Assembly (NCBI GenBank): GCA_913055645.1
Contig: CAJXLC010000016.1
Span: forward strand, 1 to 43,132
Source: an uncultured Pseudomonadota bacterium
Lineage (GTDB): Bacteria > Pseudomonadota > Zetaproteobacteria > Mariprofundales > Mariprofundaceae
Direction of reading: 5' to 3'
Length of the DNA: 43,132 nucleotides
The notes below the pieces were generated by a model, which was not told the DNA's origin, ran no database searches, and worked only from the letters and a program-made list of their open reading frames with translations. The translations under genes and the position numbers were made by a program. This document shows positions 1-43,132 of the stretch, piece after piece (the stretch's first letter is position 1; each line of letters starts with the position of its first letter).

Positions 1-196
1 TTTTTTGAGCGGTATATATGAGCATATCTGGGAGGTAAAAAAATGGCGCAGAGCCAATAATAATAAGTACGAATGTTAAAATCCTTTTTACATCAAATTT
101 CCCATCTTTTTTTACTGCATATTCAAATACCTTCTTTGCAAAAAAAATCGAGGTATCTATTGCTATTTTTGAAGATATCTTCTCAACCAACCACAT
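1..196 (-). CDS. partial putative membrane protein, C-terminus cut by window edge
   Basis: An open frame on the minus strand begins at ATG 196-194 and stays open to base 1, giving 65 codons with no stop. A purine-rich ribosome site (AGGAGAGGG, about 206-214) lies 9 bases upstream. The N-terminal 38 residues are mixed and lysine-rich (start MWLVEKISSK). They are followed from about residue 39 by a hydrophobic stretch (ILTFVLIIIGSAPFFYLP) that looks like a membrane span. I do not recognise the family. The rightward 73-codon frame at 73-294 overlaps it antisense, is almost all L/S/Y/K and has no ribosome site, so I treat that one as the shadow. The gene is divergent from the small gene at 321. 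Confidence 0.55.
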   Translation of the reverse strand, partial: MWLVEKISSKIAIDTSIFFAKKVFEYAVKKDGKFDVKRILTFVLIIIGSAPFFYLPDMLIYTAQK

Positions 197-320
197 TATA
201 TTCTTCCCTCTCCTATTACGACTTGCTTCTCAAGTTGATTACAACTAAAGTTTGCTCATTAATTACCGATAGTCAACTGTATTCAATACGTTGAGCTTGA
301 TTTGGGAATAGGAGGGATTG

Positions 321-446
321 GTGGAAATAGTTTTATTTGGACTGGTTGCTTTGGTCGCATTGTTGGTAACTTCATCTATAAACTACATGAATGATCGCCA
401 ACGTCATGAGGTATCTTCTGATTCAGTAGTTTCGTTTGGAAAATAA
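321..446 (+). CDS. small single-span membrane protein, 41 aa
   Basis: A GTG start at 321 follows GGAGG (311-315) by 5 bases, and the frame runs 41 codons to TAA at 444-446. An in-frame TTG at 318 is a less likely start. The N-terminal ~20 residues are a clean hydrophobic helix (EIVLFGLVALVALLVTSSI). A polar tail of about 21 residues follows (NYMNDRQRHE...). The layout resembles small accessory subunits of membrane complexes (CydX- or CcoQ/CcoS-sized), but I see no family motif and assign no function. It stands alone: divergent from the gene at 196 and convergent with yjbQ 204 bases away. The good ribosome site and clear helix are the support; conservation is untested. Confidence 0.5.
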   Translation: MEIVLFGLVALVALLVTSSINYMNDRQRHEVSSDSVVSFGK

Positions 447-650
447 AGAATCGATCGGGTGTTCTGGCAATCAATAAGTTTTGACAGTTATACATTCTAA
501 TTGCATTCATCACCCCTACCTGTCGCTTTTGCAGTAAGCCATCTTGATTAACCCTTTTACGTAACCTTGCATCAACCTAACTCATGGGTAAATCCTAACA
601 TTGTTTTATCACAAACGGTAACCACATAAGCTTCATGATTAAGGTTGTGA

Positions 651-1070
651 CTATTCACCCAATATATGCAAATAAACATGCCTATTAAGTGCATGCGTAC
701 GGTGTTCATAAAGATAAACTGCTTGCCACATGCCTAATCCAAGTCGCCCATTGATAATGGGAACATTCAATGAGATTTGTGTTAACGCCATGCGAATATG
801 CGCGGACATATCATCATCACCTTCATCTCGATGAAGAAACTCAGCATCGCCATCAACCACAAGCCGCGACATAAACATTTCCATATCACGCAACACATCA
901 GGATCAGCATTTTCCTGCACCATCAATGAGCAACTAGTGTGCTGCACAAACAGATTGAGCATACCTGTTTGAATACCCGTTTCATTGACCCAAGCTTGTA
1001 CGTCACGGGTAATATTATAAAAACCGCGTCCTGTTGCTGAAATATTCAAACAATGTTGCTGTTGTATCAT
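651..1070 (-). CDS. yjbQ: YjbQ family (UPF0047) protein
   Basis: The 139-residue product matches the compact UPF0047/YjbQ fold. It has the HTSCSLMVQENADPDV motif near residues 45-60, then HRDEGDDDMSAHIR, and the closing GRLGLGMWQAVYLYEHR block. Family members are reported to have weak thiamine-phosphate synthase activity, but the physiological role is unsettled. I chose ATG at 1070 because it overlaps the xth stop as ATGA (1067-1070), implying translational coupling; a start at 1085 would add five residues inside xth. It is the last gene of uppP-lgt-xth-yjbQ. Confidence 0.88.
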   Translation of the reverse strand: MIQQQHCLNISATGRGFYNITRDVQAWVNETGIQTGMLNLFVQHTSCSLMVQENADPDVLRDMEMFMSRLVVDGDAEFLHRDEGDDDMSAHIRMALTQISLNVPIINGRLGLGMWQAVYLYEHRTHALNRHVYLHILGE

Positions 1071-1825
1071 GATAACTCTGCCCAAACAGGCGCATGATCT
1101 GATGGGCGCTCTTTAGCACGGTAATCGATATGCACTCCGCCAGCCTGAATCTGCAATGCTGAAGTTGCCAAAATATGGTCAATGCGAATGCCCCATTTAC
1201 GACGAAATGCGTTGGAGCGATAATCCCACCAGCTATGCATCGCATCTTCGGGATGCAGTTGACGAATGGAATCATAAAGCCCCAAATCCATGAGTGAGAA
1301 AAACCACTCACGTTCAGGTGTCGAGCACATAATTTTTTCAACCCAACGCGATGGGTCATGAATATCCAAGTCGGCTGGTGCAATATTATAATCACCAAGC
1401 AACACCAACTTTTCATGCCTCTCTAATTCTGTTCTTAGAAAGTCTCGTAGGGCATTGAGCCAACGAAATTTATACTGATATTTATCACAACCCACTTCCT
1501 GACCATTGGGAATATACACATCAATCACACGTACCCCATCAATGGTTGCGGCAAGCAAACGACGTTGTGGATCATCAAGCTTAGGCACATCAAACACCAT
1601 ATCCGTAGCTTCTTCTCGGCTAATCATAGCTACACCATTGTATGTCTTTTGCCCTGAGAACTGCACATGGTAACCCGCAGCTTCAATCTCAGCTTGTGGA
1701 AAGTCTTTGTCTTGTTGCTTGGTTTCTTGCAGCGCCAACACATCAGGTTGTTCGTTCGCTAAATATTCCAACACATGCGGCAATCGAACTTTGAGCGAAT
1801 TCACATTCCACGTTGTAATTTTCAT
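1067..1825 (-). CDS. xth: exodeoxyribonuclease III (AP endonuclease)
   Basis: This 252-residue protein belongs to the exonuclease III/APE1 (EEP) superfamily, which cuts at abasic sites and degrades 3' ends in base excision repair. The active-site landmarks are in order: Asn7 in [14 protein letters not shown], Glu34 in LQETK, the DVYIPNG block, LGDYNIAPADLDIHDP, RIDHILAT and the C-terminal SDHAPVWAEL with the catalytic Asp-His pair. Length is usual for bacterial ExoA/Xth. The ATG at 1825 overlaps the lgt stop (ATGA, 1822-1825), and its stop overlaps the yjbQ start. The repair gene is therefore translationally chained to envelope genes. Confidence 0.96.
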   Translation of the reverse strand: MKITTWNVNSLKVRLPHVLEYLANEQPDVLALQETKQQDKDFPQAEIEAAGYHVQFSGQKTYNGVAMISREEATDMVFDVPKLDDPQRRLLAATIDGVRVIDVYIPNGQEVGCDKYQYKFRWLNALRDFLRTELERHEKLVLLGDYNIAPADLDIHDPSRWVEKIMCSTPEREWFFSLMDLGLYDSIRQLHPEDAMHSWWDYRSNAFRRKWGIRIDHILATSALQIQAGGVHIDYRAKERPSDHAPVWAELS

Positions 1826-2628
1826 GCTTTCTTACCTTTATACACAAGCCAAAAAATCCAAGTCAAACCTACTGCTAGCATACTAGAAGATAATACCATG
1901 CCCATGGTCAACCAATCACCATAGAGGAATCCGAGCTGTACATCAGGTTGGCGAAAGTTCTCACAAAAAATACGCGCCAATGCATAACCCACCAAAAATA
2001 CTGCCACACGCATGCCCAACGGCCAATCAAATTTGCGTGTAAACCACAGCAGCAAGAATAGAACAATGCCTTCCAATGTGAGTTCATACAATTGACTTGG
2101 GTGGCGTGGGTAAGGCCCCGCGCTTGGAAAAATCATTGCCCAAGGCACATCGGCAGGGTTTGTGACAACCCGCCCCCAAAGCTCACCATTGATAAAGTTA
2201 CCCATACGCCCAAATGCCAAACCAATCGGCGCAACCACAAAAAACTTATCCATCAATAACATAAATGGCATAGCATGTTTTCGGCAATACCACCAACCTG
2301 CCACAATCGGACCGACTAGCCCGCCATGAAATGACATGCCACCCTGCCAGATATAGAGTATTTCAATGGGATGACTCATGTAATAGCCAAAATTATAAAA
2401 CAATACATAAGCCAAGCGTCCACCCAATATCACACCAAGAATCAAGGCGGTAAACAGACCTTCATAGGCTTCGGGTTTCACACTCACTTCCCATGCCCCA
2501 CATTCGCGCAATTGTTTGCGCACCAACAACCATACAGCAGAAAAGCCGAACACATACATCAACCCATACCAATGAATCGCTAACGGCCCTAATTGCAACA
2601 CAACCGGGTCAATATGCGGTGCCATCAT
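1822..2628 (-). CDS. lgt: prolipoprotein diacylglyceryl transferase
   Basis: Lgt moves diacylglycerol from phosphatidylglycerol onto the lipobox cysteine of prolipoproteins in the inner membrane. The product (268 aa from this start) is polytopic and carries the family signature [14 protein letters not shown] near residue 140. It also has the early [12 protein letters not shown] segment and the HPSQLYE motif. I chose ATG 2628 because it overlaps the uppP stop as ATGA (2625-2628). A GTG at 2640 would add four residues and the next ATG (2625) would remove one. The lipoprotein encoded at 25399 would be a client of this enzyme. Confidence 0.95.
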
Positions 2629-3392
2629 GATAAAACCCACAGCAATAAGATTCCGAATAAAATTCGGTACACACCAAATGCGACAAAGGTAAAGCGTTCA
2701 AGAAAGTGAATAAACAAACGCATCACTAACCATGCTGAAACAAAAGCAACCACAAAGCCTGTCAGCAATACCATCCAATCTGCGCCCACAAAATCTTGGT
2801 AATGCTTAAGTAAATCAAAACCACTGGCTGCCATCATCACAGGCAATGCCAATAAAAATGAGAATTCGGCACTCGCCTTACGACTCAAACCAACCAACAT
2901 CGCACCAATAATGGATGAGCCAGCTCGACTTGTACCTGGAATCAAGGCAAAGACTTGTGCAATACCAATCCATAAAGCTTGTCGATAGCTTACATCCTCA
3001 ACCTTTTGCACAGGGTAAACTTTGTCTTTATGAAAATACTCCACGATAAGAAAAATCACTCCACCAACGATGAACATCACAGCAACAATATCGGTAGTGA
3101 ACATAGATTTGATTTGTTTATGAAACAAAAAACCAACAATGCCAAGCGGAATAAAAGCCAAAATAAGCTTTTTCCATAACTCCAGATACACAAAAGAGAG
3201 TTTTTCGCGATAATTCGCAACCACTGCCAAAATTGCCGCCAACTGAATAATCACTTCAAAGGCTTTGTTCTCTTCATTTTGCGCGATGCCCAGCCACTGG
3301 CTGGCAACAATCATGTGCCCAGTCGAAGAAATCGGTAGAAATTCTGTCGCGCCTTCAATCAGTCCTAGAATAATCGACTGTAATATATCCAT
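2625..3392 (-). CDS. uppP: undecaprenyl-diphosphate phosphatase
   Basis: UppP (BacA) dephosphorylates undecaprenyl diphosphate to recycle the lipid carrier for peptidoglycan. The 255-residue polytopic protein carries both signatures: [17 protein letters not shown] near residues 14-30 and [10 protein letters not shown] near residues 153-162. The start is ATG 3392. It is the promoter-proximal gene of the leftward cluster with lgt, xth and yjbQ. The 114-base gap to sppA is divergent and should hold both promoters. MurJ, encoded 5 kb away, flips lipid II on the same carrier, so two steps of the cycle are in this window. Confidence 0.96.
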
Positions 3393-3506
3393 GGTATCCT
3401 GCGCCTCACTTTCGTTGCTTGAATATTCGCAATGCTACGTCTTGCACAGCACAAGCCAAGCTGCCATCGTTGCTGGCGAATTAGAGCGTCTGTAGGAGCG
3501 AACAAT

Positions 3507-5336
3507 ATGAAACGATTATTCTCTGGTAGCTTACGTATATTGGATGCGGTTCGCCGCCTATTTATCAACCTGTTTTTCGCCATATTCCTCATACTTATTC
3601 TTGCCTCCATCTTTCAAAATGAAAAAAAATTACCCGATGAAGCTGTATTGCTTATCGAGCCGAAAGGGCAACTGGTCGAGCAAATAAGCCAGCCATCTGC
3701 CGATGCCCTCCCCTTCGCTTTTCCAAATGCAAATCAAACAAAACTGCGTGATCTAACCAAAGCACTGGCGTTGGCGCGTGATGATGAACATATCTTGGCA
3801 GTCAAATTGGATGTAAAAGCATTGCAGCGTACATCATTGGCGAAGTTACAAATATTACGTGCTGCGATTGAAGATTTTAAACAAAGTGGTAAGCCCGTCT
3901 TGGCATCTGGCAATGCTTATAGCCAATCGCAATATTATTTAGCAGCAAGTGCCAATACCGTATTTTTGCATCCCATGGGCATGATTGAACTGACTGGTTT
4001 CTCTGTTTATCGCAATTATATCCACACCGCACTGGATAAACTCAATGTCGATGTGCATGTATTCCGCGTGGGCGAATATAAATCTGCGGTTGAACCATTT
4101 ATTCGTGATTCTATGTCCGATGCAGATCGTAAATCAAACAGCGTATGGCTCAACAGTTTATGGCATGCCTACAAACAAGACATCGCCAGCATGCGCGGTA
4201 TTAAAAGCGAACGCCTACAACAAATTCTTGATAACTCAGCAAGCTTTTTAAGCCAACATAAAGGCGATGTCGCAGCACTATTTAAGGCGGAACATCTGGT
4301 TGATCAACTGGGTGATGAAAGTGATGCCGAAGCATACTTGCTCAAACAACTCAAATGGTCGAAACAAGACGATATTCCATCCATCAGCAGCAAAGATTAT
4401 TTGAAATTAGCAGTAACCAAAGACAACAAACCATCCGATCAAGCAAAAGTAGGATTGATTGTGGCAAGTGGACCTATTTTAGATGGTGAACAACCTGCTG
4501 GTAGCATTGGCAGCAAAACACTCACAAAATTATTGCGCAAAGCACAAAACGATGAGCAAATCAAAGCGGTTGTGTTGCGCATTGATAGCCCCGGTGGTTC
4601 AGCACTTGCTTCAGAAGTTGTGCGCAAAGGCGTCGCACGTTTACGTGCTGCGGGCAAGCCTGTTGTGGTTTCTATGGGTAGTGTTGCCGCTTCAGGTGGT
4701 TATTGGATTGCTTCGACTGCCGATGAAATTTGGGCGCAACCCACAACATTAACAGGTTCTATCGGCGTATTTGGCATGGTTCCCAATTTCGCCAATGCGT
4801 TAAATCATATGGGTATTCATACCGATGGTGTAGGCACCACGAAAATGGCAGCTGCGATGCGTACGGATATGCCATTATCCGAAGATATGGGAGCCGTCAT
4901 TCAAATGGGTGTGGATCATATTTACCAACGTTTTATTCACCTTGTTGCAACAGGTCGCCATATGAAAGTATCTGATGTGGAAGCTATCGCGCAAGGGCGT
5001 GTTTGGAGTGGTGTGGATGCCCATCGTTTGGGGCTGGTTGATAAGCTTGGTAACTTACAAGATGCCATCAAATCCGCCGCCAAGCGCGGTGGTATTAGCG
5101 ATCATTACCAGCTTGAAGAAGTCAAACCACCTCTGAGTTTCCCTGAAATGATTGCAGAGAAGCTACTTGGTGATGCTGATGCACTAGCAGAATTACAAAC
5201 AACACTGTTCGGCAGCAATCAATATGCCGAACTATGGCAAAACACCGCACTACAAGTTGTATTTCAGCCCTTATATGTACTGACTCAATTCAATGACCCC
5301 AATTATATTTATGCTTATAGTGAATTGCCTTATTAA
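3507..5336 (+). CDS. sppA: signal peptide peptidase SppA, 67-kDa type
   Basis: SppA is a membrane-anchored serine protease that degrades leftover signal peptides. The open frame reaches back to 3432, but TAGGAG at 3493-3498 sits 8 bases before ATG 3507. From there the product is 609 aa, close to the long E. coli form. One hydrophobic anchor spans residues ~18-36. Both tandem S49 domains are present. The catalytic lysine is K192 in RVGEYKSAVEPF and the nucleophile is S396 in MGSVAASGGYW. Both are intact, so the enzyme should be active. The preceding IDSPGGSALASE block is also typical. It is divergent from uppP and looks monocistronic. Confidence 0.95.
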   Translation: MKRLFSGSLRILDAVRRLFINLFFAIFLILILASIFQNEKKLPDEAVLLIEPKGQLVEQISQPSADALPFAFPNANQTKLRDLTKALALARDDEHILAVKLDVKALQRTSLAKLQILRAAIEDFKQSGKPVLASGNAYSQSQYYLAASANTVFLHPMGMIELTGFSVYRNYIHTALDKLNVDVHVFRVGEYKSAVEPFIRDSMSDADRKSNSVWLNSLWHAYKQDIASMRGIKSERLQQILDNSASFLSQHKGDVAALFKAEHLVDQLGDESDAEAYLLKQLKWSKQDDIPSISSKDYLKLAVTKDNKPSDQAKVGLIVASGPILDGEQPAGSIGSKTLTKLLRKAQNDEQIKAVVLRIDSPGGSALASEVVRKGVARLRAAGKPVVVSMGSVAASGGYWIASTADEIWAQPTTLTGSIGVFGMVPNFANALNHMGIHTDGVGTTKMAAAMRTDMPLSEDMGAVIQMGVDHIYQRFIHLVATGRHMKVSDVEAIAQGRVWSGVDAHRLGLVDKLGNLQDAIKSAAKRGGISDHYQLEEVKPPLSFPEMIAEKLLGDADALAELQTTLFGSNQYAELWQNTALQVVFQPLYVLTQFNDPNYIYAYSELPY

Positions 5337-5436
5337 ACATGTGATATTCTCTTACATTACAATTCAAGACACTTTCTCAACTACTTGCCGTGTAAACATT
5401 TGTTGATAAATTTGGCTCGCCACCTTGCTGGTACTC

Positions 5437-5454
5437 ATGTCATCTGCTTGTCAT
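5437..5454 (+). promoter_or_regulatory. Pho-box-like direct repeat upstream of pstS
   Basis: The 18 bases read ATGTCAT-CTGC-TTGTCAT: two 7-mers separated by 4 bases. Each differs at one position from the PhoB half-site CTGTCAT, with the classical 11-base period. The site lies about 80 bases upstream of the pstS start, where a PhoB site would be expected. A third partial TTGTC follows at 5457. I could not place a convincing -10, so the promoter itself is uncertain. Confidence 0.5.
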
Positions 5455-5534
5455 AATTGTCTTCAACACTCTTTCCACACAGTGGGTTGACATGAATTCT
5501 ACACATTCAATCAAAAGCACAAAAGGAAATACAT

Positions 5535-6602
5535 TTGCTGAACATGCTGAACAAATACACTTTTATTATCATCGTACCCTTACTGTGCCTGTTAAACAGC
5601 ATAACGCCCGCCAAGGCAAACGTAGTAATCCATGCTGCTGGAGCAACCTTTCCTTACCCCATCTATGCATGGTGGGCATTACGGCATGGTCGATTAGATG
5701 GCTCCAAACTTGAATACAATGCTACAGGTTCTGGTGGCGGCATTCGACGCATCGAACAAAAGGTTGTTGATTTTGGAGCATCTGATGCGCCGTTATCTCA
5801 AACTGAACTGGATCAATATGGGCTTATTCAATTTCCAACCGTTTTAGGTGGTGTCGTGCCAGTGATTCATATACCTGGCATTAAAACTGCTCAACTGATG
5901 CTCACAGGACCTATTTTAGCTGATATTTTTCTAGGTAAAATTACAAAATGGAACGACCCCGCGCTGGTTCAACTCAACCCCAAGCTTGCCTTACCCAACT
6001 TACCAATTTCTGTCGTACACCGCACCAAGGGTTCAGGAACCACATGGATTTTCACCAATTACTTGACTAAAGTAAGTCCTGCTTGGTCGCATAGGTTTGG
6101 TGTCAACAAACTGATTAACTGGCCCGTTGGTCAGGCTGGTCTCGGTAATGGCGGTGTCATTCAGAAAGTACAGCAAACAAATGGTAGCATTGGATATGCT
6201 GAATACGCTTATGTTGCCCAAAGCAACAGCCCTTATGCTCTTTTAAAAAATGCTGACGGTTATTTTGTCAAACCCACAGCTAAAAATTTTAAAGCTGCAG
6301 CAGGATATGTGGACTGGTCAAAAAAAGGGACTGATATTGTCCTTACCAATAAACCTGGCAAACAAACATGGCCCATCGTTGGCGCAACATTTATTCTCAT
6401 GTATAAAATACAGCGTAACCCAGAAATAGCGCAAAAAATTCTCTCCTTCTTTAACTGGTGCTACCAAGAAGGTAATTTCTTTGCCAATGCCATCGATTAC
6501 GTCACCTTGTCCCCTGAAGTGAAGCAGAATATAAGAGGTGTCTGGCATCAAGAATTACATGACCTTTATGGCAACCCAATATGGCCCATCATACCACGGT
6601 AG
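5535..6602 (+). CDS. pstS: phosphate ABC transporter substrate-binding protein, PstS type
   Basis: The 355-residue product is a periplasmic phosphate-binding protein. It has a signal peptide (hydrophobic residues ~9-22, likely cleavage after AKA at ~28). The mature start is VVIHAAGATFPYPIYAWW. Phosphate-loop blocks follow: YNATGSGGGI, DFGASDAPL, ITKWNDP and the HRTKGSGTTWIF motif. AGGA at 5524-5527 is 7 bases from TTG 5535 but 16 from ATG 5544, so I favour the TTG start; starting at the ATG would remove three residues. It is an orphan: no pstC, pstA, pstB or phoU follows. A Pho-box-like site precedes it. Confidence 0.93.
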   Translation: MLNMLNKYTFIIIVPLLCLLNSITPAKANVVIHAAGATFPYPIYAWWALRHGRLDGSKLEYNATGSGGGIRRIEQKVVDFGASDAPLSQTELDQYGLIQFPTVLGGVVPVIHIPGIKTAQLMLTGPILADIFLGKITKWNDPALVQLNPKLALPNLPISVVHRTKGSGTTWIFTNYLTKVSPAWSHRFGVNKLINWPVGQAGLGNGGVIQKVQQTNGSIGYAEYAYVAQSNSPYALLKNADGYFVKPTAKNFKAAAGYVDWSKKGTDIVLTNKPGKQTWPIVGATFILMYKIQRNPEIAQKILSFFNWCYQEGNFFANAIDYVTLSPEVKQNIRGVWHQELHDLYGNPIWPIIPR

Positions 6603-6608
6603 AATAGA

Positions 6609-6630
6609 AAAAAGGGATGTTAGCCTTTTT
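6609..6630. terminator. possible bidirectional terminator after pstS
   Basis: A 7-base A/T-rich stem (AAAAAGG / CCTTTTT) with an 8-base loop starts 7 bases after the pstS stop and ends in a run of T. It is weak, but it sits at the end of pstS, where a terminator is expected. Confidence 0.4.
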
Positions 6631-6652
6631 CTGAAATTTGCAGGCTTGCTAA

Positions 6653-6780
6653 AAAAGTGCTGATTAAAGCTGTCATCTCGACCGAAGTCGACAGATATCT
6701 ATGTCGTAACACACTGAAAATAAAAATCTTTTGACTTCGCTCAAGATGACCAGTGTCAAATAGCGTTCATCAGCATTTCC
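6653..6780. repeat. MITE-like palindromic element, full copy
   Basis: About 128 bases between the convergent genes pstS and the acetyltransferase form a long imperfect inverted repeat. The outer arms are GTGCTGATTAAAGC (6657-6670) against the complement of GCGTTCATCAGCATTTCC (6763-6780). The inner arms are GTCATCTCGACCGAAGTC (6672-6689) against GACTTCGCTCAAGATGAC (6733-6750), matching at 16 of 18 positions. There is no reading frame of note inside. A half copy lies at 25264-25310, so this is a dispersed repeat. The GTCATCTCGACCGAAG core resembles intergenic repeats I recall from other bacterial genomes. Confidence 0.7.
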
Positions 6781-6829
6781 TAAAAGTTAAATGTAAAAAT
6801 AGCCTAATTTTCATTAGAATCCGATAAAA

Positions 6830-7339
6830 TCAATAAAAAATCGTATGTTCTTCCACATCTTTTGTCACCACAGCATTGGCTCCAATAATTGCTCCATCAC
6901 CAATAGTGATACCTGACAATATCTTTGCACCACCACCCACCCACACATCATTTCCAATAGTCACAGGCTTGGCAAAACAAATGCCTTGCCGCCTTTTTTC
7001 TGCATTTTGGGGGTGGTCGGAGGTATAAATATGCACCGCAGGGCCAAGCAGAACATGGTTACCAATATGGATAGGCGCAGCATCAAGCAGGACACATTGA
7101 AAATTGGCATAAAAATTCTCACCCACATGAATATTCATACCGTAATCACACTGAAATCCGGGCTCTAAAACAGCGCTGCCCAATGAGCCAAATAAGCGTT
7201 TGATATGTTTCATATTTCCCAAGCTAGGATGGGCTTGGTATTTCGCGCATGCCAATCTAGCGCGTTCACGCAATTGCCGAAGCTCCAAATCTAAACCATT
7301 ATAAGCTTGCCCTGCGAGCATGTTCTCTAACTCGCTCAC
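6830..7339 (-). CDS. Maa/LacA-type O-acetyltransferase with short C-terminus
   Basis: The product (169 aa from here) is a left-handed beta-helix acyltransferase of the maltose/galactoside acetyltransferase group. The start region (ENMLAGQAYNGLDLELRQ) matches the family's N-terminal helix domain. Hexapeptide repeats run from ~65 to the end, with the catalytic-histidine block IYTSDHPQNAEKR and then VTIGNDVWVGGGAKILSG. I chose GTG 7339 because it overlaps the exonuclease stop as GTGA (7336-7339); an upstream in-frame TTG at 7357 is possible. The protein ends at VVTKDVEEHTIFY, missing the usual tail of ~10-15 residues (GxPAKxI type). It may be naturally short or clipped by the repeat region downstream. 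The substrate is unknown. Confidence 0.82.
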   Translation of the reverse strand: MSELENMLAGQAYNGLDLELRQLRERARLACAKYQAHPSLGNMKHIKRLFGSLGSAVLEPGFQCDYGMNIHVGENFYANFQCVLLDAAPIHIGNHVLLGPAVHIYTSDHPQNAEKRRQGICFAKPVTIGNDVWVGGGAKILSGITIGDGAIIGANAVVTKDVEEHTIFY

Positions 7340-8148
7340 GACTGCATTTGATCCCAAGCATCCAGAAATTCTGCCAAATGTGGGCGTCTTTCCGATTCCG
7401 AGCTGATATAATTTTGTAGACCCAACACGGCGCGGGCATACGCCCCTTCATTCAATGCCCCATTGAATAGCTGCCAGCGCAAAAAGATGAGCAAAGTCGT
7501 ACAAACATCGGTTTCACAATAATTGCGAATGCCTTGTACATCTTTATTTTCAAACATGCCGCGCACATCATCACCTGCTGTTTCTAACTTGCCCGGAAAT
7601 CCCAAAGCAGTAGCGACTTCATGCATGGAGCAGCGTGCCGATGCGCCAAAATCAGATAAAACTTCCAATAAATCCACATGATAGGTGGATGAATAACGCG
7701 CATCATAATTGTTCCATTTATCACCCTCGCTAAACCAGCGTGGGCAAGCCATGCCATGCACCATGGCACGGTATTTTAATACAGGCACATCAAAACCACG
7801 CCCATTAAAACTCACCAACCTTGGAGCCCGCGTTTCAATCAGTGTAAAAAAACCATGCAGCAATTCTTCTTCGTCACTATCTGCTTCACCACCACTGGCA
7901 ATTTGGCGCACCACCAATTCCATACCTTCTTCGCCAGGTTCATGAATAAGGTGAATATAACTAATCGCAACGATTTGATGAAAAGGCTGACGCGGAAAAT
8001 CATTTTTCCCATCTGTCTTTTCAATAAAATAATCAGCCAAAGCATCACGTGCCGCCACATCATCCAAGTCAGGCTGGTTTAACAAACGGCGACTTGCACT
8101 GGCATCAGGAATGGTTTCAATATCAAAAATAATGGTGTCTCTACGCAT
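7336..8148 (-). CDS. predicted 3'-5' exonuclease, PolB-like DEDD family
   Basis: The 270-residue protein begins MRRDTIIFDIETIPD, the ExoI Asp-Glu motif of DEDD exonucleases. It continues with the ExoII-like LVSFNGRGFDVPVLKYRA (about residues 115-132) and a late Asp in IRNYCETDVCTTLLIF. This is the small stand-alone family related to the proofreading domain of DNA polymerase B. ATG 8148 is preceded by GGGAGG (8154-8159) at 5 bases and overlaps the murJ stop by 8 bases; the longer frame to 8199 lacks such support. It lies between murJ and the acetyltransferase in one leftward operon. The in vivo substrate is not known. Confidence 0.88.
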   Translation of the reverse strand: MRRDTIIFDIETIPDASASRRLLNQPDLDDVAARDALADYFIEKTDGKNDFPRQPFHQIVAISYIHLIHEPGEEGMELVVRQIASGGEADSDEEELLHGFFTLIETRAPRLVSFNGRGFDVPVLKYRAMVHGMACPRWFSEGDKWNNYDARYSSTYHVDLLEVLSDFGASARCSMHEVATALGFPGKLETAGDDVRGMFENKDVQGIRNYCETDVCTTLLIFLRWQLFNGALNEGAYARAVLGLQNYISSESERRPHLAEFLDAWDQMQS

Positions 8149-9703
8149 GGCTACCTCCCGTCTTACAAAGCCGTTCACCCAACACTTGTGCCGAGACAAA
8201 ATAGGTGAGTATGCCGCTGGATACAGCCACAGTTAACCACAGACCTTGCATCAACTTCACATCAGGGAAAGCCCATTGTTGTTGCAAGAGATATAGCACT
8301 AGCGACATAGGAATACATGCTAATATAGCACGAAACATGCGTTTTAGACTCGTCGCATCAAGAATTGCTCCCTGCCGCTTGCGAATGTTCCACCACAGCA
8401 ATGCCACATTGATAAATGATGCCAATGCCGTTGCCAAAGCCAAACCGACATAACCCAGTGGTTTAATCAATAACAATGCCAATATAATATTGGCGGCCAC
8501 GCTGATAGCGGCAAAATTCATCGGTGCTTTGGCATCTTTTTGTGCATAACATGCCATGGATAATACCCGTGCCCAGCAAAAAGCTATCAGACCAACGCCA
8601 TAAGCTTGCAAGGCATGGGCAGTCGCCTGGGCATCAGCCAAGGTGAATTTTCCATGTTCAAATAAGGTTCGAATAATGGGTTCTGCTAGCCATAACAGCC
8701 CCAACATGGCGGGTAAGGTAATCCACGTTAACCATGTTAGCCCTTGGCAGAGTTCTTTCTGAGCTTCCTCATGCTTGTTATTGGCAATATGATCAGAGAG
8801 TGCAGGCAATAATGCTGTACCTATAGCAATACCAAACAGTGCCAACGGAAGTTGCACAATTCTATCAGCATAATACAAATACGATACTGCACCCGTAGGC
8901 AATAACGTTGCTAAAATAGTGCCAACTAAAATATTAATCTGCACTGCCGCAACACCAAGCACTGCAGGGCCGAACAAAGCCATGGTTTGCGCAATCGCTG
9001 GCATGCGTGGTCGCCAACTTGGTTTGGGAATCCAGCCGATACGCTTTAAAGCTGGAAACTGAATCCCCAATTGCAACAAACCACCCAAAATAACACCAAT
9101 TGCCAAGGCTTCGGCAGGATTTTTAAATGATGGTGCAAGCACAATCGCTGCAAAGATTAAGGCAATATTTAATAATGCAGGACTTGCCGCAGCCACAGAA
9201 AACTTACGATAGGCATTGAGCACAGCCCACGACATCGCTGCCAAAGAAATCATCGCAAGATAAGGAAACATCCAGCGTCCCAAATGCAAAGCTTGTTGCC
9301 AGCGATCAGGTTCATCATGAAAGCCTGGTGCAAATACCAACAGCAGCCACGGCATAAATACAATGCCTAACACAGTAAAAATCAATAATGCCGCTAGCAG
9401 TAGACCTGCAAGCGCATTCAAATAGGCATGCGCATCCTCCTCGCCTTTTTTACGCTCTTCGGCAAGTACAGGCACAAGTGCAACAGTAAGTGTGCCTTCA
9501 GCAAACATACGGCGGAAGAAATTGGGTAGCTTAAAAGCAATAAAAAAGGCATCGGCAAGGGCTCCTGCCCCCAATATACGCGCCAATAAAATATCACGAA
9601 CAAAGCCAAGAATACGCGAAAGCATAGTCCAACTACCCACTTTTGCAGCAGCACGAAGCATGGCGTTTCCACGCTTAATTGACTTATTGCTGTCTGAACT
9701 CAT
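8141..9703 (-). CDS. murJ: lipid II flippase MurJ
   Basis: MurJ (MviN) moves lipid II across the inner membrane for peptidoglycan synthesis. The 520-residue polytopic protein has the family's N-terminal block KVGSWTMLSRILGFVRD, then ADAFFIAFKLPNFFRRMFAEG. The length fits about 14 spans. ATG 9703 gives a 14-residue polar lead before MLRAAAKVG; ATG at residue 15 is an alternative. It heads a leftward operon with the exonuclease and acetyltransferase and is divergent from rpsU, a neighbour relation seen in several proteobacteria. Confidence 0.96.
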   Translation of the reverse strand: MSSDSNKSIKRGNAMLRAAAKVGSWTMLSRILGFVRDILLARILGAGALADAFFIAFKLPNFFRRMFAEGTLTVALVPVLAEERKKGEEDAHAYLNALAGLLLAALLIFTVLGIVFMPWLLLVFAPGFHDEPDRWQQALHLGRWMFPYLAMISLAAMSWAVLNAYRKFSVAAASPALLNIALIFAAIVLAPSFKNPAEALAIGVILGGLLQLGIQFPALKRIGWIPKPSWRPRMPAIAQTMALFGPAVLGVAAVQINILVGTILATLLPTGAVSYLYYADRIVQLPLALFGIAIGTALLPALSDHIANNKHEEAQKELCQGLTWLTWITLPAMLGLLWLAEPIIRTLFEHGKFTLADAQATAHALQAYGVGLIAFCWARVLSMACYAQKDAKAPMNFAAISVAANIILALLLIKPLGYVGLALATALASFINVALLWWNIRKRQGAILDATSLKRMFRAILACIPMSLVLYLLQQQWAFPDVKLMQGLWLTVAVSSGILTYFVSAQVLGERLCKTGGSHA

Positions 9704-9797
9704 AATGCGCGACCCTTTTTCATCTTAGCTATCGTTTGCGTCATACTCGCAAGCGTGCAGAGACAAGCAAGGGATTGCAATCGTCAAGGTTGCAGCT

Positions 9798-9844
9798 TGG
9801 GCTTAAGCCCATCTAGTTATTTGGCAGAATGCCAAGGGGGTGAT
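9798..9844 (+). promoter_or_regulatory. rpsU leader: palindrome, hairpin and near-perfect extended Shine-Dalgarno
   Basis: A perfect 14-base palindrome TGGGCTTAAGCCCA (9798-9811) is followed by the hairpin TTGGCA-GAA-TGCCAA (9821-9835). This abuts the ribosome site AAGGGGGTGAT (9834-9844), which matches 10 of 11 bases of AAGGAGGTGAT. The hairpin's 3' arm overlaps the first two bases of that site. The strength and structure are unusual among the genes here. Confidence 0.5.
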
Positions 9845-9850
9845 GTTGAT

Positions 9851-10066
9851 ATGCCAGGAGTACGAGTAAATTCCGATGAGCCAATTGAATTGGCAATTAA
9901 GCGTTTCCGTAAACAAGTGGAACGTGGTGGCGTAATTTCTGAGTGCCGTCGCCGTGAATGTTATCAAAAACCTTCTATTGCACGTAAACACAAAGAAGCA
10001 GCAGCCCGCAAACGTTTGATGAAACGTCTGCGCCGTGTACGCATGCGTGAGAATCGCGAATACTAA
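9851..10066 (+). CDS. rpsU: 30S ribosomal protein bS21
   Basis: The product from ATG 9851 is exactly 71 aa, the E. coli bS21 length. It has the typical pattern MPGVRVNSDEPIELAIKRF, then CRRRECYQKPS and a strongly basic tail (ARKRLMKRLRRVRMREN). The frame is open back to 9755, but the very strong ribosome site at 9834-9844 fixes the start at 9851. bS21 binds near the anti-Shine-Dalgarno region of 16S rRNA and helps initiation. It is the first gene of rpsU-yqeY-dnaG-rpoD and is separated from the rest by a terminator. Confidence 0.96.
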   Translation: MPGVRVNSDEPIELAIKRFRKQVERGGVISECRRRECYQKPSIARKHKEAAARKRLMKRLRRVRMRENREY

Positions 10067-10094
10067 GTTTTAATATAAGTGTTCGATGAATGTA

Positions 10095-10130
10095 CAATGC
10101 CGAGCCTTAGTGCTCGGCATTGTTGTTTTT
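10095..10130 (+). terminator. intrinsic terminator between rpsU and yqeY
   Basis: A perfect 11-base stem CAATGCCGAGC / GCTCGGCATTG (10095-10105 and 10112-10122) with a 6-base loop is followed by TTGTTTTT. This is a strong Rho-independent terminator shape inside an operon, in the position where E. coli has a terminator between rpsU and dnaG. It would let bS21 be made in excess over primase and sigma factor. Confidence 0.88.
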
Positions 10131-10156
10131 AAATTGAAAAACAGAGGAGATAGCCC

Positions 10157-10597
10157 ATGTTAGATCAAATTACTGCTGATATGAAACAGGCAATGCGTGA
10201 TAAAAATAAAGAAAAATTAAACGTGATTCGAATGTTACGTTCTGCCTTGAAAGATAAGGAAATTGAGTTGGGGAAGGCTTTGGAAGAAGCCGATATTCTC
10301 GCTGTGGTTGGGCGAGCAATCAAGCAACGTAAAGATGCCGCACAGCAATATGCCGATGCGGAACGTCAGGATTTGGCGGATAAAGAACTGGCGGAAATTG
10401 AATTTCTGATGGCTTATATGCCTGCGCAAATGTCTGATGATGAAGTGGCTGCTGCTGTACAAAAAGCTGTCGCAGAAAGTGGTGCTGAATCCATGAAAGA
10501 TATGGGTAAGGTGATGGGTATTTTACGCCCTGCCATTGATGGCAAAGCAGATATGGGCTTGGCTTCTGCATTGGTGAAGAAAGCCTTGCAAGGCTAA
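10157..10597 (+). CDS. yqeY: YqeY/GatB-like domain protein
   Basis: The 146-residue protein is the stand-alone YqeY family, which resembles the C-terminal tRNA-binding domain of GatB. It starts MLDQITADMKQAMRDKNKEKLNVIRMLRSALK and has the conserved EIEFLMAYMPAQMSDDEV and KDMGKVMGILRP segments. A ribosome site GAGGAG lies just upstream. Its role is not established. Family members often sit between rpsU and dnaG, as here. It is read through from the rpsU promoter past the terminator, or from a promoter in the 90-base gap. Confidence 0.9.
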   Translation: MLDQITADMKQAMRDKNKEKLNVIRMLRSALKDKEIELGKALEEADILAVVGRAIKQRKDAAQQYADAERQDLADKELAEIEFLMAYMPAQMSDDEVAAAVQKAVAESGAESMKDMGKVMGILRPAIDGKADMGLASALVKKALQG

Positions 10598-10639
10598 GAG
10601 CCCTTGAATATTAGCAGTCAGAAGGCTATATAAACCTAT

Positions 10640-12394
10640 ATGGCAAACTTCTCTCCAAGCTTTCTTGATGAAGTCTTATCACGAAGCGATGTGGTAGAGA
10701 TTGTGGCTCGGCATGTCGAATTAAAGCGAAGCGGCTCTAATTTGATGGGTTTGTGCCCTTTCCACCATGAAAAAAGCCCATCCTTTTCTGTCTCCGCTGA
10801 TAAACAATTATATTATTGTTTTGGTTGCGGAAAAGGCGGTGGGGCATTTCAATTTTTGATGGATCATGATGGTTATTCTTTTCCTGAGGCTGTGGAATAT
10901 TTAGCAGAAAAAGCTGGCTTGGCATTACCACAAGAAAATGATGCCGATCGTTTAAAGAGCCAGAAAGAGGCCTCTCAACGCAAAAAAGCACTCAACCTTT
11001 TGGCTCAAACTGCCGATGCGTTTGCTACACAATTGCATAGTGCATCCGGCGTGAAAGCCAAGGCATATATTCAGCAGCGCGGCTTACCTGAACATATTAT
11101 ATCAAACTATAAGCTGGGTTTTGCACCTGATGGTTATGGTTTTATGCAACACACCTTTGGTGCTGATGATCGCACTTTGGCACAATTAGAAGCAGTGGGC
11201 TTACTGTTTAAGGGAGATAAAGGTTACGGTGATAGGTTCCGTGGTCGTTTAATGTTCCCCATTCGTGATAAACGTGGTGATGTGGTTGGTTTTGGCGGAC
11301 GCAGTATGGGCGATGATAAAGCCAAATATTTAAATTCCCCTGAAACAACTTGGTATCATAAATCGGACATATTATACGGATTCTCAGAACACCGTGATGC
11401 CATTCGCAAACGTAAAATGCTCATGGTTGTTGAAGGTTATATGGATGTATTGACATTAGCAGCCTTTGATTTACCCATTGCTGTAGCGGCCTCTGGCACA
11501 TCCATTGGCGAGCGGCAAATTCGCGAAATTTTTCGTTTATGCGAATCGCCAATCTTTTGTTTTGATGGTGATAGAGCTGGTTATCAAGCGGCATGGCGTG
11601 CCTTGGAGCGGATGCTGCCTTTATTAAAGCCAGAATATCGCCCACAATTTTTATACCTACCCGATGGCGAAGACCCCGACAGTCTGCTGCAAAAAGAAGG
11701 GCGCGAAGCCTTTGAACGCAGAATGTCTGAGCAGGCAAGGCCTGTGCTTGAAACATGGTTACTGGGACTTAATCGTTTGGCAGGAAGTGGTGTTGATGGC
11801 TTGGCTCGCATGGCAAAAAAAGCCGATGCCATGTTATTAAAGATGTCAGATCCATACTTACAGCAGGCATGGAAACAAAAAGTTGAAGCACAAACAGGCA
11901 TCGAATTACAAAATATAGGGCAAAAACGCTATAATTCTCCGCCCAAACCACGGGCAAGAATACATTCGGTCAAACAATTTCTACATGAGAATTTTTTAGC
12001 TGGTTTACTGCAAAAACCTGAAAGAATTGACCTTTTGCCTCCCGAAGCAGAGTCCTTTTATCTTGACAATGAGCTATATAATCGGATATACACGCGCGTT
12101 TTTTCATGGCAAGGCTCCGAAGAATACAATGGTATCGCATGGGCGCAGCAATTGCAGCGGGAGTTTCCCGCAGTTGCAGATGATATTGCTCGCTGGATGA
12201 ATCAAGAGCCTGTTTTGGATGTAGAGTTTTCTGGTGCTATGCTAGATATGAGGAAAGCGTTATTAAAACGGCAAATGGCAGCGCCCATTGACCTCGCCGA
12301 AAGACAACGCTTAGCAAAACTGAAACAAGAATTAGAGCAAGAAGCGATAAAATTGAACGTTGCGATTGAAGAGCAACGCAGAGGTAATGAATGA
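10640..12394 (+). CDS. dnaG: DNA primase
   Basis: DnaG makes RNA primers at the replication fork. In the 584-residue product the CHC2 zinc finger is C39-x2-H42 ... C60-x2-C63. The TOPRIM catalytic acids are E265 in [11 protein letters not shown] and the pair D309/D311 in [14 protein letters not shown]. The RNA polymerase-like basic region [11 protein letters not shown] with GFGGR lies between them. The C-terminal ~150 residues would be the helicase-binding domain and are less conserved. The stop overlaps the rpoD start as ATGA (12391-12394), so primase and the main sigma factor are translationally coupled. Confidence 0.97.
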
Positions 12395-14355
12395 CAAATT
12401 CAAAGCAGCCACCTGTACGAATCAAAGAACTTGGCGGTTTGGTCGCCAAAGGTAAAGAAGCTGGTTTTATCACCTATGATGATTTAAATACCCATTTGCC
12501 AGAAGGGCTGGTTTCAGCCGACCGCATCGAACAGGTCATCAATTTATTTACTGAAATGGGCGTAGAAGTTGTAGATCCTTCACGCGCACCAACAGGTGAA
12601 TATGCCATGCGTAAAGATCGACTACGCAAGGAAGATTCTGCCCTACGCGCCGATACCACACAACTTGGTACCGTAGTTCGTATTGATGACCCTGTACGCA
12701 TGTATTTGCGTGAAATGGGTACCGTTGAGCTTTTAACACGCGAAGGCGAAATTGAAATTGCCCGCCGTATTGAAGAAGGCAAGTTACAAATGCATGAGTC
12801 CATCTGCCTTTGCCCTGCAACCTTCCGTGAAATCATGCTGCTTGGTGAACGCGTCATTCAAATTCGTGATGAAGCCATTGAAAGCGAAGAAGAAATGAAC
12901 TTCCGCGATATTCTTGATATTGCTGATAAAGTCGTGAATTCAGCAGCCATCAAAGAATATGAAAAGCGTCTGAATAAATCTGAAGATGAAGATGAAGATG
13001 AAGATGAAGAAAAGATGGATGCAGAACAGCTCTCTAAGGCTATTAAGGAGCGCCGTGCCACGCCTGATGGCACGCCCATGGAAGAAACAGTCATCACCCA
13101 AGAAGAGCAGCTTGCAGAAGCTCTTGTTCACTTTGACCGTGCCAAAATTTTACATGATCAATTTATAAAACTAAAAAAACGTTCCGACAAAAAACCTGCG
13201 GATAAGGTGCTTGGCAAGCAGACCTATGATGTTTTGCAAGAAATGCTTGGTGAAATCGTTGCTATACCATTTTCAACTAAGCAGCTAGAAGCATTGGTTC
13301 AACGTTTTAAGAACGCTGTTGAACGCGTACGTAAATATGAGCGTACGATTCGCGATCACGCTTTAAAAGCAAAAATGCCACGTAAGTTATTTTTAGAAAG
13401 CTTTCCACCAGCCGAGACGAATGACCGTTGGTTGGATCAGTTGAGCAAAGAGCATGCAGATCGACCTTGGGTAGAATTGATTGAGCCTGTCGCGGGTAAA
13501 ATCCGTGAAAATCAACGCCGTTTGAAACGTGTGGAGCAAGAAAGTGAGCTTTGCATTGCCGAGCTTAAAGATGTGGCGCGCAAATTGACCATGGGCGAAG
13601 CAAAAATGCGTCAAGCCAAACGTGAAATGATTGAAGCAAACTTGCGCTTGGTCATCTCTATTGCCAAAAAATATACCAACCGTGGTTTGGGTTTCTTGGA
13701 TTTGATTCAAGAAGGTAATATCGGCTTGATGAAGGCTGTGGATAAATTCGAATGGCGTCGTGGTTATAAGTTCTCGACCTATGCAACATGGTGGATTCGC
13801 CAGGCAATTACCCGCTCTATTGCCGATCAGGCACGCACCATTCGTATTCCTGTACATATGATTGAAACCATCAATAAAATGATGCGTGTTTCACGTCAAA
13901 TTGCCCAGGAAATTGGCCGTGAACCAACACCTGAGGAATTGGCGGAACACTTGGAAATGCCGATTGAAAAGGTAGAACAAATCCTTGAGGTTGCCAAAGA
14001 GCCAGTATCTTTGGAAACGCCAATTGGTGATGATGAAGATTCTCAATTGGGTGATTTTGTGGAAGATGCAAATGCTGAAAATCCATTGGATGTGGCAATT
14101 GCAGAAGCCTTGCAGGATGCTACTTTATCCGTATTGGATAATTTAAGCCCGCGCGAAGAAAAAGTGCTACGTATGCGTTTTGGAATTGGCATGAATACCG
14201 ACCATACACTGGAAGAAGTGGGTAAACAATTTGGCGTAACGCGTGAACGTATTCGTCAAATTGAAGCCAAGGCATTGCGCAAATTACGTCATCCTTCTAG
14301 GTCTGAAAAATTGAAAACATTTGCCAATACACCTGAAATTCAGCCTTTGGCTTAA
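12391..14355 (+). CDS. rpoD: RNA polymerase primary sigma factor, sigma-70
   Basis: The 654-residue protein has all sigma-70 regions. Region 1.1 is residues ~8-62 ([21 protein letters not shown]) and region 1.2 starts at [11 protein letters not shown] (~100). A long non-conserved spacer carries an acidic run of alternating E and D around residues 197-207. Regions 2.1-2.4 include [20 protein letters not shown] and [20 protein letters not shown]. Regions 3 and 4 end with the helix-turn-helix [20 protein letters not shown]. The acidic spacer is typical of proteobacterial RpoD. It is the last gene of the macromolecular synthesis operon, followed by a clear terminator. Confidence 0.98.
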
Positions 14356-14374
14356 GCTCTAACCGTCATATTTT

Positions 14375-14398
14375 AAAAGGTGCTTCGGCACCTTTTTT
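14375..14398 (+). terminator. intrinsic terminator after rpoD
   Basis: AAAAGGTGC-TTCG-GCACCTTTT with a UUCG tetraloop and trailing T run lies 20 bases after the rpoD stop. It is a textbook Rho-independent terminator closing the rpsU-rpoD operon. Confidence 0.92.
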
Positions 14399-14497
14399 AT
14401 GCTCTAAAGCATCATCCAATACGTTACCTTTATATAATTCCATTGCGCTAAAGAGTAGGGCTTTGCATACTTGCTACATCACATATGAGGGGCAAGC

Positions 14498-15445
14498 ATG
14501 GCACAACGTGTATGTATCATTGGTGGAAGTGGATTTGTCGGACGAGTCATCGTTAGACAAGCGATCCGTGCAGGACATCATGTTACCATCGCCTGCCGAC
14601 ATCCCGAAAAAGCACGCTCACTAATTGTAGAAGGTGTTCGTTTGATAAAAGCTGATTTAAGTGATGGGCGCGGTTTGGATCATGCCGTTTCTGGTGCTGA
14701 CTGTGTAATAAACTTGGTTGGTTTACTTTTCGAACGTGGTCGTTATGACTTTGATACCGTGCATGTACATGGTACAGAACATGTTTTAGCAGCTTGTAAA
14801 CGCCACAATGTAAAACAATATTTACATATGAGCGCATTGGGCGCAGGGACAGTTCCAGCCAGTAGCTATTCACGTAGTAAAGGTGATGCCGAAGGTTATG
14901 TGCGCCAAAGTGGTTTGGCATGGACATTGATTCGCCCATCTATCATTTATGGCGCAGGCGACTCATTTTTCACAAAATTTAAAGCTATATCCGCAATGCT
15001 TCCTGTGTTGCCTGTTATTCAGCCTGCAACACGTTTTCAACCCGTGTGGGTGGAAGATGTTGCACGCGTATTTGTACAAAGCATTGGCAACCGCCATGCA
15101 CGTGAACAAACCTATGAATTAGGCGGACCTAAAGCATATAGTTTTATGGAACTGATGACATTGCTTATGACAATATTACAGCACAAACGCCTATTGTTAC
15201 CTGTGCCAAGTTTTTTTGCTAAACTGTTAGCAACCATATCACGCTTACTACCCACACCCTTATTAACAACCGATCAATTGTTATTATTACAACATGATAA
15301 TGTGGTAGAGGGTAAATGTTTTCCCTCTCAATTTGGGCAACCGGCAAGTTTAGAATCAGTGCTTCCAAACTATATTACAGGTAATCAAGTTGAGCGCTTA
15401 CATGATAAGCTCGATCATTATCGTACACGTTACCGCAAACATTAA
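14498..15445 (+). CDS. NDUFA9-like NAD(P)-binding SDR protein
   Basis: The 315-residue protein is an atypical short-chain dehydrogenase. It has the nucleotide-binding glycine motif GGSGFVGRVIVRQA near residues 9-22, INLVGLLFERGRYDF, HMSALGA, and a YSRSKGDAE segment holding the Tyr-x3-Lys pair. This arrangement is that of the NDUFA9/complex I 39-kDa-like subgroup, whose bacterial members mostly have no proven substrate. A ribosome site GAGGGG lies upstream of ATG 14498. The stop shares one base with the plsY start (TAATG), so the two are coupled. A link to quinone or lipid metabolism is only inferred from family and neighbour. Confidence 0.85.
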   Translation: MAQRVCIIGGSGFVGRVIVRQAIRAGHHVTIACRHPEKARSLIVEGVRLIKADLSDGRGLDHAVSGADCVINLVGLLFERGRYDFDTVHVHGTEHVLAACKRHNVKQYLHMSALGAGTVPASSYSRSKGDAEGYVRQSGLAWTLIRPSIIYGAGDSFFTKFKAISAMLPVLPVIQPATRFQPVWVEDVARVFVQSIGNRHAREQTYELGGPKAYSFMELMTLLMTILQHKRLLLPVPSFFAKLLATISRLLPTPLLTTDQLLLLQHDNVVEGKCFPSQFGQPASLESVLPNYITGNQVERLHDKLDHYRTRYRKH

Positions 15446-16071
15446 TGGAAATATTCCAAGCCCCCTATATCGCTATCACCGTCATACTCGCGGCCTATTT
15501 ATTAGGCGCCATTCCGTTTGGTTTATTGTTTGCGCGCTGGTTAACGGGCAAAGATCCAAGAGAGCATGGCAGCGGCAATATTGGTGCGACCAATGCATTG
15601 CGCACAAGCGGGAAAAAAGTAGGTATTCTGACATTACTTGCAGATATTGGTAAAGGCTCCCTTGCCGTAGCTTTAACTGATTATTTACAAGATGATATCA
15701 CACTGGTTGCAGCAGTCGCATTGGCAGTATTTATAGGACATGTTTTTCCAGTCTATTTAAAATTTAAAGGCGGTAAGGGTGTAGCAACCATGTTTGGCGT
15801 GCTTATTCCATGGCTACCTTGGGTTGCCTCAGCAACCTTTATCACGTGGTTTTTGCTATTTAAACTAACACGTTATGTGTCGTTAGCATCTGTTGTAGCG
15901 GCAATCATGCTACCACTTTTCGCGTGGTCATTTGGTATATTGTCATGGTCTACCGATGAACCAAGTTCACTTTTTTCCTGCATCATTTTAGGACTACTGG
16001 TTGCCGCTAGACATATCGGAAATATGCGGCGCTTATTGGCAGGTGACGAGCCAAAAACAGGTGCAGGTTAA
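15445..16071 (+). CDS. plsY: acyl-phosphate glycerol-3-phosphate acyltransferase
   Basis: PlsY catalyses the first acylation in phospholipid synthesis, using acyl-phosphate at the inner membrane. The 208-residue polytopic protein has the three conserved motifs: GSGNIGATNALR (~residues 46-57), FKGGKGVATMFGVL (~109-122) and the late ARHIGNMRRLLAGDE (~189-203). The ATG overlaps the stop of the upstream dehydrogenase by one base. The length is typical. Confidence 0.96.
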   Translation: MEIFQAPYIAITVILAAYLLGAIPFGLLFARWLTGKDPREHGSGNIGATNALRTSGKKVGILTLLADIGKGSLAVALTDYLQDDITLVAAVALAVFIGHVFPVYLKFKGGKGVATMFGVLIPWLPWVASATFITWFLLFKLTRYVSLASVVAAIMLPLFAWSFGILSWSTDEPSSLFSCIILGLLVAARHIGNMRRLLAGDEPKTGAG

Positions 16072-16199
16072 GTAGAAAAACAATGCTGGTTTACTGTCTA
16101 AAGTTGCGTCGCGGGTTCGAGCGTGCCATGCTTGCGTTAACATGTAAGTTGCATTAAATCATGTCTGTAATTGAAAGTATTATAACGAGGGTATTTAAT

Positions 16200-17252
16200 A
16201 TGTTGCATCGATTTTTTATCGCACTTGTCGCCAGTTTCATGATGTTTTCGGTATCATACACCGTTCAAGCAGATAATCTTAGTTTACCTGAAGCTGCCAC
16301 TACAGCAGATGTGAAGGTTAATTTACCACAACCATATGTAGTCAAAAAAGGTGATACACTTTGGGATATTGCTAATTATTTCTTTAAAGACCCGCATAAG
16401 TGGCTGAAAATATGGGAAAAAAATATTTACATCACCAATCCTGACCTCATTTATCCAGGCAATAAAATTTGGTTTAATACACAAAAGAAAAAACAGGGTG
16501 GTCTAAGTACTCTGCGTCCACAGCCAACAATTATCTCCAAGCCCGTTGAACGACTCGGAGGGAAAATAGATACCAGCCTTCTCATCACCGCGCTATCTAG
16601 GCAAGGCTTTGTAAGCCCAAAAGCCATTGATGGTGTTGGTTATTTGCTCGACTCTGAAGATGAGCGCCTCAACTACGGTGCGAATGACCACGTGTACATC
16701 AAGATGCAACAGCCTGCTAACGAAGGCGAGTTGTTTGACGTGTTTCGCAGTGATGACACAATTTATGATCCTGATACTGGCAAGGCTATCGGCATTTTGG
16801 TAAAACACTTGGGACAAATTGAGATTACCGGTGAAAAAGATGGCATTTATCGCGGTGTTATTCTTAAAACCTTTGAAGAAATATCGCGTGGTGATCGCTT
16901 AAAACCCGCTATACACATTGATACAAAAATTCAACCCAACTTCCCCGACCGTACATTACACGGCAAAGTATTGTATATTCGTAATGATGCTGCCGAAGCA
17001 GGACAAAATCAGGTGATTGCTATTAATCTTGGTATAAGCGCTGGCATGAAAGCTGGCACAGCCTTATCCATTCATCGTGCTGGTCGTAAAATTAAAGACC
17101 GTATCACTGGTCATGAAGTCACGCTTCCAGAGGAAAAAATTGGTGAATTATTGGTTCTTGTAGCGCATCAGGATGCTTCATTGGCACTGGTAACACGTTC
17201 ATCATCATCCATTAATGTGGGCGATGTTGTACGCAATAAAGCCACTCGATAA
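16200..17252 (+). CDS. secreted LysM-domain protein
   Basis: ATG 16200 is preceded by GAGGG (16187-16191) at 8 bases, so I prefer it over the upstream ATG at 16161. The product is 350 aa with a signal peptide (hydrophobic ~5-20, cleavage after VQA at ~23). A LysM domain follows at ~45-93 (YVVKKGDTLWDIANYFFKDPHKWLKIWEKN ... NPDLIYPGNKIWF), which binds peptidoglycan glycan. The remaining ~250 residues have no motif I know. They contain beta-rich blocks such as GKAIGILVKHLGQIEITGE and GELLVLVAHQDASLALVTRS. LysM proteins of this type commonly precede dprA in proteobacteria, and dprA starts 37 bases downstream. Confidence 0.88.
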   Translation: MLHRFFIALVASFMMFSVSYTVQADNLSLPEAATTADVKVNLPQPYVVKKGDTLWDIANYFFKDPHKWLKIWEKNIYITNPDLIYPGNKIWFNTQKKKQGGLSTLRPQPTIISKPVERLGGKIDTSLLITALSRQGFVSPKAIDGVGYLLDSEDERLNYGANDHVYIKMQQPANEGELFDVFRSDDTIYDPDTGKAIGILVKHLGQIEITGEKDGIYRGVILKTFEEISRGDRLKPAIHIDTKIQPNFPDRTLHGKVLYIRNDAAEAGQNQVIAINLGISAGMKAGTALSIHRAGRKIKDRITGHEVTLPEEKIGELLVLVAHQDASLALVTRSSSSINVGDVVRNKATR

Positions 17253-17289
17253 GTAACCTGCTTTTGCTTGGCTGCCCCAAGCCGCATAT

Positions 17290-18384
17290 ATGTTAGAAAC
17301 ATCAGCGGCAGCCATTGCTGCATTACGACTATCACTGGTGCATGGTATCGGTGCTTGTCTTGGTCGCCAACTTGTTGAGGCATGCGGTTCTTTTGAAGGG
17401 ATTTGGAATAAATCACCTGCTGACTGGATAAACATTGAAGGTATCGGACCAAAATTACTGGCTGCATTAAGCCAATCAAATATAAAACAAGCCCAAGCCA
17501 TTGTTGAACAATGTAAACAAGCTGATATTCAATTGTTGTGTAGCGAAGATGATGCTTACCCTGATGCTTTAAAGGCAACAGATGATGCACCTCTGATTTT
17601 ATTCATACGTGGTCATATCAACGCATTATCCCATCCACAATGCCTTGCTATTGTTGGTGCGCGTAAATCCAGTCATGAAAGCAGACTGATTGCCCGTCGC
17701 TGGAGCCATTATTTTTCAGACCATAACACCCTCGTGATTAGTGGTATGGCATATGGCATTGATGCCTCAGCCCATGGTGGCGCATTGCTTGGAAACACGC
17801 CAACCGTGGCAGTGTTGGGTTGCGGACTTCTTTGTTTGCAACAACGGCAAGAACAACAAATTACGGCCATTGTGGAACATGGTGGCTGCGTATTAAGTGA
17901 ATTTTTACCGGAGCAAGCTCCGCGCCCTGAAAATTTCCCGCAACGAAACCGCATTATTGCAGGCTTGGCACAAGCCACATTGGTCATCGAAGCAGATATT
18001 CGTTCTGGCTCATTAATTACAGCGAATCATGCTTTATCTTATGGTCGCGAGGTATTGGCTGTTCCTGGTTCAGTATTAAACAATGGTCATGCAGGTTGCC
18101 ATCAGCTAATTCGTGACGGCGCAAATCTTGTTGACTCTGCCGAGCAAGTATTACATTTATTGGGTTGGCATAGTGAATCAACATCAAAGCAAATGAACTT
18201 TGAGCCAGCCAACAACCATGAGGCCACGATTTTTGATGTTTTAGGGCAGGGTATTTTACATTTGGATGCCTTATCAGAAGCTTGCAACTTGACCGTTCCT
18301 GAGCTTTCCCCCATCTTGCTCGACCTTGAACTACGAGGTGTGGTTGAACGTTTACCTGGTAGTCGTTATACACTTGGCAGCTAA
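17290..18384 (+). CDS. dprA: DNA processing protein DprA
   Basis: DprA (Smf) loads RecA onto incoming single-stranded DNA during transformation. The 364-residue protein has an N-terminal HhH-like region (ACGSFEGIWNKSPADWINIEGIGPKL). The Rossmann-like core reads LAIVGARKSS, VISGMAYGIDASAHGGAL, TVAVLGCGL, FPQRNRIIAGLAQATLVIEA and GSLITANHALSYGREVLAVPG. A C-terminal winged-helix-like domain follows (~300-364). No strong ribosome site precedes ATG 17290. It suggests, but does not prove, natural competence; no com genes are in the window. Confidence 0.95.
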   Translation: MLETSAAAIAALRLSLVHGIGACLGRQLVEACGSFEGIWNKSPADWINIEGIGPKLLAALSQSNIKQAQAIVEQCKQADIQLLCSEDDAYPDALKATDDAPLILFIRGHINALSHPQCLAIVGARKSSHESRLIARRWSHYFSDHNTLVISGMAYGIDASAHGGALLGNTPTVAVLGCGLLCLQQRQEQQITAIVEHGGCVLSEFLPEQAPRPENFPQRNRIIAGLAQATLVIEADIRSGSLITANHALSYGREVLAVPGSVLNNGHAGCHQLIRDGANLVDSAEQVLHLLGWHSESTSKQMNFEPANNHEATIFDVLGQGILHLDALSEACNLTVPELSPILLDLELRGVVERLPGSRYTLGS

Positions 18385-18390
18385 AACGAT

Positions 18391-18442
18391 TTGGCTTACC
18401 CCTGATTTGTTGGAAAATATAGAATAATCAGCGGTAAGCCAA
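18391..18442 (+). promoter_or_regulatory. long hairpin in the dprA-topA gap
   Basis: TTGGCTTACC (18391-18400), an unpaired C, then CTGAT pair with ATCAG, an unpaired C, then GGTAAGCCAA (18427-18442). That is 15 paired bases around a 20-base loop. No T run follows on either strand, so it does not look like a terminator. It ends 39 bases before the topA start and would lie in the topA leader RNA if transcription enters from upstream. Confidence 0.55.
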
Positions 18443-18481
18443 GCCGATAGTGCCATTTTCGAATGATACGGAGGCTGGTAA

Positions 18482-20746
18482 ATGAGCGCAGTGGTAGTCG
18501 TGGAATCGCCCGCAAAATCAAAAACAATTGAGAAATACTTGGGTAAAGGTTACAAAGTTCTCGCTTCCTATGGTCATATTCGTGCTTTTCCGAAAAAAGA
18601 TGGTTCTGTTGATCCAGATAACAATTTCGCACTCAAATATCAGGTCATTGAAGACAAAGAAAAGCGTATCAATGACATTCAAAAAGCCCTCAAACGCGCC
18701 GATGCATTAATCCTTGCCAGTGATTTGGATCGCGAGGGTGAAGCAATTGCTTGGCACGTGGCAGATGAATTACAATCACGTGGTGCCTTGAAAGGTAAAC
18801 AAGTTCAACGCATTACCTTCAATGAAATCACCAAAAAAGCCATTGATGCAGCCATGGCAAATCCATCAGAAGTCAACATGCCCTTGGTCGATGCCCAACA
18901 AGCGCGTAGTGCTTTGGATTATTTGGTTGGCTTTACCTTATCACCATTACTATGGCGCAAAATCCGTGGCGGTTTATCTGCAGGGCGTGTGCAATCGGTT
19001 GCATTGCGTCTGATTTGCGAACGCGAACAGCATATCCGCGATTTTAAACCCAAAGAATATTGGACAATTGAAGCTGCATGTGAATCAAAAAATGGTACAT
19101 TTGAATCACATTTAACAGCTATGGCTGGCAAGACTTTAAGCAAATTTGCCTTGCCTGATGGTGTATCCGCACGCGATGCAGCTCGCCAAGTTGAGCAAGG
19201 TAATTTTAGTATTGCTGATATTCAAAAGAAGCAGGCAAAACAACAACCTGCTGCACCGTTTATCACATCTAGCCTGCAAATGGATGCCTCACGAAAATTA
19301 GGTTTTACAGCACGTAAAACCATGCAAGTTGCCCAGAAACTATACGAAGGTATTGAGGTTGATGGTGAACCTGTTGGCCTGATTACCTATATGCGTACCG
19401 ATTCGATTGCATTATCTGATGATGCACTGGCAGATATGCGCTCTTATATTTCATCACGTTGGGGCAAGGATTATTTACCTGCCAAACCGCGTGTATTCAA
19501 ATCTAAGAGCAAGAATGCCCAAGAAGCACATGAAGCCATTCGTCCAACATCCACAGCCCGTACACCCGAAGCAATGCGCTCTGTATTGGATGCTGATGGT
19601 CATAAATTATACACACTAATTTGGAAACGTGCTTTAGCATCACAAATGTCACCTGCCATTCTTGATCAGGTACGTGTAGACATGGGCTCCGATGATTTAA
19701 CATTACGCGCCACAGGCTCCGTTCTGACCTTTGCAGGCTTCCGCACCTTATACATTGAAGGCACGGATGAACCCGCCAAAGATGATAAAGATCGCCTATT
19801 GCCAGCTATGGAAATTGGCGATGCTATTAATATTAAGTCTGTGAACCCCAAACAACATTTCACCGAACCCAAACCACGCTTTAGTGAAGCGACCTTGGTA
19901 AAAGAGCTTGAAGGGCATGGCATTGGTCGCCCATCCACCTATGCATCTATTTTGAATGTTTTGCGCACTCGCCAATATGTTGAGATGGACAAAAAACGTT
20001 TTGTGCCAACCGATGTCGGTGAAATTGTTAGCCGCTTTTTAACTACGTATTTTGCCGATATTGTGGAAACAGGCTTTACCGCAGACATTGAATCACAATT
20101 GGATGCTGTCGCACGTGGTGAGCGTGAATGGCGACCATTATTGCATGACTTTTGGACACCATTCAAAGCCCGCGTCGATGATACGATGGAGAATGTAAAA
20201 CGCTCCGATGTCACGCATGAAGAAACCGATGAAATTTGCACAGAATGCGGCAAACCCATGGCAATTAAATTAGGGCGTTATGGTAAGTTTTTGGCTTGTA
20301 CAGGTTATCCCGAATGCAAACAGGCACGCCCGCTTGATGGCAATGGCGAAGCTCCAGAGCCTGAAGTTTCCGATCAAAAGTGTGAAGAATGCGGCAAACC
20401 CATGCTTATCAAACAAGGGCGCTATGGCAAGTTCTTAGGCTGCTCGGCTTATCCAGAATGCAAAGGCATTCAGCCATTGGAAAAACCAAAGGATACAGGC
20501 ATTGCTTGTCCCGAATGCGGCAAAGGTACATTTTTAGAGAAAAAATCACGCCGTGGAAAGATTTTTTACTCATGCTCGAAATATCCCAAATGCAAAAAAG
20601 CATTGTGGAATAAACCTATTGATAAACCATGCCCCGAATGTGGTGCGGCTTATGTCACTGAAAAAGTCACCAAACGAAATGGTACGCAGCACGTCTGTGA
20701 TTCAGAAGTTTGCACATGGATTGAGCAAATCGAAGCGCCCGAATAA
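18482..20746 (+). CDS. topA: DNA topoisomerase I
   Basis: TopA relaxes negative supercoils. In the 754-residue type IA enzyme the TOPRIM acids are E8 (VVESPAKSKTIEKYL) and D81/D83/E85 (SDLDREGEAIAWH). GGLSAGRVQSVALRLICERE follows near 163-182. The active tyrosine is Y303 in ITYMRTDSIA. The tail has four zinc-ribbon units with paired Cys motifs (CTECGKP..., CEECGKP..., CPECGKG..., CPECGAA...). A GGAGG-type ribosome site precedes ATG 18482. The smg gene that often lies between dprA and topA is absent, and a long hairpin is there instead. Confidence 0.97.
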   Translation: MSAVVVVESPAKSKTIEKYLGKGYKVLASYGHIRAFPKKDGSVDPDNNFALKYQVIEDKEKRINDIQKALKRADALILASDLDREGEAIAWHVADELQSRGALKGKQVQRITFNEITKKAIDAAMANPSEVNMPLVDAQQARSALDYLVGFTLSPLLWRKIRGGLSAGRVQSVALRLICEREQHIRDFKPKEYWTIEAACESKNGTFESHLTAMAGKTLSKFALPDGVSARDAARQVEQGNFSIADIQKKQAKQQPAAPFITSSLQMDASRKLGFTARKTMQVAQKLYEGIEVDGEPVGLITYMRTDSIALSDDALADMRSYISSRWGKDYLPAKPRVFKSKSKNAQEAHEAIRPTSTARTPEAMRSVLDADGHKLYTLIWKRALASQMSPAILDQVRVDMGSDDLTLRATGSVLTFAGFRTLYIEGTDEPAKDDKDRLLPAMEIGDAINIKSVNPKQHFTEPKPRFSEATLVKELEGHGIGRPSTYASILNVLRTRQYVEMDKKRFVPTDVGEIVSRFLTTYFADIVETGFTADIESQLDAVARGEREWRPLLHDFWTPFKARVDDTMENVKRSDVTHEETDEICTECGKPMAIKLGRYGKFLACTGYPECKQARPLDGNGEAPEPEVSDQKCEECGKPMLIKQGRYGKFLGCSAYPECKGIQPLEKPKDTGIACPECGKGTFLEKKSRRGKIFYSCSKYPKCKKALWNKPIDKPCPECGAAYVTEKVTKRNGTQHVCDSEVCTWIEQIEAPE

Positions 20747-20748
20747 AT

Positions 20749-21222
20749 ATGGAGGCATGCACATACCGTTTGGGAACGATTGATGACATTGATCCGGTTT
20801 TCGAGCTAAATGCGCAATTATTTGCAGAAAAATGGTCAAAACAATCATTTTTAGATGTCATGCAATCAGGTTTTGACTTATATGTATGCGAATCGCATGT
20901 GTGTGAATCAGACCAGAAAATCGCAGGTTATATCTTAAGTCAGAATATACTGGATGAGGTACACATCATGCAGGTCGCTGTGTCCCCAGATTATCAACGC
21001 CAAGGCATTGCCAAGGCACTTAGTATGCGACTACTCGCCGATAAACACGGCTATGCACTCGCCTTACTCGAAGTCCGCGCCTCAAATATAGCTGCCCAAA
21101 AGCTTTATAAGCAATTGGATTTCACCGAAGTTGGTTGCCGTAAAGCCTATTATGTTCCTGAAATAAAAGGGCAGCCACGTGAAGATGCGATTCTTATGCA
21201 ACGAACACTCAACACGCTATGA
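20749..21222 (+). CDS. rimI: ribosomal protein bS18 alanine N-acetyltransferase
   Basis: The 157-residue GNAT protein has the RimI signatures: the acetyl-CoA loop VAVSPDYQRQGIAKAL (~residues 76-91), LLEVRASNIAAQKLYKQLDF (~104-123) and a late YYVPE. RimI acetylates the N-terminus of bS18. The extra segment CESHVCESDQKIAGY around residue 50 is slightly longer than usual. It starts two bases after the topA stop and overlaps the next gene as ATGA (21219-21222). RimI is often encoded beside tsaB; here tsaB is about 5 kb away on the other strand, so the GNAT assignment rests on sequence alone. Confidence 0.85.
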   Translation: MEACTYRLGTIDDIDPVFELNAQLFAEKWSKQSFLDVMQSGFDLYVCESHVCESDQKIAGYILSQNILDEVHIMQVAVSPDYQRQGIAKALSMRLLADKHGYALALLEVRASNIAAQKLYKQLDFTEVGCRKAYYVPEIKGQPREDAILMQRTLNTL

Positions 21223-21899
21223 GCAATTGGGAAGATACGCTAGTCGGCTTGATGGCTGCTTGGTTGTTGCTAGCTGGTGTGGCTTATATTTCACATCGCC
21301 AACAGTTCGGACTTTCACGAAATATGCTCATTGCCTCCATTCGTGGACCTATTCAATTGTTAGCATTGGCATTTGTATTGCATTGGATATTCGATATATC
21401 ATCACACTGGGCGCAAGCAGGCATTATTTTATTCTTTTGTATACTGGCAGCACAAACATCATCAACCCATCACAGCAAACATAAGAAACAAGCCTGGGTT
21501 GCCACGACCATCGGTTTAAGCTGCGCCTGTTTAGTCACGTTGCCATGGCTAGTCTTTGCTGGTGTGATTGATAGTGATACCCGCACCCTCATTCCCCTAG
21601 GCAGTATGATTGCCGCCAATGGCATGAATGCCGTATCTATTATGTTTGAACGGCTTAGTTCAGGTGCGAATGTCGGCAAAGGCATGTCCACCGCCTTAAT
21701 TCCAACCATTGATACCCTACGTGTGGTCGGTTTGGTACATATGCCAGGCATTTTTGTCGGTATGATTTTGGCAGGAAGTTCACCGCTTGCCGCCGCATCT
21801 GCACAATTGATTGTATTGTATATGATTGTCGCTTCCAGCTTTTCGGCATGTGCAGTGAGCTTTTTAATGATGAAATATTTTGATAAAACACATCCCTAA
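21219..21899 (+). CDS. fetB: FetB-like ABC transporter permease (UPF0014)
   Basis: The 226-residue polytopic protein matches the FetB/YbbM family. It has IRGPIQLLALAFVLHWIF near the start, then LIPLGSMIAANGMNAVSIMFERL (~120-142). It continues with ALIPTIDTLRVVGLVHMPGIFVGMILAGSSPLAAASAQL, including the family's MPG-MILAGxxPL stretch. In E. coli FetAB is linked to iron export and oxidative stress resistance. The usual ATPase partner FetA is not adjacent, so this is an orphan permease here. It is translationally coupled to rimI, and its 3' side ends at a long palindrome. Confidence 0.85.
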   Translation: MSNWEDTLVGLMAAWLLLAGVAYISHRQQFGLSRNMLIASIRGPIQLLALAFVLHWIFDISSHWAQAGIILFFCILAAQTSSTHHSKHKKQAWVATTIGLSCACLVTLPWLVFAGVIDSDTRTLIPLGSMIAANGMNAVSIMFERLSSGANVGKGMSTALIPTIDTLRVVGLVHMPGIFVGMILAGSSPLAAASAQLIVLYMIVASSFSACAVSFLMMKYFDKTHP

Positions 21900-21936
21900 A
21901 CCTTACTTTAAAGAGGCAACTCTTTTGTTGTCATTT

Positions 21937-22058
21937 GTAACTGTTCAGATTGCCGCTGATTGACCCAAGATCAAGGCGAAAAAGCGCAGCGTACTTCCTG
22001 TACGTGAGCATTTTTCAACGCAGAGTTTGAGTCAATCAGTGGTCAGCTGAATAGTTAC
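21937..22058. repeat. 122-base palindromic element between convergent genes
   Basis: The element starts GTAACTGTTCAG and ends CTGAATAGTTAC, complementary at 11 of 12 bases. Inside, CTGATTGACCCAA pairs with the complement of TTGAGTCAATCAG. The centre is GAAAAAGCGCAGCGTAC-TTCCT-GTACGTGAGCATTTTTC. The mirror axis is at about 21997, so the arms are symmetrical over the full length. It fills the gap between fetB and the DUF992 gene, which converge. It shows no open frame and differs from the element at 6653. It may be a non-autonomous mobile element and may also act as a two-way terminator. Confidence 0.72.
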
Positions 22059-22068
22059 TGTCACTTTA

Positions 22069-22563
22069 TCATTTATTATCGGCTTCTAGATATAAATAAC
22101 TAAGTCCAGCAGCAGCTCCTGTGCCACTTCCTGTAACCTGAGTAGGCTGTAAGGAAATACTTTTATCATCTTTTCCAATCGGTACTGAATTGCCAGCAGT
22201 AAAACCCAAGGTTGCACTGCCAGAGGCTCCAGAATATTTGCCCGCCAACTGGTGTTTCCCTTGTGAAAAATCTCTAGCAAGCACAGAATAAATAATATTT
22301 TCATGTTTCCCAAAACCTATATCTATACCGAATTTGATACCTGTTTCACCTTTATAGTGTTCCACAAAACGCTTATCTTGAGAGACAAATTCGCAACGAA
22401 TCTCTTTGCTCGAATGAATGAGTAAATTCAAACCTGTGTGTGGTAAAACTTTACACTTTAACGTACCAATGATGTGTTTCGGAACCTCAGTATGAGCAGC
22501 AAGTGCATACCAAGGGGAAATAAGCAATATAAATACATACAATCCGGTCATCAGTCGATTCAT
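22069..22563 (-). CDS. secreted DUF992-family protein
   Basis: The 164-residue product has a signal peptide (hydrophobic ~8-20, likely cleavage after ALA at ~22) and GGAGG 5 bases before ATG 22563. The mature part matches my memory of DUF992: GTLKCKVLPHTGLNLLIHSSKEIRCEF, GIKFGIDIGFGKH, LAGKYSGASGSATLGFTAGN, and a closing block with SISLQPTQVTGSGTGAAAGLSYL. It has two cysteines (CKV and RCEF) that could form a disulfide in the periplasm. The function is unknown. I recall the family mainly from alphaproteobacteria. The gene stands alone, convergent with fetB. Confidence 0.72.
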   Translation of the reverse strand: MNRLMTGLYVFILLISPWYALAAHTEVPKHIIGTLKCKVLPHTGLNLLIHSSKEIRCEFVSQDKRFVEHYKGETGIKFGIDIGFGKHENIIYSVLARDFSQGKHQLAGKYSGASGSATLGFTAGNSVPIGKDDKSISLQPTQVTGSGTGAAAGLSYLYLEADNK

Positions 22564-22669
22564 ATGCCCTCCTTGATTCTAAACGCTTGGCTAACATCAA
22601 CCTTCGAGTAGTCGTTAGAAATAACAAAATATTTCTCATCGACATATAACTATCATAGACCTTATGCAA

Positions 22670-23905
22670 TCAATCGGTAGTTTTATTTTTGGCTGCAATC
22701 CAGCGTGACATAAATTCTGTGCTACGGTGATGATGGTGATTGAGCATTTGCCCTGTAAAATTATTCTGCCTATGCCGCTCTAAATCTTTCATCACCTGCT
22801 GCACACGCTCCAGCAATGCTTGCCCATTATTAGTTGGCTCAAAAAGCGATTCCAAAATCGCTGTGCCACGATGTTGTGCCTCGTTCCATGCACGCTCATC
22901 TTGATATAAAGCAACCGCTGCATCAGCAAATCCTTGTGCATCATCGGCAATACTACCACCCCATGGCAATCCACCTGTCATACCTTCTACTCCCACCAAT
23001 GTTGCCACACTTGGTGTGCCTGTAAGCATGGCATCAGCAAGCTTAGTTTTAATGCCTGCACCAAAACGCAGCGGTGCAAGATTAACACGCGCTTGTTGCA
23101 TCACCTCATGCACATCCTCTGCTCGACCTTTGATAAGAAAACCTTCTTTGGCATTGTGCAATGCTGTGGCTTTGGGTGGTGCATAGGCACCATAAATATG
23201 TAATTCAGCTTTGGGAATCTGCTTACGAATGAGCGGCCAGATCTCTTGTTTTAGCCAGAGCACCGCATCCCAGTTTGGGGCATGTCGAAAGTTGCCAATG
23301 CTGATAAAATGTTCCCGCTCTGTAAAACGTGGTATCTGTGCCTTCAATGGCTGCAGCATAAATGGGCACAAATGCAATATATGTTTGGAAATATGAAAAT
23401 ACTTATCCAACACCTCACACTCATAATCTGAAATCAATAACGATATATCCGAGCGATAAATTGCTGCAATTTCACGCAAGGCAATATCGCTATATAAATC
23501 TTCCTTATCAGGCTCCAAAGCAACAGCATGGGTACGTTTTGTTTGTTGCTGTCGCGCCTCACGCAAACAATGCAAATCAATGGTTTCCAATATTCGCAAT
23601 GCTTGCGGGCAATGCTTGGCAACACGCCAGCCAAATTGCTCCTCCATCACAAAACGGTCAAAAAGCACGATGTTTGGGTTCATTTTAGCAATAAAACCAT
23701 CAAAACTACTGCTATTTACGACAATTTCTGATGTTTTGATACCCAAAGCACTCAAATCTTCTGAATAGTCTGTCGCCTGTGCAGGGCTAGCCATATGCAC
23801 AGACCAACCTTGTACTAGAAACAATCGAATCAATTCCATCATTCTCGCACCCGACCCTGTGGACTTGGGTTCAGGTAAGACATACGCAATAATCAAAACC
23901 TGCAT
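22670..23905 (-). CDS. glycosyltransferase, GT4-like (GT-B fold)
   Basis: The 411-residue protein opens MQVLIIAYVLPEPKSTGSGARMMEL, the glycine-rich N-domain loop of GT-B transferases. Its C-domain has FISIGNFRHAPNWDAVLWL, LHIYGAYAP, GRAEDVHEVMQQARVNLAPLRFGAGIKTKLADAM and GTPSVATLVGVEG. The FGAGIKTK...A segment corresponds to the family's nucleotide-sugar phosphate-binding helix. Donor and acceptor cannot be told. It starts 5 bases after the ybeD stop, so the two are probably co-transcribed. No other polysaccharide genes adjoin it, though galU in this window supplies UDP-glucose. Confidence 0.85.
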   Translation of the reverse strand: MQVLIIAYVLPEPKSTGSGARMMELIRLFLVQGWSVHMASPAQATDYSEDLSALGIKTSEIVVNSSSFDGFIAKMNPNIVLFDRFVMEEQFGWRVAKHCPQALRILETIDLHCLREARQQQTKRTHAVALEPDKEDLYSDIALREIAAIYRSDISLLISDYECEVLDKYFHISKHILHLCPFMLQPLKAQIPRFTEREHFISIGNFRHAPNWDAVLWLKQEIWPLIRKQIPKAELHIYGAYAPPKATALHNAKEGFLIKGRAEDVHEVMQQARVNLAPLRFGAGIKTKLADAMLTGTPSVATLVGVEGMTGGLPWGGSIADDAQGFADAAVALYQDERAWNEAQHRGTAILESLFEPTNNGQALLERVQQVMKDLERHRQNNFTGQMLNHHHHRSTEFMSRWIAAKNKTTD

Positions 23906-23910
23906 GGCTT

Positions 23911-24177
23911 TTAGAGCACCATTTTTACATCATCATGCGCCGAAAGTTCACGATAAAGATTATCCAACTGCTCTTGACTATTGGCCTGAAATGTAATGGT
24001 TACGGAAAGATATTTGCCTGTTTTACTTGGGCGGGTTGTGACGCTGCCTTCACCAAGATTCGGGATATGTTTGCGTGCGACCATCACCATAGATGTTTCA
24101 AATGTGTCCGATTGCAGACCCATGATTTTAATGGGGAACTGGCATGGGAAGGTAAGTAATGATTCGTTATCTTTCAT
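23911..24177 (-). CDS. ybeD: YbeD/DUF493 family protein
   Basis: From ATG 24177 the product is 88 aa, one residue longer than E. coli YbeD, and aligns end to end. It has LTFPCQFPIKIMG at the start, SVTTRPSKTGKYLSVTITFQA in the middle and LYRELSAHDDVKMVL at the end. The frame extends upstream to 24213, but the family length argues for 24177. YbeD is a small ACT-like-fold protein of unknown role, usually beside lipB; here the partner is a glycosyltransferase instead. Confidence 0.88.
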   Translation of the reverse strand: MKDNESLLTFPCQFPIKIMGLQSDTFETSMVMVARKHIPNLGEGSVTTRPSKTGKYLSVTITFQANSQEQLDNLYRELSAHDDVKMVL

Positions 24178-24216
24178 AATCCACAATGCTAACACGCTTA
24201 TTTTGCACTGCACGCA

Positions 24217-24231
24217 AGCAGTAAAACTGCT
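24217..24231. promoter_or_regulatory. small inverted repeat in the ybeD/cupin divergent gap
   Basis: AGCAGT-AAA-ACTGCT is a perfect 6-base inverted repeat, with looser symmetry outward (GCACGC / GCTTTGC). It is central in the 95-base divergent gap and could be an operator or the start of a leader hairpin. It is short enough to be chance. Confidence 0.3.
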
Positions 24232-24272
24232 ACGCTTTGCGGTCGAACATGATTTTCGGTGGGGAACAATTT

Positions 24273-25181
24273 ATGAACACATTAAACACGACATGGAAAA
24301 AACAAGTTATAAATTGGGAGTATTCCTCAGCCGCCACACCCAATTTAAACCATGTGCCTGTTCAGCCTTTCCCTGCATCCTTGCATGAACAGGGAGAAAC
24401 GCGTGTCATTGAACTTAATATTGCCGATGTTCTTGGTACAGCATATGCCGCCACATCACCAAGTTTACTGGCTAACTACATCCGTATTTGCCTCAATGAA
24501 TCCATTAACACACAAGCCAGTGCCACATCCGAAGTATTTTTTGTGATGCGCGGCTCAGGTCGCACCATCTGCGATGACGGCATCATTACATGGAAGAAGG
24601 GCGATACCTTCACCATGCCTAGTAATCAAGGGCTATGCCATGAGGCTGATAGTGATACTGCCTTATACTGGACACACGATGCCCCTTTGTTGCAATACCT
24701 AGGTGTTTCGCCAACAGAAGCACGTTTCAAACCTGCTTTTTATGATGGGGATGCTATATTCAATGAAGTTAATGGCATGCGTGATATTGCCCTAAGTGAA
24801 GGGCGCAACCGTATTGGTATGATTTTAGGTAATCGGGACTGCATAGAGACCAAAACCATTAGCCCCAGTATGTGGTCATTGTTCAACCTTTTACCTGCTG
24901 GCGAAGTCCAGAAGCCTCACCGTCATCAATCTGTCGCGCTTGATTTGGCAGTGTCTTCTGGTGCTAACACCTATACGTTAATCGGCAAAGAAGTGGATAG
25001 TGATGGTAATATCATTCATCCAATCAAAGCTGATTGGGCAACCAATACCGTATTTATCACACCGCCAGGTTGGTGGCACTCTCACCACAATGAGTCCGAT
25101 GAAGATGCTTATGTATTCCCCGTACAAGATGCTGGGCTACACACCTATTTACGCACACTTGATATTCAATTCGTAAAATAA
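24273..25181 (+). CDS. double-cupin protein, gentisate 1,2-dioxygenase-like
   Basis: ATG 24273 follows GGTGGGG by 8 bases; the frame extends back to 24237 without support. The 302-residue product has two cupin domains. The first (~70-145) has SEVFFVMRGSGRTICDDG and WKKGDTFTMPSNQGLCHEADSD. The second (~210-295) has AGEVQKPHRHQSVALDLAV with a candidate HxH metal pair, and FITPPGWWHSHHNESDEDAY. This two-cupin layout is that of ring-cleaving gentisate or hydroxynaphthoate dioxygenases. No aromatic pathway genes are nearby, so the substrate is open. An iron-binding role is inferred from the histidines. Confidence 0.72.
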   Translation: MNTLNTTWKKQVINWEYSSAATPNLNHVPVQPFPASLHEQGETRVIELNIADVLGTAYAATSPSLLANYIRICLNESINTQASATSEVFFVMRGSGRTICDDGIITWKKGDTFTMPSNQGLCHEADSDTALYWTHDAPLLQYLGVSPTEARFKPAFYDGDAIFNEVNGMRDIALSEGRNRIGMILGNRDCIETKTISPSMWSLFNLLPAGEVQKPHRHQSVALDLAVSSGANTYTLIGKEVDSDGNIIHPIKADWATNTVFITPPGWWHSHHNESDEDAYVFPVQDAGLHTYLRTLDIQFVK

Positions 25182-25263
25182 TTCTGCATCTCGCCTTGCA
25201 ACGCATGCCAAGCACGCACAATCCGGTAAAGTAGTTATGGTGAAATTATTGACCTTCAACTAA

Positions 25264-25310
25264 GGAAGTGCTGATTAAAGCTGTCATCTCGATAGAAGTG
25301 GCGATATCTA
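25264..25310 (+). repeat. half copy of the 6653-6780 element
   Basis: GGAAGTGCTGATTAAAGC (25264-25281) followed by TGTCATCTCGA, then GAAGTGGCGATATCTA, repeats the left arm of the element at 6653-6780 almost base for base (GTGCTGATTAAAGCTGTCAT is identical). The right arm is missing. The GGAA start matches the complement of the far end of the full copy, which supports the terminal boundary. Confidence 0.65.
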
Positions 25311-25398
25311 TTTATCAACATATGAAGAACATCTGCTTGCACATCCTAGCTTCCCGTCTCATGCTTCACCCTGAACAGTCGTTATGAGGAGTTTCTCT

Positions 25399-25863
25399 AT
25401 GTTACATCGTTTGCTCATTTTACTCTGCCTTTTTTCTTTTTCAGCATGTGGTCTGATGCATAAACCTGAAGCCGCTAAGAGCCAACAAACAAATGCTGCC
25501 AAACAACAGCCTCAGAGCGGCCTTAAAAATGCCAAGCCTGTCATTGTGATGGTGCCTGAATTTGATGATATTCCTGTACCATCCAAGTTATCACGTGATG
25601 TAGACCGAAGTTTTATATATGAAGCACCCGGTGTAACCATGGGCGTGATTACCTATAGTGGCTATGTAAAAGGCGATAGCCTTGCCAAATTTTTCCGCAA
25701 TGAAATGCCCAAGTATGAATGGCAGTTTCTAAATGCTTTTAGTGAAGGCGATAAATATTTAATCAGTTTTATTAAAAGTGACAAATCTTGCATGATTAGT
25801 GTTGAAGAAAGCACCCTCTCCACCCGTGTCACCATCAAGGTTGGACCAACACAGGGGCATTAA
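25399..25863 (+). CDS. predicted lipoprotein of unknown function
   Basis: GAGGAG (25386-25391) lies 7 bases before ATG 25399, which gives 154 aa; the upstream ATG 25384 would contain the ribosome site. The N-terminus MLHRLLILLCLFSFSACG is a lipoprotein signal with lipobox S-A-Cys at residue 17, so Lgt should act on it. A Gln/Ala/Lys-rich linker follows, then a folded part. That part contains IPVPSKLSRDVDRSFIYEAPG, GVITYSGYVKGDSLAKFFRNEMPKYEW and DKSCMISVEES. I recall similar small lipoproteins in deltaproteobacteria but cannot name the family. The stop overlaps the stop of the convergent phosphatase gene by 3 bases. Confidence 0.8.
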   Translation: MLHRLLILLCLFSFSACGLMHKPEAAKSQQTNAAKQQPQSGLKNAKPVIVMVPEFDDIPVPSKLSRDVDRSFIYEAPGVTMGVITYSGYVKGDSLAKFFRNEMPKYEWQFLNAFSEGDKYLISFIKSDKSCMISVEESTLSTRVTIKVGPTQGH

Positions 25864-26339
25864 TCGTTCTGTTGTAGTAAATAGTCCAACATATAATCGG
25901 CATTATTACATAGCATCGCATAGGCATCTTCAAAGCCATCTGCACCACCATAATACGGGTCGGGAACATCCAAGATTGTAGAGGAGTCTGTCTCAAACTG
26001 ACGCATCATGAACAAACGATTCTCAGGCACACCCATCGCCAATAAGTTTGTGCGATTATCATCATCCATGGCAACGAACCAATCCCAATCATTCACCTTA
26101 TTGGCAGTAATTTGCTGAGCACGATGCTGACTTAAATCCAAGCCGTGTTGTGCTGCGGTTTGTACAGAACGCACATCCGCAGGGCCGCCTACATGCCAAT
26201 CGCCTGTACCCGCTGAAGCAAATATAAATTGATGACTTATACCCTTTTTTTCTGCCTGACCGTGCACAATAATTTCTGCCAAGGGTGAGCGACAAATATT
26301 GCCCAAACACACAAAAAGCACGCGCATCGGCTTAGACAT
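25860..26339 (-). CDS. low-molecular-weight protein-tyrosine phosphatase
   Basis: The 159-residue protein has the LMW-PTP P-loop C-x5-R-S as VCLGNICRSPLAE near residues 10-22. The general-acid loop is VPDPYYGG, with the DPYY form usual for this class, near residues ~127-134. ATG 26339 overlaps the tsaB stop by 8 bases; ATG at residue 5 is possible. Such enzymes often counteract tyrosine kinases of exopolysaccharide export, and galU lies two genes upstream, but no kinase is seen here. It could also act on arginine or small phosphates. Confidence 0.92.
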   Translation of the reverse strand: MSKPMRVLFVCLGNICRSPLAEIIVHGQAEKKGISHQFIFASAGTGDWHVGGPADVRSVQTAAQHGLDLSQHRAQQITANKVNDWDWFVAMDDDNRTNLLAMGVPENRLFMMRQFETDSSTILDVPDPYYGGADGFEDAYAMLCNNADYMLDYLLQQND

Positions 26340-26979
26340 ATTGTAAATTTTTCTCCGCTTGTGACAACTGTAAATACACAGGCTGAATCCAAGGTGTATG
26401 CGCGGTATGATCCGTTTTATCCCACAAGGTCTGAATAAGTAGACTCATCGCATTGGCACGCTCAATTTGCAACGGTAATCGCTGCCAATCTTCCATATTA
26501 ATCGCAGGTTCTTGTTGTGCGGCAAAGTTACCAACGGGCATCTCTTGAATCTCACTCCAGCATTTACATGCATCGCCTTGCAAACATTCACCTTGTTGAT
26601 AATAACCTGCAAACACTTCTCCAGCTCGCGCATCTTCCAAAACCCAAACTGGCTTATCACTTTGTGTTTGCATGGCAGTAATCGCCAGTGAGGACAAACC
26701 CCAAATAGGAAGGTGTAAAGAAGCATTGATACCAGCCAACATCGCTGCCGCAATACGAAGCCCTGTAAAAGAGCCTGGTCCTTGCCCCAATGCCAACATC
26801 TTTAAATCAGTCCATGTTAAATCAGCCTGCTTCAACACATCTTGCAGTAATGGAAGCACCGTATCTGAATGCTGCTTTCCAGATGCTGCCGTTGCTGTAA
26901 ATACTTGTCCTTCAGCATTCACCAAACACACACAAGCAGCATTTGTCGCCACATCTAGCGATAATATGGGATAACTCAT
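26332..26979 (-). CDS. tsaB: tRNA t6A synthesis protein TsaB
   Basis: TsaB is the scaffold partner of TsaD in making threonylcarbamoyl-adenosine at position 37 of ANN-decoding tRNAs. The 215-residue protein starts MSYPILSLDVATNAACVCLV and has the family signature LALGQGPGSFTGLRIAAAMLAG near residues 62-83. It continues with LPIWGLSSLAI. It overlaps galU upstream (ATGA, 26976-26979) and the phosphatase downstream. The rest of the t6A set (tsaC, tsaD, tsaE) is not in this window. Confidence 0.93.
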   Translation of the reverse strand: MSYPILSLDVATNAACVCLVNAEGQVFTATAASGKQHSDTVLPLLQDVLKQADLTWTDLKMLALGQGPGSFTGLRIAAAMLAGINASLHLPIWGLSSLAITAMQTQSDKPVWVLEDARAGEVFAGYYQQGECLQGDACKCWSEIQEMPVGNFAAQQEPAINMEDWQRLPLQIERANAMSLLIQTLWDKTDHTAHTPWIQPVYLQLSQAEKNLQYV

Positions 26980-27842
26980 AATAAGGCTTTTAGTGCCGTC
27001 CTTAAAGCCTCGCCATGCTCTTTGTGTTGCAAGCCCAGTGTTGCGTTAGCCAACAAAAAACCATAAGGGTTACCCGCATCAAAACGCGCTCCTTCAACAA
27101 CTACACCATACACAGGCTCTTCCGCAGCCAATTGGCACATGGCATCTGTCAGTTGAATTTCACCGCCCGCACCAGGCTTGGTATCTTTTAATAAACCAAA
27201 AAGTCGCGGCGTAAAAATATAGCGACCAATCATCGCTAAATTAGAGGGCGCTTCATCAATCGAAGGCTTTTCAATCATTGTCTCCAAACGCAACAAGCCA
27301 TTTTCATCATTGGCTTTCACAATACCATAACGTGAGACTTCCTGATCAGGCACCGGTGCCAAGCCAATCACTGATGCGCCAGTTTGCTCATGCACCTCAC
27401 GTAATTGTTGCATGGCCGACTTGCCTTCAGGTAAAATCAACTCATCTGCTAGTGATACACCAAAACACTCATCACCAACCCACGGCGCAGCACACAATAC
27501 CGCATGACCCAAGCCTAAGGGCTGCTTTTGCCTGATATAAGCAACATTTGCCATACGCGCGACATGAGAAACTGTCTTGTACAAATCATCCTTGCCAGCG
27601 GCATGTAAGTTTGTCTCTAACTCTGCCGAAATATCAAAGTGATCTTCAATCGAGCGTTTACCACGCCCTGTAACCATGACAATTTCACCCAGGCCTGCTG
27701 CCAAGGCCTCTTCCACGCCATACTGAATAAGTGGCTTATCCACAATCGTCAGCATTTCTTTTGGTGTTGCTTTGGTAGCCGGCAAAAAACGTGTTCCCAT
27801 ACCTGCCGTCGGGAAGACTATTTTACGTAATGATGTGCCCAT
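26976..27842 (-). CDS. galU: UTP-glucose-1-phosphate uridylyltransferase
   Basis: GalU makes UDP-glucose for glycans and lipopolysaccharide. The 288-residue protein has the nucleotide-binding start FPTAGMGTRFLPATKATPKEML. It also has IVMVTGRGKRSIEDHFD, FGVSLADELI and EKPSIDEAPSNLAMIGRYIFTP, and ends within normal length. ATG 27842 is the first gene of galU-tsaB-phosphatase. The 68-base gap from ccsA may hold its promoter. Confidence 0.95.
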   Translation of the reverse strand: MGTSLRKIVFPTAGMGTRFLPATKATPKEMLTIVDKPLIQYGVEEALAAGLGEIVMVTGRGKRSIEDHFDISAELETNLHAAGKDDLYKTVSHVARMANVAYIRQKQPLGLGHAVLCAAPWVGDECFGVSLADELILPEGKSAMQQLREVHEQTGASVIGLAPVPDQEVSRYGIVKANDENGLLRLETMIEKPSIDEAPSNLAMIGRYIFTPRLFGLLKDTKPGAGGEIQLTDAMCQLAAEEPVYGVVVEGARFDAGNPYGFLLANATLGLQHKEHGEALRTALKALL

Positions 27843-27910
27843 TGTTAAAATCCTTTGAAAACTATATTGCTACCCTATTTAGCACATAAGAGGTCAAACT
27901 GCAACAATGC

Positions 27911-29149
27911 TTACGACAAACGCCCATAAGAATGTAAGCCAGAAAGGTACATATTCACACCCAAGAAACAGAATACTGTCACCAAGAATGCAATCACTGT
28001 CCACCAAGCCAAGGTTTTACCATGCCAGCCGTGTGAAATACGTACGTGCAAATAAGCACCATATACCAACCATACAATCAGAGCCCAAGTTTCTTTTGGA
28101 TCCCAAGACCAATAACCACCCCAAGCTTCTGCTGCCCATGCTGCACCTAAAATTGTTGCCAAAGTGAAAGCTGGAAAACCAACTGCGACAGATTTATAAG
28201 CCAATTGATCAAGCTGTTCCAAGCTAGGGAAAACACGAACCATGTTACTGTTGCGCGCTTCAAGCCACATGCGCGTTAAATAGGCCATACCAGCACCACA
28301 TGCTACCGCAAATGAACCATAACCCACAAAATTCATTGGTACATGAATTTTCATCCAATACGATTGCAAAGCAGGAACCAGCGGTTTAATTTCAGCTTGC
28401 CCTACAGAATCCAACCAAATACCAAAAAATACACCCGCAGCAACCAATGCCATAACAAATGCTCCCATAGCTTTGGCTTCGTAACGCTTTTCCCACTGCA
28501 AATAAATAATTGTTACAATACAGAATAATAAAATAAAGACTTCATAGATATTGGAAACAGGTGCATGTCCAATCTCGCCACCCAAAAACAAATAAGACTC
28601 ATACCAACGCAGTAATAATGACGAGCCACCTGCATAAACCCCACCCCATGCAGCAGCTGTTGCCATGCTTCCAATAAATGATTCTGGCGCAAATAAATAA
28701 GCAATATAACAAATAGCAGAGAATAAAAATAATACATTCATGGTCATAATTACATGACCAGCAAACAAATTACTTTGATCTTTATAAGAAACTTGTGCTG
28801 CAGTTGGTTCAAGCAAAGTAAGTAAGCCCATCAAGGCAATCATCAATGCTGCACCATCAAGCCATGACACCATAGTCTTGGGAATATAACCATTCACCAT
28901 CTCCGGGCGAAGCGTTGAGGCTCCAATTGCCAAGCCAGCACCCAACAATGCGCCTGTACCCAACCACATCACGCCATCTTGTCCGACCAATTGGAAGATA
29001 TAACCATTTTCCGTATAACCATCACCACCAAACACTGCCAGACCCACGGCACCCAATATCAAGCCAATATATGCCCAGTAACGTACAAAGGCAGCACGCC
29101 CCTGATACATACTTTCCCATAGCCCATTTGATTCTGTTATTGCTGTCAT
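27911..29149 (-). CDS. ccsA: System II cytochrome c synthase subunit CcsA (ResC type)
   Basis: This 412-residue polytopic protein carries the tryptophan-rich haem-handling motif AWGGYWSWDPKETWALIVW near residues 343-361. Flanking histidines follow in YLHVRISHGWHG. That marks the CcsA/ResC subunit, which with CcsB/ResB exports haem and attaches it to CxxCH cytochromes. Databases often call this protein CcsB, so the names are swapped between systems. Its ATG overlaps the resB stop (ATGA, 29146-29149), showing a tight two-gene unit. No ccmA-H genes are present. Confidence 0.92.
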   Translation of the reverse strand: MTAITESNGLWESMYQGRAAFVRYWAYIGLILGAVGLAVFGGDGYTENGYIFQLVGQDGVMWLGTGALLGAGLAIGASTLRPEMVNGYIPKTMVSWLDGAALMIALMGLLTLLEPTAAQVSYKDQSNLFAGHVIMTMNVLFLFSAICYIAYLFAPESFIGSMATAAAWGGVYAGGSSLLLRWYESYLFLGGEIGHAPVSNIYEVFILLFCIVTIIYLQWEKRYEAKAMGAFVMALVAAGVFFGIWLDSVGQAEIKPLVPALQSYWMKIHVPMNFVGYGSFAVACGAGMAYLTRMWLEARNSNMVRVFPSLEQLDQLAYKSVAVGFPAFTLATILGAAWAAEAWGGYWSWDPKETWALIVWLVYGAYLHVRISHGWHGKTLAWWTVIAFLVTVFCFLGVNMYLSGLHSYGRLS

Positions 29150-30849
29150 ACGGCATCTCCTTTTTCCAACTGTTGCATATCATCATTCATCGAGCTTAAA
29201 ATTTCATTAAATTCATGTTCAAAATTCAGCTGATTGCGATTACTCAAGCCTACAAAACTAATACTCAAATCATTACCTTTGCGACGCACAATCAACCATA
29301 ACTTACGATGTGAGACATAAAGCATAATACATAAACCCATGACCAACAACGCACTACCCGTCCAAACCACATTCATACCTGGGTCTTTCGCCAACTGTAA
29401 TCCTGTATAATATTTCTGATCATAATCATCGAGCACTGGAATATATGGCCAAGGCAAGCGTGGAATGACTTGTGCCGCTTGTAATACACGCATCGCCATA
29501 GCTTGGAAATTGTCTGGACGTTTACCTTTACCAAACACATCATCCATCGCAGCCTTAAATGCCTGCATATTGGCTTTTTGCTTATTCTTCACATTGTCAT
29601 CTGCCAAGTGAATCAAAAATCGCTGTAGCAACTTCCATTCTTGCGGATCACTCATATCCAAGCCCAACGCTACCGATTGAAAGTCTTTGGTATCACCTGA
29701 AAAAGACACTTGGATAAAACTACCACGATTGTCACCGTTCAATTCGAAAGCATTCATAAAACTACGAATTTTCACTGGTTTCAAGCCTGGTCCACGCATG
29801 ATAAAATCAACCGACGGACCCAAATCTTGGAAATCTTTGGGGTCTCCAATTTCTGCCATATTTTCAACATTATGCGGGCGGAAGTCAGTCAGTTCCAAAG
29901 TAACACCATTCGTCTTATCTTTATAACTCGTATAAACGTGTGCTTCAGCTGAATCGATCTCTCCACTGCCATCCAACTTTAATAATTTTAAATGAATATT
30001 AGAGCCACCATCACCAAAACTCGCCTGATAAATTCGCACGCCTTTATAATATAATGGCTCATTAACAATAATATCTCTATCTTTAATCACTTCCTTGCCA
30101 TGATCAATAATTGTTAAGTTACTCTTAAATTCTTTGGGCATACCATTGGGATAAAAGTCAATTGAAAAGTCATTACAATGCACTTCAAATGGCATTTCTT
30201 TGTATGCTACGCTGGTGCTTTTCAAGAAACTAATTTCACTTTCCTGGCTTCCAACAGGCACTTGCATATTACCGCGAAAACCAAACTGCACACTTATCCA
30301 ACCACCTGTTAAAACCACCAACATCGCCGAATGAACTAAAATATAGCCCCATTTGTGATATTTACCTTTATCCGCACGGATATAGCTCACATCACCACGT
30401 TGCTCTTCACGAATACGCCATTCTTTTAAACGTTCTTTGGCAACGCTTAATACATTTTCGGCACTTTGCCCCTTCAAATCCCAATGGCGGCTATGCTTCA
30501 TATGTTTCATCGCACTGTCCGATAATGCGACCTTGCTACCCCGCATTTCTTTTAAGAAACGCGGTACATTACGGTACAAACACACAGATAATGATAACAT
30601 CAAGAAGCCCAATAACGATAAGAACCACCATGTGTGATACATATCAAAGAGACCAAGTGAGCGAAATACCCAGTACCAAATAGGTCCAAATTGTTGCAAA
30701 TAATCAGCTTGATCTTGGTTTTGCAATAACACTGTACCAATCACAGATGCCAGCGCTAATACAGTTAGCAATGTAATCGCCAAAGACATAGAGCCAAGAC
30801 GAAGTAAAATCGGTTTTAAATAATCGGTTGTTTTAGACATGGCGGGCAT
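29146..30849 (-). CDS. resB: System II cytochrome c biogenesis protein ResB (CcsB)
   Basis: The 567-residue protein has three N-terminal spans. They include MSLAITLLTVLALASVIGTVLLQN, then WWFLSLLGFLMLSLSVCLYRNVPRF (~65-90), and YKWGYILVHSAMLVVLTGGW-like residues near 160-180. A large periplasmic domain (~185-480) follows, then a last span (VVWTGSALLVMGLCIMLYVSH). This is the ResB layout. ATG 30849 follows a GGTGG ribosome site; an in-frame TTG at 30861 is the longer option. It is co-translated with ccsA. Confidence 0.92.
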   Translation of the reverse strand: MPAMSKTTDYLKPILLRLGSMSLAITLLTVLALASVIGTVLLQNQDQADYLQQFGPIWYWVFRSLGLFDMYHTWWFLSLLGFLMLSLSVCLYRNVPRFLKEMRGSKVALSDSAMKHMKHSRHWDLKGQSAENVLSVAKERLKEWRIREEQRGDVSYIRADKGKYHKWGYILVHSAMLVVLTGGWISVQFGFRGNMQVPVGSQESEISFLKSTSVAYKEMPFEVHCNDFSIDFYPNGMPKEFKSNLTIIDHGKEVIKDRDIIVNEPLYYKGVRIYQASFGDGGSNIHLKLLKLDGSGEIDSAEAHVYTSYKDKTNGVTLELTDFRPHNVENMAEIGDPKDFQDLGPSVDFIMRGPGLKPVKIRSFMNAFELNGDNRGSFIQVSFSGDTKDFQSVALGLDMSDPQEWKLLQRFLIHLADDNVKNKQKANMQAFKAAMDDVFGKGKRPDNFQAMAMRVLQAAQVIPRLPWPYIPVLDDYDQKYYTGLQLAKDPGMNVVWTGSALLVMGLCIMLYVSHRKLWLIVRRKGNDLSISFVGLSNRNQLNFEHEFNEILSSMNDDMQQLEKGDAV

Positions 30850-30979
30850 GATAACCACCAAAATTCATCACGTCATGCGTAGAATCTACCCTAAATAATA
30901 GGGGAATATAAAAAATCCTGCTGTTTTGACATTAAAGGGCGCGACAATATGCTTAAAAATTGTGTCCTAGACTTAACTA

Positions 30980-32398
30980 TTACGGCTTGAAATAAGCTGG
31001 GTCAATATCATATTGGCGAATTAATTTACGCACAGTATTACGGTTCAAGCCCAACATATCTGAAGCTTTTAATTGATTTCCACCGCATTTTTCCAAGATT
31101 AAACGCAACAAGGCAGGCTCAACCATGGCAAGCAAATTGCGATGCATGTCAGTGGCTTCAGCATAACCAAGCTGGTCCATATAGGTACGTAAACAGCGCA
31201 CAACTGCCTCATCCAAGGTCTCGAGTTTATGCCCCGTACCATGTGCGCCATCATGCCCCAATGCCAATGCAACGTCAGATAAAGTGATGCTTGCACCTGG
31301 TGTTAACACTGCCAAACGGCGCATGACATTTTTTAATTCACGAATATTTCCATGCCAGTCATAACGCTGAAGCAGTCCAACAGCATCATCCAATAAAATA
31401 GGTGCCACCATAGATAAATCATCTGCTGCCTGTTGCAATAAAAACTCTGCCAGCTCAGGAATATCATCACGCCTATCTCGAAGCGGTGGAATATGAACAG
31501 GAATCACATTCAAGCGATAATATAAATCTTCACGAAACAGCCCTTCTTTTATTTTCTGCTGTAAATGCTGATGCGTGGCCGCCAGTAGGCGAACATTGAC
31601 GCTTTTTTCTTGATTACTACCGATACGCTGCACCATGCCTGTTTCCAAAACACGCAACATTTTCGATTGTAATGCCATCGGCATATCACCAATTTCATCA
31701 AGGAATAACGTGCCTCCATCGGCTTGTTCAAACAATCCTTCACGGGCTTTATTTGCGCCAGTAAAAGAGCCTTTTTCATGACCAAACAACTCGGCTTCCA
31801 ATAATTCAGAGGGAATTGCGGCTGTATTAATCGCAATAAAAATTTCTTTTTTCCGCAAACTTAAACGGTGTAGTTCTTGCGCAACCAGCTCCTTACCTGT
31901 TCCGGATTCTCCTGTAATCAATACCGTTAAATCCGAGGTTGCAACACGCCCAAGGGTGCGAAACATATTCTGCATCGCCTCACTTCGGCCAATAATGATA
32001 CTGCTTTGCGGTTCCTTTTCTTCCTGCACAGCTTGATGAGTTTGTTTACTGGGTTTTACAGGCTGCACACGCTGTGCCAAAGCCCGAACTTCATCCAAGT
32101 CAAACGGTTTGGGAAGGTATTCCATCGCACCTTCACGGTATGCTTCGGCAGCATGGCCAAAGGTCGTTTCCGCTGTTAGCATAATCACAGGCGCACTAAA
32201 CATACCCTCTGACAATGCATTCATGCCGTTGCCATCTGGCAAAAACACATCCAAAAACACCAAATCCACACCATCTTTTTGCAACAATTTAGCATCGGCT
32301 AATGTGCCAGCTTCCAGCACATCAAAGCCCTCTTCTTTTAAGACCCGTGCCAATACCCAGCGAATACCTTCATCATCATCAACAATTAAAGCGCGCAT
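30980..32398 (-). CDS. ntrC: NtrC-family sigma-54-dependent response regulator
   Basis: The 472-residue protein has a receiver domain with phospho-acceptor D50 (VFLDVFLPDG). It has an AAA+ domain with Walker A GESGTGKE (163-170), the sigma-54 contact loop GSFTGA (210-215) and Walker B GGTLFLDEIGD (228-238). A Fis-type helix-turn-helix closes it (GGNQLKASDMLGLNRNTVRKLIRQYDI). The loop is GSFTGA instead of GAFTGA; Ser at that place occurs in other activators. It overlaps ntrB by 13 bases. The dusB-ntrB-ntrC order, known in alphaproteobacteria (nifR3-ntrBC), supports a nitrogen-response role, but no sigma-54 gene or PII gene is in view. Confidence 0.88.
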   Translation of the reverse strand: MRALIVDDDEGIRWVLARVLKEEGFDVLEAGTLADAKLLQKDGVDLVFLDVFLPDGNGMNALSEGMFSAPVIMLTAETTFGHAAEAYREGAMEYLPKPFDLDEVRALAQRVQPVKPSKQTHQAVQEEKEPQSSIIIGRSEAMQNMFRTLGRVATSDLTVLITGESGTGKELVAQELHRLSLRKKEIFIAINTAAIPSELLEAELFGHEKGSFTGANKAREGLFEQADGGTLFLDEIGDMPMALQSKMLRVLETGMVQRIGSNQEKSVNVRLLAATHQHLQQKIKEGLFREDLYYRLNVIPVHIPPLRDRRDDIPELAEFLLQQAADDLSMVAPILLDDAVGLLQRYDWHGNIRELKNVMRRLAVLTPGASITLSDVALALGHDGAHGTGHKLETLDEAVVRCLRTYMDQLGYAEATDMHRNLLAMVEPALLRLILEKCGGNQLKASDMLGLNRNTVRKLIRQYDIDPAYFKP

Positions 32399-33423
32399 GA
32401 TGGTTTCTCCTTCATAATCGGTAAGTGCATGACAAACGTCGTATCTCCAGCTCCAGCTTTTAATGAAATGCGTCCGCCATGCTCTTGCACAACCCGCTGA
32501 ACCACAGCCAAACCTAAACCACTTCCACGCGCTTTATTCGATACATAAGGCTCAAACAACCGATCCCGCAATGCCTCTGGAATAGGGTGACCATTGCTAC
32601 GCATGCTCAGCTCTACAACCATACCTTGATGTCCTGGCAAAGCGACCATAGGTGCAATACGTGTTTCCCATGTAATCGTGCTTGATTCAGCTTCCAAAGC
32701 ATTCGCCCATAAGTTTTCTATGGCTTGCCGCAAGCGCGTTTCATGCACCCATAAATCAGGTAAGCTTGGATCATACACTCGGTGCACCTGAACATCTTCC
32801 GAAGCCTTACAAACGTCATCAAGTAGCGCGTGAATATTTATTTCTGTCATGGCTATATCTGCTCTGGGACCCACTTGTAAGAAGGTATCAATGCGCTCTT
32901 TAATTCTATCAACTTCTGCCAAAATATGTGCCGAAATATCTGCCGCATCACCTGTACTTTGTTCATGTAATAATTGTGCCGCACCACGCAATGCTGCCAA
33001 CGGATTTTTTACTTCATGCGCCATTTCAAGCGCAATACGCGCCACGGTTTCAGCCATCTCGTGACGTTTGGCATGCTCTTCCACTTCTGAGCGATTGGCT
33101 TCAGGAATCAGCCCAATCACCACACCTTGTTGATCTTTCATAGGGCCAAAGTGCAATGAATACGGCATATGATTCTGGCGACCACAAAAGGCATCATCAG
33201 CAACGGTCTCACCCTTCAAAGCACGCCCAATCATGGTGTTTACTTCCGATGATGGCTGTAAAAAATCTGATAGATGACGTTTGGACATATTCCGCAAAGA
33301 TGTACCCATATGCCCCTGTGCCAGCTCATTCGCATGGGTGACATGGCCTTCTTGATTTACCAATATTACCGCCATTGGCATCATCTCCAATAGTGGAAAA
33401 GCCTGCTCAGGCGCTATGCCCAT
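32386..33423 (-). CDS. ntrB: NtrB-like sensor histidine kinase with altered G1 box
   Basis: The 345-residue soluble protein has an N-terminal PAS-like domain (~8-105). A HisKA dimerisation helix carries H136 in ALEMAHEVKNPLAALRG. The ATPase domain has N-box N241 (ENLWANALEAES), F-box LFEPYVSNKA (289-298) and G2 box RGSGLGLAV (299-307). The G1 box should read like VEDNGPGIP in NtrB but is MRSNGHPIP (274-282). The aspartate that contacts adenine is Ser276 and a conserved glycine is Pro280; I rechecked this at the base level. Kinase activity may be weak or lost while phosphatase activity could remain. The gene shares one base with the dusB stop (TAATG). Confidence 0.85.
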   Translation of the reverse strand: MGIAPEQAFPLLEMMPMAVILVNQEGHVTHANELAQGHMGTSLRNMSKRHLSDFLQPSSEVNTMIGRALKGETVADDAFCGRQNHMPYSLHFGPMKDQQGVVIGLIPEANRSEVEEHAKRHEMAETVARIALEMAHEVKNPLAALRGAAQLLHEQSTGDAADISAHILAEVDRIKERIDTFLQVGPRADIAMTEINIHALLDDVCKASEDVQVHRVYDPSLPDLWVHETRLRQAIENLWANALEAESSTITWETRIAPMVALPGHQGMVVELSMRSNGHPIPEALRDRLFEPYVSNKARGSGLGLAVVQRVVQEHGGRISLKAGAGDTTFVMHLPIMKEKPSCAL

Positions 33424-34433
33424 TATGCTGCCAACGGCAAAATATCATCCAATGCCAAAAAATAATCACGCGCCACAGCCAACTGCTGTTCCCAATCATC
33501 CAAGCGTTGAAAATATCCTCGGAAATCAGCCGAATCACGCAACCCTTTGCTATACCAACCCACATGTTTGCGTGCCATTTTCGATGCAAATTTCACCCCA
33601 TGATGTTCTGCCAAATGCTGCATATGCTCTTCGACCACAGCCCAACGTTCTTCTGCTGTTGGTGCACTCGGTTTAGGCAAACCCATGATTGCAGCGTGCA
33701 CCTCTTGAAGTACCCAAGGATTGCCCTGCACCGCTCGTCCAACCATCACGCCATCACAACCCGAAATGCGCAACATTTCCAATGCGCTTTCACCATCAAC
33801 GACATCGCCATTGCCAATCACAGGAATCGACACTGCTGCCTTCGCACGTCCAATATCTTCCCAATTGGCATGACCATTAAACATCTGTGAACGAGTCCTG
33901 CCATGCACGGTAAGCATTTGAATACCATTATCTTCCGCAACTTTGGCAATACGCTCAACATTCTTACTCGGCTCATCCCAACCTGTACGAATCTTCAATG
34001 TCACAGGAATATCAACAGCTTCAACCACAGCACGAATAGTACGCGCCACCAAAGCTTCATCCTTGAGCATCGCAGAGCCTGCAATTTGTTTGCAGATTTT
34101 CTTCACGGGGCAACCCATATTAATATCCACAAAGTCTGCACCGCGAGACACCGCCCAACGCGCCGCTTCAACGACAAATTTTGAATCTGAACCTGCAATT
34201 TGAATGGAAACAGGGGATTCATCGGCATCAAGCTCTGCCATGCGCTCTGTGCGCTCGCGCCCTTGCTCTACAGCACGAGATGCAATCATTTCAGTGACAG
34301 TTAAGCCAATACCAAATCGGCGGCAAATACGCCTGAATGGCAAATCCGTAATCCCTGCCATGGGTGCTAAAACCAAGGGTGGATCAATACGATGTGTGCC
34401 TAAAGAAAAGCCTGAAAGTGGAACTTGAATCAA
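33423..34433 (-). CDS. dusB: tRNA-dihydrouridine synthase, DusB type
   Basis: The 336-residue flavoenzyme reduces uridines in tRNA D-loops. It has VLAPMAGITDLPFRRICRRFG, TEMIASRAV, DINMGCPVKKICKQIAGSAML with the catalytic-cysteine region, LKIRTGWDEPSKN, MLTVHGRTRSQMF and VIGNGDVVDGESALEML. The start appears to be TTG 34433: a GAGGT ribosome site lies 6 bases upstream and no ATG occurs before residue 24, inside the core. The tail (~310-336) fits the DusB/NifR3 subgroup, which commonly precedes ntrB. It probably heads the dusB-ntrB-ntrC operon. Confidence 0.94.
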   Translation of the reverse strand: MIQVPLSGFSLGTHRIDPPLVLAPMAGITDLPFRRICRRFGIGLTVTEMIASRAVEQGRERTERMAELDADESPVSIQIAGSDSKFVVEAARWAVSRGADFVDINMGCPVKKICKQIAGSAMLKDEALVARTIRAVVEAVDIPVTLKIRTGWDEPSKNVERIAKVAEDNGIQMLTVHGRTRSQMFNGHANWEDIGRAKAAVSIPVIGNGDVVDGESALEMLRISGCDGVMVGRAVQGNPWVLQEVHAAIMGLPKPSAPTAEERWAVVEEHMQHLAEHHGVKFASKMARKHVGWYSKGLRDSADFRGYFQRLDDWEQQLAVARDYFLALDDILPLAA

Positions 34434-34618
34434 GATGTACCTCTGCCTAAAAAAAAGGCAATGCTAGATTGGCAAATGTAAATTGTCGAATACCGACTAC
34501 ACATTACAAATAACATCGAGCGATCACCCTATTTATTCAGCATTTCAACTTCGTTCACAGATTAATAATATTAATAATATTCAGGCACAATGAACATGCG
34601 GGTTAAATCAGCAGCAGC

Positions 34619-36010
34619 TTATTTTTGACGTAAAGCTTCCATACCCACTTGAAGACGTTTGATTGTCTCATCCAAGCCCAATAGTTCCAACGTGACATCA
34701 ATCGGTGGTGACACTGGGCCGCCCGATAATAAAATACGAATCGGCTGCGCTAATTTCCCCATACCAACTTCAGCATCAGCACAAATAGATTCAATCAAGC
34801 CATGCCCTGCTTCACCAGTCCATTCTGGCAAAGCTTCTGCTTGTATGATAAACGCCTCAAGCAATGCCCAAGTACCTTCCTTGAAATTCTTTTTTACTGC
34901 TTTTTCTTGGTATTCTGTAGGGGCTACATAGAAAAAACGTGCACCATCAGCTAGTTCAATGAGGTTTTTGGAACGCTCTTGTAGGCTTGCAATCACGCCT
35001 GCAAGCGGTGCTTTACCCTGCACATCTACCGCCAATAAACGTGAAACTTCACTCACCAAGTCGTCCGCGTTGGACTCTTTAATCCAATGCGTATTAAGCC
35101 AATCAAGCTTTGCCTGATCAAAGCGCGATGCACTTTTGCCCACAGCAGACAATTCAAACAGCTCTTTGAGCTGCGCAACTGAAAAGACCTCATCATCACC
35201 ATGTGACCAGCCCAAACGCGCCAAATAATTCACCACCGCAACAGGTAAATAGCCTTGCTCACGGTATTCAGTAATCGCTACTGAACCATGACGTTTGGAC
35301 ATTTTTGCGCCATCAGCACCATGAATCAATGGGATATGCGCAAATTTTGGCACCGAAAGACCCAAGGCTTCATACAACTGAATTTGACGCGGAGTATTGT
35401 TCAAATGATCGGAGCCACGCACCACATGCGTAATGCCCATATCGGCATCATCGACCACCACCGCTAAATTATAAGTCGGTGTGCCATCGCTACGCATAAT
35501 GATTAAATCATCCAACTCCGCATTGGGAAAACATACATCGCCCAAGACCATATCACGTACCCATGTTTCACCTTCGTTAGGTGATTTGAAACGAATCACA
35601 AATGGCGCATCTTCAGGAGTATCAGCACGCTCACGACAACGACCATCATACATCGGCTTTTGCCCAGCCAACTTCTGCTTCTCACGCATATGATCAAGCT
35701 CTTCGCGTGAGCAGTAACATTTGTATGCCTTACCCTCTGCAAGCAGTTTGTTCACTGCTGCAATATGTAAATCTTGGCGTGCGCCCTGATACACTGGCTC
35801 ACCATCCCAATCCAAACCCAGCCATGCCATACCATCAAGAATCACCTGTGTGGCTTCATCAGTAGAGCGCTCTTTGTCCGTATCTTCAATACGAAGCACA
35901 AATTCACCACCATGGTGGCGTGCAAATAACCATGAAAATAAAGCAGTGCGAGCACCACCAATATGTAACATGCCAGTTGGGGATGGCGCAAAACGAGTAC
36001 GAACAGTCAT
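34619..36010 (-). CDS. gltX: glutamyl-tRNA synthetase
   Basis: The 463-residue class I synthetase has the HIGH-type motif APSPTGMLHIGGARTALFSW (residues 7-26) and LRIEDTDKERST. A zinc-type cysteine cluster (CYCSREEL ... GRCRE) lies at about 97-126, and the KMSKR loop is GAKMSKRHGSVAI (~235-247). AGGA lies upstream of ATG 36010. The 185-base gap downstream, before dusB, contains an A/T-rich tandem TAATAATAT repeat (~34563-34580) but no clear terminator. Confidence 0.96.
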   Translation of the reverse strand: MTVRTRFAPSPTGMLHIGGARTALFSWLFARHHGGEFVLRIEDTDKERSTDEATQVILDGMAWLGLDWDGEPVYQGARQDLHIAAVNKLLAEGKAYKCYCSREELDHMREKQKLAGQKPMYDGRCRERADTPEDAPFVIRFKSPNEGETWVRDMVLGDVCFPNAELDDLIIMRSDGTPTYNLAVVVDDADMGITHVVRGSDHLNNTPRQIQLYEALGLSVPKFAHIPLIHGADGAKMSKRHGSVAITEYREQGYLPVAVVNYLARLGWSHGDDEVFSVAQLKELFELSAVGKSASRFDQAKLDWLNTHWIKESNADDLVSEVSRLLAVDVQGKAPLAGVIASLQERSKNLIELADGARFFYVAPTEYQEKAVKKNFKEGTWALLEAFIIQAEALPEWTGEAGHGLIESICADAEVGMGKLAQPIRILLSGGPVSPPIDVTLELLGLDETIKRLQVGMEALRQK

Positions 36011-36082
36011 ATTTTTTCCTATAATTTCACAAGAATTGTCATGCTAAATAGAGCAGGGCGCTAGACTAACAAAAATATAACC

Positions 36083-38719
36083 TTACTTCACCGCTTGAAT
36101 CACAATACCCGTCGATTCACCCTGCCTGTTACCCTCTTCTGGCCAAACTTGGAAAACTCTCGAGGCTTTAATGCCCCGTGCTACAAGAAATGCCTCAATT
36201 TGTTGTTGGGTTTTACGAACACGCTGTATAAGTTGTTCATTCAAAGGCTCTTTTCCCAATTGAGGGCGCAATTCAATTGCCCATTTCCTTTTCCGTTGCA
36301 ACACATGTAGAACCTTACGCAAACGTACCCGTTCATTATGTTTCAAGCTATCAACGCGTCCACCAAATGAGTCATGCAAACGAATATTAGATAAATGAAG
36401 CGTCGCCTTTTTGGGCAAAGGCTTCACGCCTGACGCTGCCTTCTCTGCCAAAGCAGAAAGTAAACCTTGCCCCAATACACCGCCATTCAATGGTGTATGA
36501 TCCCAGTTTCCTTGCAATGGGACACTTAAATGAATATCGCCATTGCTGTTTATTCGATCAAATAATCCATGCGCTTCATAACCTGTCGCCTCCGATAACA
36601 TCTTATTCGATGATATGCCATTTTGAAGTTGCCCATACTTTAACGTGAACACCATCTTGCCTTTATAATCATGCGGCTGTGCCTTTATTTGGTTTATCTT
36701 TATATCCGCGGATATGCGCCCACGGGTTAAAATGGGTAAACCCGAAAGTTGCAACCACGGTACAGCAGCAAATGGCAGCGCTTGCTTTAACGAGGCATGC
36801 AAAGAAATCCACGGTATTTCTCCCCATGGGAACCAATCACCCTTAAACACAAACCTTCCACTAGCTAACTTCCCTTGTATCTGCATATGCGTTACTTGAT
36901 TCTCTTCAATTCCATCAAGCTTTATCATATCCGACTCAAACCACACAGCATCTTCTTGACCTAGACTAAACTTCCCATAACCAATATTTAGTTGCTTAAT
37001 TTGCCAACCGTCCAAGCTAAAAGGTGCTGTTTGTTGTTGTACTGTATCCACGTTTGATGCTTGAAACCATGGTGTTAATGATGTTTGTCCCGACCAATTA
37101 TCCACTTGCCACACATCCACATGTGGCATTTGGGCGGAACTAAAAACAATGTTTTTTAATTGCATGTGTTCTGCGCTCCATAACCATGCACCTTTATTCC
37201 ACATGATATCTTGCCCATCCATATCGCCTTGTAACTGCCAGCCAGCCTCATGCCACATACCACTTAAATTCAAACTCACATCACCATTTAAACGGGCATC
37301 TTTTACAAGCGTCTGCGGTAAGGCATCACGGAAATTAAGCAAAGGCACATGCTCAGCTTGAGTCTTTACAGCAAGTTTTCCGATAAGCCCTTGAGCTTGA
37401 AGCTCCCACTCACCCATTGCCTTACTATCAGAGCTAGCTTTCATATTTAGCTTTTGCCCATGCAATGAAAGCTTACCTTGCACATCAGGCAACCAAATAT
37501 TTTTTGCAATATCACCAAGTTTTATCGATTTAAAAGAGACTGTAGAAAAATCTACCTTCCACGTCTTTAACAATACTGCAGGCTCTTCTGCATGAGAATC
37601 AACAGCCCAACTACCTTGTTCAATGGCCATATCATGTATGTGTAACGTGCGTTGTGGCCAAGTAAGTTTGGCTTGCTTAAAATCTATGTTCTGTAGATGC
37701 CACACATCTTTGGATTGCGAACGATAATCTAACTGACGAACACTTCCTTCCATCATACTGGCTTGCCAGCCTTGCTGCTTATTTTTAACCTGAACAAGCC
37801 CCGTCAAATAAGCACTTTTTAGCTCTCTATGATATAAGACTGGTGCGTATGCTGAAAACATTTGCAATGGCCAACTCTCCGTTTGAACCTTTCCACCCCA
37901 GCCTGATTTTCCTATCGTTCCCTGAAATGCCAAACGACCTTCAATGATATTGTTTTTATTGCTGGCAGATGATTTATTCTGCCATATAACATCTCCAGAT
38001 AGCTGATTCTTTTGCCACTGCCCTTTGCCATTCATACGACCTTGTATTACAGCAAGCCCTAAGCTTTCTGTAAGATGCATAGCATCAAGATTTGACCAAG
38101 TCAGCACCTGTCCATGATTTTGGTTGGATACACCTATATGCCCATCCCATATATTCCCCGAAAGCTGCCATTGGCTCCGTTGTGGTTCACTAGAAAAATT
38201 TATATGGTCAATAACAAGTGGCTGTAAAAGTAGCGTGCCTTTCCCACCTGCTTGCACAATCATCTTTACACCCGTGCCATGCACATCGCGAACGGTTTTA
38301 AGAAGTGATGCTTGAGGAAATAAGGCAGAAAAGCTGATTTTTTTCTGCATTATTTTTTGAAAAAGGTTATTGGATACGGTGACTTCTGCACCTTGCAATG
38401 CAGCCTCCCGAATATCGACTTGGGTATTGGAGCTAGCAAGGTTTCCTCGCAATAACATAAAAGGTGCAGAAAACTGAATGCCTTCAGACTCCCATTGTAT
38501 ATCACGCATTGTCAGTGCACCACGCAACATGCGTAAGCGCACATCACGAACATGCCCATCATATTGTTTTTCCCATGCAGATACCCACTGCCGCGCTTGT
38601 TGCTGACCCCATGCTTGCATAGAGAAATGTGCAGCCACCAATATCAACATCAAAATAACTATGGTAGTTAAATAACTGCGCGCAGCAACCGAGAATCGAC
38701 TGACGGGAGAAAAAATCAT
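36083..38719 (-). CDS. large AsmA/DUF748-like membrane-anchored protein
   Basis: The 878-residue protein has one N-terminal anchor (LTTIVILMLILVAAHFSMQ, ~18-36). Nearly all the rest is beta-rich periplasmic sequence of the AsmA-like kind, with repeated short blocks such as GKLAVKTQAEHVPLLNF, DARLNGDVSLNLSGMWH, and GRISADIKI. The last ~85 residues (RLRKVLHVLQRKRKWAIELRPQ ... QIEAFLVARGIKASRVFQVWP) resemble the OmpA-like tail seen in some DUF748 proteins. AsmA-like proteins are thought to bridge lipids between membranes. It starts 7 bases after the acs stop, so it is likely co-transcribed with acs. Sequence identity with named families is too low for me to give a symbol. Confidence 0.75.
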   Translation of the reverse strand: MIFSPVSRFSVAARSYLTTIVILMLILVAAHFSMQAWGQQQARQWVSAWEKQYDGHVRDVRLRMLRGALTMRDIQWESEGIQFSAPFMLLRGNLASSNTQVDIREAALQGAEVTVSNNLFQKIMQKKISFSALFPQASLLKTVRDVHGTGVKMIVQAGGKGTLLLQPLVIDHINFSSEPQRSQWQLSGNIWDGHIGVSNQNHGQVLTWSNLDAMHLTESLGLAVIQGRMNGKGQWQKNQLSGDVIWQNKSSASNKNNIIEGRLAFQGTIGKSGWGGKVQTESWPLQMFSAYAPVLYHRELKSAYLTGLVQVKNKQQGWQASMMEGSVRQLDYRSQSKDVWHLQNIDFKQAKLTWPQRTLHIHDMAIEQGSWAVDSHAEEPAVLLKTWKVDFSTVSFKSIKLGDIAKNIWLPDVQGKLSLHGQKLNMKASSDSKAMGEWELQAQGLIGKLAVKTQAEHVPLLNFRDALPQTLVKDARLNGDVSLNLSGMWHEAGWQLQGDMDGQDIMWNKGAWLWSAEHMQLKNIVFSSAQMPHVDVWQVDNWSGQTSLTPWFQASNVDTVQQQTAPFSLDGWQIKQLNIGYGKFSLGQEDAVWFESDMIKLDGIEENQVTHMQIQGKLASGRFVFKGDWFPWGEIPWISLHASLKQALPFAAVPWLQLSGLPILTRGRISADIKINQIKAQPHDYKGKMVFTLKYGQLQNGISSNKMLSEATGYEAHGLFDRINSNGDIHLSVPLQGNWDHTPLNGGVLGQGLLSALAEKAASGVKPLPKKATLHLSNIRLHDSFGGRVDSLKHNERVRLRKVLHVLQRKRKWAIELRPQLGKEPLNEQLIQRVRKTQQQIEAFLVARGIKASRVFQVWPEEGNRQGESTGIVIQAVK

Positions 38720-38726
38720 CTACGCG

Positions 38727-40670
38727 TTATTGCCCCTGTAATTGAGCAATCACGGATTGATCTTCCAATGTTGAAATATCCGATGTTACATCACGATCCG
38801 CAGCAATATCACGCAATAAACGGCGCATAATTTTGCCGGAACGGGTTTTGGGTAAATTATCAGCAAATCGTATCGTATCAGGCTTGGCAATCGGGCCAAT
38901 TTCTTTACTTACATGGTTGCGCAACTCTGCTTCGAGTTCTTCATATAAAACCTCTTTTAACACCACAAATGCAAATATGCTTTCACCTTTTATATCATCA
39001 GGACGACCCACCACGGCAGCTTCTGCCACCGCATGATGCGAGACCAATGCCGATTCCACTTCCATTGTTCCAAGCCTATGCCCTGAAACATTTAGAACAT
39101 CATCCACTCGCCCCATAATCCAAAAGTAACCATCTTCATCCTTACGTGCACCATCACCTGCAAAATAATAGCCTTTATCCGCAAATTTTTTCCAATAGGT
39201 GTCTACAAAGCGTTGTTTATCATCCCAAATCCCACGCAACATCGACGGCCAAGGCTTGTTTAGTACCAAAAGTCCCCCACCTTCATCTACTATATCACCC
39301 TTTTCATTTACCACTTCGGCAAATACGCCTGGCAACGGTAAGGTTGCCGAGCCTGGTTTTGTGGGTACCGCAAAAGGCATGGGTGCAAGCATGTGTCCAC
39401 CTGTTTCGGTTTGCCACCATGTATCCACAATCGGACAACGCTCTTTACCAATCACCTTATGATACCACATCCATGCCTCTGGATTGATGGGTTCACCCAC
39501 TGTGCCTAATACCCGCAACTTGGATAAATCATACGCATTGGGGTATTCATCACCCGCTTTAATCAACGCACGAATAGCAGTGGGTGCGGTATAAAAAACT
39601 GTTACACCATGATCTTGGCAAATATTCCAAATACGCCCTGCATCAGGGTAGGTAGGTACACCCTCATACATCAGTGTTGTACCACCATTGCATAATGGTC
39701 CATACACCGAATACGAATGCCCAGTAATCCAACCAACATCCGCCGTACACCAAAAAACATCCGAATCAGGCTGGAAATCAAAGCTGTATTGCATGGTCAA
39801 ATGAGACCATAAAAGATAACCCGCCGTGCTATGCACAATACCTTTGGGCTTGCCTGTTGAGCCTGATGTATAAAGAATAAATAAAGGATGTTCTGCTTCG
39901 ATTATTTCAGGTGCACAGGTACTTTGTTGTGCCGCCAATAAATCAGTCCAATCCACATCACGACCGGTTTGCCAATCCACATCATTGCCACCCCGTGTGA
40001 CTACAACAACATGTTCAATACTATCGCAACCAATTGCCAATGCTTCATCTACAGATGATTTTAAATCATGCACCGCACCACGTCGCCAGCCACCATCAGC
40101 GGTAATCACTGCCTTGGCAGATGCATCTTCAATACGGTCATGCAATGCTTGTGCGGAAAATGCACCAAAAACAACCGAATGGGTCGCTCCAATACGCGCA
40201 CACGCCAACATTGCCATGGCTGCTTCAGGAATCATGGGCATATAAATAATAACACGGTCACCTTTTTTAATGCCCAGTGATTTTAAACCATTGGCGGCAC
40301 GGCATACATCATCAAGCAATTCCGCATACGAAATATTTCGTATATCGCCCGGTTCACCCTCCCAAATAATCGCATCTCGCTCGCCCAAACCATGTTGAAC
40401 ATGGCGATCTAGGCAGTTTTCAGAAAGATTTACATTGCCATCAGCAAACCAACGGTAAAAGGGTGGGTTACTGGCATCCAACACCTGTGTAAAAGGCTTT
40501 TGCCATGTTAAATGCTCTTCGGCTAACTTTTTCCATGTGCCTTCAAAATCAGATTGAAACGCATCTGATGCTACTTGCCAATCATTTAAAGATGAGAAAG
40601 AAGCCTGTGATTTGGGTGGCTCAAAAGCACGGTTTTCTTCCAAAAAAGATTCAATATTCTCTTGCGTCAT
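38727..40670 (-). CDS. acs: acetyl-CoA synthetase
   Basis: Acs turns acetate, ATP and CoA into acetyl-CoA through acetyl-AMP. The 647-residue protein has the P-loop-like [20 protein letters not shown] and [22 protein letters not shown]. It also has [33 protein letters not shown] with [13 protein letters not shown], and the C-terminal [14 protein letters not shown]. The lysine of that last motif is the usual acetylation switch. GGAGGAG lies 6 bases before ATG 40670. A near-ideal operator-like palindrome is 84 bases upstream. Confidence 0.97.
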
Positions 40671-40753
40671 TGCTCACTCCTCCAGCTAAACAAGCTCACT
40701 ACAGGATGAGATTTTATCATCCAAAGGTCAAGGCTTACAGCGCAACATGAACA

Positions 40754-40775
40754 TTGAATATAAGCGTATATTCAA
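40754..40775. promoter_or_regulatory. operator-like palindrome upstream of acs
   Basis: TTGAATATA-AGCG-TATATTCAA is a perfect 9-base inverted repeat around a 4-base centre. It lies 84 bases upstream of the acs start and 19 bases past the rpoH terminator stem. No T run follows it, so it fits a dimeric repressor or activator site better than a terminator. Confidence 0.5.
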
Positions 40776-40785
40776 CATTAAGCAC

Positions 40786-40825
40786 AAAAAATAAAAGGCC
40801 GCAGAACACATATTCTACGACCTTT
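40786..40825 (-). terminator. intrinsic terminator after rpoH
   Basis: Read on the minus strand, AAAGGTCGTAGAA pairs with TTCTGCGGCCTTT as a 13-base RNA stem with two G-U pairs and a 6-base loop, followed by TATTTTTT. On the plus strand the two wobbles become C-A mismatches. The terminator is therefore oriented for rpoH, 37 bases after its stop. Confidence 0.85.
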
Positions 40826-40861
40826 CTTATTGTAATATTCAGGGTTTAGTGAATGAATAAA

Positions 40862-41680
40862 TTAAGTGCTTAGTGCTTCCTTCATTTTTTTCATTGCACG
40901 TTTTTCCAGTTGGCGAACACGCTCAATAGACACACCCAACTCTTCAGATAAATCTTTCAATGTTGCAGGGTTTTCAGACAAATGGCGTTGCACCATAATA
41001 TAACGATCACGTGAAGATAACGCCTGCATAGCTTCGGACAACAACATTTCTTGATGGTTTTTCCAATTGGATTCTTCAAGCTGTTCTTCTGGTGAAGCTT
41101 CAACTGATGGCAATGCCGACACCATACTTTGACCTTCAACATCAACATCCAGTGATACATCACGTTGTAAAAATGCCGTGGCGGCTTCCTTATATTCGTT
41201 CCCGCTCAAGCCATATTCCGCACCAACTTCATCAGCATGGCTGCCATCCATCGCTGCAATGGCATTTTTTGCCTTTTGCAGACCTGCAAAAATGCGGCGT
41301 TGTAATTTGTTGGTGCCAAGCTTTACAATGCTCCACGAACGCAGAATAAAATCATGAATCGATGCACGAATCCACCAAGATGCATAAGTCATCAAACGGA
41401 ACCCACGTTCAGGATCAAAGCGTTTTACCGCATGCATCAAACCGAGCGTACCTTCTTGCACCAAATCCATTTCCTGCAATCCGAAATGACGATATTCACG
41501 CGCAATTGCTGCCACACCATGCAAATTGGCAACAACCAATTCACGCGCTGCATCACGATCTTCATGCTCATGCCAACGTCTTGCCAACCGCGCTTCTTCT
41601 TCGCGGGACAACTTTGACGTTTGTTTTACATCACGGTAAAACAAAGAAAGGCTAGACATATCAAGTGCTTGTGCGGACAA
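40862..41680 (-). CDS. rpoH: heat-shock sigma factor RpoH (sigma-32)
   Basis: The 272-residue protein is a short group 3-like sigma factor without region 1.1. It has region 2 (LVVANLHGVAAIAREY, LVQEGTLGLMHAVKRFDPERGFRL, YASWWIRASIHDFIL), the RpoH box QRRIFAGLQKAK, and region 4.2 LSEELGVSIERVRQLEKRA. The RpoH box separates it from RpoS and RpoD. The start is TTG 41680: AGGAGG (41686-41691) ends 5 bases upstream, while the first ATG, at residue 8, is 26 bases away. An AGGTTT/AAACCT hairpin (41718-41734) lies further up in the leader. Confidence 0.94.
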   Translation of the reverse strand: MSAQALDMSSLSLFYRDVKQTSKLSREEEARLARRWHEHEDRDAARELVVANLHGVAAIAREYRHFGLQEMDLVQEGTLGLMHAVKRFDPERGFRLMTYASWWIRASIHDFILRSWSIVKLGTNKLQRRIFAGLQKAKNAIAAMDGSHADEVGAEYGLSGNEYKEAATAFLQRDVSLDVDVEGQSMVSALPSVEASPEEQLEESNWKNHQEMLLSEAMQALSSRDRYIMVQRHLSENPATLKDLSEELGVSIERVRQLEKRAMKKMKEALST

Positions 41681-41685
41681 TTGCG

Positions 41686-41691
41686 CCTCCT
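41686..41691 (-). promoter_or_regulatory. strong ribosome site that fixes the rpoH TTG start
   Basis: The minus strand reads AGGAGG-CGCAA-TTG. The 5-base spacing decides for the TTG start against ATG at residue 8. Confidence 0.75.
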
Positions 41692-41815
41692 ATAAAGATA
41701 ATTAGCTGGAAAATCATAGGTTTCTATCAAACCTTGTCCAGTATTACTTAAAATAAACTAACTTCTTATATGTAATTATAGCTGTCTTTTATGAAAATAA
41801 GATGAAACCTGCATA

Positions 41816-42610
41816 TCAATCACCATACTTATTCGGCACAAACCTCTGCGTATCCATATCGGGGCGTTTATAATCAGCATGCTTCTTTCTTGGAGGCAAT
41901 GCCACAGGCTCTGGCATAATATCTTGATACGGTACCGAAGATAAAATATGGCTCAAACAATTAAGTCGCGCATGTTTCTTAATATCAGCATCCACAACAT
42001 TCCATGGTGCTTCAGCAATGTCGGTATAGAAAAACATCTCATCCTTTGCTTTTGAATACTCAACCCAACGATCTCTAGATTCCAAATCCATAGGACTAAG
42101 TTTCCAATGTTTGCGCGTATCATTGGCACGCTTCTGAAAACGTCGCTCCTGCTCCTCATCACTCACAGAGAACCAATATTTAAGCAAAATAATACCAGAA
42201 CGCACAATCATACGTTCAAATTCAGGGCAAGAGCGTAAAAATTCTCTGTATTCAGTATCTGTGCAAAAATCCATCACGCGCTCAACACCCGCACGATTAT
42301 ACCAACTACGATCAAAAACAACGATCTCACCCGCAGCAGGAAAATGATTCACATAACGCTGAAAATACCATTGTGTTTTTTCACGGTCCGATGGCGCAGG
42401 TAGCGCAACAACATTACAGCCACGCGGATTTAAAGGCTCAAGAAGACGTTTAATCGTACCACCTTTCCCTGCAGCATCGCGTCCTTCAAATACAATAATA
42501 ATGCGTAATCCCTTTTCTTTCACCCAATATTGCCATTTTACAAGCTCTACATAAATATCTGAAAGCTCTTTTTCATATTTAGCATTGGATATTTTTTTAG
42601 CTTTGCCCAT
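41816..42610 (-). CDS. ppk2: polyphosphate kinase 2, class I
   Basis: PPK2 transfers phosphate between polyphosphate and nucleotides. The product (264 aa from ATG 42610) has Walker A FEGRDAAGKGGTIKRL, then LPAPSDREKTQWYFQRY. Walker B follows as VVFDRSWYNRAGVERVMDFC, with the lid segment EQERRFQKRANDTRKHWKLSP and DRWVEYSKAKDEMF. A GGGG ribosome site 6 bases before 42610 supports this start; in-frame ATGs at 42622 and 42673 would add 4 or 21 residues. It is monocistronic, with gaps of 135 and 269 bases. With pstS it is the second phosphate-related gene in the window. Confidence 0.93.
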   Translation of the reverse strand: MGKAKKISNAKYEKELSDIYVELVKWQYWVKEKGLRIIIVFEGRDAAGKGGTIKRLLEPLNPRGCNVVALPAPSDREKTQWYFQRYVNHFPAAGEIVVFDRSWYNRAGVERVMDFCTDTEYREFLRSCPEFERMIVRSGIILLKYWFSVSDEEQERRFQKRANDTRKHWKLSPMDLESRDRWVEYSKAKDEMFFYTDIAEAPWNVVDADIKKHARLNCLSHILSSVPYQDIMPEPVALPPRKKHADYKRPDMDTQRFVPNKYGD

Positions 42611-42879
42611 AAAAAACCCCATAATAAGATGATACGAGTAGTTTAACGTAAAAGTTACGAGTAAAACATACATTATCTGTATTATAAATTGAGCATGGCT
42701 TCAAGCTCCAAGTGTCACAATAGCAAAAAAATCATTCTAACATTTTAGTTGAGCCGTACACTAATCCAGCAACCAGTGCAATTGAATCAAGCACGCTGCT
42801 GTACTATCTAAGTAAATGACCGACTGCGAAGGACTGTTTTGAGTCAGTATCTCAACGGTGGGGAGGTTCAGAATAGTCT

Positions 42880-43132
42880 TTAGGCTATCCAGGATGATGT
42901 GGGGCTTACCTGATTGTTTTCTGAAGCAGCATATGAACTAATCATGTTTATGGCTTGAGCCGTCATAACATCAGAACCATTTAATGTACCGGTTTTGACT
43001 GAGGTAGTTTGACTATAAACCATAGCCTCTTCCACACTTACTATACCATCACCATTCGTATCCGCAGGATCAGTGCTGATAGTAGATACATTGCTTCCAG
43101 ATCCTGTGTTGGAAGGAGGAGGTGGGGGTGGT
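42880..43132 (-). CDS. partial Pro-rich protein with one EF-hand, C-terminal end only
   Basis: A minus-strand frame is open from the right edge (codons from 43131) to TAA at 42882-42880, giving 83 residues of C-terminus. It begins with six prolines and a Ser/Gly/Thr-rich linker. A canonical 12-residue calcium loop follows: DTNGDGIVSVEE (residues 24-35, Asp/Asn/Asp at 1, 3 and 5, Glu at 12). The rest is Ser/Thr/Asn/Gln-rich with few charges. The composition suggests a secreted or surface protein that binds calcium. The start and main domain lie beyond the window. The dockerin-like alternative is weaker, since only one loop is seen. Confidence 0.65.
   Translation of the reverse strand, partial: PPPPPPSNTGSGSNVSTISTDPADTNGDGIVSVEEAMVYSQTTSVKTGTLNGSDVMTAQAINMISSYAASENNQVSPTSSWIA

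Follow-up and report, generated by a model that had tools for sequence, protein, structure and literature searches.

The window analysed here, a stretch of 43,132 nucleotides, is the whole of contig C16 from its first base, in a genome assembled as 56 contigs (1.88 Mb). Close to its left end lies a candidate gene on the plus strand that runs from a GTG start at 321 to a TAA stop at 444-446, and whose translation is MEIVLFGLVALVALLVTSSINYMNDRQRHEVSSDSVVSFGK. The features around it are collected in Table 1, and the remaining neighbours are presumably exonuclease III-, lgt- and uppP-like genes, as named from their sequences.

Table 1. Features at the left end of the window, with strand and the basis of each reading
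Feature	Position	Strand	Basis
Divergent frame of at least 65 aa, truncated at the contig end, with a hydrophobic stretch	2-196	-	Without relatives
Imperfect palindrome TCAAC-T-GTATT-C-AATAC-GTTGA between the divergent starts	273-294	.	Read by eye
Candidate ribosome-binding site GGAGG	311-315	+	5-nt spacer to GTG 321; read directly
41-codon frame with a single predicted membrane span (residues ~3-22) and a polar tail	321-446	+	Sequence; without relatives
Remnant (decayed 3' end, last ~35 codons) of a REP-associated (Y1) tyrosine transposase gene	475-584	-	DNA and protein similarity
Gene of the UPF0047/YjbQ family, at which the block conserved among close relatives ends	651-1070	-	PF01894, E 2e-38

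The two divergent frames

The GTG start and the well-spaced GGAGG that the initial annotation had claimed are indeed present, as are the N-terminal hydrophobic stretch, whose highest 17-residue Kyte-Doolittle mean is 2.59, and the polar tail that follows it. With 41 aa and one predicted span, the product has the short frame and the single span that characterise small single-span membrane proteins. TTG 318, which is in frame with GTG 321, was rejected as a better start because GGAGG lies too near to it, and a scan of positions 1-1100 found neither a sigma-70-like promoter upstream of the frame nor a terminator-like site downstream of it.

The contig begins inside the divergent gene, so that the window shows no more than its first 65 codons. 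Within a class-level set of 78 genomes this frame was found in its own genome only, and nothing was confirmed for it in genome or viral contigs; its matches elsewhere were single ones at E 3 (phages) and E 9 (plasmids), and DUF6773 was rejected (E 0.015, 15.5 bits against a cut-off of 27). The divergent membrane-protein gene that had been put forward as neighbour and partner of the 41-residue protein exists as a frame, but a joint function of the two found no support. The palindrome between the two starts is a possible operator, while the RNA fold of 262-325 is no better than those of shuffled sequences (z -0.80).

A junction of gene turnover beside yjbQ

At the DNA level, positions 1-1900 are matched by nine of the ten other genomes of the genus. 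The leftmost match falls at 644-652 in three of them (G002, G007 and G003, whose YjbQ proteins are 96, 93 and 78% identical to that of the window, respectively) and at 1062-1079 in the other six, so that either yjbQ or the exonuclease-like gene marks the edge of the conserved block. On the far side of yjbQ, G002 and G007 have a different gene set in common and G003 carries yet other genes, and these differences among relatives mark the site as a junction of gene turnover. Where the window has positions 1-650, G002 and G007 (L007 1-1440 and L008 1-655) instead have one long frame, whose start is signal-like, and another of some 100 aa; except for a 33-base match, the G002 stretch is missing from the window's genome. 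Positions 1-650 are AT-rich, with a GC content of 31-39% against about 40-50% further into the window.

In a protein-level search the 41-codon frame was absent from all ten other genomes of the genus, where it is not broken but missing along with its surroundings. The initial annotation had looked to conservation of the frame in close relatives, and had named a lack of it as a result that would refute the gene. Such conservation fails, since there are no relatives and the orthologous DNA is absent; the absence is thus real in form, but it comes about through a missing segment, without stops or frameshifts.

A transposase remnant in the gap

The decayed transposase 3' end in the gap beside the candidate gene, about 30 bp past its stop codon, is a new observation. 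When positions 1-650 were searched against 74 genomes of the family, 481-584 matched G015:C80 at 83% DNA identity and 519-584 matched G043 at 76%. The peptide read from the minus strand of this scar (ARLRKRV...) matched only the window's own genome and G015 among 398 genomes of the phylum (E <=0.01), and one of its two G015 matches falls at the C-terminal end of an intact frame of 317 aa (G015:C11), to which it is 52% identical over 31 residues. The intact frame matches PF01797 (E 7e-14), scores 65.5 bits against NF047646 (REP-associated tyrosine transposase), below the cut-off of 80, and has a weak DnaA-like C-terminal part; no other copy of it was found in the window's genome at E <=0.01. 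The copy in the window has in-frame stops upstream, and this, together with the C-terminal homology, identifies 475-584 as the tail of a dead transposase gene. By homology, then, this flank of the candidate gene is a remnant of a REP-associated (Y1) transposase, whereas the 41-residue frame lies on the opposite strand and is unrelated to it in sequence. An integron cassette, considered for the conserved 481-584, was dropped once the intact transposase had been found. The scar agrees with the low GC content of 1-650 and with the junction seen in relatives.

In G015 the element with 83% DNA identity to the scar lies near tRNA genes (L025). A group II intron match (RF00029, 53.8 bits) lies near this transposase remnant at L025 2123-2198 (+), which suggests a site struck by several mobile elements. 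The same locus holds a 79-aa frame at 1598-1837 (+) (CPHQQYCSNGACQQ...), which has no Pfam match (E <=1) and has relatives, 39-53% identical, on five plasmids of varied bacteria.

A scar so close to the 3' end of the frame makes a junction near its stop codon plausible, and the frame could accordingly be what is left of the N-terminal part of a longer membrane protein gene that was cut short by insertion of the segment or by movement of the transposase. This would be a slim possibility, given that the nine stop-to-stop pieces of 1-733 gave no significant Pfam family and the frame itself gave none.

The search for relatives of the 41-residue protein

No credible match to the protein was found in the 78-genome class set or in the 398-genome phylum set, two sets that overlap and include the window's own genome. 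In the class set, four other genomes gave matches at E <=1. The best at genus or family level (G018, E 0.53) was rejected as antisense inside a gene read as cysteine desulfurase, two others (L017 and L018) were rejected as lying in frames of 714 and 741 aa, and the fourth (L016, E 0.26) is 28% identical and lies in a 50-aa frame. In the phylum set, three other genomes gave matches at E <=0.1; these (E 0.011-0.097 per genome, in frames of 487, 77 and 192 aa) were set aside as being at chance level for 398 genomes. None of these seven matches appears convincing, one being antisense and five lying in frames of 77-741 aa. Two further phylum-level matches had E values of 0.78 and 1.1, in frames of 45 and 2,852 aa.

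A tblastn search of 50,697 phage and 72,556 plasmid records returned nothing at E <=10, and an exact eight-residue pattern had no match in genome or viral contigs, a result that excludes very close relatives only. No family of Pfam or NCBIfam matched at E <=10, with HMMER filters that drop most matches above E ~0.1, and there was no match among PDB chains or in PADLOC. Short queries are able to succeed in the phylum search, where 32 residues from the transposase scar recovered a relative of 52% identity at E 2.5e-4. The weak match of residues 3-28 to PHROG 7160, a 63-position family of unknown function (E 0.013), was rejected as uninformative because it covers the hydrophobic stretch alone; at E <=1 the same profile also matches 12 of 14 control genomes and seven of the 11 genus genomes, in some places across stops. 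At the DNA level, a match of 283-327 to G004 (E 4e-4), which spans the ribosome-binding site, was rejected as lying inside a long coding frame, presumably that of a PdxB-like gene (by reading). The matches of 97-125 and 33-67 in the 74 family genomes are short and AT-rich, and a Vibrio plasmid shares a 43-base match with the window DNA (E 0.01).

Size and shape would also suit a small hydrophobic type I toxin under antisense RNA control, but this is very improbable: the protein matches no entry in Pfam, NCBIfam or PADLOC, Rfam applied to 1-4000 gave only a sub-threshold chance match elsewhere, nothing promoter-like lies close to the frame on the opposite strand, and there are no direct repeats.

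Chance expectation and codon usage

The length of the frame alone is explicable by chance, and its combination with the ribosome-binding site and the helix is beyond chance. Any frame of at least 41 aa occurred in 4,606 of 5,000 dinucleotide shuffles of 1-650. When GGAGG 4-9 nt before the start was also required the count fell to 33 of 5,000, and with a helix-like stretch as well (mean >=1.8) to three; an earlier run had given 16 of 3,000, and four of 3,000 with a hydropathy mean >=1.6. A wider comparison took those 15 gaps between genes of the window that are 100 bases or longer (3,967 bases) and 1,000 shuffled sets of them, and defined a relaxed candidate as a frame of 25-80 aa with one of four strong site pentamers and a hydropathy >=1.6. 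Only 72 of the 1,000 shuffled sets held any such candidate (0.072 per set), and just one frame in the 1,000 combined a length of at least 41 with a hydropathy mean >=2.5; in the real gaps, the 41-codon frame is the sole relaxed candidate. All these shuffle figures flatter the frame, since the criteria were set after it was known.

Codon choice, on the other hand, leans towards noncoding or foreign DNA. The synonymous codon score of the frame is -2.6 bits, where the noncoding expectation (codons drawn by base composition) is -6.4 +/- 4.3 and the native-gene expectation (codons of 32 window genes) is +6.0 +/- 3.8, so that, with two normal curves, noncoding is favoured by about 7.6 to 1. The corresponding scores of the divergent frame and of yjbQ are -3.6 and +18.9 bits, and since the divergent frame scores low too, a low score may mean foreign DNA. 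By general codon score the candidate ranks above only 8% of 301 pieces, each of forty codons, taken from window genes, and it barely surpasses the next frame. The strong site is not a usual signature of the host genome either, as GGAGG at such spacing precedes only four of the 32 window genes examined. Elsewhere in the segment, GGAGG at 31-35 stands before a well-spaced ATG GCG CAG AGC CAA TAA (43-60, plus strand), antisense to the divergent gene; given that it opens a mere five-codon frame, a good start site in this segment need not mean a gene.

These results bear directly on the strongest rival explanation, namely that the frame arose by chance in decaying intergenic DNA behind a fortuitous GGAGG, and yields no protein or a peptide with no selected function. 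The abundance of equally long frames in local shuffles, the lack of conservation, a codon choice nearer the noncoding expectation and the dead-transposase debris in the region all argue for it, and the relaxed look-alikes, at about 0.07 per window of gaps, should number a few in a genome this large. The single occurrence of the full combination with hydrophobicity >=2.5 among 1,000 shuffled sets argues against it. It is a serious contender, to be put somewhat under an even chance.

Interpretation

The reading preferred here, which falls only just short of an even chance, is that 321-446 is the gene of a lineage-specific small single-span membrane protein, carried on a short piece of DNA that was imported or relocated; a chance frame comes close behind in likelihood. 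The AT-rich composition of 1-650, its absence from relatives and the transposase scar fit DNA that was imported or rearranged, and such an origin would explain both the orphan status of the frame and its odd codon use. On sequence grounds, the odds that it yields a translated protein would be about even. The single-span reading of the initial annotation thus holds as far as the shape is concerned, which is right and better than chance, but its functional claims do not, and the proposed regulation or stabilisation of a membrane complex found no support.

If the gene is expressed, the GGAGG site would direct ribosomes to initiate at GTG 321, and the N-terminal helix of the peptide would itself bring about membrane insertion. 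With R26, R28 and H29 after the span and E2 before it, the positive-inside rule predicts that the tail faces the cytoplasm. The peptide would then exert its effect in contact with a larger membrane protein, for which the product of the divergent gene is one candidate. A more elaborate proposal, that the two divergent orphan frames are a new lineage-specific membrane pair in which the 41-residue member controls the other, that they share one operator (273-294) and that they reached the yjbQ junction together with a REP-associated transposase, has an outside chance.

At present the frame is one of many short frames that are beyond settling from sequence alone. Should it be translated, the frame would offer an example of a membrane micro-protein, young or imported, at a site of genome turnover, and would be useful for asking how genes of this kind arise.

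Comparison with known small membrane proteins

A literature search on small proteins in Zetaproteobacteria found nothing on the subject. AcrZ acts on AcrB (PMC7267776), and the criteria by which PMC10903887 searches for small membrane proteins include conservation among other microorganisms; PMC4325964 provides context only. The 41-residue protein would fail that conservation criterion.

Its likeness to CydX, AcrZ, KdpF and CcoQ is one of shape class, that is, small and single-span, as KdpF and CcoQ are. These families differ from it in that they are conserved and it is not, and no sequence match to them was obtained in Pfam, NCBIfam or PDB chains. Nor does a partner operon of any of them adjoin it: going by a reading of the neighbours, no bd oxidase, cbb3 oxidase, Kdp or RND genes were recognised beside it, where instead there are the yjbQ-, exonuclease III-, lgt- and uppP-like genes and an unknown frame. 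AcrZ itself is not operon-linked to its partner, and for this reason the missing partner operon does not bear on the likeness to AcrZ.
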